NCBI RefSeq assembly: GCF_019063845.1
Contig: NZ_CP077683.1
Coordinates: 1,736,001-1,800,000 of the forward strand
DNA: 64,000 bases
From: Geomonas subterranea
GTDB taxonomy: Bacteria > Desulfobacterota > Desulfuromonadia > Geobacterales > Geobacteraceae
Reading direction: 5' to 3'
The notes below the pieces were generated by a model that saw nothing but the letters and a program-made list of their open reading frames with translations, did no database searches and was not told the DNA's origin. How positions within the stretch are numbered: the first letter of the stretch is position 1; every line of letters begins with the position of its first letter. The position numbers and the translations under genes are program-made. Below are positions 1-64,000 of this stretch, piece after piece.

Positions 1-598
1 CGCCCAGGTGCGGGGCGAACGGGCGCACCAGGCGGGCCACCACCCCCAGGGTGAACTCGGTGTGCCGCCTGAGCAGGAAGAGAAAGGCGAGTACGCCAAG
101 GTAAAGGGCGAAGGTCACGTAGCCGCCGGTGACAAGGCCGTGCTGGATCCCCTCCATCCCTGCGGGTAGCTCGATGGTGAAGAAGGTGACCAGGAGCACC
201 AGCAAAATGGTGAAGCCGTCGCAGAGCCGGTCCAGGACCAGGGAGGCGAAGACGGCGCTGGTGCCGATCCCTTCCTTGCTACCAAGCGAGTAGGCGCGCA
301 CCAGTTCCCCAAGCCGCGCCGGCAGCAGGTTGTTGGCCATGTACCCGATCAGGGTGGAAGGGAACAGGTTCCCCAGGCTGGTCTTCTTGATGGGGGCGAG
401 CAGGAACTTCCAGCGCACGGCGCGCAGGTAGTAGCTCGCGAAGGTGAGCAAGAGCGCGGGCACCAGGTAGCGGTACTCCAGACCCGCGAAGGCCTCCGCC
501 ATCTTGTGGAAGTCGATCTTCCGGAAGAGGAGAAAGAGGCACAGGGCGCTGATGGCGAGACCGAGCAAGAGCTTTTTATCTGGGTTTTGGGTGAACAA
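1..598 (-). CDS. Flippase-like / LPG synthase-type membrane protein (3' end beyond window)
   Basis: The reading frame starts at a TTG with AGGAG five bases upstream and stays open to the left edge, so the C-terminus is missing. The visible ~199 residues contain several hydrophobic helices, a YLRAVRWKFLL segment and the motif NNLLPARLGELVRAY, which is characteristic of the lysylphosphatidylglycerol synthase transmembrane / UPF0104 (AglD-like) family. Family members are inner-membrane proteins, often linked to lipid or polyprenyl-carrier handling; the substrate cannot be told. It follows ribF by 27 bases and probably ends a rnr-tatC-ribF transcript. The family call is firm, the exact role unknown. 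Confidence 0.8.
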   Translation of the reverse strand, partial: MFTQNPDKKLLLGLAISALCLFLLFRKIDFHKMAEAFAGLEYRYLVPALLLTFASYYLRAVRWKFLLAPIKKTSLGNLFPSTLIGYMANNLLPARLGELVRAYSLGSKEGIGTSAVFASLVLDRLCDGFTILLVLLVTFFTIELPAGMEGIQHGLVTGGYVTFALYLGVLAFLFLLRRHTEFTLGVVARLVRPFAPHLG

Positions 599-625
599 TA
601 GGGCTCCTGTTGCGCGTCTCGCTGG

Positions 626-1621
626 TTATTCCGGGATCACCGCACCGGGCCGGGCGACGCAGTCCCAGTCGCCGCCGCTCTCCGAAGCCACCGGCCGGGC
701 CGACCGCAGGATCTCGCGGCAGCGCTCCACATCCGCAGCAATGGCCTGTTTCAGCTCATCGAGGCTCGAAAACCTCTTCTCGCCGCGCAGCCTTTCGATG
801 AAGAAGAGCGTGATCTCCCGCCCGTAGAGGTCCCCGGTGAAGTCGAGCAGGAAAACCTCGATGGAAAGGCGGTCGTTGCCGAAGGTGGGGTTCGGGCCGA
901 TGTTGCAGGCTCCGTCCAGGAGCCGCTCCCCCAGGCAGACCTTGACCGCATAGACGCCGACCGACGGGATCAGGTCCTTTTCCGTGTCGACGTTGGCGGT
1001 GGGAAAGCCGAGGCCGCGCCCCCGCTCGTGCCCGTGCACCACCTTGCCGGTGATGGAGAAGTGCCGCCCCAAAAGGAGCGAGGCGGCGGCGACGTCGCCG
1101 GCGCTCACCACCCTGCGCACGGCGGTGGAACTGTAGACCGTGGCGCCGTCGGAAATGGGTTGCAGTTCCTCGACGCCGTAGCCAGAACGGGTCCCGATCT
1201 CCCTTAAAAGCCCCACGTCCCCTTCCCTGCCGCGACCGAAGGCGTAGTCGTAGCCGATCACCAGCCGCTCCATCCCGATCGCGTCCACCAGCACCCGCTG
1301 CACGAACTCCGATGCGGGCATCGCGGCGAAGGTCCGGTCGAAGGGGATCTCCAGCAGGTAGTCGATGCCGGACCCCTCGATGAGGGCCTCCTTCTCGCGG
1401 CTGGTGGTGATGAGGCGCACCTCCTTGTGAGCCGCCACCACCTTCAGGGGGTTGGGGACGAAGGTGATGACGACGGAGACGCCGCCGGTCTCGCGGGCCA
1501 GCTCCTTCACCCTGCGGAAGATCTCCCGGTGTCCGAGATGCACGCCGTCGAAGTTGCCGATGGTGACCACCGGGTGGCGCAGTTTTTCCTTAATCTCGGA
1601 AACGCTTCTGAAAATGACCAT
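626..1621 (-). CDS. ribF: Bifunctional riboflavin kinase / FAD synthetase
   Basis: 331 residues. The N-terminal FAD synthetase (nucleotidyltransferase) domain shows VVTIGNFDGVHLGH, with the HxGH-like nucleotide-binding signature, then the YDYAFGRGREG segment. The C-terminal riboflavin kinase domain begins near residue 185 with GRGLGFPTANV and ends with the FIERLRGEKRF segment typical of RibF. It phosphorylates riboflavin to FMN and adenylates FMN to FAD in the cytoplasm. Start ATG at 1621 has a GAGGA about ten bases upstream. It lies 15 bases after tatC and is probably cotranscribed with it. Length and motifs are normal. Confidence 0.96.
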   Translation of the reverse strand: MVIFRSVSEIKEKLRHPVVTIGNFDGVHLGHREIFRRVKELARETGGVSVVITFVPNPLKVVAAHKEVRLITTSREKEALIEGSGIDYLLEIPFDRTFAAMPASEFVQRVLVDAIGMERLVIGYDYAFGRGREGDVGLLREIGTRSGYGVEELQPISDGATVYSSTAVRRVVSAGDVAAASLLLGRHFSITGKVVHGHERGRGLGFPTANVDTEKDLIPSVGVYAVKVCLGERLLDGACNIGPNPTFGNDRLSIEVFLLDFTGDLYGREITLFFIERLRGEKRFSSLDELKQAIAADVERCREILRSARPVASESGGDWDCVARPGAVIPE

Positions 1622-1636
1622 GGACGGAAGGAATCC

Positions 1637-2485
1637 TCAGGCCTCGGCCGGTTCTATGTCCGCCTGGGGGGCCTTCTTCTTCCCGAAGAGGAGTGCGACC
1701 CAGATGCTGATCTCGTACATGAGATAGAGCGGAATCATGATGACGAACATGGTCACCAGGTCCGCATGGAAGGCGGCGACGATGGAGCTCGCCAGGAGCG
1801 CGTACTTCCTGCGGGTGGCCAGCATGCGGTAGTTGACGATGCCAAAGCGCGCCAGAAGCAGCGCCAGGATCGGGAGTTCGAAGATGAGCCCGAACATCAG
1901 GATCAGACGCAGGCAGAAGTTGATGTAGGCGGAGATGTTGTACCAGCTTTGCAGGCCGCTCGCCTCGTAGGAGAGCGAGAAGTTGATGATCACCGGCCAG
2001 ATGATGATCAAGAAGAACATCGCCCCGGCGCAGAAGGCAAGTGAGGCCGTGGTGACGAAGGGGACCACCAGCCGCCGCTCCTTGCGCGTCAGCCCCGGCG
2101 CCACGAAGAGCCAGAACTGGTGGAACAGGACCGGGAGCACGATGACCAGGCCGGCCAGCATGGAGATCTTGCACTGGACGAAAAACGGCTCAAGCGGCGC
2201 GCTGTAGTTGAGCATGCGCGGCTTTTCCGCAACCGCATGCTCCTCGCCCAGCTTCATGCGCTGGTACGCCTCGGGGTAACTCTGCTTGACCTTTTCGTAG
2301 AGGGATTTCTTGATGTCGGACAGGTAGGTCCTACCGGTCAGCGGCTGCTCCACGAACTTCAAGAGGTCGGTGGAAAAATTCCAGGCGACCCCCATGCCGA
2401 TGATGATGGCGAAGACGCAGACGATAAGCCGTTTGCGGAGTTCCACCAGGTGCTCCATGAACGGCAGTACCTTTTCTTGAACCAT
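1637..2485 (-). CDS. tatC: Sec-independent protein translocase TatC
   Basis: 282 residues with about six hydrophobic helices. The N-terminal MEHLVELRKRL matches the conserved cytoplasmic TatC signature that contacts the twin-arginine signal, and FxxGP-like and PGLTRKERR segments follow. TatC recognises folded Tat substrates at the inner membrane. It carries a larger than usual periplasmic loop after helix 1 (about residues 40-100). No tatA/tatB is adjacent, so those subunits must be elsewhere. A likely local client is the YcbK-like peptidase ending at 48326, which has a CRRMFLK signal. It sits 81 bases after rnr. Confidence 0.94.
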   Translation of the reverse strand: MVQEKVLPFMEHLVELRKRLIVCVFAIIIGMGVAWNFSTDLLKFVEQPLTGRTYLSDIKKSLYEKVKQSYPEAYQRMKLGEEHAVAEKPRMLNYSAPLEPFFVQCKISMLAGLVIVLPVLFHQFWLFVAPGLTRKERRLVVPFVTTASLAFCAGAMFFLIIIWPVIINFSLSYEASGLQSWYNISAYINFCLRLILMFGLIFELPILALLLARFGIVNYRMLATRRKYALLASSIVAAFHADLVTMFVIMIPLYLMYEISIWVALLFGKKKAPQADIEPAEA

Positions 2486-2566
2486 AAAACTCGTTTCTCC
2501 TAATTAATGCCGCGCAGAGCTCAATCTAATCATATACCACAGCGCGGAAAGCCAGCGCAACTGCTT

Positions 2567-4780
2567 TCAGCGGCGCCTGGGCTTGGGGCGCTTGCCCTTT
2601 ATGGGGATGCGCTGGTAGGCGTTGCGGACGTCGGCGATGGGCTCGACGGGGCGCTTTTCCAGGGTACACACCAGGGCGAATTCCACCTGTTTGCGCGCCT
2701 CGTTCACCGCCGCCACCTTGACCCTGATCTTGTCGGCGATGCGATACATGGCGCGGCTTCTCTCCCCCACCAGGGCATGGCTCTTCTCGAGGTGCACGTA
2801 ATAGTCCTGGGGGAGCGTGGCGACCGGCACCATCCCCTCCACGAAGAGGTCGACCAGTTCCACGAAGAGGCCGAATGGGGCGACGCCGGTTATGTAGCCG
2901 TCGTACTCCTCCCCGATCTTGTCGCGCATGAACTGCATCTTCTTCAGATCGACCATCTCGCGCTCCGCCTCCATGGCGACCCGCTCGCGCTTGCTGGTGT
3001 GCAGCGCCGTCTCCGGAAGCCGCGCCTCCAGCCGGTCCTTGTCCACCTTTTTCATCTTCCCGGTCAGCACCCTTTTCAGGATGCGGTGCACCACGAGGTC
3101 CGGGTAGCGCCGGATCGGGGAGGTGAAGTGGGTGTAGGACGAGGCGGCCAGGCCGAAGTGGCCGAGGTTCTCGGCGCTGTAGCGCGCCTGTTTCATGCAG
3201 CGCAAAAGCACCTCGTTGATGAGCCGCTCCTCCGGCTTCCCCGCCACCTCGGCGAGGAGCTTCTGCAACGCCGCGGGGTTCACCTTCTCGTCCTCGACCT
3301 TCAGGATGTAACCGAAGCCGAAGACGAACTCTGAGAGATCCTGCAGCTTGACCGGGTCGGGGTTCTCGTGGATGCGGTACAGCGACGGGACCGGGGTCGT
3401 CTCCAGGAAATGGGCCACCGCCTCGTTCGCCGCCAGCATGAACTCCTCGATGATGCGGTGCGCGAGGTTCCTCTCGGCGCGCACGATGGCCGTCGTCTCA
3501 CCCTGCAGGTCCAGGATGATCTGCGGCTCGGGGAGGTCGAAGTCGATGCTCCCCCTCCCCTTGCGCACGGCGTTCAGCCTGAGGGAGAGTTCCTCCATCA
3601 CCTTCAGGTCGGCTACCAGGTGCCGGTTCGCGTCGATCATCTCTGCGTCCTGGTCCACCAGGATCTTCTTCACGGTGGTGTAGGTGAGCCGCGCGGCGCT
3701 CTTGATGACGCTCGTATAGAACTTCTGCTCCACCCGGGTGCCAGCGGCATCGAAGAGCATCTCGGCCGTCATGGTGAGGCGCTCCACCTGTGGGTTCAGC
3801 GAGCAGATGCCGTTGGAGAGCTGTTCGGGGAGCATGGGGATGCAGCGGTCCGGGAAGTACACCGAGGTCCCCCTGAGGTACGCCTCGGTGTCCAGGCGTG
3901 AGCCTTCCGCGACGTAGTGCGAGACGTCGGCGATGGAAACCCAGAGCCGGATCTTGTCGCCTTCGCGCGCAACGGAAACGGCATCGTCGAAGTCCCGCGC
4001 CGTCTCGCCGTCGATGGTGACCGTCAGCCTCTCCCGCAGGTCCACCCGCCCCTCCCTCGCCTCCCCGGTCACCTCCTGGGGCTGATTTTCCGCCTCGGCC
4101 ATCACCTTCTCGTCGAAGACGTTGGGGAGTTCGTACTTCTTGATCACGGTGAGGGCTTCCACCTCCGGGTCGTTGGCCTCGCCCAAGACCTCGACGATGC
4201 GCCCCTCGAGGGGACGGGCACCCGAAGGGTACGAGGTGATCTGGGCCAGAACGATCTGGCCGTCCTTCGCCTTGGAAGCGCCTCCGGAAGGGCCGGGTGT
4301 GACGAACAAGTCGCGCCCGAGCTTCGGATCGTCCGGGATCACCCGTCCCGACTTGCCGACCGCCTCGAAGCGCCCGACGATCTCGGTGATGCCGCGCTGA
4401 ACCAGCGCCGAAATGCGCCCTTCCCTCTTGCCGTCGCGCCGGGTCGACACCACCTGCGCCTCGACGATGTCTCCGTTCATGTATTCCGAAAGGTAGCGTG
4501 CCGGGACGAAGAGGTCCTCGCCGCCGTCCTCGGGCATGACGAAGCCGTAGCCGTCGCGGTGGGTGGAAAGCTTGCCGCGCAGGGTGTCACCGCCCCCGGC
4601 CACGGTGTAGATGCGGCCGGGAAGCTTGGCGATCTCCCCGGTCTCCACCAGGTAATCGAGCATGTCGTCCAGGCGCCCCCGCTCGTGCCGGGATACGTTG
4701 AGAGCCTTGAGCATCTGCCGGTAGGGTACCGGCTCCCCCTTGCCGAGCAGCCTCAGGATCGCGTCTTTACCTTTGCGCAT
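2567..4780 (-). CDS. rnr: Ribonuclease R
   Basis: 737 residues with the order expected for RNase R: N-terminal winged helix (about 1-65), cold-shock OB domains (about 66-225), the RNB catalytic domain (about 250-580, with the metal-binding DFDDAVSV segment and FTSPIRRYPDLVVHR) and a C-terminal S1 domain (about 630-710), then a basic KGKRPKPRRR tail. It is a processive 3'-5' exoribonuclease acting on structured RNA and in rRNA and tmRNA quality control. Start ATG has AAAAGG upstream. The 650 bases upstream are filled by tandem repeats; tatC follows downstream. Confidence 0.96.
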   Translation of the reverse strand: MRKGKDAILRLLGKGEPVPYRQMLKALNVSRHERGRLDDMLDYLVETGEIAKLPGRIYTVAGGGDTLRGKLSTHRDGYGFVMPEDGGEDLFVPARYLSEYMNGDIVEAQVVSTRRDGKREGRISALVQRGITEIVGRFEAVGKSGRVIPDDPKLGRDLFVTPGPSGGASKAKDGQIVLAQITSYPSGARPLEGRIVEVLGEANDPEVEALTVIKKYELPNVFDEKVMAEAENQPQEVTGEAREGRVDLRERLTVTIDGETARDFDDAVSVAREGDKIRLWVSIADVSHYVAEGSRLDTEAYLRGTSVYFPDRCIPMLPEQLSNGICSLNPQVERLTMTAEMLFDAAGTRVEQKFYTSVIKSAARLTYTTVKKILVDQDAEMIDANRHLVADLKVMEELSLRLNAVRKGRGSIDFDLPEPQIILDLQGETTAIVRAERNLAHRIIEEFMLAANEAVAHFLETTPVPSLYRIHENPDPVKLQDLSEFVFGFGYILKVEDEKVNPAALQKLLAEVAGKPEERLINEVLLRCMKQARYSAENLGHFGLAASSYTHFTSPIRRYPDLVVHRILKRVLTGKMKKVDKDRLEARLPETALHTSKRERVAMEAEREMVDLKKMQFMRDKIGEEYDGYITGVAPFGLFVELVDLFVEGMVPVATLPQDYYVHLEKSHALVGERSRAMYRIADKIRVKVAAVNEARKQVEFALVCTLEKRPVEPIADVRNAYQRIPIKGKRPKPRRR

Positions 4781-4956
4781 AGAAGAACCTTTTCGGGAAC
4801 AATAGTGATATCAACATCGTTGGATAATGCAGAAGGGTCGATAGAAAGTCAAGGAGAGGCGGGAAAAGCAATGGACAATTGGTTTCCTGAAGAGAGAGTG
4901 TTCCGCCAAGTGGGTCCACATCCCCCTCCCAGGGAGAGAGCGACTACCCCTGAGTT

Positions 4957-5325
4957 CACATCCCCTCTCCCTCTGGGAGAGGGTCAGGGTGAGGGAATCA
5001 CCAGGGGCGACATGACCAGCCGGCACCATCCCTCACCCGCCCTCCGGGCACCCTCTCCCAGAGGGAGAGGGACTACCTCAGGGTGTGAGGGGCTACCTCA
5101 GGGTGAGAGGGGCTACCCCGGGGTCCACATCCCCTCTCCCTCTGGGAGAGGGTCAGGGTGAGGGAGTCGCCAGGGGCGACATGACACCAGCCGGCACCAT
5201 CCCTCACCCGCCCTCCGGGCACCCTCTCCCAGGGGGAGAGGGACTACCTCAGGGTGAGAGGGACTACCCCGGGGTCCACATCCCCTCTCCCTCTGGGAGA
5301 GGGTCAGGGTGAGGGACTACCCGGG
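4957..5325. repeat. Tandem array of a 151-169-bp unit built from palindromic CTCTCCC/GGGAGAG modules
   Basis: The word CACATCCCCTCTCCCTCTGG recurs at 4957, 5126 and 5277, giving two near-identical units of 169 and 151 bp plus a partial third. Each unit carries a forward GGGAGAGGGTCAGGGTGAGG module and an inverted CCTCACCC...CTCTCCCAG partner, so the transcript could fold into long hairpins. The 18-bp length difference comes from one extra copy of a short internal GCTACCTCAGGGTGAG motif. The array fills most of the 657-bp gap between divergent rnr and slt; the same modules recur singly elsewhere in the window. Confidence 0.9.
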
Positions 5326-5374
5326 GAGAAAGGGGAATACAGGAAGATCATGCATTACAACGGTTGCTTTTGAA

Positions 5375-5403
5375 TTGCCTTTTCCGCCCCGGTTCGGTAC
5401 AAA
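5375..5403 (+). promoter_or_regulatory. Possible sigma-70 promoter for the lytic transglycosylase
   Basis: TTGCCT at 5375-5380 and TACAAA at 5398-5403 are separated by 17 bases and lie 34 bases before the ATG. Each hexamer matches consensus at four positions, so this is a moderate candidate only. Confidence 0.4.
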
Positions 5404-5437
5404 TACGGGTTAGCTTTTGTATCGACAGGGAGTAGCC

Positions 5438-7555
5438 ATGTTTTGCCGTACCATTGCAGCAGCAGCGTTCGTGTTGTACGCCACCCTTCCCGCCTCCGCC
5501 GTTAACATCAACAAACCCGACACCTCGCTCAGCGCGGCCGCGCAGCGCATGCAGGTCAAGGATTTCCGCGGCGCCCGCGATGCCGCGCTTACCATCAATG
5601 ACCCGGCCCTGCGCTCGTTCATGACCGGAATGGCGGCGGCGAAGATGGAACAGTGGGAAGAGGCCGCGGCCCAACTCCCCACTGCCGCCGAAGGATACCC
5701 GCTGCTGGCCGACTACGCCCTCTACTACCAGGGGCTTGCCCTTTCCAAGCTGCAGCGTCACGACCAGGCTCTCCCCCCCCTCTACAAGCTGCTCAAGGAG
5801 TACGCGAACAGCCGTCTGTCGCGCCAGGCCCTGATCCTCTACGCCGATACCCTCGCTGCGGCAGGCTACCCCAAGGAAGCGCAGCAAAGCTACGCCACCT
5901 TCGTCGAACGCTACCCGTCGGGGAGCGATTCCATCTCCGCACTCTACGGCTCCGCCCTCTGCAGGATAAAGCTCGGCGATGCCGCGGCCGCCGCGGCGGT
6001 GCTGCGCAACATCTACCTCGTCTACCCCGCGTCTCCCTATGCCGACAAGGCGGCGCTGGAACTTCAGAACCTCGCCGCCACCGGCATCAAGGCCGAGCCC
6101 TACACCACCGCCGAACTCTTCAAGCGCGCCGGCACCCTCTACGACCTGGGACGCCACCTCAAAGCAGCCGAAGCCCTGGCGGAGATACCGCTAACCGGTG
6201 AAAGCGATGACTTCGTGCGCAAGGTGAAATTCAAGAAGGGGCAGGCGTTATACAAGTCCAAACGGTACCAGCAGGCCCAGAGCACCTTCGGGTCGCTGCC
6301 GGCGCATGCCGAGGCCGAGCTGTGGCTGGCGCGTACGCTGGACAAGTCCGGCAAGGGGGACGAGGCGTTCCGGCTCTTCCTGAAGCTGGCCCAGGATGCC
6401 AAGGGGGGGACGGTGGCCCAAGAGGCGATGCTCGAGGCGGCCTACCTGAAACGGTTCCAAAGACAATGGAGCGAGGCGGTGCCGCTGTTCAAGAAGTATC
6501 TCGCCATGGCCCCCAGCCAGAAAAACGGCAACGTCCTGTGGGAAACCGCCTGGTGCAGCTACCAGGCCCATGATTACCAGGAGGCTGCCTCGCAGTTCAG
6601 GAAGCTCGCCGACCGCGAGGACCTCCGGGACAAGGCGCTCTACTGGCTGGGGAGGACCCTTGCGGCCACCGGCGACGGCAAGGGGGCCCAGGCGGCCTTT
6701 ACGACCCTGGCGTCCGAGTTCCCGCTCGGGTACTACGCGTTGATCAGCAACCAGTTCCAGGCTGGCGAATCGCTGCCGCAGCCTCCGGGGAACATGTCCG
6801 AGGCGCTCCCCATGCCTTCGGGGTTCGAGCGCGAGAAGGCGCTGATCACTCTCGGGCTCTTCGAGGAGGCCGCCCGCGAGCTTTCCCTTTCGAAGAAAGG
6901 GAAGAACCCGGCGGGGATCGCCAGGCTGTATCTGGAGATGGGGAACTACAACGGCGCCTACCACACCATGGCCAACGAAAAACCCAGACGCGGCGACAAG
7001 GACAACGCCACCGTCCTCGGCGTTACCTACCCGCTCGCGTTCCGCGACGACGTCGCGAGGAACGCGGCGGCCCAGGCGGTACCCGAGAGTCTCGTGTACG
7101 CGGTGATGCGCACCGAGAGCAACTACTTTCCCGCCGCGCTGTCGCCGGTGGGCGCGGTCGGCCTGATGCAGATCATGCCGTCGACCGCCGAGGCGATGTC
7201 CAAGGGTGATTCCAAGCGGCTCACCAGCCCGGACCTGAACATCAAGCTGGGGACCCGGCATCTGAGGGACCTGCTGGAGTTGTACGACAGGAACCTCACC
7301 CTGACTGTCGCCGCCTACAACGCCGGCTCGGGGAACGTGAAGCGCTGGCAGAAAGCATACGGCGACCTCCCACAGGACGAGTTCGTTGAAAGCATCCCCT
7401 TCAGGGAGACGCGCGAATACGTGAAGAAAGTGGTGAGCAGCATGCAGATGTACCAGAAACTGTACCGCCTCCCCCCTTTCAAGCAGGCGGAACAGCAAAA
7501 AGTGGCACCGAAGGAAAACCAGGGCGCGGCGCAACAAAAGCTCGCCCTTCGCTAG
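5438..7555 (+). CDS. slt: Soluble lytic murein transglycosylase (SLT family)
   Basis: 705 residues from ATG 5438, chosen over an upstream in-frame TTG (5417) because it has AGGGAG at the right distance and begins directly with a signal peptide (MFCRTIAAAAFVLYATLPASA). The long middle is alpha-helical with TPR-like repeats (about 30-530), as in the Slt70 U-domain. The C-terminal SLT domain (about 545-690) shows the catalytic Glu in YAVMRTESNYFPAALSPVGA followed by GLMQIMPSTA and the AYNAGSGNVKRW motif. It cleaves peptidoglycan to 1,6-anhydromuropeptides in the periplasm. It is followed by a hairpin terminator, so it is probably monocistronic. Confidence 0.94.
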   Translation: MFCRTIAAAAFVLYATLPASAVNINKPDTSLSAAAQRMQVKDFRGARDAALTINDPALRSFMTGMAAAKMEQWEEAAAQLPTAAEGYPLLADYALYYQGLALSKLQRHDQALPPLYKLLKEYANSRLSRQALILYADTLAAAGYPKEAQQSYATFVERYPSGSDSISALYGSALCRIKLGDAAAAAAVLRNIYLVYPASPYADKAALELQNLAATGIKAEPYTTAELFKRAGTLYDLGRHLKAAEALAEIPLTGESDDFVRKVKFKKGQALYKSKRYQQAQSTFGSLPAHAEAELWLARTLDKSGKGDEAFRLFLKLAQDAKGGTVAQEAMLEAAYLKRFQRQWSEAVPLFKKYLAMAPSQKNGNVLWETAWCSYQAHDYQEAASQFRKLADREDLRDKALYWLGRTLAATGDGKGAQAAFTTLASEFPLGYYALISNQFQAGESLPQPPGNMSEALPMPSGFEREKALITLGLFEEAARELSLSKKGKNPAGIARLYLEMGNYNGAYHTMANEKPRRGDKDNATVLGVTYPLAFRDDVARNAAAQAVPESLVYAVMRTESNYFPAALSPVGAVGLMQIMPSTAEAMSKGDSKRLTSPDLNIKLGTRHLRDLLELYDRNLTLTVAAYNAGSGNVKRWQKAYGDLPQDEFVESIPFRETREYVKKVVSSMQMYQKLYRLPPFKQAEQQKVAPKENQGAAQQKLALR

Positions 7556-7584
7556 TATAAGCGACACCTGCCTTGACTCAGAGG

Positions 7585-7616
7585 GCGCCGGCCGCTGTAG
7601 CGGTCCGGCGCTTTTG
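7585..7616 (+). terminator. Rho-independent-like terminator after slt
   Basis: GCGCCGGCCGC at 7585-7595 pairs with GCGGTCCGGCGC at 7600-7611 (one bulge) and is followed by CTTTTG. It lies 30 bases after the slt stop. Confidence 0.65.
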
Positions 7617-7852
7617 GGTCAGTTTCCTTTCCCCCTGCAAACTCTTGCAGTCTCAATGTCCTCACAAACGAATACTCTCACGTTTATGGTGCGATGACCG
7701 CTCGGTCTATGTACTGCGTCCAACGCGGCCCGTACCGGCTCACTGGTTAAAAATCATCTTAGACAAAGACAGCAATGGAAAGTATGCTGAACCTCCATGC
7801 GGCACCCGACAACGGGGTCCTGATTCACCAGAAAAACAGCCGTTAACCTTTA

Positions 7853-7880
7853 TTGACAGTATACTGATTATATGCATAAT
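7853..7880 (+). promoter_or_regulatory. Promoter of the marR-efflux operon
   Basis: A perfect TTGACA -35 box at 7853-7858 and CATAAT at 7875-7880 are separated by 16 bases. It lies about 75 bases before the marR start. The -10 box is inside an inverted repeat (7865-7882), which fits repression by the MarR protein. The remainder of the roughly 400-base gap from 7556 shows nothing else beyond the slt terminator. Confidence 0.72.
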
Positions 7881-7882
7881 GA
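7865..7882. promoter_or_regulatory. Inverted repeat overlapping the -10 box: candidate MarR operator
   Basis: TGATTAT (7865-7871) and ATAATGA (7876-7882) form a dyad with a 4-base centre and one mismatch. AT-rich dyads of about 16-20 bp overlapping promoter elements are the usual target of MarR dimers. Autoregulation is inferred from position only. Confidence 0.55.
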
Positions 7883-7954
7883 TCACCCTGTCACAGGCCC
7901 GCTTTACCAGCTAAATCGAAAGCTTGAGCTGCAACCATGGCACCCAGAGGCTTT

Positions 7955-8389
7955 ATGGACGAAATGAAAACGACACCTATCGATATCGAGAAAACGGTCG
8001 GGTTCCTGCTGGCGAAGGCCTACCAGCGCGCCTGCCTGATCTTCAAGGAACACTTCGACGAACACGAGCTAACCCCTCAGCAATTCGGCCTGCTCGGCTT
8101 TCTCTGGCGCGAGGACGGCCTCAGTCAGTCGCTCCTTTCAGCCAAGAGCCAGATAGACCGCACCACGATGGGGGGACTCATAGACCGCCTCGAAAAAGAG
8201 GGGCTCGTGGTTCGCAAAACCGACCCCGGCGACCGCCGGGCGTACCGCATCTGTCTGACCGAGAAGGGAAAGGCACTGGAACCGGTACTCGCCCCGATCG
8301 CCCTGCGAGCCCAGGCGATGTTCATCGCCAAGCTCGACCCTCAGGAAGTTGAAACCTTAACCAACCTGTTAGAGAAGATCCGCCACTGA
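7955..8389 (+). CDS. MarR-family transcriptional regulator
   Basis: About 144 residues. The winged-helix core is clear: LTPQQFGLLGFLWREDGLSQ, the recognition-helix region QIDRTTMGGLIDRLEKEG, and a wing with the conserved DPGDRRAYRICLTEKG signature. MarR proteins bind as dimers and are released by small ligands. I place the start at ATG 7955 (AGAGG four bases upstream); ATG 7937 adds six residues and has no ribosome site. It sits 13 bases before a TolC-like gene, so it very probably controls the tripartite efflux operon it heads. Confidence 0.9.
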   Translation: MDEMKTTPIDIEKTVGFLLAKAYQRACLIFKEHFDEHELTPQQFGLLGFLWREDGLSQSLLSAKSQIDRTTMGGLIDRLEKEGLVVRKTDPGDRRAYRICLTEKGKALEPVLAPIALRAQAMFIAKLDPQEVETLTNLLEKIRH

Positions 8390-8402
8390 TTCTGGAGCTT
8401 TC

Positions 8403-9668
8403 ATGCCTTTAGTCATGCTTTTGCTGGCCCTGCTCTGCTGTGCGGGCACAGGCACAGCCCACGCCGGGGAGTTGACCCTTCGGGAGGCCCTCGACCGCGC
8501 CTCCGCCGCCAGCCGGGGGTTGAAATCAGCCTCGCGCGAGGCCGAGATCGCCAGCGAGCAGGTGAACATCGCCCGCTCCACCCGACTGCCACGCATCGAC
8601 CTGCAGGGGGGGTACGTCGCCCAGGCCAAGGCCCAGGCCTTCAAGTTCGGGGCCGCATCCCAGGAGACGCAGGACCCGCGCTACCCCTTTTTCAACTTCG
8701 CCGTCTACCAGACCCTGTTCGACTTCGGCCGCACCAGCGCCAACGAGGGGATGGCTCGGCTGCGGAGCAAGGCTGCCGGTTACTCCTATTCGGCCAACCA
8801 GCAGGACCTTTTCCTGCAAGTCGTGCAGGCCTACTACGGCATCCTGACGGCGCAGAAACTGGTACAGGCTGCAAGGGACGAAGTGACCCAGATGGAATCG
8901 CACCAGAAGACGGCCCAGGCCCTTTTCGACGAGGGCGTGGTCACGCGGAACGATCTGCTGCAGGCTGAGGTGCGGGTCGCGTCCAGCCGGCAAAACGTCC
9001 TGAGCGCGCAAAACGAGGTGGAGAACGGATGGCTGTTCCTGAACTACCTGACCGGCGCCCCCCCGGACTTCCGCACCCAACTGACGGAGGAGCCCCAACT
9101 CCCCTCGAAGCAGGATCTGCAGGGCAATCCCGACCTCTCCCGGCGCGGGGAAATCTCCGCGCTGGAAGCCCTGGTCGGCGCGGACGAGTATGCCGTCAAG
9201 GAGGCGAAGACCAGCCACTATCCCGAATTCTTCGCAAAGCTCGGCGTGGACTACCTCTCCAACAGCAAGGTGCGCGAGCAGGCCATAACCGCGGCGACCA
9301 TCGGCTTCAAGGTGAACCTGTTCGACGGCCCCGCTTCCGCCGCCAGGGTGAGGCAGGCGGTCGAGACCCGCTCCAGGGACGAGGAGAGGCTGCGGGACCT
9401 CGAGGAGAGGACCAGGCTGGAATACGCCATGGCCGTCAACGACCTGAAGGTCGCCGACGCCCGGATCAAGGTTGCCGAAAAGGCCATCACGCAGGGGATC
9501 GAAAACCTGCGCATCACCAAGGACCGTTACCAGGAGCATGTCGGTACCGCCACGGAAGTCGTGGACGCCCAGACGCTCTTGACAAAAACCAGGACCGACT
9601 ACTACCGCAGCGTCTTCGACCTCCAGGTCGCCGCCGCCAGGGTCAAGAGGGCCACGGGCGAACTGTAG
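8403..9668 (+). CDS. TolC-family outer membrane efflux protein
   Basis: 421 residues with a signal peptide ending near THA-GEL, followed by the two repeated outer-membrane efflux (OEP) halves. Alternating amphipathic coiled-coil stretches such as VVQAYYGILTAQKLVQAARD and the RNDLLQAEVRVASSRQN region are typical of the TolC alpha-barrel. It should form the outer-membrane channel for the EmrA/EmrB pump encoded immediately downstream. It lies 13 bases after marR and 64 bases before the adaptor gene. Confidence 0.93.
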   Translation: MPLVMLLLALLCCAGTGTAHAGELTLREALDRASAASRGLKSASREAEIASEQVNIARSTRLPRIDLQGGYVAQAKAQAFKFGAASQETQDPRYPFFNFAVYQTLFDFGRTSANEGMARLRSKAAGYSYSANQQDLFLQVVQAYYGILTAQKLVQAARDEVTQMESHQKTAQALFDEGVVTRNDLLQAEVRVASSRQNVLSAQNEVENGWLFLNYLTGAPPDFRTQLTEEPQLPSKQDLQGNPDLSRRGEISALEALVGADEYAVKEAKTSHYPEFFAKLGVDYLSNSKVREQAITAATIGFKVNLFDGPASAARVRQAVETRSRDEERLRDLEERTRLEYAMAVNDLKVADARIKVAEKAITQGIENLRITKDRYQEHVGTATEVVDAQTLLTKTRTDYYRSVFDLQVAAARVKRATGEL

Positions 9669-9732
9669 CCCCCCCCGCACAACATCCACGGGTGAAGGCC
9701 GTCACGGCCGCCCGATAAACGGAGATTCGCAC

Positions 9733-10812
9733 ATGGCAGATGAAACCACCGAACCCACATCCGCTCCGGCCGAAAAAGGCGGACTCAGCAAGAAACAGCG
9801 CGGCGCGATCGTCCTTGTGATCATCATCCTCGCGGGCGCCTTCTTCGGCCTGCGGCAATGGGTGCGCAGCAAGACGCACATAGAAACGGACAACGCCTTC
9901 GTGGAATCGCACATCCACTCCGTGGCGAGCCGGATCCCCGCACTTGTGCAGCGGGTCGCCGTGGTGGACAACCAGTTCGTGCACAAAGGGGACCTGCTGG
10001 TCGAGCTGGACCCGGCGGACTACCAGGCGCGGCTGAAGAGCGCCGCGGCATCGCTGGAGATGGCGAGGAACGAGACCTCGGGCGACTACGCCGAAGTCGA
10101 AAGCGCCCGCGCCAACGTCGGCCTCGCTTCAGCCCGCCTGGACCAGGCGAACCTCGACCTGAAGCGCGCCGAGGCGCTCTACGCGAAGGAAGTCATCCCC
10201 CGCGAGCAGCTGGATCGCGCCCGCACCGCGCACAAGGTCGCCCTGGCGCAGGTCAGGGAGGCGCAGGAGGCCGAGAACCGCGCCAAGGCGATGATCGGCA
10301 TGTCCGGCAGCGGCTCGAAGGACGCAAGAATCGCTCAGAAACAGGGGGAATTGGAGACCGCGAAGCTCAATCTCTCCTATGCGAGGATCGTCGCCCCCAG
10401 CGACGGCTACGTGACCAGGAAAGGTGTCGAGCCGGGGAATATCGTGCAGCCGGGGCAGGCACTCATGGCGATCGTCGGGCTTGAGGATTCATGGATCACG
10501 GCGAATTACAAGGAAAGCCAGCTGAACAACGTGCGCCCGGGGCAGGCGGTCGACTTCACCGTCGACGGCTATCCCGGCCGCCACTTCACCGGCAAGGTGG
10601 AAAGCATCATGGCCGGCACCGGCGCGGCCTTCTCGCTGCTCCCGCCGGAGAACGCCACCGGCAACTACGTCAAGGTGACGCAGAGGATTCCGGTGCGCAT
10701 CGCCATCGACAGGAGAAGCGATCCCGATCACCTGCTGCGCGTCGGCATGAGCGTCGTGCCGACCATCCTGACCGGTCAGACCTTCGGGCAGGTGGTAGGG
10801 TTCGGGCATTGA
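9733..10812 (+). CDS. emrA: EmrA/HlyD-type membrane fusion protein
   Basis: 359 residues: a short cytoplasmic tail, one transmembrane helix (about residues 24-42), a lipoyl/barrel-sandwich half motif around VDNQFVHKGDLLVELDPADY, a coiled-coil hairpin (about 95-200), the second lipoyl half with RIVAPSDGYVTRKGVEPGN, and a beta-barrel domain. It links the inner-membrane MFS pump to the outer-membrane channel in the periplasm. An overlapping operon position between tolC-like and emrB-like genes supports a complete tripartite exporter. The transported compounds are unknown. Confidence 0.92.
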   Translation: MADETTEPTSAPAEKGGLSKKQRGAIVLVIIILAGAFFGLRQWVRSKTHIETDNAFVESHIHSVASRIPALVQRVAVVDNQFVHKGDLLVELDPADYQARLKSAAASLEMARNETSGDYAEVESARANVGLASARLDQANLDLKRAEALYAKEVIPREQLDRARTAHKVALAQVREAQEAENRAKAMIGMSGSGSKDARIAQKQGELETAKLNLSYARIVAPSDGYVTRKGVEPGNIVQPGQALMAIVGLEDSWITANYKESQLNNVRPGQAVDFTVDGYPGRHFTGKVESIMAGTGAAFSLLPPENATGNYVKVTQRIPVRIAIDRRSDPDHLLRVGMSVVPTILTGQTFGQVVGFGH

Positions 10813-10843
10813 GGGTATCCCCGCCCCCTTCCCCCGGGCGCCT

Positions 10844-11010
10844 GGGCGAATGATTATTCGCCCCTACAAGACCTCCCTCTCACCCGGAGAGCACTCCCTC
10901 TCCCCCTGGGAGAGGGTTGGGGTGAGGGTGTCTCTATTCCGCGAATAGTGCACGTCTCGCTATGACGCACCCTCACCCCGCCTGCGGCCACCCTTTCAGA
11001 GGGAGAGGGG
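10844..11010. repeat. Dispersed palindromic repeats between emrA and emrB
   Basis: Two families are adjacent. GGGCGAATGATTATTCGCCC at 10844 is a near-perfect palindrome that recurs at 13372, 13452 and about 21760. From about 10870 to 11010 is a bookended pair of the CCTCTCCC/GGGAGAGG module in opposite orientation. The last module provides GGGAGAGGGG just upstream of the emrB gene, so the repeat may supply its ribosome site. Confidence 0.8.
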
Positions 11011-11041
11011 ACATGAAGTGCAGGCAACAACCGGCGGTTCG

Positions 11042-12598
11042 ATGAAAAACGCAGAAGAAAAAAACATCAACAAGTGGCTGATCACCATCACGGTCATGCT
11101 CCCCGCCATCATGGAGATCGTCGACACCTCCGTCGCCAACGTGGCGCTCCCGCACATGCAGGGGAGCCTCAACGCCGGGACCGACGAGATCACCTGGGTG
11201 CTCACCTCCTACCTGGTGAGCAACGCCGTGGTGCTCCCCATGACCGGATGGCTCGCGCGCATGTTCGGCCGCAAGCGCTTCCTCATCACCTGCATCATCC
11301 TCTTCACCCTCGCCTCCCTCATGTGCGGCGCGGCCCCATCGCTGGGCCTGCTCATTTTCTTCAGGGTGCTCCAGGGCGCGGCCGGCGGCGCGCTGATCCC
11401 GATGAGCCAGGCCATCATGATGGAGACCTTCCCCCCCTACCAGCAGGGGATGGCGATGGCCATCTTCGGTGTCGGCGCCATGTTCGGCCCCATCATCGGC
11501 CCCGCGCTCGGTGGCTGGATCACCGACAACATGAGCTGGCGCTGGATCTTCTACATCAACATCCCGATCGGCATCATCGCCGTTGTCATGGCGACCTTCT
11601 TCATCTATGACCCGAGCTACCTGAAACGGGCCAAGGCCAGCATCGACTACTGGGGGCTCGCGCTCCTGACCGTCGGATTGGGCGCGCTCCAGATCGTGCT
11701 CGACAAGGGGCAGCAGGACGACTGGTTCAACTCCGGGTTCATCGTCGCCTGCTCTGTGGTCACCGCAGTCTCGCTGGCGGCGCTGGTGTACGTGGAATTG
11801 ACCCACCCGCACCCGATCGTCAACCTCCGCCTTTTCAAGAACGTCTCCTTCTCCGCCGGCAACCTGGTGATGTTCGCGGTCGGTTTCTGCCTGTACAGCT
11901 CCATCATGCTGATACCGCTCTTCTTGCAGACGCTCATGGGGTACAACGCCACCATGGCCGGCATGGTGCTCGCCCCCGGCGGGGTCGCCACCCTGATCTG
12001 CATGCCCTTCGTGGGTGCCATCATCCAGCGCTACGACGGCCGCAAGGTTGTCTTCATAGGCCTTCTCATCGCCGCCTATTCTATGCACATCATGCAGGGG
12101 TTCACGCTGGAGGCAGCCTACCGGGATTTCGTCTGGCCGCGTGTGGTGCTGGGTATCGGCCTCGCCATGATCTTCGTTCCGCTCACCACGGTGACCCTCG
12201 CCACCATCTCCAAGGAGGAGATGGGGAACGCCACCGGCATCTTCAGCCTGCTGCGCAACATCGGCGGCAGCGTCGGCATCGCCATCTCCGCCACGCTGCT
12301 GGCGCGCTACTCGCAGTTTTACCAGACCAACCTGGTCGCCCACGTGAACCCGTACAACCCGGTCGCGCAATCGCAGATCGCCATGCTGAAAGGGGCCATG
12401 ATGGGGCGCGGCATGGACCAGGTTGCCGCGGAAAAGGGCGCTTTCGCCATCATCTACGGCACCGTCAGCCGGCAGGCCTACATGCTCTCCTACAACCGGA
12501 TTTTCTTCGTCGTCGGCATCGCCTTCCTGGTGATCATCCCGCTCCTGCTGTTGCTGAAGAAGCCGCAGAAGCATCTTCCCCCCGGCGCGGCACACTGA
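11042..12598 (+). CDS. emrB: DHA2-family MFS drug exporter (EmrB type)
   Basis: About 518 residues with 14 predicted membrane helices. Motif A-like GWLARMFGRKRFL follows helix 2, and the helix-5 motif C region reads IFGVGAMFGPIIGPALGGWI, both typical of DHA2 (14-TMS) exporters. It is expected to use proton motive force and to work with the adaptor and outer-membrane channel upstream. Start ATG 11042 gives the usual N-terminus; GTG 11018, eight residues earlier, has a much better ribosome site (GGGAGAGGGG, from the repeat) and may be the true start. Confidence 0.92.
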   Translation: MKNAEEKNINKWLITITVMLPAIMEIVDTSVANVALPHMQGSLNAGTDEITWVLTSYLVSNAVVLPMTGWLARMFGRKRFLITCIILFTLASLMCGAAPSLGLLIFFRVLQGAAGGALIPMSQAIMMETFPPYQQGMAMAIFGVGAMFGPIIGPALGGWITDNMSWRWIFYINIPIGIIAVVMATFFIYDPSYLKRAKASIDYWGLALLTVGLGALQIVLDKGQQDDWFNSGFIVACSVVTAVSLAALVYVELTHPHPIVNLRLFKNVSFSAGNLVMFAVGFCLYSSIMLIPLFLQTLMGYNATMAGMVLAPGGVATLICMPFVGAIIQRYDGRKVVFIGLLIAAYSMHIMQGFTLEAAYRDFVWPRVVLGIGLAMIFVPLTTVTLATISKEEMGNATGIFSLLRNIGGSVGIAISATLLARYSQFYQTNLVAHVNPYNPVAQSQIAMLKGAMMGRGMDQVAAEKGAFAIIYGTVSRQAYMLSYNRIFFVVGIAFLVIIPLLLLLKKPQKHLPPGAAH

Positions 12599-12647
12599 CG
12601 CCTGCACGTACTTTCTTTCTCTGCCTTTCTTCTGACAAAAGTCTAAA

Positions 12648-12960
12648 TTAACGCAAAGGCGCGAAGGCGCGAAGAAAACCAGGACTAGCAAAGGGTTAGA
12701 AGCAAAGCCCAATGTTATTCTGTGTCTTGGCGTCTTTGCGTTACATTTTCTGATTTACGCGGAGCTGGCAACGCCCTCACCCCGTCCCTCTCCCAGAGGG
12801 AGAGGGAGGAACAGGCTGAACGTCACCTCTTCCAGAGAGAGGGAGGAAAAGGCTGCATGTGGCCCACTCCCAAAAGAAGAGGAAGGAAAAGGCTGCATGT
12901 GGCCCCTCTCCCCGTGTCCCCTCTCCCTCTGGGAGAGGGGGCCCGAAGGGCGGGTGAGGG
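12648..12960. repeat. Two dispersed repeat types downstream of emrB
   Basis: Bases 12648-12745 hold an inverted pair of AACGCAAAGGCGCGAAGG-like and GCGTCTTTGCGTTA sequences, a family seen again at 36930-37018. Bases 12770-12960 hold three or more CTCTCCC/GGGAGAG modules, including a 25-base direct repeat around GGCTGCATGTGGCCC (12850 and 12890). No convincing gene lies in the 12599-13010 gap. Confidence 0.8.
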
Positions 12961-13010
12961 AGGCCGACGACGATGCACAACCTATCGGAGCCTCTCCCGG
13001 GAACGATAAT

Positions 13011-13043
13011 AAAAAAAGGCGGGGGATCACATCCCCCGCCTTT
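13011..13043 (-). terminator. Rho-independent terminator of the small membrane protein gene
   Basis: GGCGGGGGAT (13018-13027) and ATCCCCCGCC (13031-13040) form a perfect 10-bp stem with a 3-base loop. On the minus strand it is followed by seven T. It lies 27 bases after the stop at 13070. Confidence 0.88.
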
Positions 13044-13069
13044 GCTATTTCCACCTGGCCCTGCGGCCG

Positions 13070-13339
13070 CTATTTCCTTTTTTCAGCCTCTTCAGCGATG
13101 CGCTTTTCGTGCGCCTGCCGGGCCTGTTCCATCTCGGCCCAATGGGCGTCCCAGTCCTTCTTCCTGATGAAGTAGAGGCCGACGCTCCCCAGCACGATGC
13201 AGACCCCGAAGAAGAACTGCATGACCTTGAATCCTTCGGCCACTCCGTAGACCATGCACCCCACACCGACCAGGCCGAGCAGGAACGGCGCGCTGAAGAT
13301 GAGGCTTACCAGGGATTGTTTCTCGTTGTTATCTGCCAT
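13070..13339 (-). CDS. Small membrane protein of unknown function
   Basis: 89 residues from an ATG with GGAGGAAAT upstream. Two hydrophobic helices (about 13-31 and 38-57) are followed by a charged, Lys/Glu/Ala-rich C-terminal helix (WAEMEQARQAHEKRIAEEAEKRK region) that may form a coiled coil in the cytoplasm. I do not recognise a named family. It is monocistronic: repeats upstream and a strong terminator downstream. Confidence 0.8.
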   Translation of the reverse strand: MADNNEKQSLVSLIFSAPFLLGLVGVGCMVYGVAEGFKVMQFFFGVCIVLGSVGLYFIRKKDWDAHWAEMEQARQAHEKRIAEEAEKRK

Positions 13340-13371
13340 TGCATTTCCTCCGAATCAACCACCAGTTCCCG

Positions 13372-13476
13372 TAGGGGCGAATAATCATTCGCCCCCCTAC
13401 TTCGCATCTCAGCCTGGCTTGCCGTGGGCATTGGTGAGGCACCTGTGGCTGGGCGAATGATTATTCGCCCCTACAG
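13372..13476. repeat. Two copies of the GGGGCGAATAATCATTCGCCCC palindrome
   Basis: Copies at 13372-13398 and 13452-13476 lie in opposite orientation 55 bases apart, flanking a spacer. Related copies are at 10844 and 21759. They fill most of the gap between the small membrane protein and the parvulin gene. Confidence 0.8.
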
Positions 13477-13505
13477 CATCCGCACCTGCGGAGGGGCGTA
13501 CCAGT

Positions 13506-13787
13506 CTACGCCGTGCGGCTGGTGATCAGGATCAGGTGGTAGCCGAACTGGGTCTTCACGGGGCCGAGCACTTTGCCCACTTCGCCGCTGAAGACGACCT
13601 GGTCGAATTCCGCGACCATCTGGCCAGGACCGAACTCGCCCAGGCGCCCTCCCTGGTTGCCGGACGGGCAGAGGGAATTGGCGCGCGCCACCTCACTGAA
13701 ATCGGCACCAGCCTCGATCTTGTTCTTCAATGCGACGCATTCTTCCTCGGTTTTCACCAATATATGACTTGCTGCAGCTCTTGCCAT
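13506..13787 (-). CDS. Parvulin-type peptidyl-prolyl cis-trans isomerase
   Basis: 93 residues from ATG 13787 (AAAGGAG upstream); the frame is open further upstream but that part is out-of-frame pdxJ sequence. It is a stand-alone PpiC/parvulin domain: ASHILVKTEEEC at the start, a central CPSGNQGGRLGEFGPGQMV segment and the closing QFGYHLILI strand, all standard parvulin signatures. There is no signal peptide, so it acts in the cytoplasm. It follows pdxJ by 85 bases, with part of a dispersed repeat between them, so cotranscription is possible but not certain. Confidence 0.92.
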   Translation of the reverse strand: MARAAASHILVKTEEECVALKNKIEAGADFSEVARANSLCPSGNQGGRLGEFGPGQMVAEFDQVVFSGEVGKVLGPVKTQFGYHLILITSRTA

Positions 13788-13811
13788 GTCAATCTCCTTT
13801 AGTTCGTCGTG

Positions 13812-13872
13812 TTTGGGGACTGGCTCCGCAATGCCGGCCCCCTTTACTTTCTGAAAAGTAGCCTGTCCCCTT
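13812..13872. repeat. Repeat with GGGGACTGGCTCCGC / CCTGTCCCC ends
   Basis: GGGGACTGGCTCCG at 13816 and CCTGTCCCCTTTT near 13861 are the same end sequences as the long inverted repeat at 35027-35130, here around a different centre (including ACTTTCTGAAAAGT). It sits between pdxJ and the parvulin gene. Confidence 0.6.
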
Positions 13873-14592
13873 TTAGGCGTAGCGCACCAGCTCGGACATG
13901 TCGCGCACGGCGCGGTCCAGGCCGACCAGGATGGCGCGGGACATGATGGAGTGACCGATGTTGAACTCCTCGATGCCGCCGATGGCCGCAACTTTCTTCA
14001 CGTTGGTGTAGTTCAAGCCGTGTCCGGCGTTGACCCCGATGTCGAGTTTTCTTGCCAGCTTCACCGCGTTCTCGATCTTGATCAGCTCCAGCTTCTCTTC
14101 CTTCCAGGTGGGGGCATCGGCGAAGGAACCGGTGTGGATCTCGATGTAGTCGGTGCCGATCTTGTTGGCCGCCTTGATCTGGTCCGGATCCGGGTCGATG
14201 AAGAGGCTCACGATGATGCCGCCCGCCTGCAGCTTCTCGATGGCGACCTTGAGCGCCTCCTGGTGGATCCTGACATCGAGCCCCCCCTCGGTGGTGAGCT
14301 CGGCCCTCTTCTCCGGGACCAGCGTGCAGCACTCCGGCTTGACCTTCAGGGCGATGGCGATCATCTCATCGGTGGCCGCCATCTCCAGGTTGAGCCTGGT
14401 CTTGATGGTCTGGCGCAGGATCTTCAGGTCGCGGTCCTGGATGTGCCTTCTGTCCTCGCGCAGATGAATGGTGATCTGGTCGGCGCCGGCCAGTTCGGCG
14501 ATGGCGGCGGCCGCCACCGGATCCGGCTCGAATCCTCCGCGCGCGTTGCGCAGGGTCGCTACGTGGTCGATGTTGACTCCCAGCCTAGCCAT
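13873..14592 (-). CDS. pdxJ: Pyridoxine 5'-phosphate synthase
   Basis: 239 residues from ATG 14592, which has GGAGGTGAG upstream; an earlier in-frame start would only extend into glmM. Diagnostic segments are [17 protein letters not shown] at the N-terminus, the [11 protein letters not shown] loop, [17 protein letters not shown] and the phosphate-binding GHGLNYTNV near the end. PdxJ condenses 1-deoxyxylulose 5-phosphate with 3-amino-2-oxopropyl phosphate in the DXP-dependent vitamin B6 pathway. It overlaps the end of glmM by eight bases, so the two are translationally coupled. Confidence 0.97.
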
Positions 14593-15948
14593 TGTTCTCA
14601 CCTCCCAGGGCGGTGGACGCCGTCTGCGCGATCTCATTGGCCCAGTTGCGGATTGTGGTCTCGTCGTTGCCTTCCAGCATGATGCGCAGGAGCGGTTCGG
14701 TGCCGGACCAGCGGATCAGCACCCTCCCCTCCCCTTTGAGCTTCTCCTCGACATCGTTGATGACCTTGGCGATCTCGGGAACCTGCATCACGTCCGTCTT
14801 CTGCGACAGGCGCACGTTCACCAGCACCTGCGGCAGCGAGTGCATCACGAGGGCGAGTTCGGAGAGGCGCTTCTGGCGCCGCTGCATGATGGCGAGCACC
14901 TGCAAGGCAGAGAGGATGCCGTCGCCGGTGGTGTTGTGGTCCAGGAAGATCATGTGCCCGGACTGTTCGCCCCCAGGTTGTACCCCCCCTTCAGCATCTC
15001 CTCTACCACGTAACGGTCGCCTACGGCGGTTTTAATCACCTCGCCGCCGGCGCGCTTCATGGCGATATCCAGCCCCATGTTGCTCATCACGGTGGCCACC
15101 AGGGTGTTGTGCTTCAGGGTCCCCAGCTTCAGCATGTCGGTCGCGCAGATCGCCATGATCTTGTCGCCGTCGACCACGTTGCCGTACTCATCCACGAAAA
15201 TCACGCGGTCCGCATCACCGTCGAGCGCTATGCCCAGGTCGGCGCCATACTGCTTCACCGCCTCGCTCATCACCTCGGGGTGCAGGGAGCCGCAGTCGGC
15301 GTTGATGTTGGTCCCGTTCGGCTTCACCCCTATCGGGATCACCTCCGCGCCCAGTTCCTCGAAGACGGCCGGGGCCACCTTGTACGCGGCGCCGTTGGCG
15401 CAATCGAGCACGATCTTCAACCCGGAGAGATCGAGGTCCTTCGGGAAGGTGCTCTTCAAAAAGACCACGAAACGTCCCTGGGCGTCGTCGATGCGGTAGG
15501 CCTTGCCCACCTCCTTGGCCGTCGGACGCAGCGAGTCGATCCGCTTGGAGAAGATCAGCTCCTCGATCATCAGCTCGGTCTCGTCGGGAAGCTTGAAGCC
15601 GTCGCGCGAGAAGAACTTGATGCCGTTGTCCTCGAACGGGTTGTGCGAGGCGGAGATCACCACACCCGCGTCGGCGCGCATGGACGAGGTGATGTTGGCG
15701 ATGCCCGGGGTCGGCAGCGGGCCGACCAGGAGTACGTCCACCCCCATGGAGCAGATGCCGGCCATGAGGGCGCTCTCCAGCATGTAACCGGAAAGGCGGG
15801 TGTCCTTGCCGATGACGATGCGGTGGCGTTTCTTGCCGTTTTTGAATATGTAGGCGGCGGCGCGGCCGATCTGCATGGCCATCTCCGCCGTCATCGGGTA
15901 GACGTTGGCCACTCCGCGGACCCCGTCGGTACCGAAAAGCTTCTTCAT
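14585..15948 (-). pseudogene. glmM: Phosphoglucosamine mutase, broken by a one-base frameshift
   Basis: The N-terminal part (15948 to about 14970) has [14 protein letters not shown], the catalytic phosphoserine loop [16 protein letters not shown] and the metal loop DGDADR. It then runs into GANSPGT-stop, while the expected [13 protein letters not shown] continues in another frame, ending with the phosphate-binding [10 protein letters not shown] at 14585. Adding one G to the run of five (plus-strand C at 14970-14974) restores a normal 454-residue GlmM. The enzyme makes glucosamine 1-phosphate for peptidoglycan and is usually essential, so a sequencing or assembly error is the likeliest cause. 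ATG 15948 has AGAGGTG upstream. Confidence 0.93.
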
Positions 15949-15984
15949 CACTTCACCTCTATTTGATTTATTTGCCGTTACTCA

Positions 15985-16110
15985 ACATCCCCTCTCCCTC
16001 CGGGAGAGGGTGGCCGAAGGCCGGGTGAGGGGTTTCCTCATCTGCCTGCCAGGTGTCCAGAACCAAAGCCCCTCACCCCGGCCCTCTCCCGAAGGGTGAG
16101 AGGGAGCTGG
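15985..16110. repeat. Bookended pair of CTCTCCC/GGGAGAG repeat modules
   Basis: A forward CCCCTCTCCCTCCGGGAGAG module at about 15988 and an inverted CCTCACCCCGGCCCTCTCCC module at about 16070 face each other across about 45 bases, filling the ybbR-glmM gap. The family is the one tandemly repeated at 4957-5325. Confidence 0.8.
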
Positions 16111-16128
16111 CCGCAGAGAAGCAAGTGT

Positions 16129-16518
16129 CTATTTTTCTTTAAGAGTTAACACAAAGGTCGCTGTCGCCGGTGCCACATGGACCACCTTGATCTCCTGGTC
16201 AAGGTTGAATTCAGCCTCTTTCAGCGAGACCAGCTGCTGCCCGGGCTGCGCGCCTGCGAGATCGATGCCGCACCGGGTCTGGTGGAAGGGTAGCAGAAAG
16301 AGCAGGATACTCGGCCCCGAAACCACCACCTCGACCTCGGCCGGAGCCGAGCCGTCCAGCTGCAAACCCGGAGGCATCCGGTCGAGCCCCACGGGGACGG
16401 TGAGCAGCATCTCTCCCCGGCGCTCCGCAATCACGCTGAGCCAGATCAAAACCGCCAGGAGCACCGAGAGGAGCTTCACCCCCTTGAGCCATTCCTGTCC
16501 TTTGACATGCGTCGTCAT
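16129..16518 (-). CDS. YbbR-like protein (CdaA-associated)
   Basis: 129 residues: an N-terminal membrane anchor (about 13-30, KLLSVLLAVLIWLSVIA) and one YbbR-type beta-strand domain. The ATG overlaps the cdaA stop by four bases (ATGA), so the two are coupled. In Firmicutes the membrane protein CdaR (YbbR) binds and modulates the c-di-AMP cyclase CdaA; this gene has the same position but only one YbbR-like domain rather than three or four. That it regulates CdaA is inferred from position and family. Confidence 0.82.
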   Translation of the reverse strand: MTTHVKGQEWLKGVKLLSVLLAVLIWLSVIAERRGEMLLTVPVGLDRMPPGLQLDGSAPAEVEVVVSGPSILLFLLPFHQTRCGIDLAGAQPGQQLVSLKEAEFNLDQEIKVVHVAPATATFVLTLKEK

Positions 16519-17273
16519 TTAAGCCACCTCGGCTCCACCAGCCGTCGCAGGGTCTTGCCCAGGGAGGGCATGTCGATCACGTCGGTCTTCTTCCCCCCGA
16601 CGATCACCGACGCGGTGCCGGTCTCCTCTGAAACGACGACGACCACCGCGTCGACCAGTTCGGTAAGCCCGATCGCAGCGCGGTGCCGGGTTCCCAGGCT
16701 CTTACTCACCTCGAGGTTCTGGGTGAGCGGCAGGAAGCATCCCGCCTTGGTCAGCTTGCCGTGCTGGATGATGACCGCGCCGTCATGGATGGGGGAGTAC
16801 GGCAAAAAGATCGACGAGATCAGCTCGCTGGTCACCTTGGCGTCGATGTCGGTCCCGACCGCAAGGTAGCTGTCCACGGAGATGGCCCGCTCGATCACGA
16901 TCAGGGCCCCGATCTTCTTCTGGGCCAGTCCCGCCACCGCGAACACCAGTTCGTCGATCACGTCGGACATCTCGACGTCCTTCCCGGTGCGGCTCCTGGC
17001 GAGCGTCGCGAACGCCCTGCGGATGTCGGTCTGGAAGATGACCGCGAGCCCCACGACGGACGAGGCGAGGATGAGATCGACGATGAGCCGGACGGTCTGC
17101 AGGGAGAAGAAGCGCGCCAGCAGGTGCAGGGCGACGAGTCCCGAGAGGATGGCGAGGATGCGCAGCGCGAGCACTCCTTTGAGAAGTCGCGCCAGCCTGG
17201 AGACGATCAGTATCGCGAGCGACAGGTCCAGGAGGTCCCGCAGTATGCCTATATTTTGCAGGAAAGAATTCAT
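16515..17273 (-). CDS. cdaA: Diadenylate cyclase CdaA
   Basis: About 252 residues: three N-terminal membrane helices (to about residue 80), a linker and a DisA_N/DAC domain. The catalytic DGA motif is present in SPIHDGAVII and the RHR motif in LGTRHRAAIGL, so it should be active. It makes cyclic di-AMP from two ATP at the inner membrane; c-di-AMP controls potassium and osmolyte balance. The order cdaA-ybbR-glmM is conserved across bacteria, and GlmM can bind and inhibit CdaA. ATG 17273 is preferred over a GTG two codons upstream; neither has a strong ribosome site. Confidence 0.95.
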   Translation of the reverse strand: MNSFLQNIGILRDLLDLSLAILIVSRLARLLKGVLALRILAILSGLVALHLLARFFSLQTVRLIVDLILASSVVGLAVIFQTDIRRAFATLARSRTGKDVEMSDVIDELVFAVAGLAQKKIGALIVIERAISVDSYLAVGTDIDAKVTSELISSIFLPYSPIHDGAVIIQHGKLTKAGCFLPLTQNLEVSKSLGTRHRAAIGLTELVDAVVVVVSEETGTASVIVGGKKTDVIDMPSLGKTLRRLVEPRWLK

Positions 17274-17318
17274 CCACACCCGTCGGGAAGCCGTGCTTCC
17301 GGTTTTTCTGGGGCGGAG

Positions 17319-18154
17319 CTACATGAGCGCCCGCGTCACCAGGGCGACGTCCCTCATGGCCGCCACGTCGTGCACCCGTACTATGGTGGCCCCGTGCACG
17401 ATCGACATAGCGACCGCAGCGGCGGTGCCGAACACCCTTTCTACCCCGTCCCTCCCCGTGATGGCCCCGATGAAGGATTTGCGGGAAGGGCCCATCAGGA
17501 TCGGACGTCCAAGCGGCAGGAATTCCTCGAGCCGCTTGATCAGCTCCAGGTTCCCCTGGACGCTCTTGCCAAAGCCAAGGCCCGGGTCGATGGCGATCCG
17601 CTCAACCGGCAGTCCGGCGCCGGTGGCAAGCGCGATGGAGCGTTGCAGGTAATCCTTCACGTCCGCGATCAGGTCGTCGTAGCCGGTCTCTTTCTGCATG
17701 GTGTCCGGCATGCCCCTGGTGTGCATCACCACGACGCCGGCGTCGGCCCCGGCCACCACAGCGGCCATCTCCGGGTCGAACATGAGACCGGTAACGTCGT
17801 TGACGATCTCGGCCCCGGCGGCACAGGCTGCCCTGGCCACCTCCGCCTTGTAGGTATCGATCGAAATGGGTACCGCGATCCGCCCCCGCAAAGCCTCTAT
17901 AACGGGAAGCACCCGGTCCAGTTCCTCCTGCAGGGTGACGGCGGGAGCGTTGGGCCGGGTGCTTTCGCCCCCGATATCGATGATGTCGGCCCCTTCCCTC
18001 TCCAACTCCAGGGCCCGCTCCACGGCGGCCTCAAACGGGAAGAAGCGCCCCCCGTCCGAGAAGGAGTCCGGAGTCACGTTCAAAATGCCCATGATCTGCG
18101 GACGCTCCAGGGACAGGGAGCGGCGGGAAAGGTCCCACGTGCGTGCCGTGATCA

Positions 18155-18155
<1 letters not shown>
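17319..18155 (-). CDS. folP: Dihydropteroate synthase
   Basis: 278 residues. IMGILNVTPDSFSDGGRF is the pterin-binding signature, followed by DIIDIGGESTRPNA, and the C-terminal VHGATIVRVHDVAAM strand carries the last conserved RVHD motif. It joins p-aminobenzoate to the pterin pyrophosphate in folate synthesis and is the sulfonamide target. The ATG overlaps the ftsH stop by one base (TGATG), so it is translationally coupled; the longer open frame upstream is only ftsH read out of frame. Confidence 0.97.
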
Positions 18156-19993
<1,838 letters not shown>

Positions 19994-20172
19994 GTTTCCT
20001 CCCGATCAGTCGGTATGCTGCAAGCACTGGATCTGTCTCTGTTATGCGATGACACAGAAAGCCTGGTGCCTGGTTGAACGGTCGCCATCCCCCGCTTCCT
20101 TATGAGAACGAAGAAAAAAGCGTTCAAATGAGTAAAAAGGATTACCATAAAGGGTGCTGGTTGACAAGAGCT

Positions 20173-21564
20173 TTAAGGTGTGATTTCAAGAATTTCCACC
20201 CGTAAAACCGCGCCAGTCGCGGGAGTTACCCGTCCCCTCTCCCCGAGCCTCACACCCGCCACCCAGACGATCTCACCTGCGCTGAAAACGAGCGGCACGC
20301 GGCTGCGCTCATGAAGTGGCAGTTTTTCGTTGATGAAAAGTTCCTTCACCTTCTGCGACCCGGTCATACCAAGGGGCGTGAAGCGGTCGCCGGGAGTGAA
20401 GGGGCGCACCAGCCAGGGGAATGGCGCCCCCTCGGCCGAGAGGTAGGCGAGCTTTTGGGACCCGGTTGCCGGATCTTGCGGAGGCGGCACCAGCCGCACC
20501 GTGAGCGTCATGCCGTTGGGCAGAAGATGGCTCCCCTCGCCCGTCACCACATGTTCCCAGCGTTGCGCGACAGGCGGCGCGGCACAGGTGAAGCTGAGCC
20601 GGTCATAGCAGCGCTCCACGCGCAACGCCCCCGGGAGTTTGAGGCTCGCGTTGGGGCGGCTGGAACGGGCGAGGCGGTCGATCGCATCCAGGTGCGTGAG
20701 TGCGATGCGCATCAGGTCCCCGCGTAGTTCGTGAAGGCCGTGGCGGTACAGGCGCAGGCGCAGCCCGCGGTGCTCTTTGAGCAGCGCCTCGATCCCGAAA
20801 ATGACCTTGTCGTTGTCGACGCGGGCGAGCCGGTCGAAGGCGCTGCCGGTCAGATGTGCCAGGAGTTCCTCATCCGCCGCGAGGATCTCGGCCGTGGCGG
20901 CGAGCCGCTCGCTGATCCTGGGATTGTACTTTCTGAGGGTGGGAATCAGTTCGTGGCGGATGCTGTTGCGCAGGATGGCGGTGTCTGCGTTGGTCGAGTC
21001 CGTCCGCCAGCTTAAACCGCGGCTCTTCAAGTAGTGCTCGAGCTCGGCGCGGCTTATCTGCAACAGCGGCCGCTTGATGAGGTTGTCGCCGCTGGCCGCC
21101 ATCGCGCTCAGCCCCGTGCCGCCGGCGCCGCGCAGCAACCGGATCAGCACCGTCTCAGCCTGGTCGTCCAAGTGGTGCGCCACCGCGATGCTGGTGGCGC
21201 CGCGGCGTCTGGCCACCTCGTGGAAGAAAGCGTAGCGGGCCTGCCGTCCCGCGTCCTCCAGGGAAAACCCTTCCGCGATGGCGAAGGAAGCGACATCGAC
21301 GCGGATGGCGACAAAGGGGAGATGGTAGCGGGTGGCGAGGTCAGAGACGAATTTCTCGTCGCCGTCCGATTCGGCGCCGCGCAGGCAGTGGTTCAGGTGG
21401 GCGACCACCAGGTCCAGGCGTTCGTCGTCGAGCCGGGTCAGGATGTCGAGGAGAGCGACCGAATCCGCCCCTCCCGAGACGGCGACCACCACGGTCTCGC
21501 CCGGCGAGAAGAGATGTTGCGAGCGGACATGCGTGACGAGGTCATTCAAACGGGAAGGCTCCAT
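20173..21564 (-). CDS. tilS: tRNA(Ile)-lysidine synthase
   Basis: 463 residues. The N-terminal PP-loop ATP pyrophosphatase shows VVVAVSGGADSVALLDI, then LVVAHLNHCLRG and VAHHLDDQAETVLIRLLRGAG; TilS substrate and C-terminal domains follow. It modifies C34 of tRNA-Ile(CAU) to lysidine, an essential step for AUA decoding. ATG 21564 has no ribosome site, because a 17-bp tandem repeat begins 8 bases upstream. TTG 21549 has GGAG nine bases upstream and would lose only five residues. ftsH follows after 179 bases. Confidence 0.95.
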   Translation of the reverse strand: MEPSRLNDLVTHVRSQHLFSPGETVVVAVSGGADSVALLDILTRLDDERLDLVVAHLNHCLRGAESDGDEKFVSDLATRYHLPFVAIRVDVASFAIAEGFSLEDAGRQARYAFFHEVARRRGATSIAVAHHLDDQAETVLIRLLRGAGGTGLSAMAASGDNLIKRPLLQISRAELEHYLKSRGLSWRTDSTNADTAILRNSIRHELIPTLRKYNPRISERLAATAEILAADEELLAHLTGSAFDRLARVDNDKVIFGIEALLKEHRGLRLRLYRHGLHELRGDLMRIALTHLDAIDRLARSSRPNASLKLPGALRVERCYDRLSFTCAAPPVAQRWEHVVTGEGSHLLPNGMTLTVRLVPPPQDPATGSQKLAYLSAEGAPFPWLVRPFTPGDRFTPLGMTGSQKVKELFINEKLPLHERSRVPLVFSAGEIVWVAGVRLGERGRVTPATGAVLRVEILEITP

Positions 21565-21572
21565 GTAGCGAT

Positions 21573-21712
21573 AGCAGGTGCGGTTTTTAGCAGGTGCGGT
21601 TATCCAGCAGGTGCGGTTATCCAGCAGGTGCGGTTATCCAGCAGGTGCGGTTATCCAGCAGGTGCGGTTATCCAGCAGGTGCGGTTTCTAGCAGGTACGG
21701 TTTCTAGCAGAT
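21573..21712. repeat. 16/17-bp tandem repeat immediately upstream of tilS
   Basis: Eight consecutive copies of AGCAGGTGCGGTTATCC or a 16-bp variant ending TTTTT or TTTCT, with five identical 17-bp copies in the middle and degenerate ones at the edges. The array begins 8 bases before the tilS ATG, i.e. over its 5' leader. 17 is not a multiple of three and there is no gene on either strand. Confidence 0.92.
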
Positions 21713-21758
21713 GCAGCGACGCAGGCGAGTTCCGCGGAGATGCGGTGCAGCGTCAGGG

Positions 21759-21814
21759 CAATGATCATTCGCCCCTGTGGCGGCAGGAAATGTAGGGGCG
21801 AATAAACATTCGCC
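21759..21814. repeat. Two half copies of the GGGGCGAATAATCATTCGCCC family
   Basis: ATGATCATTCGCCCCT at about 21761 and TAGGGGCGAATAAACATTCGCCC at about 21791 are the same family as at 10844 and 13372. The remaining bases to 21917 show only a short CGTCGAACGTCGAGCGTCGA direct repeat. Confidence 0.7.
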
Positions 21815-21917
21815 CAGCCCCGCCGGCACCACAGTCACCGCCGCTACCGGCCAACCCGACGGCCCGGAGGGAAAGACACGTCGAACGTCGAGCGTCGAAC
21901 GGAACCGTTGCGCCGCT

Positions 21918-22430
21918 CTAGTCCTTCAGCGTGCACTCCCTCTCCCAGGCGTGGTACCCGTCCCCCACGATATCCCAGAACGACTCGATGCGCCCCGCGT
22001 AGAAATCGAGTTCCGCGCACTCCGCCTCGATGGCCTGCAGGAACTTGAGCGAGATGAGCTGGTGGCCGAACAGGAAGCGGTAGAACTCACGGATCCCCGC
22101 CAGGTACCCCTCGATCTCGGACGCCAGCGGCTCCATCGTGTTGACGATGTACCAGTTGCCGGCGAACTGGCGCACGATCCCCGCGCGCTCATCGAAGATG
22201 CTGCGTCCCTTGATGGAAACCACGAAATCGCGGGTGAAATAGTCCGCCGCGCCGGCCAAGGCCGTCGCCTGCTCCGGCGTCATCCCTGTCTGCTGCAGCT
22301 CTTCGTAAAAACGGTGCAGCAGATCGCTGCACAGCTTATCCACCCGCACCTCGTCCTCGAGGGTCGTCGGCACGAAATCCCTTTTATCAACCTTCAGTAC
22401 GTCGAATGCCTCTTCACAAAGTTCAGCCAT
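21918..22430 (-). CDS. Conserved-looking protein of unknown function
   Basis: 170 residues from ATG 22430, with GAGGATTTC upstream. No signal peptide or membrane helix; the protein is acidic, mostly helical and rich in aromatics (e.g. GIREFYRFLFGHQLISLKFL). I do not recognise a family. Codon choice matches the neighbours, which supports a real gene. It lies 225 bases after the ABC permease gene, on the same strand; repeats separate it from tilS. The 22431-22655 gap shows no clear feature. Confidence 0.75.
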   Translation of the reverse strand: MAELCEEAFDVLKVDKRDFVPTTLEDEVRVDKLCSDLLHRFYEELQQTGMTPEQATALAGAADYFTRDFVVSIKGRSIFDERAGIVRQFAGNWYIVNTMEPLASEIEGYLAGIREFYRFLFGHQLISLKFLQAIEAECAELDFYAGRIESFWDIVGDGYHAWERECTLKD

Positions 22431-22655
22431 GAAATCCTCTTGTCTAAAAAAGATGTTCAACGTTCAGCGTTCTGCGTTTAAGGAGGCCCTCATTGCCACG
22501 CCTGCGGCCTCACCGTAATGGTGGCGCCTGCAGAGCGTGCCCCCCTGCCGCTCTCACCTGCCAGGCCACCCGATGAGTCAGCCGTCGGGGCGCCCTCACC
22601 ACGGCCAGCTCGCGATCCGGAACGTTGAACTCGAAGCCTGAGCGGTTTCTGCCTC

Positions 22656-23522
22656 TTACTGCCTTCTCGGGTCGAGCGCGTCGCGGATCCCCTCCCCCAC
22701 CAGGTTGTAGGAAAGCACGGTGACCAGGATGGCCACCCCCGGGAACAGCGAGAGCCACCAGGCGAACTCGATGTAGTCCTTGCCCGAGGTCAGGATGTTG
22801 CCCCAGCTTGGCGTCGGCGGCTGCACGCCGATTCCCAAGAATGAGAGCGCGGACTCGGTGAGGATGGCACCGGCCACCCCGAGCGTCGCCGAAACCAGCA
22901 CCGGAGACAGCGCGTTGGGAAGGATGTGCCGGAAGATGATGCGCAGATCCGAAGCTCCCAGCACCCGCGCCGCCAGGATGAAGTCACGGCTCTTCAGCGA
23001 AAGCACCTCCGCGCGCACCAGGCGCGCCACCCCCATCCAGCCGGTGAGGCCGATGATCACCATGATGTACCAGATGGAAGGCTCCAGCATGGCGATCACG
23101 GCGAGGATCAGGAAGAAGGTCGGGAAGCAGAGCATGATGTCGACCAGCCGCATCAGGACCGAATCGATCCACCCGCCGTAAAAACCGGCGAAAAGACCGA
23201 TAACCGTGCCGATGACCACCGCGATGCCGACCGCGACGAAGCCTACCTTGAGCGATACCCTCGCGCCGTACACGACACGGGTGAACACGTCGCGCCCCAA
23301 CTCGTCCGTCCCGAACCAGTGGCTGGCGGAAGGGGGCAAAAGCACGTGCCAGGCGTCGATGGTGTCCGGCCGGTACGGCGTCACCACTCCAGCCGCCAGG
23401 GACAGCAGGAACAGGACCACGATCACGACCAGCCCCCCCGTAGCGAAACGGTTGGCCGTGAAGCGCTGCCAGAACTCGCGGAGCGGGCTGCTTACCTGGT
23501 CACGCATGGCACCCCCGAACAC
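22656..23522 (-). CDS. Peptide/nickel-type ABC transporter permease (DppC/OppC family)
   Basis: 288 residues from a GTG at 23522 that has GGGAGGGG seven bases upstream. Five to six membrane helices are visible; the first is at about 25-48. The EAA loop that contacts the ATPase reads ILAARVLGASDLRIIFRHIL, as in OppC/DppC, and GTDELGRDVFTRVVYGARVS is the conserved periplasmic segment of this family. It pairs with the DppB-like permease three bases upstream. No ATPase gene is nearby. Confidence 0.93.
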   Translation of the reverse strand: MFGGAMRDQVSSPLREFWQRFTANRFATGGLVVIVVLFLLSLAAGVVTPYRPDTIDAWHVLLPPSASHWFGTDELGRDVFTRVVYGARVSLKVGFVAVGIAVVIGTVIGLFAGFYGGWIDSVLMRLVDIMLCFPTFFLILAVIAMLEPSIWYIMVIIGLTGWMGVARLVRAEVLSLKSRDFILAARVLGASDLRIIFRHILPNALSPVLVSATLGVAGAILTESALSFLGIGVQPPTPSWGNILTSGKDYIEFAWWLSLFPGVAILVTVLSYNLVGEGIRDALDPRRQ

Positions 23523-23525
23523 TCA

Positions 23526-24506
23526 TCATCCCCTCCCATGCCGGATGCGCGGATCGGCGACGGCGTAGCAGAGGTCGGCCAGCAGGTTGCCGACCAGGGT
23601 CAGGCAGGCGCCGATGACGAGGATGCCCATCACCAGCGGGTAGTCGCGCGCCATGACGCCCTGGTAGAAAAGCTGCCCCATGCCGGGGATGGAGAAGATG
23701 GTCTCGAAAATGACGCTGCCGCCGATCAGGGCCGGAAGCGAGAAGCCGAGCAGAGTGATCACCGGAAGGAGCGCGTTTTTCAGGGCGTGCCGGTAGATGA
23801 TGACCCGCTCCCGCACCCCCTTGGCCCGCGCCGTCGTGATGTAGTCCTGCGACAGGACCTCGATCATCGTGGAGCGCATGTAGCGGGAGAGCCCCGCCAG
23901 GCTCCCGAACGTGGCGATGGAGATCGGGAGCACCAGGTGTCTTGCGAGGTCGAGGGTGCGCCACCACCAGGACCAGTGGTCGCTCCCCAGCGAGTGGATG
24001 CCGGAGATGGGAAGCCAGGAGAGCTTCACCCCGAAGAGGTACATGCACAAAAGGGCCAGCCAGAAGGTGGGCACGGCGAACCCGACGAAGACGAAGACCG
24101 AGATGGCGCGGTCCAGCAGGGTGTCACGGTGCACGGCGGCCATGATGCCGATGGGGAGCGCGAGGCCGAACTCCAGGATCAGGGCGACCACGTTGAGCGA
24201 GATGGTGATCGGGATCCTCTCCTTGATCTTGTCCAGCACCGGCCGGTTGTCCGGCGCGAAGGAGCGGCCGAAATCGAGCCGCGAGAGGTTGGAGAGCCAC
24301 ATCCCGTACTGCACGTGCAGCGGCTTGTCCAGGCCGTAGAACTCCCGCAGCCGGGCCCGCGACGCGGCCGAAGCCTTGGGACTCATCGCCGTCTGCATCT
24401 CCACGGGTTCCCCCGGAGCGAGATGGATCACCGTGAAGGTAATCAGCGTGATCCCCAAGAGCAGCGGGATCAGCATGAGTATCCGTTTGATCAGGTAATT
24501 GGCCAT
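23526..24506 (-). CDS. Peptide/nickel-type ABC transporter permease (DppB/OppB family)
   Basis: 326 residues. [18 protein letters not shown] is the typical DppB first helix; the EAA loop region is [20 protein letters not shown], and [18 protein letters not shown] is the conserved C-terminal segment. With the neighbouring DppC-like protein it forms the membrane channel of a peptide-, nickel- or murein-peptide-type importer. The gene is 240 bases after the binding-protein gene; repeats fill that space, so expression may be uncoupled from the upstream genes. Confidence 0.94.
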
Positions 24507-24589
24507 AGATCCCTAAAGTAGTAGCTGCAGTAGTCTAGTAGCTGCAGTAGTCGCCGTGCTTTCAATGCCCGTTTAACAACTGCCCCCGG

Positions 24590-24690
24590 AAGATCCCCTC
24601 TCCCTGAGGGAGAGGGTGCCCGAAGGGCGGGTGAGGGATGTCTATTCAACGCCCCCCTCACCCTGACCCTCTCCCTGAGGGAGAGGGGAT
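24590..24690. repeat. Bookended CTCTCCC/GGGAGAG repeats inside the ABC operon
   Basis: Forward and inverted copies (CCCCTCTCCCTGAGGGAGAG at 24594 and its inverse ending at 24688) face each other between the binding-protein and permease genes. Such a hairpin could lower permease expression relative to the binding protein. Confidence 0.8.
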
Positions 24691-24746
24691 GTGGAACATA
24701 TGCTGCGGAGGACTATCGGCAACCAATCTTTCGTTGCCCGGTTTCC

Positions 24747-26333
24747 CTACTCCACATACCACTTGATGAAGTTGTGCATGATCCCCGCGGGAGCAGGCTC
24801 TATCCCCTTGATCCTCGAAGTGACCACCGGCAGCGCGTCGGGCACGTAAAGGAACGTGTACGGCTGGTCCTTGGCGAGGATCTCCTGGATCCTGTAGTAG
24901 CAGTCGCGCCGCTTCGCCATATCGAAGGTGCCGCGCCCCTCGACGATGAGCCGGTCCAGCTCGGGGTTCAGATAGTGGATGAAGTTCAACTCCTTGGGGC
25001 CGGTCTTCGAGGAGTGCCAGACGTCGTAGAGGTCGGGGTCCTGGGAGATGGTCCATCCCATGAGCACGGCGTCGAACTTCCCCTTGTCGATGAAGTTGGT
25101 CAAAAAGGAAGCCCACTCCATCACCCGGATCTTCACGTCGATGCCGACCTGCCTCAGGCGCATCTGGATGATCTGCGCGCATTTGAGGCGCTGGTCGTTC
25201 CCCTGGTTGGTCATGATGGTGAAGCTGAGCGGCTTGCCCCCCCTCGCCATGATGCCATCCCCCCCCATGCGGTACCCCGCCTCCTCCAGGAGGGCCTTGG
25301 CACGTGCCGGATCGTAGCCGGGGTCGTTCTCCACCTTGGCCTTGTAGGCCCAGGTGCCGGGCTTGTAGGGGCCGTGGGCGATCTGCCCCATGCCGAGCAG
25401 CACCCCCTGGATGATCTCTTCCTTGTTGATGGCGCAGGTGATGGCCCGGCGCACCCTGACGTCCTGGAACATGGGCAGCCGCAGGTTGTAGCCGAGGTAG
25501 GTGTAGGCCGAGGCCGGGTAGCGGTACTTGTTGAAGCGCTCCAGGAACTGCCTGCTCGTGGTCTGGCGCTGGTACTGCACCGGGGAGAGCCCCATCATGT
25601 CCACTCCCCCCGCCTTGAGCTCCATGTACATGGTCGAGTTGTCGGGGATGATGCGGTAGACGTAGCGGGAGAGGTGCGGCGCCCCTTCCCAGTAATTGGG
25701 ATTGGCCTCCAGCGCGAGTCGCTGCCCGGGGACCCATTCCTTGAAGATGTACGGGCCAGTGCCGACCGGGTTTCGCGAAAGCGGGCTCTTGGTGATGTCC
25801 TTACCTTCGAGGAGGTGCGCGGGAAGGATCGGCATCCCCCAGGAGGCGAGCGCGGGTGCGAAGGGTTTCGCGTAGCTGACCCGGAAGGTGTACGGGTCGG
25901 GTGCCTGGGCGCTCTGCACCTGCTTGAAATCCTCGGCGTATGCGGTCGGGGTCTTGGGATCGACGGTGACGCGGTAGGTGTAGAGCACGTCGCGCGAGGT
26001 GAAGTCATGGCCGTCGTGCCACTTCACCCCGCGGCGCAGATGGAAGGTGATCTGGAGCCCGTCCCCGGAAACGTCCCACGACTCGGCCAGGTCCCCTTCA
26101 AGCTTCAGGTTCTTGTCGTAGCGCACCAGCCCGTTGTAGACCAGCCCCGCGATGTCACTGGAAGCGCTGTCGGAGGCGAGGATGGGTATCAGGGTGGAAG
26201 GCTCGCCGATACTGCCGGTGACGAACTGCGCACCCTTCCCCCCCTGCGCCTGCACCTTATTCCAGGGCGCATCCTGGCCGCAGGCGGCGCACATCAGGAG
26301 GAGCAGGAGGCAAAGGATTCGGGCCAGGATCAT
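24747..26333 (-). CDS. ABC transporter substrate-binding lipoprotein (SBP family 5)
   Basis: 528 residues. The lipobox MCAAC near residue 19 marks a lipoprotein anchored to a membrane. The body is a type-5 extracellular solute-binding protein (DppA/OppA-like), with GEPSTLIPILASDSASSDI near the start, LRRGVKWHDGHDFTSRDVL and a RRAITCAINKEEI segment. The ATG overlaps the stop of the TPR lipoprotein gene by four bases, so the two are coupled. It should deliver peptides or similar ligands to the permeases downstream. Confidence 0.93.
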   Translation of the reverse strand: MILARILCLLLLLMCAACGQDAPWNKVQAQGGKGAQFVTGSIGEPSTLIPILASDSASSDIAGLVYNGLVRYDKNLKLEGDLAESWDVSGDGLQITFHLRRGVKWHDGHDFTSRDVLYTYRVTVDPKTPTAYAEDFKQVQSAQAPDPYTFRVSYAKPFAPALASWGMPILPAHLLEGKDITKSPLSRNPVGTGPYIFKEWVPGQRLALEANPNYWEGAPHLSRYVYRIIPDNSTMYMELKAGGVDMMGLSPVQYQRQTTSRQFLERFNKYRYPASAYTYLGYNLRLPMFQDVRVRRAITCAINKEEIIQGVLLGMGQIAHGPYKPGTWAYKAKVENDPGYDPARAKALLEEAGYRMGGDGIMARGGKPLSFTIMTNQGNDQRLKCAQIIQMRLRQVGIDVKIRVMEWASFLTNFIDKGKFDAVLMGWTISQDPDLYDVWHSSKTGPKELNFIHYLNPELDRLIVEGRGTFDMAKRRDCYYRIQEILAKDQPYTFLYVPDALPVVTSRIKGIEPAPAGIMHNFIKWYVE

Positions 26334-28051
26334 TTCTCACCGGCTTCCTGTCGGCAGCGCTTGATCTTCTCGGCGAGCTCGGCGCTCTGCTCGGGCTCCA
26401 TCTTCTGCAGCTTCTTGTAGAGCGGCAGCGCCTTCTTGAAGGCCCGGGTGGCGCAGTAGACGTCGGCGAGGTGTCCAACGACGGTGGCATCCCCTTCCGA
26501 AAGCTCGGCTGCCCGCTCCAGCTGCGCGATCGCGTCGTTGTAGCGCTTGAGCTTGAAGTAGGTCCACCCAAGGCTGTCCAGGATGAAGCCGTCATCCGGC
26601 CTGAGGCTCACTGCCTTCTTCAGGTAGGTGAGCGCCTCCTCCAGGTTCTCCCCCATCTCCGCGTAGGTGTAGCCAAGGTAGTTGAGCGCCTGCGGGTCTT
26701 CGGGGGTCACCTCCAGCACCTTCTTCATCATGCTGACGGAAAGCTCCTTCTGCCCCATCTTGTCGTAGAGAATCCCCAGCCGGAACAGCACGCGCGGATC
26801 GGACTGCATCTTTATGTCCATGGACTTGAGCGTGTCGATGCCCCGCTGGTACTGCTCCATCGATTCGTAGAAGCCTGCCAGGTGCAGGTAGGGCTCGATA
26901 CGGGAGGGCTGCTCCCCGATCTCCCGCAGCAGCAGCGCGATTCCCTTCTCAGGCTGCCCCTTCTCCTTGTACAGGTAGGCCATGTGCCCGAGGGAATCCA
27001 GGTAGTACGGGGAATCGCGGGAGATCTGCCTGAACTCGTTGATCGCCTGGTCCACGTCCTCCTTCTCCTCGTAGGCGGAGGCGAGGTAGAAGCGGACCTG
27101 CTGCGCGTCGGGCTCGGCCTTGAGGATGTCCTGGAAGGTCTTGATCGCCTCGTCGTAACGCTCGAGTTCGAGCAGCAGCAGCCCGATCTTGCGCGAGGTC
27201 TCCAGCGACTTCCCCCCCTTTTGCTGCAGGAGGGCGAGGGCCTCCTCGAGGCGCTTCTGCTGGATGTAGAGCTGCGCCAGGTGCTGAACGACGTTGGCGT
27301 TGTTGGGGTTGATCTCGAGGAGATCCTTGTAGCTGTCGATGGCGTCGGGTATCAGCCCCTGGGTCTCCTGGGAGATCCCCATCTCGATCAGGGCCTGTTC
27401 GAAATCGGGCTTCAGCTCGACCGCCTTCTTGTAGTAGGCGAGCGCCTCCTTGGGGAGTTTCATCTGCTCGTAGGTCTTGGCGAGGTAGTAGTACCCCAGG
27501 GCAGAGTCGGGGGAGGCCTTCACCAGCGCCTTCAGCGTGTCCACGGCCTGCTCGTACTCGAAGTTCTTCAGGTAGTAGATGGCGATGTGCAGGTAGACCT
27601 CTTCCTTGGTCGGGTCGAGCTCGATCACCCTCTTGTAGTGCTGGACCGCTTCCTTCTCCCGCTGCAGGCTCATCAGTATGTTGCCGCACAGCAGCTCGGA
27701 CTGAAGCGAAGCGGGATCGATGGCGATGGCGGCCTGGCACTCGGTGAGCGCGTCCTCGGGGCGGTTTTGCTGCAGGTAGATCTGTGCGGCCGCGTTATGC
27801 AGGAAAGCGGAGCCGGGATCGGCGGCCATCGCCTCGCGCAGCAGAAGCAGCGCACCCTCCTGGTCCCCTTCGGCCGCGCGCATCCGCGCCTCGGCGAACA
27901 GCGACAGGTTCTTGCCCGCCCCCGGGGGAGGGGTCGGCGCGATGATGGCGCCGAGGTCGGCGAGCGGCGGTGTCTCCGAAGCGTGTTCGGTGGTGGCGCA
28001 GGCGTTGATCAGCAGGGGCAGGAAAAGGAGCGCTAGACACTTCTTGGTCAT
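26330..28051 (-). CDS. TPR-repeat lipoprotein
   Basis: 573 residues. A short signal with lipobox LINAC puts Cys at about position 18. Roughly fourteen tetratricopeptide repeats follow from about residue 45 to 560, e.g. LGYYYLAKTYEQMKLPKEAL and ALNYLGYTYAEMGENLEEAL. TPR arrays scaffold protein complexes. Translational coupling (ATGA) to the ABC binding protein is unusual and suggests a shared envelope task, but no partner is identifiable. Family recognition is firm, the role unknown. Confidence 0.92.
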   Translation of the reverse strand: MTKKCLALLFLPLLINACATTEHASETPPLADLGAIIAPTPPPGAGKNLSLFAEARMRAAEGDQEGALLLLREAMAADPGSAFLHNAAAQIYLQQNRPEDALTECQAAIAIDPASLQSELLCGNILMSLQREKEAVQHYKRVIELDPTKEEVYLHIAIYYLKNFEYEQAVDTLKALVKASPDSALGYYYLAKTYEQMKLPKEALAYYKKAVELKPDFEQALIEMGISQETQGLIPDAIDSYKDLLEINPNNANVVQHLAQLYIQQKRLEEALALLQQKGGKSLETSRKIGLLLLELERYDEAIKTFQDILKAEPDAQQVRFYLASAYEEKEDVDQAINEFRQISRDSPYYLDSLGHMAYLYKEKGQPEKGIALLLREIGEQPSRIEPYLHLAGFYESMEQYQRGIDTLKSMDIKMQSDPRVLFRLGILYDKMGQKELSVSMMKKVLEVTPEDPQALNYLGYTYAEMGENLEEALTYLKKAVSLRPDDGFILDSLGWTYFKLKRYNDAIAQLERAAELSEGDATVVGHLADVYCATRAFKKALPLYKKLQKMEPEQSAELAEKIKRCRQEAGEK

Positions 28052-28202
28052 GGGTTACCTGTGGATTGGGTAGATTTCGGGCAAAATCTAAAAAACGCGG
28101 CACCCCGGTGGGATACAGTATCCGGGGTGGCGCGGTTAACTACATGAAAGCTAGCATAAATAGGTAGCAGCGTCAAACAACATTTAGATGCATTTTAGAG
28201 TG

Positions 28203-28230
28203 TTGCGCCTCAAATGCGGTATGATACTAT
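28203..28230 (+). promoter_or_regulatory. Possible promoter for the APH/P-loop kinase gene
   Basis: TTGCGC (28203-28208) and TACTAT (28225-28230) with a 16-base spacer lie about 35 bases before the ATG at 28265, in an AT-richer divergent gap. Confidence 0.4.
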
Positions 28231-28264
28231 TCTCAAGTGAAATCATCGGCTTATCGGTAAAACG

Positions 28265-29827
28265 ATGGATCAAAAGCTTATAAAATCGTTACTTGAAGCA
28301 GCGGCCTACCCCGAGCCCACGGCAGAGGTGCGCCTGATCGAAACCCACGTCTCCTATATCTTCATCACCGACCACTTCGTATACAAGGTGAAAAAGGCCG
28401 TCGACTTCGGCTTTCTCGATTTCACCACCCTGGACCGGCGCCGCTTTTACTGCGGCGAGGAGGTGCGCCTGAACCGCCGCCTGTGCCCGGAGGTTTACCT
28501 GGGAGTCGTGGAGCTGCGCGAAACGCCGCATGGAGCCGGTTTCACAGGCGGCGGCAAGGTCATCGACTACGCCGTCAAGATGCGGCGCCTCCCCGAGGAG
28601 CGTATGCTGGACCGGCTCCTCCACGAGGGGGGGGGCGGCGCCTCCGACATGGTCCGCATCGCCAAGGCCGTGGCGGCCTTTCACGCCGGGGCGGCCCGCG
28701 GTCCGCAGATCGACGCCTGCGCGGCACCCGGCAGGATCGCCGGGAACTGGGAGCAGAACTTCCGCCAGAGCGCCCCGTTCATCGGCAGCACGCTGCAGGA
28801 GGGTGAACTGGCGGAAATCCGCCAATGGGTCGCCGCCTTCCTGGCCGCCAACGACTCCCTGTTTCGCGAACGCATCGCCGGCGGCTTCATCAGGGAGTGC
28901 GACGGCGACCTCCATTCCGGCAATATCTGCCTCACCGACCCGGTCTGCATCTTCGACTGCATCGAGTTCAACGACGAGTTCCGCTACATCGACACCGCCG
29001 CCGACCTCGCCTTCCTCCTCATGGACCTGGAGTACGCCGGGCGCGCCCCCCTGGCCCGGGAACTGCTGGCGGCCTACTGCGAGGCGAGCGGCGACCGGGG
29101 CATGGCGCCGCTGCTTCACTTCTACCAGGCGCAGCGCGCCTTCGTGCGCGGCAAGGTGACCAGCCTGCGTCTCGCCCAGCCGGGGCAGAGCGCGCAAGAG
29201 AGCGCGGCCCTTCACGCCGCCGCGAGGCGCTATTTCCGCCTGGCCCGCGGCTACACCCTCAGGGGGAGGCTCACCCCGACCCTCATCCTCACCTGCGGGC
29301 TGAGCGGCAGCGGCAAAAGCAGTCTGGCAGGCGAGCTGAGCCGCGAGCTGGGGCTCGACCTCACACGCTCCGACCTGGTTCGCAAGGAGCTGGCAGGGAT
29401 ACCGTCTGCCGGCCGCGCCGAAAACGGGGGGTACCGGGAAGGGATCTACAACGACCGGATGGACCGCGCCACCTACGGCGCGCTCCTCGACGCGGCGGAG
29501 CGTACGCTTTCCGGCGGCAGGGGGGTCGTGGTGGACGCGACGTTCAAGCGGCGCGCCGACCGGGAACTGTTCCGGGGGTTGGCAGCGCGGCTGGGGGTTC
29601 CCTTCATGGTCGTCGAGACGCGCTGTCCGGAAGCGGTCGTCCGCGAGCGTCTGGAGCGGCGCAGGCACGATCCCGCCGAGGTGTCCGACGCGCGGTGGGA
29701 ACAGTACCAGCTTCAACGCGGGGAATTCGAGTTCCCCGAGCCGGGGGAATCCCTGCTCCTCGACAGCACGCTCCCGGTTTGGGACGAGGCGGACCGCGTA
29801 TACGCAGCTATGGGGTTACTGACATGA
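28265..29827 (+). CDS. Bifunctional APH-like / P-loop kinase protein
   Basis: 520 residues with two recognisable parts. Residues about 20-320 resemble the aminoglycoside phosphotransferase fold: the VYKVKKAVDFGFLDF strand with a candidate ATP-binding Lys, a catalytic-loop-like ECDGDLHSGNICL and the metal loop IFDCIEFND. Residues about 335-515 form a P-loop kinase with Walker A LTCGLSGSGKSSLAGELS and a gluconate/zeta-toxin-like fold. This two-domain family is widespread, but the substrate is not known and no resistance role should be assumed. Its stop overlaps the next start by four bases, joining it to the phosphatase cassette. Confidence 0.88.
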   Translation: MDQKLIKSLLEAAAYPEPTAEVRLIETHVSYIFITDHFVYKVKKAVDFGFLDFTTLDRRRFYCGEEVRLNRRLCPEVYLGVVELRETPHGAGFTGGGKVIDYAVKMRRLPEERMLDRLLHEGGGGASDMVRIAKAVAAFHAGAARGPQIDACAAPGRIAGNWEQNFRQSAPFIGSTLQEGELAEIRQWVAAFLAANDSLFRERIAGGFIRECDGDLHSGNICLTDPVCIFDCIEFNDEFRYIDTAADLAFLLMDLEYAGRAPLARELLAAYCEASGDRGMAPLLHFYQAQRAFVRGKVTSLRLAQPGQSAQESAALHAAARRYFRLARGYTLRGRLTPTLILTCGLSGSGKSSLAGELSRELGLDLTRSDLVRKELAGIPSAGRAENGGYREGIYNDRMDRATYGALLDAAERTLSGGRGVVVDATFKRRADRELFRGLAARLGVPFMVVETRCPEAVVRERLERRRHDPAEVSDARWEQYQLQRGEFEFPEPGESLLLDSTLPVWDEADRVYAAMGLLT

Positions 29828-30072
29828 TCACCAAATTGAAACAACTGGTGCTGCACCGGCTCAAACTGAAGGATACCTGGGTGATCTGCTTCGTCCTCGG
29901 CATGGTGATGATGAACTACCCCTTCATAAGCATCTTCAACAAGCCGACCCTCCCCTTTGGGATCCCGCTGCTCTACCTCTACCTGCTGACCGGCTGGGTG
30001 TTCTCCATCTTCATCGTCTACCTGTTCAGCCGGGCGGCCCGCAAGGACAGCGACACCAGGGGGCATATGTAA
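29824..30072 (+). CDS. Small two-helix membrane protein preceding the symporter-phosphatase
   Basis: 82 residues. Two membrane helices (about 20-38 and 50-70) with an FNKPTLPFGIPLLYLYLL segment between them. It overlaps the stop of the upstream gene (ATGA) and the start of the symporter gene (TAATG), so all three are coupled. The layout resembles the small subunit (DUF4212-like) found next to some Na+/solute symporters; that likeness is by size, topology and position, so assembly with the downstream protein is an inference. Confidence 0.82.
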   Translation: MITKLKQLVLHRLKLKDTWVICFVLGMVMMNYPFISIFNKPTLPFGIPLLYLYLLTGWVFSIFIVYLFSRAARKDSDTRGHM

Positions 30073-33000
30073 TGCTGGATGTCAACTGGGTGTGGGGCAC
30101 GGCCCTGCTCTACATAGCCTTCCTGTTCCTGGTCGCCTACTACGCCGACCAGCGCCAGAAGGCCGGCCGCAGCGTCACCGCCAACGCCTGGGTCTATGCC
30201 CTTTCCATCGCCGTCTACGCCACCTCCTGGACCTTCTACGGCTCGGTCGGCAAGGCGGCGACCACCGGCATAGACTTCCTCCCGGTCTACCTTGGCCCCA
30301 CCCTCACCGCCTTCTCCTGGTGGTTCCTGCTCAAGAAGATGGTGAGGATCTCCAAGGAAAACAACATCACCTCCATCGCCGACTTCATCAGCTCCCGCTA
30401 CGGGTCGTCCCAGTGGCTCGGCGCGATCATCACCGTGATCACCCTCATGGGGGTGATGCCCTACATCGCCCTGCAGTTGAAGGCCGTTTCCACCTCGTTC
30501 ACCATCATCACCGGGTACCACGATTTCCACGTCGGCTTCATGGACCGCGTCTACATCCCCTCCCCCCACCCGGGGCTCTTCACCGCGATCTTTCTGGCCG
30601 TGTTCAGCGTCCTCTTCGGCGCGCGGCACCTGATTTCCACCGAGCGCCACGACGGCCTCGTCGCCGCCATCGCACTCGAGTCGCTGGTGAAGCTCATGGC
30701 CATGCTCACCGTCGGCGTCTGCATCACCTACATCGCCTTCAACGGCATGGGGGACATCTTCCAGCGGCTGCATCAGAAGGACCCGCAGCTTTTGGCGCGG
30801 CTCACCACCCTGGGCGAGCGCGGCGACAACTCCTACGCCTCCATGTTCAGCATCCTCACCCTCTCCATGGGGGCCGTGATGCTCCTGCCGCGCCAGTTCC
30901 AGATCATGGTGCTGGAAAACGCGCACGAGTCGCACCTGAACACCGCGTCCTGGCGCTTCCCCGCCTACATGTTCCTGATGAACCTTTTCGTGATGCCGAT
31001 TGCCCTGGCCGGCATCCTCATGAACGGCAACAGCACCCAGGCCGACTACTTCGTGCTCACCCTTCCCATGCAGCTTGGTTACCCCTGGATCGCGCTGGTC
31101 GCTTTCCTGGGTGGGTTCTCCGCCTCGGCGGGGATGGTGATGGTGGAGTCCATCGCCGTCTCCACCATGCTCCTGAACCACGTGCTGCTCCCCGTGGTGA
31201 TCAGGCTCAAGCCGCGCACCTGGTTCCCCCAGCTGCTCATCAACCTGAAACGCTTCGGGATCGTGCTGGTCATCCTCCTCGGATACCTGTACCAGAGCGT
31301 CGTCGGTGAAAGTTACATGCTGGCCAACATGGGGCTCATCTCCTTCTCCGCCGCGATACAGTTCGCCCCGGCGCTGGTGGGCGGGCTCTACTGGCCGCGC
31401 GGCAACAAGGCCGGCGCCATCGTGGGGCTCCTCGCCGGGTTCGCGGTCTGGTTCTACACGCTGTTGCTCCCTTCGCTTTTGCGGGCCGGCGGCGAGCCGA
31501 GCGACTTCCTGCTCGACGGCCCCTTCGGCATCGCGCTTTTGCGCCCCCAGGAACTCTTCGGGCTGACCGGGCTGGACCCGTACACCCACACGCTGTTCTG
31601 GAGCATGTTCATGAACATCGCCGCCTACCTTTCCCTCTCCATTCTGCTGGGCCAGGGAGAGAAGGAGCGCGAGCAGGTGAACCGCTTCGTCAGCGTCTTC
31701 ACCCCGGAGAGCGCCACCCCCCACTGGGAGACCAAGCGCCTTTCCAAACCGGTCACCATCGTGCAGTTCGTCAACCTCATGACCAAGTTCATCGGCGAGC
31801 AGCAGGCCAACGCCGCCATCACCGACTACCTGGGGGACCGCGAGATCGACAGCAAGGGGGGGGTGTCCGAGTTCGAGCTTCCCAACCTGAAGCGCTTCGT
31901 GGAAAAGACCCTCGCGGGTTCGCTCGGCGGGGCGGCGGCAGGCGCCGTGGTCGAGAGTTTCCTCTCCGACATCGGTTCGCGCATGGAACCGGTCTTCGAC
32001 ATTTTCTCAACGGTGCGCACCTCGCGGGACCAGAGCCGGGAGGCCCTCTTCGTCCGGCTGCGCGCCTCCATGATCATGAACCGCTCCCTGGAGCTGGACA
32101 TCATCATGGGGGACCTTCTCGAGCTGCTGCTGCGCGAGTTCAAGCTCGACCTCGCCGTGATCCGGCTCTTGAACGATGAATCGGTGCTGCAGGTGCGCTG
32201 TTTCCGCGGCATCGGCGGCGAGCGGCTCACCGCCGAGGACCGCCTGCTTGAGATCGACACCCACGTAGGGGAAGCCTTCCTCGGGTGCCGCACCGAGTTC
32301 TTCAACGACACCACCTTCATCACCAAGCCGATCGCCAAGGAGATCTTCCGCAGGGAGGGGATCAAGTCCTTCGCCCACATCCCCATCGTCAGCGAGGGGG
32401 CGAACCCCGTGGGGATACTCTCGGTCTTCTCCCGCTCCATCGTGGGTCTTTTCACCGAGCAGTTCGTGGAGCTCTTGGAGAGTCTCGCCGGACAGCTGGC
32501 CCAAGCGGTGCGGATCGTCGAGGAGCGCGAGGCGAAGGAGAAGGAGCGGCGCCAGAAGGAGGCGGCGCTCCTGGAAAACGCGCGGGTCACCCGCGACCTG
32601 GAGCTCGCCAAGCAGATCCAGCTCTCGCTCCTCCCCGAGAAGCCCCCGACGCTGCCGGGGGTCAGCATCGCCTGCCGCTGCGTCCCCGCGGCCCACGTCG
32701 GTGGCGACTACTACGACTTCTTCGAGCGCGAGCGACAGGTGGTCGACCTAGTCATGGCCGACGTCTCGGGGCACAGCGTGGGTGCTGCCCTCATCATGGT
32801 GGAGACCCGCAGCGTGCTGAGGGCCCAGATCAAGGAGCCCCGCTCGGCCCGCGACCTTCTGACCCTCTTGAACGAACTCCTCTACGATGACCTGACCGGC
32901 GCCGAGCTTTTCATCACCATGTTCTGCGCGAGGTACGACAGCGCGACCCGGATGCTCAGGTACGCCAACGCCGGCCACACCCGCCCCCTTTTGTTCCGGG

Positions 33001-33308
33001 CCGGGAGCTGGACCGAACTCGACGCCGAGGGGCTCATCCTCGGGGTGGAACGAAAGGTCGTGTTCGAGGAGCAAAGGATCTCGCTGCAGGCGGGCGACCT
33101 CCTCTTCATCTACACCGACGGGATCATCGAGGCGGAGAACCAGGCGGGCGAACTGTTCGGCATCCCGAGGCTTTGCGAGCTGCTCTCCCCCCTTTCGGAC
33201 CGGGACCCCGAGGAGTTGATCGAGAAGGTGCTCTCGGAGGTCTCCTCCTACGCCTGGCCGCAACCTTTACAGGACGACATATCGATGGTCGTCATGAAAG
33301 TTGACTGA
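30072..33308 (+). CDS. Sodium/solute symporter-GAF-PP2C (SpoIIE) fusion
   Basis: 1078 residues. About 1-520 is a 12-13-helix Na+/solute symporter (SSSF) domain of the type fused to sensor kinases such as CbrA, beginning with a VWGTALLYIAFLFLVAYYAD helix. A linker (520-650) leads to a GAF domain (about 670-830) and a SpoIIE/PP2C phosphatase (about 850-1078) with AAHVGGDYYDFF, MADVSGHSVGAALIM, TGAELFITMFCARYD and LFIYTDGIIEAEN, the usual metal-site motifs. It likely senses or moves a solute and dephosphorylates the STAS protein encoded next. No sensor-kinase domain is present. Confidence 0.93.
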   Translation: MLDVNWVWGTALLYIAFLFLVAYYADQRQKAGRSVTANAWVYALSIAVYATSWTFYGSVGKAATTGIDFLPVYLGPTLTAFSWWFLLKKMVRISKENNITSIADFISSRYGSSQWLGAIITVITLMGVMPYIALQLKAVSTSFTIITGYHDFHVGFMDRVYIPSPHPGLFTAIFLAVFSVLFGARHLISTERHDGLVAAIALESLVKLMAMLTVGVCITYIAFNGMGDIFQRLHQKDPQLLARLTTLGERGDNSYASMFSILTLSMGAVMLLPRQFQIMVLENAHESHLNTASWRFPAYMFLMNLFVMPIALAGILMNGNSTQADYFVLTLPMQLGYPWIALVAFLGGFSASAGMVMVESIAVSTMLLNHVLLPVVIRLKPRTWFPQLLINLKRFGIVLVILLGYLYQSVVGESYMLANMGLISFSAAIQFAPALVGGLYWPRGNKAGAIVGLLAGFAVWFYTLLLPSLLRAGGEPSDFLLDGPFGIALLRPQELFGLTGLDPYTHTLFWSMFMNIAAYLSLSILLGQGEKEREQVNRFVSVFTPESATPHWETKRLSKPVTIVQFVNLMTKFIGEQQANAAITDYLGDREIDSKGGVSEFELPNLKRFVEKTLAGSLGGAAAGAVVESFLSDIGSRMEPVFDIFSTVRTSRDQSREALFVRLRASMIMNRSLELDIIMGDLLELLLREFKLDLAVIRLLNDESVLQVRCFRGIGGERLTAEDRLLEIDTHVGEAFLGCRTEFFNDTTFITKPIAKEIFRREGIKSFAHIPIVSEGANPVGILSVFSRSIVGLFTEQFVELLESLAGQLAQAVRIVEEREAKEKERRQKEAALLENARVTRDLELAKQIQLSLLPEKPPTLPGVSIACRCVPAAHVGGDYYDFFERERQVVDLVMADVSGHSVGAALIMVETRSVLRAQIKEPRSARDLLTLLNELLYDDLTGAELFITMFCARYDSATRMLRYANAGHTRPLLFRAGSWTELDAEGLILGVERKVVFEEQRISLQAGDLLFIYTDGIIEAENQAGELFGIPRLCELLSPLSDRDPEELIEKVLSEVSSYAWPQPLQDDISMVVMKVD

Positions 33309-33399
33309 ACCGCGCCGGGCACCACTTGCTAAATGTCGGCACTTATTGCACAATGAACGTGGCTGTATACCGTACGGACCTCAATACAAGGAGATGGTT

Positions 33400-33741
33400 A
33401 TGAACCTGGCGAGCGAGACGAGGAACGACGTTGTAATCATATACGTCAAGGAGGAAAGGCTGGACGCGCACAATTCGACCGAGCTTAAGAGCGCGGTACA
33501 GAAGCTTTTCGAGGACGGCAAGAAGAACGTTCTGGTGGACCTGAAGGATGTTCGTTTTATCGACAGTTCCGGGCTGGGCGCGCTGGTTTCGGGGTTCAAG
33601 AACGCGATCTCGCACCAGGGGAACTTGAAACTTTCCTCGCTGCAGTCCCAGGTCAAGTCGATGTTCGAGCTGACCCGCCTGCACCGGGTGTTCGAGATCT
33701 TTCCTTCCACGGTGGAGGCGGTGGAGAACTTTCAGTCCTAG
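33400..33741 (+). CDS. STAS-domain anti-sigma factor antagonist (RsbV/SpoIIAA type)
   Basis: 113 residues from ATG 33400, which has AAGGAG eight bases upstream; the longer frame from 33301 lacks one. A single STAS domain with the phosphorylatable-Ser segment DVRFIDSSGLGALVSG, the hallmark of partner-switching antagonists. Its phosphorylation state should be set by the HATPase kinase downstream and the PP2C phosphatase upstream. Confidence 0.94.
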   Translation: MNLASETRNDVVIIYVKEERLDAHNSTELKSAVQKLFEDGKKNVLVDLKDVRFIDSSGLGALVSGFKNAISHQGNLKLSSLQSQVKSMFELTRLHRVFEIFPSTVEAVENFQS

Positions 33742-33772
33742 CGGGTCGGGAGGCGGCAAAGCGAGGCGTCAG

Positions 33773-34195
33773 ATGGAAAACACGATCGAGGTCGACATAA
33801 AGGTTCCCAACAAGACCAGGTACCTGAGTCTTATCGGGAAGATCGGTGAGGACATCGCCCGGGAGCTGGAGCGTTACAGCGGCGACAAGGAGGTCCTCGC
33901 CTACCATCTGAACCTGGTCCTCACCGAGGCGATGGTGAACGCCATCAAGCACGCCGGTCCCAAGGAGCCGGAGAAGCTGGTGCGCATCGTCATCACCCTG
34001 CACCGGGACGACCTCACCATCAGGGTCTACGACGACGGGCAGGGGTTCGACATCAACGCCATCCCGGCCCCCAACTTCGAGGAGTTGGAGGACCGGGGGC
34101 GGGGAATCTTCCTGATCCGGACCCTGATGGACTCGGTCGCCTACCGTAAGAACTGCAAGGAAAACATGCTGGAGATGAAAAAGAAGCTCTCCTGA
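33773..34195 (+). CDS. Anti-sigma serine kinase (RsbW/SpoIIAB-type HATPase)
   Basis: 140 residues. A GHKL ATPase with N-box LTEAMVNAIKHAG, G1 box VYDDGQGFD and G2-like DRGRGIFLIRTLMD, as in RsbW. It should phosphorylate the STAS antagonist and, when free, hold a target such as a sigma factor. No sigma gene is adjacent, so the output is unknown. It ends four bases before the stop of convergent lgt. Confidence 0.94.
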   Translation: MENTIEVDIKVPNKTRYLSLIGKIGEDIARELERYSGDKEVLAYHLNLVLTEAMVNAIKHAGPKEPEKLVRIVITLHRDDLTIRVYDDGQGFDINAIPAPNFEELEDRGRGIFLIRTLMDSVAYRKNCKENMLEMKKKLS

Positions 34196-34199
34196 AGAT

Positions 34200-34973
34200 C
34201 TATCCCCGCCTGTAGCGGTGGACCACCATCGCCGCGCCCAGCAGGAACATCGGCAAACTCAGCATCTGCCCCATCGAGAATCCCCCGAGCACGAATCCGA
34301 TCTGCTCATCGGGCTGCCTGACGAATTCCACCAGGAACCGGAACAGGCCGTACAGCGCGATGAAGGACCAGACCACCACGCCGTCGCGCGGCACCTTTTT
34401 CGAGACCAGGTACAGGATCAGGAACATGAGAGGCCCCTCGAGAAACGCCTCGTAGAGCTGCGACGGATGGCGTGGCAGCGGCCCGCCGGTGGGGAAGACG
34501 ATCCCCCAGGGGAGGTCGGTGACGCGCCCGTAGAGTTCGCCGTTGATGAAGTTGCCGATCCGTCCGAACCCAAGCCCCACCGGAGCGGCGAGGAAGCCGA
34601 CGTCGGCCAGGGGGTAGAAGCTCAGCCTGAACTTCCTGATGAAGTAGAAGCTCGCCACCAGCGCGCCGATCAGCCCGCCGTGGAAGGACATCCCCCCCTC
34701 CCAGACCGCGAACAGCTTGAGCGGGTGGGCGAGGTAGAAGGCGAAGTTGTAGAACAGGATGTACCCCAGCCGTCCCCCAAGGATCACCCCCACCGCCACG
34801 GTGAAGATCAGGTCGGCGACCTGGTCCCGGTTCAGGGGGATCCCCTTTCGCTTCACCCCGGAGAGGATGATGAAGTAGGCGGCGACGAAGCCGCAGATGT
34901 ACATGAGACCGTACCAGCGGAATTCCAGCGGTCCCAGGCGCAGGAAGACCGGGTCGATGTTCGGGAAGATCAT
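34200..34973 (-). CDS. lgt: Prolipoprotein diacylglyceryl transferase
   Basis: 257 residues with about seven membrane helices. The Lgt signature GRIGNFINGELYGR is present, as are the WYGLMYICGF region and the GGMSFHGGLIGAL segment with the essential His. It adds diacylglycerol to the lipobox Cys of prolipoproteins at the inner membrane; local clients include the TPR and ABC binding lipoproteins ending at 26330 and 24747. Confidence 0.97.
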   Translation of the reverse strand: MIFPNIDPVFLRLGPLEFRWYGLMYICGFVAAYFIILSGVKRKGIPLNRDQVADLIFTVAVGVILGGRLGYILFYNFAFYLAHPLKLFAVWEGGMSFHGGLIGALVASFYFIRKFRLSFYPLADVGFLAAPVGLGFGRIGNFINGELYGRVTDLPWGIVFPTGGPLPRHPSQLYEAFLEGPLMFLILYLVSKKVPRDGVVVWSFIALYGLFRFLVEFVRQPDEQIGFVLGGFSMGQMLSLPMFLLGAAMVVHRYRRG

Positions 34974-35026
34974 GCTGCATTCTCCAAGGTGATAGTTATT
35001 GTGCCCGACTCGGGGCCCACGGCAGA

Positions 35027-35130
35027 AGGGACTGGCTCCGTCAGGTGCCTGTCCCTCTAGCGGAACGCTCCTTTCAGCTCAGCCACCTGCCCAAGCACAA
35101 GGGGACAGGCACCTGGCGGAGCCAGTCCCC
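35027..35130. repeat. Long inverted repeat with 30-bp arms
   Basis: The left arm (35027-35056, GGGACTGGCTCCGTCAGG...) and right arm (35101-35130) are reverse complements with about one internal mismatch, separated by 43 bases. The intervening sequence is itself C/G-rich. The same end words occur at 13812-13872. It lies between lgt and the DUF4124 gene. Confidence 0.88.
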
Positions 35131-35195
35131 TCCTTCGGGGAAGAGCTTTAAGGTGGAAAAACACGCATCGCTAATAGAGCCGACGGAAACGGGAG

Positions 35196-35693
35196 CTACT
35201 TTCTGAAGTCTTGAGGGACGCCGAGACGGTCCGCGGTCTCGCGCAACTGGTCGAGCCTTTTCTGCTGCGCCTGGACCCGGTCCTCGGCATACCTGATGCT
35301 GTTCTGAATGGAGAGGTAGTCGGATCGGTTCATGCGCGAGGTGTCGGAGAGCCTCCCCTTGAGGGTGGCCAGGTCCGATTCCGCGTTCTTCAGGTTGAAC
35401 TCGGCCTGCAGGAACTCCCTGCGCCAGGCGGCCTCGTCCTTGCCCCCGTAGACCTTCTTCCCCGCCTGTGCCTCGTCCGGCTTGGCCTTGGCGGGCTCGG
35501 CACCCCTCTCCTCGTTCACGACGGGGGCGGCACCTTCATCCCCCAGCCTCCTCGCCTTCTTGCGGTACTTCTTGGGGACCTGTCCCAGTTCATCGGCGAA
35601 GTTCACCGTACCCCTTTCGTCGGTCCACTGGTAGGTTTCCGCCACAGCGGACAGCGGGTAGAGCAGGAGCAACAACACGAGCAATCTCTTCAT
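35196..35693 (-). CDS. DUF4124-domain periplasmic protein
   Basis: 165 residues from ATG 35693, with AAAGGAGG upstream. A signal peptide (LLLLLYPLSAVA) is followed by a DUF4124 motif, ETYQWTDERGTVNFADELGQVP, whose central part is a short beta-hairpin of unknown function. A Lys/Glu/Ala-rich linker follows, then a helical coiled-coil-like region (about 100-155). Downstream of the HIT gene by 62 bases. Confidence 0.86.
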   Translation of the reverse strand: MKRLLVLLLLLYPLSAVAETYQWTDERGTVNFADELGQVPKKYRKKARRLGDEGAAPVVNEERGAEPAKAKPDEAQAGKKVYGGKDEAAWRREFLQAEFNLKNAESDLATLKGRLSDTSRMNRSDYLSIQNSIRYAEDRVQAQQKRLDQLRETADRLGVPQDFRK

Positions 35694-35755
35694 CTGAGCC
35701 TCCTTTAACCGTACCTTCCGGATCTGCACCTCGTACCGTCCCACCGCCGCACCGG

Positions 35756-36100
35756 CTAGCCGGGAGGCCACCCCAGCTTGCGCCCCGCCAGCAGGTGGAA
35801 GTGGATGTGCCAGACGGACTGCCCGGCGCCGGCGTTGTTGTTGTTCACCAGGCGGAACCCCTCCTGGTCGAAGCCGCGCTCCCGCGCCAGGGACGCCGCG
35901 ACCCGGTGCACCGCGCCGATCAGCTGGTCGTCCGCAGGGGTGAGCTCCAGGGTGTTGACCACGTGTTTCTTGGGGATGATGAGGATGTGGACCGGTGCCA
36001 CAGGGTTTATGTCCTCGATGGCGAAGAGGATGTCGTCCTCGTACACCTTCTTTACCGGGATGGCACCCTCCGCCATCTTGCAGAACAGACAATCGCTCAT
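35756..36100 (-). CDS. HIT-family nucleotide hydrolase/transferase
   Basis: 114 residues from ATG 36100, with GGAGGAAATC upstream. Starts with a CLFCKMAEG Zn-binding-like segment; the catalytic triad is in VWHIHFHLLAG (HxHxH). The PVHILIIPKKHV strand is typical of HinT/PKCI proteins, which hydrolyse nucleoside phosphoramidates. It lies 38 bases after tlyA and is probably cotranscribed with it. Confidence 0.94.
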   Translation of the reverse strand: MSDCLFCKMAEGAIPVKKVYEDDILFAIEDINPVAPVHILIIPKKHVVNTLELTPADDQLIGAVHRVAASLARERGFDQEGFRLVNNNNAGAGQSVWHIHFHLLAGRKLGWPPG

Positions 36101-36138
36101 GATTTCCTCCAGTTGAATGTGCAACCCTCGAGCTTCGC

Positions 36139-36903
36139 TCAAGCGTCGGGCGGCTCCGGGACAGGACCGGCGTTGCCGCGTTTTTGCAGGTGGATCAGGA
36201 ACTCCTTGTTCCCCTTTGGGCCGAGGATGGGCGACTCGCAGACGCCGAGGACCAAAAGCCCCAGCCCCTGGGCCAGGCCGGTCACGTTGTCGACGACCTC
36301 CTGGTGCTTCTTCTCGTCCCTGACCACGCCCCCCTTCCCGACCTGTCCGCGTCCCACCTCGAACTGCGGCTTGATCAGCGCCACGACGGTGGCGTCCTCC
36401 TTGATGAGGCGCAGCGTCGGGGGGAGCACCTTGTCCAGCGAGATGAAGGAGGCGTCAATAACGGCGAGGTCCGGGAGCTCCGGCAGCGACTCCAGGTGCC
36501 TGATGTTGGTCTTCTCCAGGTTCACCACGCGGGGGTCTTCGCGCAGCTTCCAGGCGAGCTGGCCGTAGCCGACATCGACCGCGTAGACCCGGCTGGCGCC
36601 GCGTTGCAGGAGGCAGTCGGTGAACCCGCCGGTGGACGCCCCCACGTCGACTGCGACGAGTCCCTCCACGCAGATGGCGAAGCGGTCCAACCCCTGGGCG
36701 AGTTTGAGTCCGCCCCGGCTCACATAGGGAAGCGGCTCACCCTTCAGGCGGATTTCCGCCTCCAGCGGCACCATGAGCCCCGCCTTGTCCGCGAGGTGAT
36801 CATCCACCACCACCTGTCCCGCCATGATGAGCGCCTTGGCCCTCTCCCGCGAAGGCGCGAGCCCCCGTTCCATGACCAGCTTGTCCAGTCTTTCCTTCGC
36901 CAC
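36139..36903 (-). CDS. TlyA-family rRNA 2'-O-methyltransferase
   Basis: 254 residues from GTG 36903, which has GGAG five bases upstream; an earlier TTG (36936) has none and lies in repeat DNA. An N-terminal S4 RNA-binding domain ([20 protein letters not shown]) is followed by a FtsJ/RrmJ-like methyltransferase with SAM motif [20 protein letters not shown] and the [19 protein letters not shown] segment diagnostic of TlyA. TlyA methylates 16S and/or 23S rRNA riboses; the haemolysin name is historical. Confidence 0.93.
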
Positions 36904-36925
36904 CGTTACTCCAAAGTCAAAATCG

Positions 36926-37018
36926 CGGTCACGCAAAGCCGCAAAGGCGCCAGGAAAAACAAGCCGCTGCTTTGGCTTGCCCTCTTCTTTCTTCGCGTCT
37001 TTGCGTCTTTGCGTGAGG
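36926..37018. repeat. ACGCAAAG-type inverted repeat
   Basis: CACGCAAAGCCGCAAAGGCG at 36930 and TCGCGTCTTTGCGTCTTTGC near 36994 form an imperfect inverted repeat around a GC-rich centre. Same family as 12648-12745. It fills the gap between ubiD-family and tlyA genes. Confidence 0.75.
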
Positions 37019-37026
37019 CGGTTTGG

Positions 37027-38868
37027 TTAATACAACCCGTGCAGCGGCCCGCCCGGCGCCGCCAGCTGGTCCACCCTTTTCTCCACCGCCGGGTCTTCGA
37101 TCAGCGGCGGCGCGTGGTGCGGCTTGATCCGCGCGTCGATGATCAGGGGGCCGCGGCACCCCCACTGCTTGCAGACGGTGCTCGCGCCGACTCCGTAGAT
37201 GTCCGCGGCGGGGTCCGACCGGGTGAAGGTGACCCAGAGGAAGTTGTTCAGCTCCGCCGCCGTGAAGCGGCTGTCATCGCAGACGACGATGAGCGGGAAA
37301 GCCTCCAGCCCCTCCACACCTTCAAGCTCCGCGCAAAGGGCTTCCATCTGCACGTCCGGCTCCCCCTTCAGGGTGCGGCAGGCAGGCCCCTGCACGGCGA
37401 CGACGCCGGGAAGGCACAGGGCCGGCTCCGAGAAGCCGGGGGCGAGTCTCAGGCCAGGGGGGAGCTCGGTCCCGAGCGAGCGCCGCTTCTCCCCAATCGC
37501 CGCGAACACCACCTTGGAGCCGCTGTTCAGGCCGGACCCGGAGTAGTCCAGGGTGTCCATGGTGGTGGCGGTCTGGAAATGGAGGTCGCGGCGCAGGTCG
37601 ATCCGCTCCAGGACGTGCCCGAGAAACGCCGGGATGTCGTGGATGTCGAGCCTCGGCGCGTCCTCGTGGGCCGCGATCATCAGATACTTGGCCAGTGAGA
37701 GCTGCCCCTGCCCCAGCACCGCGTTGGCGATGGTGAGAAGCTCCTGGGGGGTGCGCCGCTCCCCGTACGGGACGTAGCGCTCGCTCCCCATGGCGAAGAG
37801 AAGGGGATGCACCCCCGCCGCGTCCACGGCGTGCACCGCCTTCACCCCGGGGATCACGGTGGGGATCAGCGGCCCGGTGAGCTCGTGGATGAAGGCGCCG
37901 AAGGAGGTGTCCTCCTGCGGCGGGCGCCCCACTGTCGTGAAGGGCCAGATGGCGCCGTCGCGGTGGAAGACCTCCTCCACCTTCAGCACCGGGAAGTGGT
38001 GCGCCAGGCTGTAGTAACCGAAGTGGTCCCCGAAGGGCCCCTCGGGAAGGGTCTTGGTGGGGTCGATGACGCCGGTGATGCAGAAGTCGGCCTGGGCCGG
38101 CATCGGGAGCTTCCCCTCACGCCGCACCATCTCGATGCGGTGCCCGGCCAGAAGCCCCGCGAAGGAGAGCTCGGGCATCCCCTCCGGGAGAGGCATCACG
38201 GCGGCCACGGTCATCGAGGGGGCACCCCCGACGAAGATGTTGACCCGGAACGGCTCCCCCTTCGCGATCGCCTCGGCATGATGGAACCCGATGCCGCGAT
38301 GGATCTGGTAGTGGAGCCCTATCTCCTCGTTCTCGCGGTACTCCCCGCCGGAGAGCTGGACCCGGTACATCCCCAGGTTCGAATGGCGCAGCCCCGGCTG
38401 CAACGCGCTCTCGGAGTAGACCTGCGGCAGGGTGATGAAGGCGCCGCCGTCATCGGGCCACGACTTCAACTGGGGGAGTTTGTCGATGCTGGTGCGGTTG
38501 GCGAGGATGGGGCCGTCGCTCACGTTCTTGGGTAGCAGGTGCCACGCCGCGGGAACGGCACCCGCGAGTGTCGCGGGCTCGCGCAGCGCGCAGCGGGGGT
38601 CGACCTTGAGCTTCACCAGGCGCTCCACCGCCTTCAGGGTGTCGCGAAAGATGTACCTGGTCCGCTCCAGGGTTCCGAACAGGTTGCCCAGCATGGGGAA
38701 GGAACTCCCCTCGACCCTCGTGAAGAGGAGGGCCGGACCTCCCGCCTGGTACACCCGTCGCTGAATGGAACCGATCTCCAGTTCCGACGAAACTTCGCAG
38801 TCGATCCTCACCAGGGCGCCGGTGCGCTCCAGGTCCGCCACGCAAGATGCAAGGTCTTTATATCCCAA
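37027..38868 (-). CDS. UbiD-family decarboxylase
   Basis: 613 residues. Characteristic UbiD segments are the N-terminal VRIDCEVSSELEIGSIQRRV, the GMYRVQLSGGEYRENEEIGL region, then HRGIGFHHAEAIAKGEP and EGPFGDHFGYYSLAHHFPVL, which line the prenylated-FMN pocket. UbiD enzymes (de)carboxylate aromatic or unsaturated acids and need prFMN from a UbiX, which is not visible here. In a menaquinone-using anaerobe a role in quinone synthesis is plausible, but aromatic metabolism is equally possible, so I give no symbol. Confidence 0.9.
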   Translation of the reverse strand: MGYKDLASCVADLERTGALVRIDCEVSSELEIGSIQRRVYQAGGPALLFTRVEGSSFPMLGNLFGTLERTRYIFRDTLKAVERLVKLKVDPRCALREPATLAGAVPAAWHLLPKNVSDGPILANRTSIDKLPQLKSWPDDGGAFITLPQVYSESALQPGLRHSNLGMYRVQLSGGEYRENEEIGLHYQIHRGIGFHHAEAIAKGEPFRVNIFVGGAPSMTVAAVMPLPEGMPELSFAGLLAGHRIEMVRREGKLPMPAQADFCITGVIDPTKTLPEGPFGDHFGYYSLAHHFPVLKVEEVFHRDGAIWPFTTVGRPPQEDTSFGAFIHELTGPLIPTVIPGVKAVHAVDAAGVHPLLFAMGSERYVPYGERRTPQELLTIANAVLGQGQLSLAKYLMIAAHEDAPRLDIHDIPAFLGHVLERIDLRRDLHFQTATTMDTLDYSGSGLNSGSKVVFAAIGEKRRSLGTELPPGLRLAPGFSEPALCLPGVVAVQGPACRTLKGEPDVQMEALCAELEGVEGLEAFPLIVVCDDSRFTAAELNNFLWVTFTRSDPAADIYGVGASTVCKQWGCRGPLIIDARIKPHHAPPLIEDPAVEKRVDQLAAPGGPLHGLY

Positions 38869-39019
38869 CCAATTCCTCCACCGCTTTCGAGCCTTATTGC
38901 CGCATTATCTTTTAATGCACCCCCGCAACCAAGTCAATATAAAAGACCCCCGTCCCGGGCGCCTCAAAGCAACGCTGTTCGCCACCGCCGTTTTGTGCTA
39001 ACCTGCTGCCCTGATTGCC

Positions 39020-41551
39020 ATGCGGGGGAGCCTCTTGCCACGTTTCACCATCTTCAAAAAGATCCTGGTCATCACGCTGCTGCTTTCCCTGCTGCCGCTT
39101 TTGGTCTCGTCCGCCATCCTCCTGCTCAACCTGCAGTCGACCAGCGCCAGGCTCTCCACCGAGATCAGCCAGTCCGACGACAGGCAGGCGGTCGAGTCAC
39201 TGCAGATGAAGGCGCGGGACCTGGCGGAAAACATCAAGGACTTCCTGCACCAGTGCGAGTCCGACCTCCTCTTTCTCTCCCGCTCGCCCCTCTCCCGCTC
39301 CGCGCTGCTCGACTTCTACCAGACCCGGCTTTCCGAGGTGTGGCAGCGCGGCGCCAGTTCCACCGCGGCTCAGGGGACGCACGAGTTTCTCCCCGTCTAC
39401 CGCTCCATCGCCCTCATCGACAAGAACGGCAGGGAGCAGGTGGTGATCCGCAACGGCCGCTTCCTCGCCAGGGACCAGCTTGCCGACGTCTCCAACCCCG
39501 CCAACACCGAGTTCAAGAGCGAGACCTACTTCCACAAGGTGCGCGCCCTGAAGCCCGGGGAGATCTACGTCTCCCACCTGACCGGGTTTCACGTCGGCAA
39601 GCAGGAGCAGCTGGCAGGCGCACCCGACCCGGAGAGCGCCTACGACGGCAGGATGTACCAGGGAGTGATCCGCTTCGGGGCGCCGCTGTTCGACGCCAAG
39701 GGGGCCTTCAACGGGATGGTGCTCCTCTCCCTGGATCACCGGCACCTGATGGAGTTCACCCAGCACATCGACCCGGGCAGGAACGCATCTTCGCTCTTTC
39801 CTTCCTACCAAAGCGGCAACTACGCCTTCCTCTTCGACGACGAGGGGTGGATCATCACCCATCCCAAGTTCTGGGACATCCGGGGCGTCGACCCCGCAGG
39901 GAAGCTGGTCCCCCCCTACAACGCCCGATCCACCAAGGCGGAGATCGACAGCGGCCGCATCCCTTTCAACCTCGACCACGCCGGCTTCGTCCATCCGGGG
40001 TATCCGAAGGTCTCGGCCGCCGTGCGCGCGAAGCAGGAGGGGTACGTCGACATCACCAACGTCGGCGGCGCCAAGAAGATCATGGCCTTCGCCCCCATAT
40101 TCTATGACACCGGGGAGTACGCCAGGTACGGCGTCTTCGGAGGAGTCACCATCGGGTTCCAGGTGGACCGCTTCCACGAGGCCGCGCGCAAGGGGGGGCG
40201 GCTCATCGCCAGGCAGCTCGGGGAGCACCGCAGAACCAGCGGGGTGATCATCCTCCTGACCGCCCTCGTCTCCGCGCTCTCGGCGTGGCTGCTGTCCCGT
40301 GGCATCAGCATCCCGCTCAGGCAACTCACCCAGAGCGCCGGCAAGCTCGCGGCGGGCGACAGCGCCGCGCGCGTCGCGGTCAACTCCGCCGACGAGATCG
40401 GGGTCCTGGCGCAGACCTTCAACACCATGGCCGACGAGTTGGACCGCCGCAAGATGAGCCTTCTGGCCACGCTCGACGAACTGAGAAAGTCGCGTCGCGA
40501 GATCCTTGACGAGCGCAACTTCAAGGCGAGCGTCCTCGAGAGCATTTCCAGCGGCATCGTCACCTTTTCACCCGAAGGGTTCCTCACCTCCATCAACCGG
40601 ACCGGCAGGCTCTTTCTCGGAGACCACGTCACCGAGGGGATGCATTTCCGCGAGGTGTTCCAGGGGTGGGGGGTCCTCGGCGACCGCATCGCCCACGTCT
40701 TCGCCAGCAACTCCGGCTACGGCCGGGAAACCTTCCGCTTCGACCATGCCCCGGGCAAGACCCACTTCGACGTCGGCTTCTTCCCCATCGGGCACGACTC
40801 CGAGCACGGGCTCACCATCACCCTGCGCAACGAGACCGAGCGGGAGAACCTGCACGAGGAGATGATGCGTCTTGACCGGCTCGCCTCGCTTGGAAAACTC
40901 TCCGCCGGGATCGCGCACGAGGTGAGAAACCCGCTCACGGGGATCTCGCTTCTTCTGGACGACCTGCACGACCAGGCGGCCTCCAACAGCGCAGACAAGG
41001 AACTGATCAAGAAGGCACTGGCGGAGATCGAGCGGGTGGAGAAGCTGGTCAACGCGCTTTTGAACTATTCCTCGCCGGTGCGCGCGGAGTTCCGGGAGTG
41101 CGACCTGAACCGGCTGGTCAACGACACCGTGCTGCTGCTGCGTCGCCCCTGCGAAAAACAACAGGTACAGCTCCTGCTGGACGAAGGCGAAGTCCCTCCG
41201 TTCAGGCTCGACCCGGAGAAGATCAAGCAGGCGGTATTGAACATAATAAAGAACGCGCAGCAGGCGCTCCCTCGAGGGGGACGCATCGAGGTGCGCACCG
41301 CGGTGCGCGACCGTCACGCCGTAATAGAGATTAGCGACGACGGCCCCGGTATCGCCACGGAGGATCTCCCCCTGATCTTCGAGCCTTTCTTCACCAGGAA
41401 AGGAGCCGGCACCGGGCTCGGCCTCTCCATCACCCAGCGCATCATCGAGGAACACCAGGGAAGGGTCCGTGTAGAGAGCGCGCCGGGCAAGGGCACCCGC
41501 TTCACCGTGGAACTGCCACTTGGCGGGCAAGGAAAAGCTGAACGGCCGTGA
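39020..41551 (+). CDS. Cache-HAMP-PAS sensor histidine kinase (DctB-like position)
   Basis: 843 residues. Helix 1 (about 14-38), a long periplasmic double-Cache sensor (about 40-400), helix 2 (about 405-430), HAMP, a PAS domain (about 500-605), HisKA with phospho-acceptor in AGIAHEVRNPLTGISLLLDD and HATPase with N box VLNIIKNAQQALP and ISDDGPGIA. It should phosphorylate the NtrC-type regulator downstream, as DctB does DctD. ATG 39020 has no ribosome site; TTG 39035 has GGGGGAG and may be the real start. Divergent from the UbiD gene. Confidence 0.93.
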   Translation: MRGSLLPRFTIFKKILVITLLLSLLPLLVSSAILLLNLQSTSARLSTEISQSDDRQAVESLQMKARDLAENIKDFLHQCESDLLFLSRSPLSRSALLDFYQTRLSEVWQRGASSTAAQGTHEFLPVYRSIALIDKNGREQVVIRNGRFLARDQLADVSNPANTEFKSETYFHKVRALKPGEIYVSHLTGFHVGKQEQLAGAPDPESAYDGRMYQGVIRFGAPLFDAKGAFNGMVLLSLDHRHLMEFTQHIDPGRNASSLFPSYQSGNYAFLFDDEGWIITHPKFWDIRGVDPAGKLVPPYNARSTKAEIDSGRIPFNLDHAGFVHPGYPKVSAAVRAKQEGYVDITNVGGAKKIMAFAPIFYDTGEYARYGVFGGVTIGFQVDRFHEAARKGGRLIARQLGEHRRTSGVIILLTALVSALSAWLLSRGISIPLRQLTQSAGKLAAGDSAARVAVNSADEIGVLAQTFNTMADELDRRKMSLLATLDELRKSRREILDERNFKASVLESISSGIVTFSPEGFLTSINRTGRLFLGDHVTEGMHFREVFQGWGVLGDRIAHVFASNSGYGRETFRFDHAPGKTHFDVGFFPIGHDSEHGLTITLRNETERENLHEEMMRLDRLASLGKLSAGIAHEVRNPLTGISLLLDDLHDQAASNSADKELIKKALAEIERVEKLVNALLNYSSPVRAEFRECDLNRLVNDTVLLLRRPCEKQQVQLLLDEGEVPPFRLDPEKIKQAVLNIIKNAQQALPRGGRIEVRTAVRDRHAVIEISDDGPGIATEDLPLIFEPFFTRKGAGTGLGLSITQRIIEEHQGRVRVESAPGKGTRFTVELPLGGQGKAERP

Positions 41552-41554
41552 CCG

Positions 41555-41640
41555 TCCCAGCCCCTCTCCCTCTGGGAGAGGGTGCCCGAAGGGCGGGTGA
41601 GGGCTACCGGCTCCCCTTCCCCCTCGCGGAGGGGGAGTGA
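41555..41640. repeat. CTCTCCC/GGGAGAG repeat modules between kinase and regulator
   Basis: CAGCCCCTCTCCCTCTGGGA at about 41559, a GGCGGGTGAGGGC segment and a shorter CCTTCCCCCTCGCGGAGGGG copy fill most of the 139-base gap. Same dispersed family. Confidence 0.75.
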
Positions 41641-41690
41641 ATCTTGACGGATGTGCGTAACGTCACAGTGGTCACGATATAAAGGAACCC

Positions 41691-43064
41691 ATGGAAAAGA
41701 TACTGATCATAGACGACGAGTCCTTCATCTGCGAAAACGTGCAGCGCATCCTCTCCAGTGAGGGGTTCGATGTCCTGGCCGCCAGCTCGGGACAGCAGGC
41801 CCGCGACGTGGTCTCAGCAGAGGAGATCGACCTCGCCCTTCTGGACCTGAACCTCGGCACCGAGGACGGCATCGACGTGCTGAAAAGCCTGAAGGAGATC
41901 GACCCGGAGCTCCTGGTGATCATCATCACCGGCTACGGCTCGGTGGAAACCGCGGTGGAATCCCTCAAGCTAGGCGCCTTCCACTACATGAAAAAACCGT
42001 TCAAGGCCGACGCGCTCCGGCTCATCGTGAAGCTCGCCCTGAAGACGCAGACCCTGAAGCGGGAGGTGAGAAAGCTGAGGCGCGGCGACGGTTCGCTGCC
42101 GGGCTCCTCCCCCATCATCGGCAAAAGCGAGGCCTTCAACGAGGTGGTGGCCCAGGTGCGCGAGATCGCGCGCATGTCGTCGACGGTGCTGATAACCGGC
42201 GAGTCCGGCACAGGCAAGGAACTCGTGGCCCGCGCCATCCACGACCTCTCCGACCGTAAAGACGCCTCCTTCGTCGCCATCAACTGCGCCTCCATTCCCG
42301 CCACCCTCCTGGAAAGCGAACTATTCGGACACGAGAAAGGGTCCTTCACCGGGGCCGGCGCGAGAAAGAAGGGCCTCTTCGAAGAAGCCCACCACGGCAC
42401 CATCTTCCTCGACGAGATCGGGGAGATGGATATGGCCATGCAGGCGAAACTGTTGCGGGTGCTGCAGGAGAAGAGCATCCGCAGGGTCGGTGCGGTCAAG
42501 GACATCGACATCGACGTCCGCGTGGTCGCGGCAACGAATCGGGACCTCATGCAGCGCATCGCCGAGAAGAGCTTCCGGGAGGACCTCTTCTACCGTCTGA
42601 ACGTGTTCCCGATCCACATCCCCCCCTTGCGGGAACGGACCGCCGACATCGCGGCACTCGCCAGTTACTTCCTGGACGACTTCAGCCGTTCCTTCGGGCG
42701 CCAGTTCCGTGACGTGTCACCCGAAGCCCAACGGCTCATGGCGCAGTACGCCTGGCCCGGCAACGTGAGGGAGCTCAGGAATGTGATCGAGCGCATTTGC
42801 ATCATGCGCAGCGGCCCCACCCTCCTGCCTGAGCATCTGCCGTTGGAGATCAGGAGCGGCAGCGGCGACGCGCCCGCACCCGGCGGGGCCGGCGCCATAG
42901 CGGTCCCGGATGGGCTGGGGCTGGAAGAGGCGATCTGCAGCATCGAGAAGTCGCTCATCGAACAGGCGCTGCAAAAGAGCGGAGGGAACGTGCTGCAGAC
43001 GGCCGCGAACCTCAAGATCCCGCGCGGCACACTGCGCTACAAGATGGACAAGTACGGCCTCTAG
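41691..43064 (+). CDS. NtrC-family sigma-54-dependent response regulator (DctD-like position)
   Basis: 457 residues: receiver (about 1-120, ILIIDDESF and LLDLNLG with the phospho-acceptor Asp, KKPF), sigma-54 AAA+ domain (about 143-380; Walker A TGESGTGKELVARAIH, the sigma-54 contact loop GSFTGAGARKKG, Walker B TIFLDEIGEM, WPGNVRELRN) and Fis-type HTH (about 415-457). It is a full activator able to open sigma-54 promoters. A consensus sigma-54 site and two phased inverted repeats lie 264-377 bases downstream of this gene, ahead of dctP, which indicates the target. Confidence 0.95.
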   Translation: MEKILIIDDESFICENVQRILSSEGFDVLAASSGQQARDVVSAEEIDLALLDLNLGTEDGIDVLKSLKEIDPELLVIIITGYGSVETAVESLKLGAFHYMKKPFKADALRLIVKLALKTQTLKREVRKLRRGDGSLPGSSPIIGKSEAFNEVVAQVREIARMSSTVLITGESGTGKELVARAIHDLSDRKDASFVAINCASIPATLLESELFGHEKGSFTGAGARKKGLFEEAHHGTIFLDEIGEMDMAMQAKLLRVLQEKSIRRVGAVKDIDIDVRVVAATNRDLMQRIAEKSFREDLFYRLNVFPIHIPPLRERTADIAALASYFLDDFSRSFGRQFRDVSPEAQRLMAQYAWPGNVRELRNVIERICIMRSGPTLLPEHLPLEIRSGSGDAPAPGGAGAIAVPDGLGLEEAICSIEKSLIEQALQKSGGNVLQTAANLKIPRGTLRYKMDKYGL

Positions 43065-43137
43065 AAATCCGTGTCCGTTGGCGATCGCCGCCCCCCGGCG
43101 GCAGTCGCCACTCTCGCCCCTCTCTTCTCGCGCCGCC

Positions 43138-43191
43138 CATCACTCCCATCACTCCCATCACTCCCATCACTCCCATCACTCCCATCACTGC
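43138..43191. repeat. 9-bp tandem repeat CATCACTCC x6
   Basis: Five exact copies starting at 43138, 43147, 43156, 43165 and 43174, and a sixth ending in G. Located 75 bases after the regulator gene and about 140 bases upstream of the dctP enhancer dyads. Being a multiple of three it gives spurious repetitive reading frames on both strands. Confidence 0.93.
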
Positions 43192-43327
43192 CCCCTCAAA
43201 ATACAACAAGGAATGCTACGTCACCCCCTGTGCCCCCTCAAAAACCGCCCCAATTAGCTCCCCCCAATGGCCTCACCGCGGTGCCGTTTGCCTTCGAACC
43301 TCCTTCTAATCTTCGCCTCGCCCCTTC

Positions 43328-43372
43328 CGCTGGCAGATATCCGCCAGCGCGGTGGCGAATTTCAGCCACCGC
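43328..43372. promoter_or_regulatory. Two phased inverted repeats: candidate enhancer sites for the NtrC-type regulator
   Basis: CGCTGGC-N8-GCCAGCG (43328-43349) and GCGGTGGC-N8-GCCACCGC (43349-43372) are both perfect dyads with the same 8-base centre and the shared core GC(T/G)GGC / GCC(A/C)GC. Their centres are 22 bases apart, two helical turns. They lie about 90-110 bases before a sigma-54 promoter, the usual place for enhancer sites. Confidence 0.78.
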
Positions 43373-43440
43373 AGAATGTTTCAACCATTATTCTGCAACA
43401 GCACCAAACGGCAAAACGGCAACTTGCGCGAGCGAACACG

Positions 43441-43456
43441 TGGCACCGCTGTTGCA
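43441..43456 (+). promoter_or_regulatory. Sigma-54 promoter of the dctPQM operon
   Basis: TGGCACCGCTGTTGCA matches the -24/-12 consensus exactly (TGGCAC, five bases, TTGC). It is 113 bases before the dctP ATG and downstream of two enhancer-like dyads and a NtrC-family gene. The remainder of the 43065-43568 gap shows nothing else. Confidence 0.88.
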
Positions 43457-43568
43457 ACAGAACAATGTATCGTAAACGCGCGCACCCTAACGCCGCGGCA
43501 GCACAGAGCGCAACAGCTAATTAAACATCACTTACAACCGCAGCAACCAACTCAAGGAGGAGTACCGT

Positions 43569-44579
43569 ATGAACCTGAAAGCCTGTTTGAAAAGTCTGGT
43601 CATGGCCGCAGCCCTTGCCCTGCCGATGGCCGCATTTGCTGCACCCGCACCCATCGTGATCAAGTTCAGCCACGTCGTCGCGCAGCACACCCCCAAGGGG
43701 CAGGCTGCCGACTACTTCAAGAAACTGGCCGAGGAGCGCACCAAGGGGCGCGTCAAGGTCGAGGTCTACCCGAACAGCCAGCTCTACAAGGACAAGGAAG
43801 AGATGGAGGCGCTGCAGCTGGGCGCGGTGCAGATGCTGGCGCCATCCCTCGCCAAGTTCGCACCGCTGGGCGTCAAAGAGTTCGAGGTCTTCGACCTCCC
43901 CTTCATCTTCGACAACTACCAGGAACTGCACAAGGTTACCCAAGGGCCTGTTGGCGCCAAACTCCTGAAGAAACTTGAGCCCAAAGGGATCCTCGGCCTC
44001 GCCTACTGGGACAACGGCTTCAAGGTCATGAGCGCCAACAAGCCGATTAAGAACGTCGCCGACTTCAGGGGCCAGAAGATGCGCATCCAGTCCTCCAAGG
44101 TGCTCGATTCCGAGATGCGCTCGGTCGGGGCCATCCCGCAGGTGCTCGCCTTCTCCGAGGTGTACCAGGCGCTGCAGACCGGCGTCGTCGACGGCACGGA
44201 GAATCCCCCCTCCAACCTCTACACCCAGAAGATGCACGAGGTGCAGAAATACGTCACCCTCTCCGACCACGGCTACCTCGGCTACGCGTGCATCGTGAAC
44301 AAGAAGTTCTGGCAGGGGCTGCCGGCCGACATCCGCACCATCCTGGAAGGGTGCATGAAGGACGCCACCAAGTACGCCAACGACGTCGCCAAGAAGGACA
44401 ACGACGAGGCCCTTGCCGCCGTCAAGAAGTCCGGCCGCAGCCAGCTGATTTCCCTGACCCCGCAGGAGCGCACCGCCTGGAAGAAGGCGATGGACAAGGC
44501 CCACAAGGATAACATGGGTCGCATCGGCGCCGACATCGTCAAGGAAGTCTACGCGGCCACCGGCTACAACGCCAACTAA
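43569..44579 (+). CDS. dctP: TRAP transporter substrate-binding protein DctP
   Basis: 336 residues with signal peptide (MAAALALPMAAFAAPAP). DctP-family signatures: FSHVVAQHTPKGQAADYF, VYPNSQLYKDKEEMEALQLG, the ligand-contact FRGQKMRIQSSKVLDSEM region and YQALQTGVVDGTENPPSN. It captures organic acids in the periplasm; the arginine in KMRIQ is the usual carboxylate ligand. Strong ribosome site AAGGAGGAG. Controlled by the sigma-54 promoter at 43441 in all likelihood. The ligand is probably a C4-dicarboxylate, but this is not proven by sequence. Confidence 0.95.
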   Translation: MNLKACLKSLVMAAALALPMAAFAAPAPIVIKFSHVVAQHTPKGQAADYFKKLAEERTKGRVKVEVYPNSQLYKDKEEMEALQLGAVQMLAPSLAKFAPLGVKEFEVFDLPFIFDNYQELHKVTQGPVGAKLLKKLEPKGILGLAYWDNGFKVMSANKPIKNVADFRGQKMRIQSSKVLDSEMRSVGAIPQVLAFSEVYQALQTGVVDGTENPPSNLYTQKMHEVQKYVTLSDHGYLGYACIVNKKFWQGLPADIRTILEGCMKDATKYANDVAKKDNDEALAAVKKSGRSQLISLTPQERTAWKKAMDKAHKDNMGRIGADIVKEVYAATGYNAN

Positions 44580-44600
44580 CCTCGACTTACCTGTGCGTCC

Positions 44601-44626
44601 CGGCCGCCGCGCACGCGCGGCGGCCG
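44601..44626 (+). promoter_or_regulatory. Strong intercistronic hairpin between dctP and dctQ
   Basis: CGGCCGCCGCGC and GCGCGGCGGCCG form a perfect 12-bp stem with a 2-base gap, followed by GTTTAAA. It is 21 bases after dctP. It may stabilise the dctP message or act as a partial terminator so that binding protein exceeds permease, a common pattern in binding-protein operons. Confidence 0.72.
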
Positions 44627-44654
44627 TTTAAACGAGTTCCAGGAGAAGCCCATC

Positions 44655-45329
44655 ATGATGAAGTATCTTGACCATCTTGAGGAAATAATCATCACCTTCC
44701 TCATCGCCGCCGCCACGGTGATCATCGCCCTGGCCGTCGGCCATCGCTATCTGTCCGGCCTGCCCATCCCGGCACTGCAGGACTGGCTGCTGACCATTAA
44801 CATGAGTTGGGCGCAGGAACTCTGCATCTACATGTTCGTCTGGATGGCCAAGTTCGGCGCCGCCTACGGCGTCAGAAGCGGCATCCACGTCGGCGTCGAC
44901 GTCCTCGTCACCCGCCTCCCCGATTCCTGGCGCAAGGTGACCGTGGTCCTCGCCATCCTGGGGGGCGCACTCTTCACCGGCCTGATCGGCACGCTGGGCG
45001 CCAAGTTCGTCTGGGAGAACGGCATGCACTACGCCGTCTTCAACAAGCTCGGCATGAACGTGGCGGAACTTATCGAAGGACCGATCACCCCTGACCTCGA
45101 GTGGCCGACCTGGATCATCTATTCGGCCGTTCCGCTCGGGTCATACCTCATGTGCTTCCGCTTCCTCCAGGTCGGCTTCGCCTTCCTGCGCACCGGGGAA
45201 CTGCCGCGCCACGACCACACCCACGTCGACGGCATCGACGAGATCGGCACGCTCGATTCCACCGAGGCCCTGGAGGAGTACGAGCAGCACAAGTTCAACC
45301 ACAAGGATGCGCAGGGGGGTGTGAAATGA
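44655..45329 (+). CDS. dctQ: TRAP transporter small permease DctQ
   Basis: 224 residues with four membrane helices and a SWAQELCIYMFVWMAKFGAA segment, the typical DctQ helix 2 signature (WxxExxxxxFxWxxxxG). It carries an extra charged, His-rich C-terminal tail (about 185-224). It forms the membrane complex with DctM. Its stop overlaps the dctM start (ATGA). Confidence 0.93.
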   Translation: MMKYLDHLEEIIITFLIAAATVIIALAVGHRYLSGLPIPALQDWLLTINMSWAQELCIYMFVWMAKFGAAYGVRSGIHVGVDVLVTRLPDSWRKVTVVLAILGGALFTGLIGTLGAKFVWENGMHYAVFNKLGMNVAELIEGPITPDLEWPTWIIYSAVPLGSYLMCFRFLQVGFAFLRTGELPRHDHTHVDGIDEIGTLDSTEALEEYEQHKFNHKDAQGGVK

Positions 45330-46705
45330 GTACTGCAGTAGCTGGCTGGGAACAGTTTTCCAAGAAAAAGGCGGCGACCTGGCTGTTGGTCATCGCCGTG
45401 ATCCTTGGAGCGATAGCCACCCTCGGCAGCACGGGCATCGTCTTCGCGCTCCTGCTGGCGCTCATGCTGACCGGCATGCCCATCTCCATCGCCCTGGGGC
45501 TCACCGTCCTCACCTTCCTCTTCTTCTTCTCGGAGGTGCCGACCGAAGCGGTGGCGATGAAGCTCTTCACCGGCATAGAGAAGTTCGAGATCATGGCGAT
45601 CCCGTTCTTCATCCTCGCCGGCAACTTCCTGACCCACGGCGGCGTCGCCAAGAGGATGATCAACTTCGCCACCTCCATGGTCGGCCACTGGCACGGCGGC
45701 CTCGCGCTCGCCGGCGTCATGGCCTGCGCCCTCTTCGCGGCGGTCTCCGGCTCGAGCCCGGCTACCGTCGTCGCCATCGGCTCCATCATGATGCCTGCCA
45801 TGGTGCGCGCCGGCTATCCCAAACGCTTCGGCGCCGGGGTCATCACCACGTCGGGGTCACTGGGGATCCTGATCCCCCCTTCCATCCCGATGGTGGTCTA
45901 CTGCGTCGCCACCAACTCCTCGGTCGGCGCACTCTTCATGGGCGGGGTCATCCCGGGTCTCATGCTCGCTTCGCTGCTCGGCCTGGTCGCATGGTGGCGG
46001 GCCAAGCAGGGGAACCTCCCCCGCATGAAGAAGGCAACCTGGGGCGAGCGGGCCAAGGCGTTCCGGGACAGCATATGGGGCCTGTTCCTCATAGTCATCG
46101 TCCTCGGGGGCATTTACTCCGGCCTGTTCACCCCGACCGAGGCCGCCGCCATGAGCGCCGTCTACGCCTTCGTCATCGCCGTCTTCGTCTACCGCGACGT
46201 CCCCTTCAAGAAGGTCCCGAAGGTGCTGCTCGATTCCGCCAGCATGTCGGCGATGCTTTTGTACATCATCACCAACGCCGTGCTCTTCTCCTTCCTGATG
46301 ACGCACGAGAACATCCCGCAGCTCATGGCCGACTGGATTCTCGGCCACAACCTGGGCGTGGTATCCTTCCTTTTGGTAACCAACGTGCTCCTGCTCCTGG
46401 CCGGCAACGTGATGGAGCCATCCTCCATCATCCTGATCCTCGCCCCGATCCTGTACCCGGTCGCCATGAAGCTCGGCATCGACCCGGTTCACTTCGGCGT
46501 GCTGATCACGGTGAACATGGAAGTAGGCATGTGCCACCCGCCGGTGGGACTAAACCTCTACGTCGCCAGCGGCATCACCAAGATGGGGATATCGGAGCTC
46601 ACGGTCGCCGTCTGGCCCTGGCTCCTGGCCATGCTCGGCTTCATGCTGCTCGTCACCTACGTGCCGATCATCTCGCTGTGGCTGCCACGGGCGCTCGGCT
46701 ACTAA
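45326..46705 (+). CDS. dctM: TRAP transporter large permease DctM
   Basis: 459 residues, about 12 membrane helices. DctM-family segments: the helix LALMLTGMPISIALGLTVLT, FFILAGNFLTHGGVAKRMI, AAVSGSSPATVVAIGSIMMP and SGSLGILIPPSIPMVVY. It is the sodium-coupled transport subunit. Start ATG is inside the dctQ stop, so translation is coupled. A strong terminator follows, closing the operon. Confidence 0.95.
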   Translation: MSTAVAGWEQFSKKKAATWLLVIAVILGAIATLGSTGIVFALLLALMLTGMPISIALGLTVLTFLFFFSEVPTEAVAMKLFTGIEKFEIMAIPFFILAGNFLTHGGVAKRMINFATSMVGHWHGGLALAGVMACALFAAVSGSSPATVVAIGSIMMPAMVRAGYPKRFGAGVITTSGSLGILIPPSIPMVVYCVATNSSVGALFMGGVIPGLMLASLLGLVAWWRAKQGNLPRMKKATWGERAKAFRDSIWGLFLIVIVLGGIYSGLFTPTEAAAMSAVYAFVIAVFVYRDVPFKKVPKVLLDSASMSAMLLYIITNAVLFSFLMTHENIPQLMADWILGHNLGVVSFLLVTNVLLLLAGNVMEPSSIILILAPILYPVAMKLGIDPVHFGVLITVNMEVGMCHPPVGLNLYVASGITKMGISELTVAVWPWLLAMLGFMLLVTYVPIISLWLPRALGY

Positions 46706-46731
46706 AGCGGCCATACAGCGGCAACAACGAC

Positions 46732-46763
46732 AAAAGGGCCTGTCCAGTCGGACAGGCCCTTTT
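46732..46763 (+). terminator. Rho-independent terminator of dctPQM
   Basis: AAAAGGGCCTGTCC (46732-46745), loop AGTC, GGACAGGCCCTTTT (46750-46763): a perfect 14-bp stem whose 3' side ends in T. It lies 27 bases after dctM. Confidence 0.9.
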
Positions 46764-46867
46764 GTCAACCCCGGCCCGGCGTCAGCGCCGAAAAACCTTT
46801 ACCCTCTCGCTGACTTGCGGTATCAATGCCAGGTTCCCTTTAGCGCTACATCGAGGAAGACACGCCC

Positions 46868-48151
46868 ATGACTCCACTGCTCGTAGCAATTTTCCTGGTC
46901 GCCTATGCCGCCATCGCCCTTGAGCACCCCATCAGGATCAACAAGTCCTCCTCGGCGCTCCTTGGGGCCGGGCTGCTCTGGTCCGTGTATGCACTCTTGG
47001 GTCCCGACAGCCACTTGGTCGTGGATCAACTGAACGAATCGCTGGCCGCGACGGCACAGATCGTCTTTTTTCTGATCGGGGCCATGACCATAGTGGAAGT
47101 CGTCGACGCCCATAACGGCTTCGAGGTGATCACCACCCACATCAAGACCAGCAAGCTCTCCTCGCTTATGTGGCTGGTCGGATTCGTTACGTTCTTCCTG
47201 AGCTCCGTCCTTGACAACCTCACCACGACCATCGTGATGATTTCGCTGATGAAGAAGCTCCTCGACCGCCATGAAGACCGGCTCTTCTTTGCCGGCCTCA
47301 TCGTCATCGCTGCCAATGCCGGCGGCGCCTGGACCCCCATCGGCGACGTGACCACCACCATGCTCTGGATCGGCGGGCAGATCACCACGCTGCAGATCAT
47401 GAAAGGCGTGCTCGCTCCCTCCCTGGTGAACCTCCTGCTGCCGCTGGCCGTGGTCGCCTACCAGCTCAAGGGGCGCGAGGTCGTGGCTCCGGTGCGCCTG
47501 GAGAACGGCGACATCCCCCAGACCACCCTCTTCGAGCGGAACCTCATGTTCTTCCTCGGCATCGGCATCCTGGTGAGCGTGCCGGTGTTCAAGACCATCA
47601 CCCACCTCCCCCCCTTCATGGGGATCCTGCTGGGGCTGGGCGTTCTCTGGCTCGCCGGGGACCTGGTGCACCGCAACAAGGAGGAGATGGACAGGCGGCA
47701 CTTCACCCTCGCCCACGCTCTGGAGAAGATCGACATGAGTTCCATCGTCTTCTTCATCGGGATACTGCTGGCGGTGGCTACCCTGGAGCACACCCACATC
47801 CTTGCTTCCATTGCCGCCTGGTTGGACCGGACCGTTGGGCGCCTGGACCTTATCGTGACCCTTATTGGGCTGGTGAGCGCGATCGTCGACAACGTACCGC
47901 TGGTGGCTGCCAGCATGGGGATGTACAACCTGGCACAGCACCCGGCGGACAGCTTTCTCTGGGAGTTCATGGCGTACTGCGCGGGGACGGGCGGCTCGAT
48001 CCTGGTGATCGGCTCGGCTGCGGGAGTCGCAGCCATGGGGTTGGAGAAGTTACATTTCTTCTGGTACGTGAAGCGGATCAGCGGCCTCGCCCTGCTTGGC
48101 TACTTCGGCGGCATCGGCGTGTATCTGCTCCAGGCCAGGCTGTTCGGCTGA
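46868..48151 (+). CDS. nhaD: NhaD-family Na+/H+ antiporter
   Basis: 427 residues with about eleven membrane helices. Family features: FFLIGAMTIVEVVDAHNGF, the SSVLDNLTTTIVMISLMKKL helix with conserved Asp/Asn, AANAGGAWTPIGDVTTTMLW and, near the end, SAIVDNVPLVAASMGMY. NhaD exports Na+/Li+ in exchange for protons and supports pH and salt tolerance; next to a Na+-driven TRAP operon it could recycle the sodium, although the terminator between them argues for separate transcripts. ATG 46868 lies about 100 bases after that terminator. Confidence 0.94.
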   Translation: MTPLLVAIFLVAYAAIALEHPIRINKSSSALLGAGLLWSVYALLGPDSHLVVDQLNESLAATAQIVFFLIGAMTIVEVVDAHNGFEVITTHIKTSKLSSLMWLVGFVTFFLSSVLDNLTTTIVMISLMKKLLDRHEDRLFFAGLIVIAANAGGAWTPIGDVTTTMLWIGGQITTLQIMKGVLAPSLVNLLLPLAVVAYQLKGREVVAPVRLENGDIPQTTLFERNLMFFLGIGILVSVPVFKTITHLPPFMGILLGLGVLWLAGDLVHRNKEEMDRRHFTLAHALEKIDMSSIVFFIGILLAVATLEHTHILASIAAWLDRTVGRLDLIVTLIGLVSAIVDNVPLVAASMGMYNLAQHPADSFLWEFMAYCAGTGGSILVIGSAAGVAAMGLEKLHFFWYVKRISGLALLGYFGGIGVYLLQARLFG

Positions 48152-48325
48152 GCCCCCGGCCACGGGTGCGCCCCCTCTCCTCCCCCGTATAATCACCCTC
48201 AGTCCACACTATCCGGAAAGGTTCGTCTCCTCCTCGGGGTTCCTCAGATACAGGAGCGCGTGGCTTGCGGCATCGGCCTTTTCTTAGGGAGCGGCGGGGG
48301 CTCGGCCTGCCCTGGGCGAACCGCT

Positions 48326-48886
48326 CTACCAGGTCCTGAAGAACCCGGAGTCGATGTGCACGAAGCCCGACTGGGGGTAGTACCCTACCCCTCCGGCGGC
48401 GAGGGCCATGGCGGTGCGCCTGATCGTGTCGAGACGGATGGTCGGTATGGCGAGATCTATGGCCATCCCCTTCATGTGCAGGCTGTCCTTGGCCACCCCT
48501 TTGGAGGTGCTGCGCAACCGGGCGTTGTATTCCGGAGAGCGGTAGCCGGAGATTATGTGGATCTCGTTCCCCCCGCCCAGGCTGTTGTCCAGCCGGTTCA
48601 GGTACTCGAGCACGCGGAGGTCCATGGCGGTGGTTTCGTTGGTGTGGTGGCAGCGGAAGATCCAGTTGAGAGCCTGGAGGGCGTCGTCGCAGTATTCGCC
48701 GAGGCTGTTGCGGTAGGTGACGGTGAGCCTTTCCCTGCAGTTGACGTTGTAAAGAGAGAGCTTCCCCTCGGGCGCCCCGCCCCCTTCCATGAACTTGGCC
48801 AATGCCGATCTGGCGCCCAAAACGGTGGCGGCGAAGAAGGCGGAGGACTTGAGGAACATCCGGCGGCACAACATTTTATCTTTCAC
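48326..48886 (-). CDS. Tat-exported YcbK/MepK-like (DUF882, M15) peptidase
   Basis: 186 residues from GTG 48886 (GGAG six bases upstream). A twin-arginine signal CRRMFLKSSAFFAATVLG precedes an AKF cleavage zone. The DUF882 domain has the M15 zinc motifs: SGYRSPEYNARLR, SLHMKGMAIDLA (HxxxxxxxD) and the last ligand in GFVHIDSG. E. coli YcbK (MepK) is a murein endopeptidase that cuts 3-3 crosslinks; this family is usually Tat-dependent, consistent with tatC at 1637. Convergent with nhaD; the 174 bases between show no clear terminator. Confidence 0.9.
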   Translation of the reverse strand: MKDKMLCRRMFLKSSAFFAATVLGARSALAKFMEGGGAPEGKLSLYNVNCRERLTVTYRNSLGEYCDDALQALNWIFRCHHTNETTAMDLRVLEYLNRLDNSLGGGNEIHIISGYRSPEYNARLRSTSKGVAKDSLHMKGMAIDLAIPTIRLDTIRRTAMALAAGGVGYYPQSGFVHIDSGFFRTW

Positions 48887-49049
48887 ATAAACTCCTATGA
48901 ATCGACGGGTTAGCGCCGCAACGCTATCCTTTGCTACCACAAAGCCGTCATCCATGTCAACCCCGGGAGCAGGTTTAACTTGCTAATGTGCACTTGTGTG
49001 TTTTGCTCTCCTCGTCGGCACCCAATAACCTCCATGAGGGGGCCTGGCC

Positions 49050-49361
49050 ATGAGAATACCGTACGCCACCAAGACTACGGCACTGCTATCCGGAATGACC
49101 CTTGCCCTGATGCTCTCGACCGGCGAGTACCTGACCGGCCCGGTAAGCGCCCTTTGCACCATAAGCGGCGCCATCTGGTTTCCGGTCTCCATCGCGGTGT
49201 TCGTCCATGGCAAGCAGAGCATCGAATACAAGATCCAGTCGCTGCGCGGGGAGCGCCCTTACATCGATATCCCAAAGGACATCACGCCGCGGGCGCTGGT
49301 CTGGTTCTCATCGACCCTGGCCACCGCTTGGCTCCTCAGCCTTTTCTACCAGCACCCCTGA
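49050..49361 (+). CDS. Small membrane protein of unknown function
   Basis: 103 residues. Two or three hydrophobic segments (about 8-28, 33-52 and 82-100) around a basic loop with HGKQSIEYKIQSLRGERPYI. GAGGGGG lies upstream of the ATG. No family recognised. It converges on the HTH-receiver gene with 68 bases between stops. Confidence 0.72.
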   Translation: MRIPYATKTTALLSGMTLALMLSTGEYLTGPVSALCTISGAIWFPVSIAVFVHGKQSIEYKIQSLRGERPYIDIPKDITPRALVWFSSTLATAWLLSLFYQHP

Positions 49362-49429
49362 ACGCAGGAAGGGAAGCCCGATGACGGACTCCCCTTCCCT
49401 TGAAACTCTTGGCGCATGGTACCCCGAGA

Positions 49430-50122
49430 TCAATCGAACATCGGCTCCGGGTCCGACTCCAACGCGCTCCTGATCGCCTTGATCATCTCCACCGGTGAAA
49501 ACGGCTTCTGGATCAGGTGGAAGTCCTCCTTTGCATGCAGGTGGTCCGGGCGGTACCCGCTCATGAAGACGGCCTTGGCGCCGGGGTTGACCTTCTTGAT
49601 CTCCTTGAAGCAGCTGATGCCGTCCTTGCGCGGCATGACGACGTCCAGCACCACCAGGTGAATCGGGCCGTTCTCCTTGTACTTCTCGAGGGCGTCCTGA
49701 CCGTCTTCAGCCGTGATCACCTTGTACCCGTAGCTAACCAGGAAATCGGACAGCATCTCGCGGAGCTGCCTTTCGTCATCGACGATCAGGATCGTCTCCG
49801 ACCCCTGGTAACTGTTGTTGATCTTGTTCATCATGATCTCCATGCTGCTGATCCAGTCGATCCTGGACCCCTCGGCACGCAGCCGGTCCGGCGTGTTGAT
49901 CTTCAAGATGAATTCCGTTTCGTAGATGATGCTGGACGCGGAAGTGTTGAGGGCACTGGCGAGGGCGAAGATGGAAACGAGGCTTGGCTGCTGCTTCCCT
50001 CCTTCGATATTGGAGATGAACTTGCGGTCCAGGCAGCTGGACATGGACAGCTTGTCCTGGGATAGATTGCGCTCCCTTCTCAACCTGCGGATCACAATGC
50101 CAAAAGCTTCTTCAATAGTCAT
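49430..50122 (-). CDS. HTH (XRE)-receiver fusion regulator
   Basis: 230 residues from ATG 50122 (GAGGG upstream). An N-terminal XRE/Cro helix-turn-helix (about 1-65; RRERNLSQDKLSMSSCLDRKFISNIEGGKQQ, given here as the helix 2-3 region) is followed by a 35-residue linker and a CheY-like receiver (about 105-228) with ILIVDDERQ, the phospho-acceptor LVVLDVVMPRKDG and IQKPFSP. The usual order in response regulators is receiver first; here the DNA-binding domain is first and of the XRE class. No cognate kinase is adjacent. Confidence 0.9.
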   Translation of the reverse strand: MTIEEAFGIVIRRLRRERNLSQDKLSMSSCLDRKFISNIEGGKQQPSLVSIFALASALNTSASSIIYETEFILKINTPDRLRAEGSRIDWISSMEIMMNKINNSYQGSETILIVDDERQLREMLSDFLVSYGYKVITAEDGQDALEKYKENGPIHLVVLDVVMPRKDGISCFKEIKKVNPGAKAVFMSGYRPDHLHAKEDFHLIQKPFSPVEMIKAIRSALESDPEPMFD

Positions 50123-50554
50123 TAATACCCTCCACATGGGAAGCTTTTATAGCAAATCTTCATATAAATTGCTGTAGACAATTACCCCCACAAATTAAAG
50201 CTAGTTGTGATGATATTGGCTGTTCCATTATCCGCAGCGAGGCAACCCGCTCCCCCGTGAATCATCGCCAGCGGCAGCCCGCATCCCTCAGCGTGTGTTG
50301 ACCTCTTCGGCATCGCCTCACAAACATTTAATCTATAAAAGCATAGATATACTTTAAACACCATCCATTCTTCACCGCCGCCCCACTCATAGCTCCTCCT
50401 CACCAGCCATGCATCCCTCCGCTTCCCCCGGCAGACAGAGCCACGTCTATATCCAAAGTTATAGATAATTATGCCCCGCAGTATATTCAATTTCTTGCAG
50501 GTTTGACGTATCAATAGACCATCTATAACCAGACGCCCCCCCTGCGGCTGTGGG
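50123..50554. other. Intergenic region with four ATCTATAA-type words
   Basis: This 432-base AT-richer divergent gap holds ATCTATAA at 50331-50338 and 50522-50529, its inverse TTATAGAT at 50459-50466, and a partial inverse ATAGAT at 50343-50348 that makes a TCTAT-N6-ATAGA dyad with the first. They may be binding sites for the adjacent HTH-receiver protein. No gene, riboswitch or RNA was recognised here. Confidence 0.45.
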
Positions 50555-50878
50555 ATGTGCCATATGAAAATCTTCGCTGAGAGAAACTCGGTCCGCTTTA
50601 AAGGGGAAATCCCTCTGGAAATAAAGCATGGAACCGGGATCACCCGCGATTTCAGCTCCTGCGGCCTCTACTTTTTCACCGATCAGCAGATCTGTTTGGG
50701 GGAAACCCTGGAACTGGTCATGCTGCTGGAGCACCAGAACCTGGGTCAGATGGTGAGGCTGCGCTGCGAGGCGGACGTGGTCCGGGTCGAGCCGGAATGC
50801 GACCGGTTCGGAGTGGCCGTAGCCATTACGAGGCACCTGGTAGACACGGCGAGAGACACCCCCGCTGGTCGGACCTAG
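50555..50878 (+). CDS. PilZ-domain protein
   Basis: 107 residues (or 104 from the second ATG at 50564; neither has a clear ribosome site). A single PilZ domain with both c-di-GMP-binding motifs intact: RxxxR in ERNSVRF and D/NxSxxG in TRDFSSCGLYF. Such small proteins act as c-di-GMP effectors. It ends 49 bases before the secreted PxKF gene. Confidence 0.85.
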   Translation: MCHMKIFAERNSVRFKGEIPLEIKHGTGITRDFSSCGLYFFTDQQICLGETLELVMLLEHQNLGQMVRLRCEADVVRVEPECDRFGVAVAITRHLVDTARDTPAGRT

Positions 50879-50927
50879 TTACGACAACTGCTATGACGTA
50901 TCGTCACATCACAAGGAGGAACCGGAG

Positions 50928-53156
50928 ATGAAGAGAGAACTGCTGTCAGCGATCGCCCTCGTGGCGCTCGCCTCCCCCGCGATGGCGGGGCAGAGCTGCG
51001 ATGTCATCCCCCAGATATCACCTGCGGATCAGTCGGTGAAAGAACTGGACCCCAGCGGCAACCCCACGGTGGTGAAGCTAAACGGGCAGTCGTCGAAAGA
51101 CACCACCAAGTACTTGTGGGTGCAGACCAGCGGCCCCGCAGTCACCCTGCAGGAGGCGACCTCCGCCCAGCCGACCTTCGTCGTGCCGGAAGTCGGCCCC
51201 TCGGGGGCTACTCTGACCTTCAGGCTCGATGCCAGCGGCTGCTCTCCCCTCCAGACCAAAAGCCTCACCACCACTGTGAAGGTTGCCACCACCAACCAGG
51301 CGCCCGTGGCAGCGGCTACCGTTTCGCCTGAGGTCGTCTACGAGGGGACCCCCTTGGTCACGCTGGATGGCAGCGCCTCTTCCGACCCCGACGGGAACCC
51401 GCTCAGCTATGTCTGGTCCCAACTGAGCGGGCCCGCTGTGACGCTGCATGCCGACGGCGCCAAGGCGACATTCGCCGCCCCCGCCGACGTCCCGTATCCC
51501 GACGGCGTTTCACTGAGCTTCAGGCTGACCGTCTCCGACGGTACCCTCTCCAGCAGCACGGACAAGATCGTCAACGTGCAGTGGGTGAACGAGCCGCCCA
51601 AGGCTGTTCTCGCCTGTCCGGAAACCGTCAACGAAGGGGGCTCCCTCGTCCTCGACGGCTCCGGCTCCTCCGACAGCGACGACGGCCTTGCCGCCTACGC
51701 GTGGATCCAGCTCCAGGGGACGCCCAACGCGGATCTCCCGGACTACGATCCGGCCACGGCGGCCAGGCTGGAATTCACTGCACCCCGTCTCGACTCGCCC
51801 AACAACAAGATGGACTTCAGGCTGCAGGTGACCGACTACGGCAAGCTCACCCAGGACGCAGTCTGCACCGTGAAGGTGCTCGACGTCACCGCTCCTGTGA
51901 TCGGCGACGGCCCCGGCAACCTGACAGCAGAAGCGACCTCTGCGGCGGGCGCCGAAGTCACCTTCACCGCGCCGACCGCGACCGACAACGTCGACGGGGT
52001 CCTCGCCGTCTCCTGCACCCCCGCCTCGGGCGCGACCTTCCCGCTGGGTACCTCGACCGTCACCTGCAGCGTTTCCGACGCCGCCCAAAACGGAGCCAGC
52101 AAAGAGTTCTCGATCAAGGTCCAGGACACCACCGCTCCCGCGGTAACGCCCCCGGCACCCGTCACCGCCGAAGCCACCGGTCCGACCACCGAGGTCGCCA
52201 TCGGGACCGCCAGCGCCACCGATGCGGTCGGCGTCAAGGCCATCACCAGCAACGCGCCGGCCAGCTACCCGGTGGGCGCCACCATCGTCACCTGGTCGGC
52301 GAGCGATGACGCCGGCAACGTCGGCAACGCCACCCAGTCGGTCACCGTGCGGGATACCACCGCGCCGGTGGTGACCCCTCCCGCGGCGGTCACCGTTGAG
52401 GCAACCGGCCCCAGCACCAGCGTCGTCATCGGGAACGCAAGCGCAAGTGACGCGGTAGGGGTCATCAGTCTGACCAGTGACGCGCCGTCTGTCTTCCCGG
52501 TCGGCACCACCGTGGTCACCTGGGCCGCCAAGGACGCCGCAGGCAACACCGGCACCGCGCCCCAGTCCGTCACCGTCCAGGACACCACCCCTCCGGCACT
52601 CAAAGGCGTGCCGAGCGGGCTCACCCTGATCACCGGCCAGGCCGCGACCTATGAGCCGACCGCCACCGACCTCGTCGACGGCGACGTCCCGGTGCTCTGC
52701 ACCCCCGGCTCCGGCTACAGCTTCGCCCTCGGCACCAGCACCGTAACCTGCAGCGCCAAGGATAGCCATGGCAACCGCGCCAGCGCCAACTTCAACGTGA
52801 CCGTACAGTACGGCTTCAACGGCCTGCTGGCACCGTACGACGCCAACAAGTCATACAAGGTCAAGAGCGCTATCCCGCTGAAGTGGCAGTTCACCAACAA
52901 CACCGGCGCCGTCCTCGCCAGTGCCGGTGCGCAGCCCGCCGTTACCATCTACCAGGTGAGCAGCGGCGTCGCCGCCGAAGACGCCATCACCCTGGACGAT
53001 GCCGGCGCCAGCGGTCTGCAGTACGACAACCTGACCAACACCTGGCAGTTCAACTGGAAGACCACCGGGCTTTCCGCAGGCATCTATAACGTCTACATCC
53101 AGAGCACCCTTACCGGGCAGAAAATCGGCCCCTTCCCGGTCAAGCTCGCGAAGTAG
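50928..53156 (+). CDS. Secreted PKD/HYR-repeat protein with C-terminal PxKF domain
   Basis: 742 residues, signal peptide (ALVALASPAMAG). Two or three PKD-like Ig domains (about 110-320; GTPLVTLDGSASSDPDGNPL is the PKD signature), then four HYR-type repeats (about 320-640; recurring DTTAPVVTPPAAVTVEATGP and WSASDDAGNVGNATQSV-like units) and a C-terminal PxKF-type domain (about 640-742; YKVKSAIPLKWQF). It is probably an extracellular adhesion or matrix protein. No PEP-CTERM or LPXTG tail is present. The DNA repeats at 52120-52620 follow the protein repeats. Strong AAGGAGG site. Confidence 0.9.
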   Translation: MKRELLSAIALVALASPAMAGQSCDVIPQISPADQSVKELDPSGNPTVVKLNGQSSKDTTKYLWVQTSGPAVTLQEATSAQPTFVVPEVGPSGATLTFRLDASGCSPLQTKSLTTTVKVATTNQAPVAAATVSPEVVYEGTPLVTLDGSASSDPDGNPLSYVWSQLSGPAVTLHADGAKATFAAPADVPYPDGVSLSFRLTVSDGTLSSSTDKIVNVQWVNEPPKAVLACPETVNEGGSLVLDGSGSSDSDDGLAAYAWIQLQGTPNADLPDYDPATAARLEFTAPRLDSPNNKMDFRLQVTDYGKLTQDAVCTVKVLDVTAPVIGDGPGNLTAEATSAAGAEVTFTAPTATDNVDGVLAVSCTPASGATFPLGTSTVTCSVSDAAQNGASKEFSIKVQDTTAPAVTPPAPVTAEATGPTTEVAIGTASATDAVGVKAITSNAPASYPVGATIVTWSASDDAGNVGNATQSVTVRDTTAPVVTPPAAVTVEATGPSTSVVIGNASASDAVGVISLTSDAPSVFPVGTTVVTWAAKDAAGNTGTAPQSVTVQDTTPPALKGVPSGLTLITGQAATYEPTATDLVDGDVPVLCTPGSGYSFALGTSTVTCSAKDSHGNRASANFNVTVQYGFNGLLAPYDANKSYKVKSAIPLKWQFTNNTGAVLASAGAQPAVTIYQVSSGVAAEDAITLDDAGASGLQYDNLTNTWQFNWKTTGLSAGIYNVYIQSTLTGQKIGPFPVKLAK

Positions 53157-53176
53157 CAAGTCCGGCAGCACACAAA

Positions 53177-53211
53177 GAAGGGGAGGCGGGGATCATCCAC
53201 GCCTCCCCTTC
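53177..53211 (+). terminator. Hairpin terminator after the PxKF gene
   Basis: GAAGGGGAGGCG (53177-53188) pairs perfectly with CGCCTCCCCTTC (53200-53211) around an 11-base loop, 20 bases after the stop. There is no long T run, so termination is likely but not certain. Confidence 0.7.
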
Positions 53212-53429
53212 GCACGCCCCCCTGGTTCTCCAGACGGATTGTCCGGACCCTTCCGGGATCCCTCTCATCGACCCGAGCCTTAGGTGTGATGATCTGATTA
53301 GGAGATTTTTGCTATGTCCAGTCAGGATTTTCGAAATGCGGCTTATTGTCTACTGAAAATAAAATCACCATAGCTATAATCTGTCATGATCGTTCACGTC
53401 CAATGTACATCCTGCGCCTGGAATAGCTT

Positions 53430-54821
53430 ATGTCAAATGAAACCATACTGGTGGTAGATGATGACAGGGTGACGCTTTCTTTGCTGCAGGCCACATTGTA
53501 CGACTGGGGATTCATACCTCTTCTCGCTGAGACAGGGATGCAGGCGCTCAACCTCCTCGCGGAGAGCCACATAGACTTGGTCATTCTTGACCTCATGATG
53601 CCGGACATGGATGGTATGGAGGTGCTTGCCCAGACTCGGAGACTATTCTCGCACATTCCTTTCATAGTCCTCTCTGCCCATAGTTCCGCCAAGTCCGTCG
53701 TAGGTTCCCTTAGACATGGGGCTGCCGACTTCATCTCCAAGCCATTCAACTACACCGACTTGTTAGACAGCATCAATACCTCCCTGGCATCCCGTCATGT
53801 TCCTGAAGCACACAGCGTTCAGGCTGGCGTCCCCCCCCCGTCGTCCTCTTTCCAGCAGATCGTCAGCAAGTCGCCCAAGATGACCCCGGTTCTGCAAATG
53901 GCTCGGCAGGTTTCGTCTTACCCGCAGACGACTGTTGCCTTGTACGGTGAGAGCGGTGTCGGAAAAGAGGTGCTGGCACGGGCCATTCATGCCGCCGGCG
54001 GTTTTGATGACAGACCTTTCGTGGCTGTGAACTGTGCCGGGATCCCTACGAACCTGCTTGAATCTGAGTTGTTTGGCCATGTCCGCGGCGCATTCACGGG
54101 GGCAGACCGGGACCGTGAAGGGATGTTCTGTCTCGCGAAGGGGGGCACCATCCTGCTCGACGAGATCGGCGACATGCCCCTTGAACTGCAAGTGAAACTG
54201 TTGCGTGTGATCGAGAGCCGTACCTATGTCCCAGTTGGATCGACGCGGCACGTGAAGGTCGATTTCCGCATCGTTGTTGCGACCCACCATAATCTCAACC
54301 AGCTTGTGGATCAGGGGAAGTTTCGCTCCGATCTGTTCCATCGCGTTAACATTTTCCCGATTACCATACCGCCACTGCGGGAGCGCAAGGAAGACATCCC
54401 CATGCTCGTGGAGATGTTCCTGAGCCGCCTGAGAATGGAGATGGGCAAGCCTTTGCCGGGAATCTCGAAACGCGGCATGGATTATATCCTGGGGTACGAC
54501 TGGCCGGGGAACGTCCGTGAGCTCAAGAATTCCCTGGAACGGGCCGCCATCGTCGTGGGTAACGAACAGATACCCCCGTCACACCTGGAGTTTTTGAGCT
54601 CGGCGCATCCCACGGCAAGGAGGGAGCAGAAGAAAATGCGTTTGAGCGGTGGCAATGACCAGCCCTTCGAGTTGCACCTCACCCTGCCGCCCGAAGACTT
54701 CTCACTTAAAGCAATCATCAGCAAGGCTTTGCATCTCACTCTCACCCGCTGCAATAACAACAAGTCCCTCGCTGCACAGCTCCTGAAAACCGACCGCCGC
54801 GTCTTCTACCGCCTCAAATAA
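53430..54821 (+). CDS. Sigma-54-dependent response regulator upstream of the exosortase
   Basis: 463 residues: receiver (about 1-120, ILVVDDDRVTLSLLQ and VILDLMMPDMDGM), AAA+ sigma-54 domain (about 140-385; Walker A YGESGVGKEVLARAIH, contact loop RGAFTGADRDREG, ILLDEIGDM, WPGNVRELKN) and a Fis-like HTH near 435-463 (NNNKSLAAQLLKTDRRVFYR). All key residues are present. Position directly before an exosortase is like PrsR, the sigma-54 regulator of PEP-CTERM/exopolysaccharide loci, but no PrsK kinase is here. Base composition is less GC-rich than the dctBD block. A -10-like TATAAT is at 53375. Confidence 0.93.
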   Translation: MSNETILVVDDDRVTLSLLQATLYDWGFIPLLAETGMQALNLLAESHIDLVILDLMMPDMDGMEVLAQTRRLFSHIPFIVLSAHSSAKSVVGSLRHGAADFISKPFNYTDLLDSINTSLASRHVPEAHSVQAGVPPPSSSFQQIVSKSPKMTPVLQMARQVSSYPQTTVALYGESGVGKEVLARAIHAAGGFDDRPFVAVNCAGIPTNLLESELFGHVRGAFTGADRDREGMFCLAKGGTILLDEIGDMPLELQVKLLRVIESRTYVPVGSTRHVKVDFRIVVATHHNLNQLVDQGKFRSDLFHRVNIFPITIPPLRERKEDIPMLVEMFLSRLRMEMGKPLPGISKRGMDYILGYDWPGNVRELKNSLERAAIVVGNEQIPPSHLEFLSSAHPTARREQKKMRLSGGNDQPFELHLTLPPEDFSLKAIISKALHLTLTRCNNNKSLAAQLLKTDRRVFYRLK

Positions 54822-54877
54822 CCCTTCTAGCCGTACCCTATCTGCAGACCGTAGCATTACTGCCTTTTTTGCTAGCC

Positions 54878-54898
54878 TACCACCACAGATTGGTGGTA
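54878..54898. promoter_or_regulatory. Perfect 21-bp inverted repeat upstream of the exosortase gene
   Basis: TACCACCA (54878-54885), CAGAT, TGGTGGTA (54891-54898). About 95 bases before the exosortase start and just after the sigma-54 regulator gene; a candidate enhancer or operator site. No consensus -24/-12 promoter could be found between it and the gene. Confidence 0.5.
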
Positions 54899-54993
54899 TC
54901 CCTTGGTCTAACATCTGAGCAAGGCACTATGTCCTGGCAGCATGAGGAAGGGAGCTGCTGTGGCGAGCCTGCCTGCAACGAAAAGAGCTAAGA

Positions 54994-55551
54994 GTGCATA
55001 AGACAAAAGCTTGGGAAAACGCGGAAGGGGCTTCGCATCACCCCGTTCGGCCTCTGGTAAAAACCTGCCTGCTCTTCGCCGGCTATATGGCCGGTCTGCA
55101 TGTTCTCCTGTGGCTTTCGGTGCCTGTCTGGAAGGCAACGGATCCCATGCGGGAATTTACCACCCATACGACCTCCTTCCTTTTGAACCAGTTTCACATC
55201 CATAACACCGTCAACGGCTACTCTATCATGTTGAAAAACGACACCTGGCTGGTTACCCAGGAATGCACCGCGGTGAATGTGTTGATCCTTTTCACTTCAT
55301 TCGTGCTTGCCTATGCTGCTTCCCTAAAGGCCAAGGTCATGGCCCTCGCCACTGGCATCCCGTTCATCATTGCAGCCAATCTGGCAAGGCTGGTAAGCCT
55401 TGGTTTTTTAACGGAGCTTTTTCCACGGCGAGCACATTTTTTCCATGATTTCGTGTGGGAGACCATTTTCGTAGTTCTCGTCATCGCGATGTGGCTTTTG
55501 TGGATCAGGATGGTGGTAATGCATGAAGAGAGTCATTCTGTTTCTGGGTAA
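54994..55551 (+). CDS. Compact exosortase/archaeosortase-family protein
   Basis: 185 residues from a GTG with a weak ribosome site. Four to five membrane helices. The sortase-like triad is visible: Cys91 in TQECTAVNVLILF, Arg132 in IIAANLARLVSL and His151 in HFFHDFVWE. It is much shorter than EpsH/XrtA exosortases (about 260-300 residues) and in the size range of the minimal exosortase subfamilies such as XrtH. It should cut and transfer proteins with C-terminal sorting tails at the outer face of the inner membrane. A PEP-CTERM protein ends at 63786. The subfamily is not certain. Confidence 0.86.
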   Translation: MHKTKAWENAEGASHHPVRPLVKTCLLFAGYMAGLHVLLWLSVPVWKATDPMREFTTHTTSFLLNQFHIHNTVNGYSIMLKNDTWLVTQECTAVNVLILFTSFVLAYAASLKAKVMALATGIPFIIAANLARLVSLGFLTELFPRRAHFFHDFVWETIFVVLVIAMWLLWIRMVVMHEESHSVSG

Positions 55552-55954
55552 GATCCTGCTGTTCTCGCTGCTCTTAATGCCGGCCGTCGGGTGGTTCGAG
55601 GGGATCTACCAAGGCGTCCTTCAAGCGGGAATCGCCACCCCACGTACTATTCCTTTCGCAGGGGGCCGAGCGATACTACTTTTTTTCGTGCTCATTCTCG
55701 CAACACCCGATGTGACGGTCAAGAAAAGGTGCGCCGGTATTTTCGGAGCAATTCTCCTCTACCTCCTGATCGACCGGCTCATGATTTATCTATGGGGAGT
55801 TCTTCCCTACGCTCAAAAACCTGGGGCTGCGGCACAAGCTTTCTATACCCAGGTCTATTACATGTTCATGCATTGGTTGTTGCCGTTTCTACTATGGCTT
55901 TTGATCGCATTCCGAGAAGTGGAGGAAGTTCTCAGGATGCCGAAAGTGGAGTAG
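55523..55954 (+). CDS. Exosortase-associated membrane protein
   Basis: 143 residues, with four hydrophobic segments (about 5-22, 45-62, 72-92 and 110-130) and no recognised domain. The start lies 29 bases inside the exosortase gene, so the two are translationally coupled and probably function together; a small membrane partner encoded next to a compact exosortase is known for the XrtH type. A strong hairpin terminator follows at 56044. Confidence 0.8.
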   Translation: MKRVILFLGKILLFSLLLMPAVGWFEGIYQGVLQAGIATPRTIPFAGGRAILLFFVLILATPDVTVKKRCAGIFGAILLYLLIDRLMIYLWGVLPYAQKPGAAAQAFYTQVYYMFMHWLLPFLLWLLIAFREVEEVLRMPKVE

Positions 55955-56043
55955 CTACCGGATTTCCTACGGGCCGTTTCATCCGACCGGTGCCGGCGCC
56001 AGCAGACCGGCGAAGTAACGAGGCTCCAGCAGCAAAACCAAGA

Positions 56044-56077
56044 GGAGGCGGGGGACATTCCCCCGCCTCCTTTTATT
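56044..56077 (+). terminator. Rho-independent terminator of the exosortase operon
   Basis: GGAGGCGGGGG (56044-56054) and CCCCCGCCTCC (56060-56070) form a perfect 11-bp stem, loop ACATT, followed by TTTTATT. 90 bases after the stop at 55954. The rest of the gap to 56231 shows no feature. Confidence 0.88.
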
Positions 56078-56231
56078 GTCCCCTTGTTCCCGCCTCACCG
56101 TACGACCATTTCCCATTTGAACGTCGGCACTTCGATTTTAATCGAGATAGGTGTTGCGGAAATGGAATGGTTGGTTATAGTGGACACGCTGAACGTGATT
56201 AACGGATTCTAATCCAAACTTGGAGGTGACC

Positions 56232-56600
56232 ATGCTACGTCTAAGGTTCGATCTAAGCGGCAGACCAGCGACCTTGATCACCAACTGCAAACGATATTAT
56301 AACGGCTTGTGTGGGCTTGGCTTGTACCGCAACCCGCCAGATCAGGCGATATCGTTGGCCAGTTTGAACGAGGCAATCATCAATGCGGATCAGAAGTACC
56401 AAAGCGCCATCAATTACGATCGCGTGCAGATCATCCTGCGCAACAACGCTTTCAAGGAGCTGATCGAGAAGTTTAAAAAGGTTGTGGCTTACCTGCAGCT
56501 TGTAGCGACGGAAGATGACATTCCCGATCTGTTACAGGCTGGGGTCCAGGTGGTAGAGGTAAACAGGAAGAAGAAAGCACCGGCACCTGCGACGGATTAA
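56232..56600 (+). CDS. Conserved-looking protein of unknown function
   Basis: 122 residues from ATG 56232 with a strong GGAGGTGA two bases upstream. Soluble and mostly helical; Lys-rich middle (FKELIEKFKKVVAYLQL) and C-terminus. No family recognised. It has its own leader after the exosortase terminator and ends in the region holding the 42/43-bp array. Confidence 0.78.
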   Translation: MLRLRFDLSGRPATLITNCKRYYNGLCGLGLYRNPPDQAISLASLNEAIINADQKYQSAINYDRVQIILRNNAFKELIEKFKKVVAYLQLVATEDDIPDLLQAGVQVVEVNRKKKAPAPATD

Positions 56601-56816
56601 CCCCTCCTCTCACGCAATCCCGTGGAACTGAAATCGTTCCCTCGGCCAGCGCACCAACAGCAGGTCGAGGGAACGTGTTTACTTTCCGGCATTTGCTTCA
56701 CCTTCCCCCCAGGAAACTGCTCCCCCAGCGTCGCCCACCACTCTCTTTTAGACAAAGCCACGTCAAGTTTCAGCCGGTCAGATCTCATCACCGCAAGTAA
56801 AAACTCAATTTGGGTC

Positions 56817-57295
56817 AAACGGCATACCGTCTCACGGTACCCGGAACTCCATTTGATCTAAATGGCATACCACTTTGCCGAAATAGAGCTCCATTTATCT
56901 TAAACGGCATACCGCCTGACGTAAACCGGTACTCCATCCGACCTAATTGGCATACCACTTTGCCGAAATGGAGCTCCATTTATCTTAAACGGCATACCGC
57001 CTGACGTAAACCGGTACTCCATTTGACCTAAACGGCATACCACTTTGCCCAAATGGAGCTCCATTTACCTTAAACGGCATACCACTTGACGCAAACCGGT
57101 ACTCCATTTGACCTAAATGGCATACCACTTTGCCCAAATGGAGCTCCATTTACCTTAAACGGCATACCACTTTACCGAAATGGAGCTCCATTTACCTTAA
57201 ACGGCATACCGCCTGACGCAAACCGGTACTCCATTTGACCTAAATGGCATACCACTTTGCCCAAATGGAGCTCCATTTGCCTTAAACAGCATACC
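56817..57295. repeat. Array of twelve 42/43-bp half-units (85-bp composite tandem repeat)
   Basis: GGCATACC recurs at 56821, 56864, 56906, 56949, 56991, 57034, 57076, 57119, 57161, 57203, 57246 and, as AGCATACC, 57288: spacing alternates 43/42 with one 42/42. Type A half-units carry GACGTAAACCGGTACTCC; type B carry GAAATGGAGCTCCATTT, which includes a 16-bp perfect palindrome. CCATTTGACCTAAATGG joins A to B as a second dyad. Units are nearly identical, so there are no spacers as in CRISPR. The array lies between the 3' ends of two convergent genes. 85 is not divisible by three and no frame runs through. Confidence 0.95.
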
Positions 57296-57355
57296 ACCTG
57301 AACTCTCGGTACGTCTCGTGCCCAAATGGAAGTTGGTCAGAGCGCCTAAACGACC

Positions 57356-59245
57356 TTACCGTAGCCCTTGCGCCAGCGGTTGGTGGTGGACGATATGCAG
57401 AGTCTTGCACGCACGGGTGATCGCGACGTACAGGAGGTTCCTGTCGGGGTCGGTCTGGCGGTAGTCGTAGGAACTGGGGTTGTAGAGGATGACGTTGGAG
57501 AACTCGACGCCTTTGATGGCGTGAGCATGGATGACCTGGACACCGGGTGAAAAGGAAACCTCCCCCTCCGCGTGCAGACCGGGTACACCGGCAAGGGCAG
57601 CGTGCAGTGCTTTGACATCAGCCTTCTTTTTGCAGATGACGCCGGTAAGAGAGGCGGGCGCCGCAAGGACCAGCGCCTCGACGATTTCCCGGATCTTAAC
57701 CATCGATTCGGCAGCTGTCTTCGTGGGGTGGAAGTCGACCACACCGGAGTGGGCCTTTGTGGTGTCTGCCTGCCGCCCGCTTACCTGGGCGGCCAGATCT
57801 ACGATCTCTCTCGGACACCGGTAGGAAACCGTCAGGTTCTCCTTTTCGAGTCCCTGCGAATGAAGCTGGGCCATGACACTGGAGAACCCTTGGGAGTCGA
57901 GGAAGCTCAGGATCTGCTGCTTTTCATCGGCGCAGATGGTGAGGCTTCGTGCCGCGGAGGTGGCGGCCACGATGGTACGCAGCTCGAGCGAGGAGAGATC
58001 CTGGGCTTCATCGACGACGATATGATCGTAGGCGTTGAGCGCCCCGACGACCACGGTGCCGGCCGGGCGCCGCAGCTGAGCCAGGCGGAGCAGGATGCTG
58101 ACATCGGAAAAGGAGACCACCCGCTCCTTTGCCGCGAACTTCCTTTGAACAACCTGCTGGAACTCATCGCCGGACTCCAGGCAGAGGGCGGCGACGACAT
58201 AGTCCTGCATGAGAAAGCGCCACAAGTCGGCTACCGGCTCAATCTTGGTAGTCTCCTTCACGTACTTCGCGAGAAGGGCCGGGACCCTGCTGCTTTTCTT
58301 CTGCGCCCCGAAGGGATCGTCGAAGACCGTCCTCAGCGAATGCACGCCGAGGGCGGCAAGGGCGGTCAGGGACCAGGCACTGTAGGTATCGACCCGGACA
58401 GGGCCAAGAAGCGTGTCGCTGCTTTGCTTGACATAGTCCCTCAGGACCCGGTTGAACATGAGCACGATGCACCGCTCCGGGCGATACTTCTGCGGTGCGT
58501 CGAACATGAGAAACGAGAGCCTGTGCAGCGCCACGGTAGTCTTGCCCGCACCGGCCGCGCCGTTTATGACGACCACGCCGTCCCTGAGCTTGGTGATGGC
58601 CCGGAACTGCTCCGGGGAGATCAACGCCGCTATCGAGTCCACCATCCGGTGATCCTCGGTCCGCTCCTTGGTGTCGGCGGTCGACTCGCCGGCTGCGCCG
58701 TTCTTGTGCCACGCGCCGCCCCGCAGTTCGTAGGTTTCGGAGGGAGTTTCGATGCGGTTGAGCGCCTTCCTGGTGATGGCCACCTTGTCCCGGCGGGTGA
58801 TCACCCCTTCCCTCTCCACCCCTCTGATGGTCAGCTCGTATTCTTCGCCGATGTCATACCCCTCGTAGAAGGGGCCGGTGATCTCCGCCTTTCTCCAGTC
58901 GATGATGACCACCCGCTGGCCGTCCATGAGCGTCTGGTTTCCGATCAGGTACTCCTTCTTGCCGATCCGGCGGTCGTTGTCGTGGATGCCGAGAATGCCG
59001 AAGTAGGGTGAGGCCTGCTGGGCGTATTCATGAAGGTATTTGCGCGGAGAGTGGTGCCCGTGCTCGATCAGTTTTTCCGCCAGGTCGTTCTTCTCTCGCC
59101 AGTCCACCGAGGCCAGGCGCTGCTGTTCCAGTTCCTTCGTGTACGCCTCGTGCCTCGCGATGGTCTGCAGGCGGTCGACCGCATACCGCCCGATCGCCTC
59201 ATGAACCCTGTCCAGCCGTTCAATTTCCTTTTTTACAATTTCCAT
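57356..59245 (-). CDS. HelD-like superfamily 1 helicase/ATPase
   Basis: 629 residues from ATG 59245 (GGAGAG upstream); the open frame continues upstream only through a hairpin leader. An N-terminal coiled coil (about 1-60) and a YFGILGIHDNDRRIGKKEYL ... VVIIDWRKAEITGPFYEGY region match HelD (helicase IV-like) proteins. Walker A GAAGAGKTTVALHRL is at about 229, Walker B IVVDEAQDLSSLE, and the UvrD C-terminal part ends NLLYVAITRACKTLHIV. HelD-type proteins release stalled RNA polymerase; others repair DNA. Which applies is unclear. It lies in accessory DNA. Confidence 0.88.
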   Translation of the reverse strand: MEIVKKEIERLDRVHEAIGRYAVDRLQTIARHEAYTKELEQQRLASVDWREKNDLAEKLIEHGHHSPRKYLHEYAQQASPYFGILGIHDNDRRIGKKEYLIGNQTLMDGQRVVIIDWRKAEITGPFYEGYDIGEEYELTIRGVEREGVITRRDKVAITRKALNRIETPSETYELRGGAWHKNGAAGESTADTKERTEDHRMVDSIAALISPEQFRAITKLRDGVVVINGAAGAGKTTVALHRLSFLMFDAPQKYRPERCIVLMFNRVLRDYVKQSSDTLLGPVRVDTYSAWSLTALAALGVHSLRTVFDDPFGAQKKSSRVPALLAKYVKETTKIEPVADLWRFLMQDYVVAALCLESGDEFQQVVQRKFAAKERVVSFSDVSILLRLAQLRRPAGTVVVGALNAYDHIVVDEAQDLSSLELRTIVAATSAARSLTICADEKQQILSFLDSQGFSSVMAQLHSQGLEKENLTVSYRCPREIVDLAAQVSGRQADTTKAHSGVVDFHPTKTAAESMVKIREIVEALVLAAPASLTGVICKKKADVKALHAALAGVPGLHAEGEVSFSPGVQVIHAHAIKGVEFSNVILYNPSSYDYRQTDPDRNLLYVAITRACKTLHIVHHQPLAQGLR

Positions 59246-59267
59246 CGACTCTCCACAGCCGTAACAT

Positions 59268-59299
59268 AAAAAAGCACCCACAGGAAACCCCGTAAGTGC
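59268..59299 (-). promoter_or_regulatory. Terminator-like hairpin in the helD leader
   Basis: On the minus strand GCACTTACGG (59299-59290) can pair with CTGTGGGTGC (59283-59274) using some G-U pairs, followed by six T at 59273-59268 and then, 22 bases on, the helicase start. It could be a terminator for upstream transcription or an attenuator. The other bases of the 59246-59548 gap show nothing clear. Confidence 0.55.
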
Positions 59300-59548
59300 C
59301 TTGTAACCGTCATTATGGGTGGTTCTCGAGATAGGTCTTAATCCCCCCCATCTCACGACGCTCAATGCCGACTAGATATACCCATATTGCTCTCCTCTTT
59401 CAAGCACTTTCTCCAGCATACCGCCGATATCCTGCGCCGGGATACGCAGAGAAACGCCTGAAACCGGCGTTCCCCGTAACCTCAGAAGAAATGCATAAAC
59501 CCATCTGCCCTCCGGAAACGGGCTGGGCTGGGAAAGCGGGGGCCATCC

Positions 59549-60004
59549 CTATTGCTTTTTTATTCTGGAACGAATCGCCATGAGACGGCTACAAAACTCT
59601 TCCTCCGTCAAAACTGTCTTCCTGGGGTCGTGTTCGCCAATGCTGTGAGTCAGAACTTCCTCACCGGTAGCCAAAAGATCCGTGGCAAAATCAGCTGACA
59701 ACAAGGCAGCCTCATATAACCGGTCAAGTAGTTGCTGATATTCCGGCGACAAACGATCATAAGACTTGCCTTGCCACCACAGTGTTTGACTGCTTTGCCA
59801 GGCTTCGTTCCTTGTCTGGCCAATAGTCTTAGCTTCTTTGCCAGACATCATGCAGACCAGCCTTTGCATTTCAGGGTCGTCGAACTTAAATGCCTGAAGG
59901 GCTCCTTCTAGGCATGCACACTCGAAATTATCCAAGACAAATGCACGCGGAGTGAAATTCGACAGTCTTCCCGCAATACCGACCGTATAGCCACCAACAT
60001 CCAT
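59549..60004 (-). CDS. NADAR-like domain protein
   Basis: 151 residues from ATG 60004 with GGGAGGTG upstream. RLSNFTPRAFVLDNFECACLEG-then-ALQAFKF aligns by eye with the NADAR/YbiA core (xSNFxPxxxxxDGxxxxxxEHxxQAxKF), and a conserved Trp segment, LLATGEEVLTHS and a closing LTEEEFCSRLMAIR helix match its C-terminal half. The usual EH is EG here. YbiA cleaves N-glycosidic bonds of riboflavin intermediates; other NADAR proteins act on ADP-ribose or nucleotide conjugates. The match is distant and made without a search. Confidence 0.6.
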   Translation of the reverse strand: MDVGGYTVGIAGRLSNFTPRAFVLDNFECACLEGALQAFKFDDPEMQRLVCMMSGKEAKTIGQTRNEAWQSSQTLWWQGKSYDRLSPEYQQLLDRLYEAALLSADFATDLLATGEEVLTHSIGEHDPRKTVLTEEEFCSRLMAIRSRIKKQ

Positions 60005-60110
60005 AGCGCACCTCCCACCTTCTTAGAATACGCGAACTGGCAGAAAACAAAGAGCATCCACCCTTTCCGCAATCCTACCTTTGCAACAGCTACGCGTTGC
60101 GCGCAGCAGT

Positions 60111-60251
60111 ATGGCAAACATGAGGCATTTTCTCAAATTGATTTCAACACACCTGCCCGCCGCGGGCTATGTGCGTCTGATGTCGCACTGGTTTGGTGAC
60201 CTGCCGCGCGAGGGCCGGCCAGAGACGGGTTTCCGCGAACCGGATGACTGA
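60111..60251 (+). CDS. Possible 46-residue small protein
   Basis: An uninterrupted frame of 46 residues beginning MANMRHFLKLIS with an amphipathic N-terminal half and a charged C-terminal half (LPREGRPETGFREPDD). No ribosome site precedes either ATG (60111, 60120), so this is weak. It is the only candidate in the 60005-60361 gap. Confidence 0.2.
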   Translation: MANMRHFLKLISTHLPAAGYVRLMSHWFGDLPREGRPETGFREPDD

Positions 60252-60300
60252 AGTCTCCACACTACCTACTGCCTCACCTCTTCTCTGTGTCTCAAACGGA

Positions 60301-60328
60301 TTTACATAGCACCGTCCAGTGCTATCCT
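60301..60328 (+). promoter_or_regulatory. Promoter of the secreted protein-adenosine kinase-ftsH2 cluster
   Basis: TTTACA (60301-60306) and TATCCT (60323-60328) with a 16-base spacer; TG one base before the -10 box gives an extended -10. It lies 34 bases before the ATG at 60362. Confidence 0.55.
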
Positions 60329-60361
60329 GTATTCAACTCGGGAACGGAAAGGAGAGACGAA

Positions 60362-60772
60362 ATGAGGAAGCTTATGACAGCCGCGCTGGTCCTTTTAACA
60401 GCTGCCGTGTTGATGGGCATGGGTAACCTGGGAGGCGCACCGGAAGGAGAGGTCCCCAAGACGGATGAGAACATCAAGGTGCAGCTTACCGACCGCTCGG
60501 GAATGAAAGTCGAATTGACCAGGTTTTCCATGAACGGCAAGGTTTTTGTTGAAGGGAAAAGAGGGGCTGGAGAAATGAGCGTCTTCTTCCACGACCTGAA
60601 AGAAATCAGCTTTGGCCTTGTCAGTGGCGATATGGTGCCGGCCGATTTGCTCCTTAAATCCGGACGTCGTCTTCAACTCAATCTACGGAGAAGTGCCGTC
60701 TTCCATGGAGACACTGGAGACGGAGCCTACCAGATCTCGGCCCCTGAGATCAGCGGCATACAAATTCACTAG
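60362..60772 (+). CDS. Small secreted protein of unknown function
   Basis: 136 residues from ATG 60362 (AAAGGAG ten bases upstream). A signal peptide of about 23 residues (ALVLLTAAVLMGMG) is followed by a mainly beta-strand domain with VQLTDRSGMKVELTRFSMNG and SGRRLQLNLRRSAVFHGDTG. No family recognised. It heads three same-strand genes (with the adenosine-specific kinase and second FtsH) and could be a substrate or partner of that FtsH, but nothing in the sequence shows this. Confidence 0.78.
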   Translation: MRKLMTAALVLLTAAVLMGMGNLGGAPEGEVPKTDENIKVQLTDRSGMKVELTRFSMNGKVFVEGKRGAGEMSVFFHDLKEISFGLVSGDMVPADLLLKSGRRLQLNLRRSAVFHGDTGDGAYQISAPEISGIQIH

Positions 60773-60910
60773 ACCAAGGCGAAGGGACGAAGCGAAAGGA
60801 ACCCGGGACGTTAATGCGCACCATCGTAGCGGGGCCCGGCATCTGAAACGGCGCGGCAAAACAAACGCTGGAGGGGTCGTTGCTCGCCTTTTCAACCAAA
60901 GGAGGAACCC

Positions 60911-61399
60911 ATGAACGTGGAAATACACGATGTAAAAATCGAGTATCCCGAGGGAAGCAACATAATCATAGGCCAGACACACTTCATCAAGACGGCCGAA
61001 GACCTGTATGAAGTTATTGCCACGACGGTACCGCAGGCCCGCTTCGGAGTCGCCTTCACCGAGGCATCCGGCCCGTGCCTGATAAGGACCGAGGGGAACG
61101 ACGACGAATTGGTCCAGGGCTGTGTGCAGGTTCTCAAGGCCATCGGCGCCGGTCATGTCTTTTGTGTTCTGCTGCGCGATGCTTACCCCATAAATGTGCT
61201 CAACCAGATCAAGAACTGCCCGGAGGTCTGCAGGATTTACTGCGCCACGGCAAATCCGCTCCAGGTTATCGTTGCCTCCACCCTCCAGGGGTGGGGGATC
61301 CTTGGTGTCATTGACGGGCTGCCGCCCAAAGGGGTGGAAACGGACGAGGACCGGCAGGAACGCCGCGACCTGCTGCGGCGTATAGGTTACAAGCGCTGA
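60911..61399 (+). CDS. Adenosine-specific kinase family protein (COG1839/DUF355)
   Basis: 162 residues, with AAAGGAGG upstream of the ATG. The whole protein matches the small COG1839 family: NIIIGQTHFIKTAEDLYEVI, the FGVAFTEASGPCLIRTEGND loop, VLLRDAYPINVLNQIKNCPE, and a QGWGILGVIDG C-terminal strand. The name comes from archaeal homologues with an adenosine-binding fold; the bacterial role is little known. It is 92 bases before the second ftsH. Confidence 0.9.
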   Translation: MNVEIHDVKIEYPEGSNIIIGQTHFIKTAEDLYEVIATTVPQARFGVAFTEASGPCLIRTEGNDDELVQGCVQVLKAIGAGHVFCVLLRDAYPINVLNQIKNCPEVCRIYCATANPLQVIVASTLQGWGILGVIDGLPPKGVETDEDRQERRDLLRRIGYKR

Positions 61400-61491
61400 G
61401 AAACTCAAGGACATGGCGGAGAACCGACAATCTCATGGGACCGCATCCGGTAATGCAAAAGTGAACACCTAAGTCCAGAAGAAGATGGATC

Positions 61492-63384
61492 ATGAACGAA
61501 ACTAAGCAGGGCTACATCCCCGATATCCCGAATTCCTGGAAGATCGCACTGGTCATGCTCGTTGCTCTTTTATTCTCGTTATGGAGCAGCATGTTCAACC
61601 CCGATGCTCCCGTGCGCCATACGATCAACTACAGCCAGTTTATGGAGCAGCTTGGCGCCGGCAATATAAAATCAGTGACCATCAAGAAAGAAGCAGTGAG
61701 CGGCGAATTGCGCAACGAGACGAGCATCCCGCTGCAGGAAGGGGGCAAGCCCGCGCAGGTGAAATATTTCAGCACCATACTTCCCTCTTTCCAGGGGGAG
61801 AAGCTGCTTGCCCAGCTGCAGGAAAAAAAGGTGACCATCAGCATTGAATCCGCCGAACACGGTGCGCTGTGGCAGACGGTGCTTGCATTGCTCCCCTGGC
61901 TGCTCATCATCGGTGTCTGGCTAGTGATATTGAGAAGGAACCAGCAGATACAGGGCGGCCCGGGAGGGCTCTTTACCTTCGGCGCAAGCAAGGCCAGGCT
62001 TTATGACGTCAACAAGCCGAGCGTGACCTTCAATGACGTTGCCGGCATGGAGAACGTGAAGCTGGAACTGAAGGAAACCATCGAGTTCCTGACGGACCCC
62101 ACCCGCTTTGAAAGGATCGGGGCGAAGGTTCCCAAGGGGGTGCTGCTGGTCGGCCCGCCGGGGACCGGCAAGACCCTGATTGCCCGTGCTACGGCAGGTG
62201 AGGCGGCCGTCCCCTTTTACAGCATCAGCGCCTCCGAGTTTGTTGAGATGTTCGTTGGGGTTGGTGCCTCACGTGTCAGGGATATGTTCAAGAAGGCCAA
62301 AAGCACGCATCCGAGCATCATCTTCATCGACGAGATCGACGCGGTCGGCCGGACCCGGGGCACAGGGCTCGGCGGCGGGCATGACGAGCGGGAGCAGACC
62401 TTGAACCAGTTGCTGAGCGAAATGGACGGCTTCGACCCCCACGAGGAAGTCATCGTTATGGCTGCGACCAACCGGCCCGACGTTCTGGACCCTGCGCTCC
62501 TCAGACCGGGTAGGTTCGACCGGCATATCGTGATAGACCGGCCCGGATGGAAGGAACGGCAGGCAATCCTGAAAATCCATGTACGCGGCAAGAAGCTGGC
62601 AGCGGATGTGGATTTAGAAACCCTGGCCAAGGGGACGCCGGGGATGACCGGCGCTGACCTGGAGAACCTTGCTAACGAAGCAGCGCTGGTGGCCTTGAGG
62701 CAGGGCAAAGAGCTGGTCGACACGCATGATTTCAACGAGGCCAAGGACATCATCCTGATGGGATCGGTAAAGGAGCTGACCATCAGCGAGGAGGAAAAGC
62801 GGATAACCGCCTACCATGAGGCTGGCCACACTCTCGTCGCCTGGGAACTGCCGGGCGCAGATCCTATCTACAAGGTCAGCATCATCCCCCGTGGCATGGC
62901 GATGGGAGTGACGCAGCTCCTTCCGGGGGAAGATCGCCACTATTATCCCCGCTCCTACCTGATGAACCGGCTGAGCATCAGCCTTGCGGGCAGGGTCGCG
63001 GAGAAGATGGTGTATGCCGAGTTCAGCAGCGGCGCGCAGAATGACCTCAAAGACGCGACCGCGCTGGCCGAGAAGATGGTGGCGCAGTGGGGGATGAGTG
63101 ACAAGGTCGGCCCGATGAACCTCGGCCGCGGCGAAGAACATCCGTTCCTCGGCAGGGAACTGTCCGCCCCCAAGCGCTACAGCGAGGAAATGGCCTGGGT
63201 GATGGACCAGGAGATCCAGCAGATCATAAGGGAAGCGGAGTCAACTGCAACCGGGATACTTAAGGACAGAAGGCATGCCCTTGATGCCCTGGCAGCGGCG
63301 CTGCTGAAGGAAGAAGTACTCGAAAGGGCCGATGTGGAGCGGATACAGCGGGATTGCGCCCCGCAGGCGAGTCTGGTGCAATGA
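61492..63384 (+). CDS. ftsH: Second FtsH-type ATP-dependent metalloprotease
   Basis: 630 residues. Helix 1 (about 17-35), periplasmic domain, helix 2 (about 127-146), AAA with Walker [40 protein letters not shown], and the zinc site [12 protein letters not shown] with third ligand region [11 protein letters not shown]: all active-site residues are present. It differs from the housekeeping copy at 18155 in a longer, more basic periplasmic part and in the peptidase. Context with an adenosine-kinase-like gene rather than tilS/folP suggests a specialised, perhaps stress-linked role. Confidence 0.95.
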
Positions 63385-63785
63385 TAAGTGCAGCTTGGTC
63401 TCATCCGCATGATCTCCGCCCTCACCGTGTTCCTACCACCGTCTGGTCTTGAAAAGCCGGGTATTACTTACTGCGGGTCCCCTGCCTGGTCATTAACCCC
63501 GGATATTTTAACTCCATCGTTTCCTCCTCGGTTCTACCAGACCGACTCCCTGGGGGCGGCGCTCGATGCTCTCCGAATTTGAGCTACAGATAAAGTATTT
63601 TTTATAAGTCACGATACCAAAAATGCCTACGAGTCCAGTCCAACTACCCAGCAGTTTATACGTGTTGACAACGGCAGCAGCCCCCGATATCACACGAGAT
63701 GCTGTCGCTGTCGGATTGTGGGCGTACATCAATTACAGGAAAATCTAAACAACAGGTGCTCCTCGCCAAGAAGTTCCCCCTAGTC
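63385..63785. other. Intergenic region without recognisable genes
   Basis: These 401 bases separate two convergent genes and are less GC-rich than the rest. A 74-residue minus-strand frame (63508-63732) has no ribosome site or family match. No clear terminator or repeat was seen. Confidence 0.5.
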
Positions 63786-64000
63786 TCAACGAACAGCTAG
63801 CTGCTGTTTCTGTTTCTTCCTCCATAGAGCAAGAGCACCAAGGCCAGCCCCAAAGAAAAGTATGGTCGATGGTTCAGGGACAGGTTCAGGAATGGACATA
63901 CCCACCGAATCTGAGAAATATCCATACGTGGTATACCCTAAAGTGGCGTCATACGGTATTGAAAGAGACAACACGCCGCTGACCATGGAATTTTGGCCTG
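63786..64000 (-). CDS. PEP-CTERM sorting-domain protein (5' part beyond window)
   Basis: The frame is open to the right edge, so only the last 71 residues are seen. They end in a textbook PEP-CTERM tail: VPEPSTILFFGAGLGALALW then RKKQKQQ, i.e. the PEP motif, a hydrophobic helix and a basic cluster. Such tails are cleaved by exosortases at the inner membrane. It is the only sorting-tail protein in the window, 8 kb from the exosortase at 54994, and its probable substrate. An ATG at 63986 is internal. Confidence 0.85.
   Translation of the reverse strand, partial: GQNSMVSGVLSLSIPYDATLGYTTYGYFSDSVGMSIPEPVPEPSTILFFGAGLGALALWRKKQKQQLAVR

Follow-up and report, generated by a model that had tools for sequence, protein, structure and literature searches.

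What kind of element is the long tandem repeat that lies between two convergent genes of Geomonas subterranea? The window, i.e. the whole stretch of 64,000 nucleotides that was analysed, carries this repeat beside p126, a gene whose product belongs to no known family. Our analysis revealed that most of the p126-family genes tested have their own phased array beside them. The spacing of these arrays is close to two helical turns of DNA, and the unit sequences are unrelated between paralog classes. This gene-array pattern points to an undescribed system made of a protein and its DNA sites.

The array of the window and its surroundings

The locus comprises the following features:
56232..56600, plus strand: p126, a 122-residue protein of no known family, predicted to be helical, member of the array-associated family
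56635..56675, plus strand: terminator-like inverted repeat of 10 bp, CGTTCCCTCG...CGAGGGAACG and then TGTTTACTTT, recognised by eye
56817..57295, no strand assigned: tandem array of about 22 units of 21-22 bp, AAnnGG-N4-CCnnTT
57356..59365, minus strand: UvrD/HelD-like helicase, the convergent neighbour of the array

An earlier note on this DNA had described twelve copies of one element at strictly alternating intervals. The array and its twelve elements were recovered, but only eleven of them are exact copies of GGCATACC, the remaining one being the variant AGCATACC, and the alternation breaks once (43,42,43,42,43,42,43,42,42,43,42). Exact GGCATACC occurs 12 times in the window, 11 times in the array and once at 35286, which is far above the 1.28 occurrences expected from shuffles. 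The 42/43-bp unit of the earlier note does exist as a higher order, but the elementary step is half as long, about 21 bp. The array contains 21 GG-N4-CC cores, 18 of which follow one another at steps of 21 or 22 bases, with a mean period of 21.24 and the consensus AAnnGG-N4-CCnnTT. Given that two unit types alternate, the units of 21-22 bp are grouped into higher orders of 42/43 and 85 bp, and Tandem Repeats Finder listed the array at period 21 as well as at both of these. AAATGGAGCTCCATTT was found five times and CCATTTGACCTAAATGG twice in the window, AAATGG-N4-CCATTT is absent from the rest of the genome outside the array, and the first AGCTCC copy of the array carries a single change. Since steps of 21 and 22 are mixed, a regularly repeated reading frame is excluded. 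CRISPR was ruled out as well: the units are contiguous, the entire sequence is repeated and there are no unique spacers. No Rfam family matched the window at gathering thresholds.

Other repeats of the window were recorded in passing. A 17-bp tandem repeat (AGCAGGTGCGGTTATCC) with 8.5 copies lies at 21573-21714, and its period is unrelated to that of the array; positions 43136-43189 hold six perfect copies of the 9-bp repeat CCCATCACT. A 171-bp unit rich in CCCTCTCC-type sequence occurs twice at 4928-5275, with a similar-looking stretch at 12783-12927.

As the earlier note had stated, the array lies between the 3' ends of two genes, the stop of p126 at 56600 and the end of the helicase frame at 57356. 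It begins 217 bp behind p126, and the terminator-like inverted repeat falls between the two; this repeat was not listed by the terminator scan, the permitted length of which is exceeded by its loop. The helicase is a neighbour only, and it was not found beside the p126-array pairs of L048, L049 and L050. Upstream of the helicase, at 59549-60004, lies a gene matching Pfam Phage_30_3 (Bacteriophage protein GP30.3) with an E value of 2.4e-70.

A protein family with phased arrays beside its genes

With regard to p126 itself, for which an alternative TTG start is found at 56220, no match was obtained in Pfam, NCBIfam, PHROGs or PADLOC. For the family, nothing came above cut-off or at E<=0.001, including in PDB sequences (best 0.67) and with Foldseek against PDB and BFVD, and neither the sequence nor the Foldseek structure comparisons returned a recognised DNA-binding fold. 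The structural model of p126, in which the first residue was left out, shows four helices, short strands and a basic tail (pLDDT 88), and by our reading there are a basic C-terminal tail and conserved basic residues. The homologs include paralogs elsewhere in the same genomes that are 23-44% identical to p126. With the broad profile A6, 15 members were counted in the window's genome; a sixteenth match, the end of a 1839-residue protein, was left out of this census. The distant members of this genome comprise 161-245 residues. In several of the longer members, the C-terminal part is weakly fibronectin III-like, below the Pfam cut-off, and the AlphaFold2 model of one longer member places beta strands after the same helical domain (pLDDT 78, pTM 0.47).

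The pairing of genes and arrays was measured by autocorrelation at lags of 10-60 on 50 rows, one gene appearing twice, that is on 49 genes of 81 p126 matches, a set limited by the DNA fetched and not picked by outcome. In the 900 bp downstream, the best lag was 20-23 or 41-45 for 45 of the 49 genes. The same lag class was best upstream for 9 of the 49, which is about the level of chance (9 of 51 lags). When an identity of at least 0.5 was required, the values were 34/49 downstream and 1/49 upstream. Three long-type genes (L143, L158, L159) are exceptions with a 21-base lag upstream instead of downstream, and the gene at L157 shows the lag class on neither side. This one-sidedness also argues against the terminal repeats of an IS21-type element, to which the earlier note had thought the array might belong.

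The arrays of the family usually start about 100-700 bp 3' of the gene. Their units are unrelated in sequence from one paralog class to another (e.g. TTGATGACCATCGCAACAATG), while the period of 21-22 bp is kept. The mean periods of 27 arrays range from 20.4 to 22.1, near two turns of DNA, in a scan confined to 19.5-24, and the phase is retained in diverged arrays at a lag identity of about 50%. Some of the arrays lie within open frames, which is possible for a 21-bp unit; nevertheless, steps of 21 and 22 in mixture, or of 20, 41 or 43, cannot encode a regular short peptide repeat. Convergent neighbours were rejected as a defining feature, 14 of 21 loci being convergent and 7 co-directional by crude ORF picking.

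In the census of the 15 genes of the window's genome, a strong array was found 3' of 11 genes (identity 0.55-0.98) and 5' of one gene. Two others gave weak signals (0.46), one 3' and one 5', that lie above all 60 shuffles, and one member (L217) is without an array. The steps in this genome are 20, 20.5 (as 41) and 21, besides the 21.24 of the window.

Evenly spaced samples of three genomes (1.2 Mb) gave the same picture from the side of the DNA: seven of eight arrays lie by a family gene, and seven of eight family genes have an array. Twenty 20-kb pieces of the window's genome (400 kb) contained one array at or above the threshold of 0.55 with the right lag, located directly behind a previously unfound long-type family gene, the sole family gene detected there. 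Forty pieces of G011 and G013 (800 kb) contained seven arrays, six of them at most 900 bp from a family gene; the seventh (L261) lies behind an NMT1-like gene with no family gene by it. Six of the seven family genes in these pieces have an array, the count including L250, a family gene without an array at 0.55 that was already known before sampling. L243, which had been set deliberately over a sod array, was excluded from the sample counts, and L203 and L205 (lag 21 or 22, identity 0.51-0.52), which a scan of the window's genome with the lower cut-off of 0.50 had picked up, fell below the threshold and were not counted; Tandem Repeats Finder reported three copies for the former and an 11-bp repeat for the latter. 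Repeats of other periods at 0.55 or above behave differently: none of six such regions in G011 and G013 (lags 15, 18, 39) has a family gene within 900 bp, and four in the window's genome (lags 15, 24, 39) lie in pieces without a family gene.

Repeats of other kinds were also seen. A 77-bp tandem repeat of 13 copies with the palindrome GGGCGAATAATCATTCGCCC occupies L192 15442-16443 in the window's genome. Very long repeats with a 15-base lag and identity up to 1.0 are found at L210 9912-12601 and at L249 2414-7590, the latter inside one open frame of 5.6 kb.

A search with p126 proper found matches in 22 of the 141 genomes of the order, belonging to 4 of its 29 genera. Besides the window's genus, three others (G041, G053, G055) contributed genes to the test of pairing. 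Unless it was transferred from one genus to another, the pairing of gene and array therefore predates the species. By its named records, the group consists of Geomonas and Citrifermentans, Geomesophilobacter lying beyond it. When 395 genomes of the phylum were scanned with profiles built on the longer members, family members were recovered only from the window's genome; all other hits were short segments within long proteins (621-2324 residues). These scans were weak, being confined to the best 7 or 8 candidates per genome and to a sample with one genome of the genus, and they recovered only 8 and 7 of the 15 members in the window's genome; a wider spread of the family is therefore possible. 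A phage or plasmid origin was considered and rejected, p126 being unmatched in phage records and the long-type protein in plasmid records; a viral origin of the family was likewise rejected, with no family match in viral contigs.

Shared motifs, symmetry and competing explanations

The genome of the window (4.99 Mb, one contig) contains one further array alike in sequence, about 588 kb away, which lies 3' of an iron/manganese superoxide dismutase (sod) gene and has a convergent MFS transporter opposite. A sequence profile of four units (R1) matched in at least 10 of the 19 genomes of the genus, and gave none among the matches listed for the other 122 genomes of the order under stricter filters. 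Most of the R1-like arrays that were located lie behind sod or behind p126 homologs. Both G013 and G005 also have one behind a histidine-kinase gene, and a weak match in G005 (L163) is flanked by different genes again. Units are homogenised within an array and differ between species, and array length varies too. The contigs of L087 (G014) and L093 (G010) end a few hundred bases past sod, as if a long array had broken the assembly. Arrays without a family gene nearby are those of the sod site, L161, L162, L163, L261 and L276, the last judged from listed ORFs rather than by a profile search.

In four of six genomes, the sod array most similar to the p126 array is the one in the same genome, with similarities of 0.96 in G006, 0.81 in G002 and 0.73 in both G000 and G012, against a shuffle baseline of 0.55. 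For G000 and G012, the margins over the sod array of another genome are small (0.734 vs 0.731 and 0.726 vs 0.721), and in G011 and G014 the p126 array is not most like its own sod array. The sod site of G002 includes a sub-array sharing the 22-bp unit of the p126 array of that genome. The arrays of a second paralog class, compared with sod arrays in four genomes, remain near the baseline (0.50-0.57). A further pair of similar arrays in the window's genome consists of the one at 2202.5 kb and the one that accompanies the gene at 3519 kb (0.699; second best 0.594; baseline 0.55); the ORFs inspected at 2202.5 kb included no family gene. The kinase-site arrays of G013 and G005 resemble p126-type arrays at 0.65-0.73, with a baseline near 0.58, although in G013 the kinase-site array has a lower similarity to the p126 array of the genome itself (0.653) than to that of G004 (0.708). 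The L261 array has a weak likeness (0.62) to one array of the window's genome. Judging from these similarities, motifs shared by distant sites suggest either that one protein binds both or that sequence was copied from site to site. Array similarity follows protein similarity with r 0.64, a correlation that linked descent alone would give.

Dyad symmetry is clear in the window and in several related arrays, but it was rejected as a defining feature. Of 39 arrays, 9 reach significance at p<=0.02 (10 at 0.05) and 30 do not reach it at 0.02, so that spacing, and not symmetry, is what the arrays have in common; the pooled Fisher value treats related arrays as independent and was not relied on. Mismatches within the dyads lean to G-T on the sod-sense strand in all four sod arrays (29:5, 35:4, 33:6, 51:0) and to A-C on the p126-sense strand in three of four p126 arrays (25:5, 29:6, 13:1; the fourth 12:16).

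We lean slightly towards a putative pair formed by each p126-family protein and a cognate DNA array that it binds cooperatively. The helically phased, cooperatively bound array was among the proposals of the earlier note and fits best, although the partner gene and the 21-bp step had been missed. Each family protein would be a putative DNA-binding protein, probably a dimer or a higher oligomer. The dyads are compatible with dimer sites, which is a weak part of the model. Sites two helical turns apart would place the bound copies on one face of the DNA and favour cooperative binding, and motif and protein would be expected to co-evolve. A distant array with the same motif, for the window's paralog the one behind sod, may be a second target, and binding at two sites could enable the protein to cluster or bridge distant loci. 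Chromosome anchoring, insulation between genes and self-maintenance of the module are candidate roles of such a nucleoprotein.

The arrays could instead be transcribed into RNAs of repeated small hairpins, bound by the family protein or by another one, for which the repeat-RNA antitoxins, in which repeated RNA is protein-bound, offer a parallel. Structured RNA had also been raised in the earlier note, and for the array of the window this part stands: on either strand its folding is far stronger than that of dinucleotide shuffles (z -11.3 and -14.7). A rough test, in which the first 300 bases were compared with 20 mononucleotide shuffles, gave good folding of both strands (z below -4) for 17 of 35 arrays and no clear structure on either strand (z above -3) for 8 of the 35 (e.g. 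B_G005, B_G004, B_G007 and L213). The wobble-type mismatches of the sod arrays, which lean to one strand in each case, are what such RNAs might leave, but base-composition skew alone could explain them. Furthermore, no sigma-70-like promoter was detected in two array regions scanned in the window's genome, where about one was expected by chance, and a step of two DNA turns is left without a reason. We consider transcription into hairpin RNAs unlikely. That the arrays are functionless satellites, 21-bp tandem duplications being favoured at these genes or in their surroundings, would account for units that are uniform within an array and different between species, and for the variable array length. 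We nevertheless find it improbable, because many arrays of unrelated sequence next to genes of a single protein family have the same period, the six repeat regions of other periods have no link to family genes, the phase outlasts a fall of unit identity to about one half, and distant arrays have a motif in common. The earlier note had held that absence of conservation would favour a neutral satellite; it had not foreseen that spacing and gene partner would be kept more than sequence.

A mobile origin has its own evidence in a boundary motif, GTGTAAAnGATTTTGTGTAAA, which we take to resemble the ends of IS256-type transposons and which was found at the outer array end at six places:
L007 1926, L011 1751, L076 2471, L188 1117, L261 19781, L276 3536

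In the window's genome it has three occurrences with at most 3 mismatches, each at an array. In all fetched DNA, a sample biased towards arrays since it was chosen largely for them, the six distinct occurrences with at most 4 mismatches all adjoin an array, each time on the same side. Gene-array units, or arrays alone, could thus be mobile elements or their remains, with the arrays as transposition sites and the boundary motif as an element end, and arrays of similar motif at unrelated loci would agree with this. However, only a few arrays carry the motif, which was therefore rejected as a part of every array; most, including that of the window, are without it, and no matching opposite end was seen. 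In addition, p126 matches no transposase family, and the A-type array lies beside the same helicase gene in several species. Mobility is, in our judgement, very improbable.

Returning to cooperative binding of cognate arrays, a more far-reaching form of it can be put forward tentatively, and we regard it as rather less than probable: a single chromosome would carry a dozen or more pairs in which each paralog reads only its own fast-evolving phased array, some of the paralogs recognising another array at a distance of hundreds of kilobases as well. Such pairs would constitute self-specified, mutually orthogonal DNA addresses by which chosen chromosome sites could be bridged or anchored.

Significance and comparison with known systems

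Annotation by the families searched would give just a hypothetical protein and an unexplained repeat. The present analysis turns the repeat into a testable rule, namely an unknown protein family with private arrays of common spacing. Should the proteins prove to bind their arrays, this genome would contain about a dozen protein-DNA pairs with natural orthogonality, and they would provide a system for studying the co-evolution of proteins and sites and possibly a new kind of bacterial chromosome organisation.

Among the parts of the literature covered here, which included PMC2996986, PMC2700814 and PMC3543383, no report was found of a protein family whose genes are coupled to arrays of this type. 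Multicopy intergenic sequence families, some of them direct repeats of 6 to 42 nucleotides, are described for Geobacter bemidjiensis in the portion of that report accessible to us, which leaves their meaning open (PMC2996986). This lineage is related, and its families could include some of the arrays found here; supplement aside, a protein partner, a shared period and helical phasing go unmentioned in that portion (PMC2996986).

IS21-type elements carry repeats at both ends together with istA/istB, whereas the arrays described here are one-sided, and family searches with four proteins of the window yielded no transposase. In type III toxin-antitoxin systems, the RNA repeats lie upstream of a ToxN-like gene, whereas here they are mostly downstream; no toxin family was matched in Pfam or PADLOC by the p126-family members tested. 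Plasmid iterons are helically phased tandem sites with a spacing of about 20-22 bp, located near the gene of the protein that binds them. Phased direct repeats two turns apart are likewise found here (20.4-22.1 in 27 arrays). The present arrays differ in being chromosomal, in forming many paralogous pairs per genome and in usually lying behind the gene, and p126 has no match to a replication initiator and belongs to no Pfam or NCBIfam family. RAYTs are HuH enzymes, and REPs are mostly dispersed singlets or pairs; in contrast, p126 of the window contains no histidine, and the arrays here are long and phased. Nevertheless, as far as the available parts of two reports describe them, REP/REPIN sequences and their RAYT (TnpA-REP) resemble the present system in that the gene of a protein is accompanied by private short repeats, which are also found elsewhere in the genome (PMC3116915, PMC8266576).
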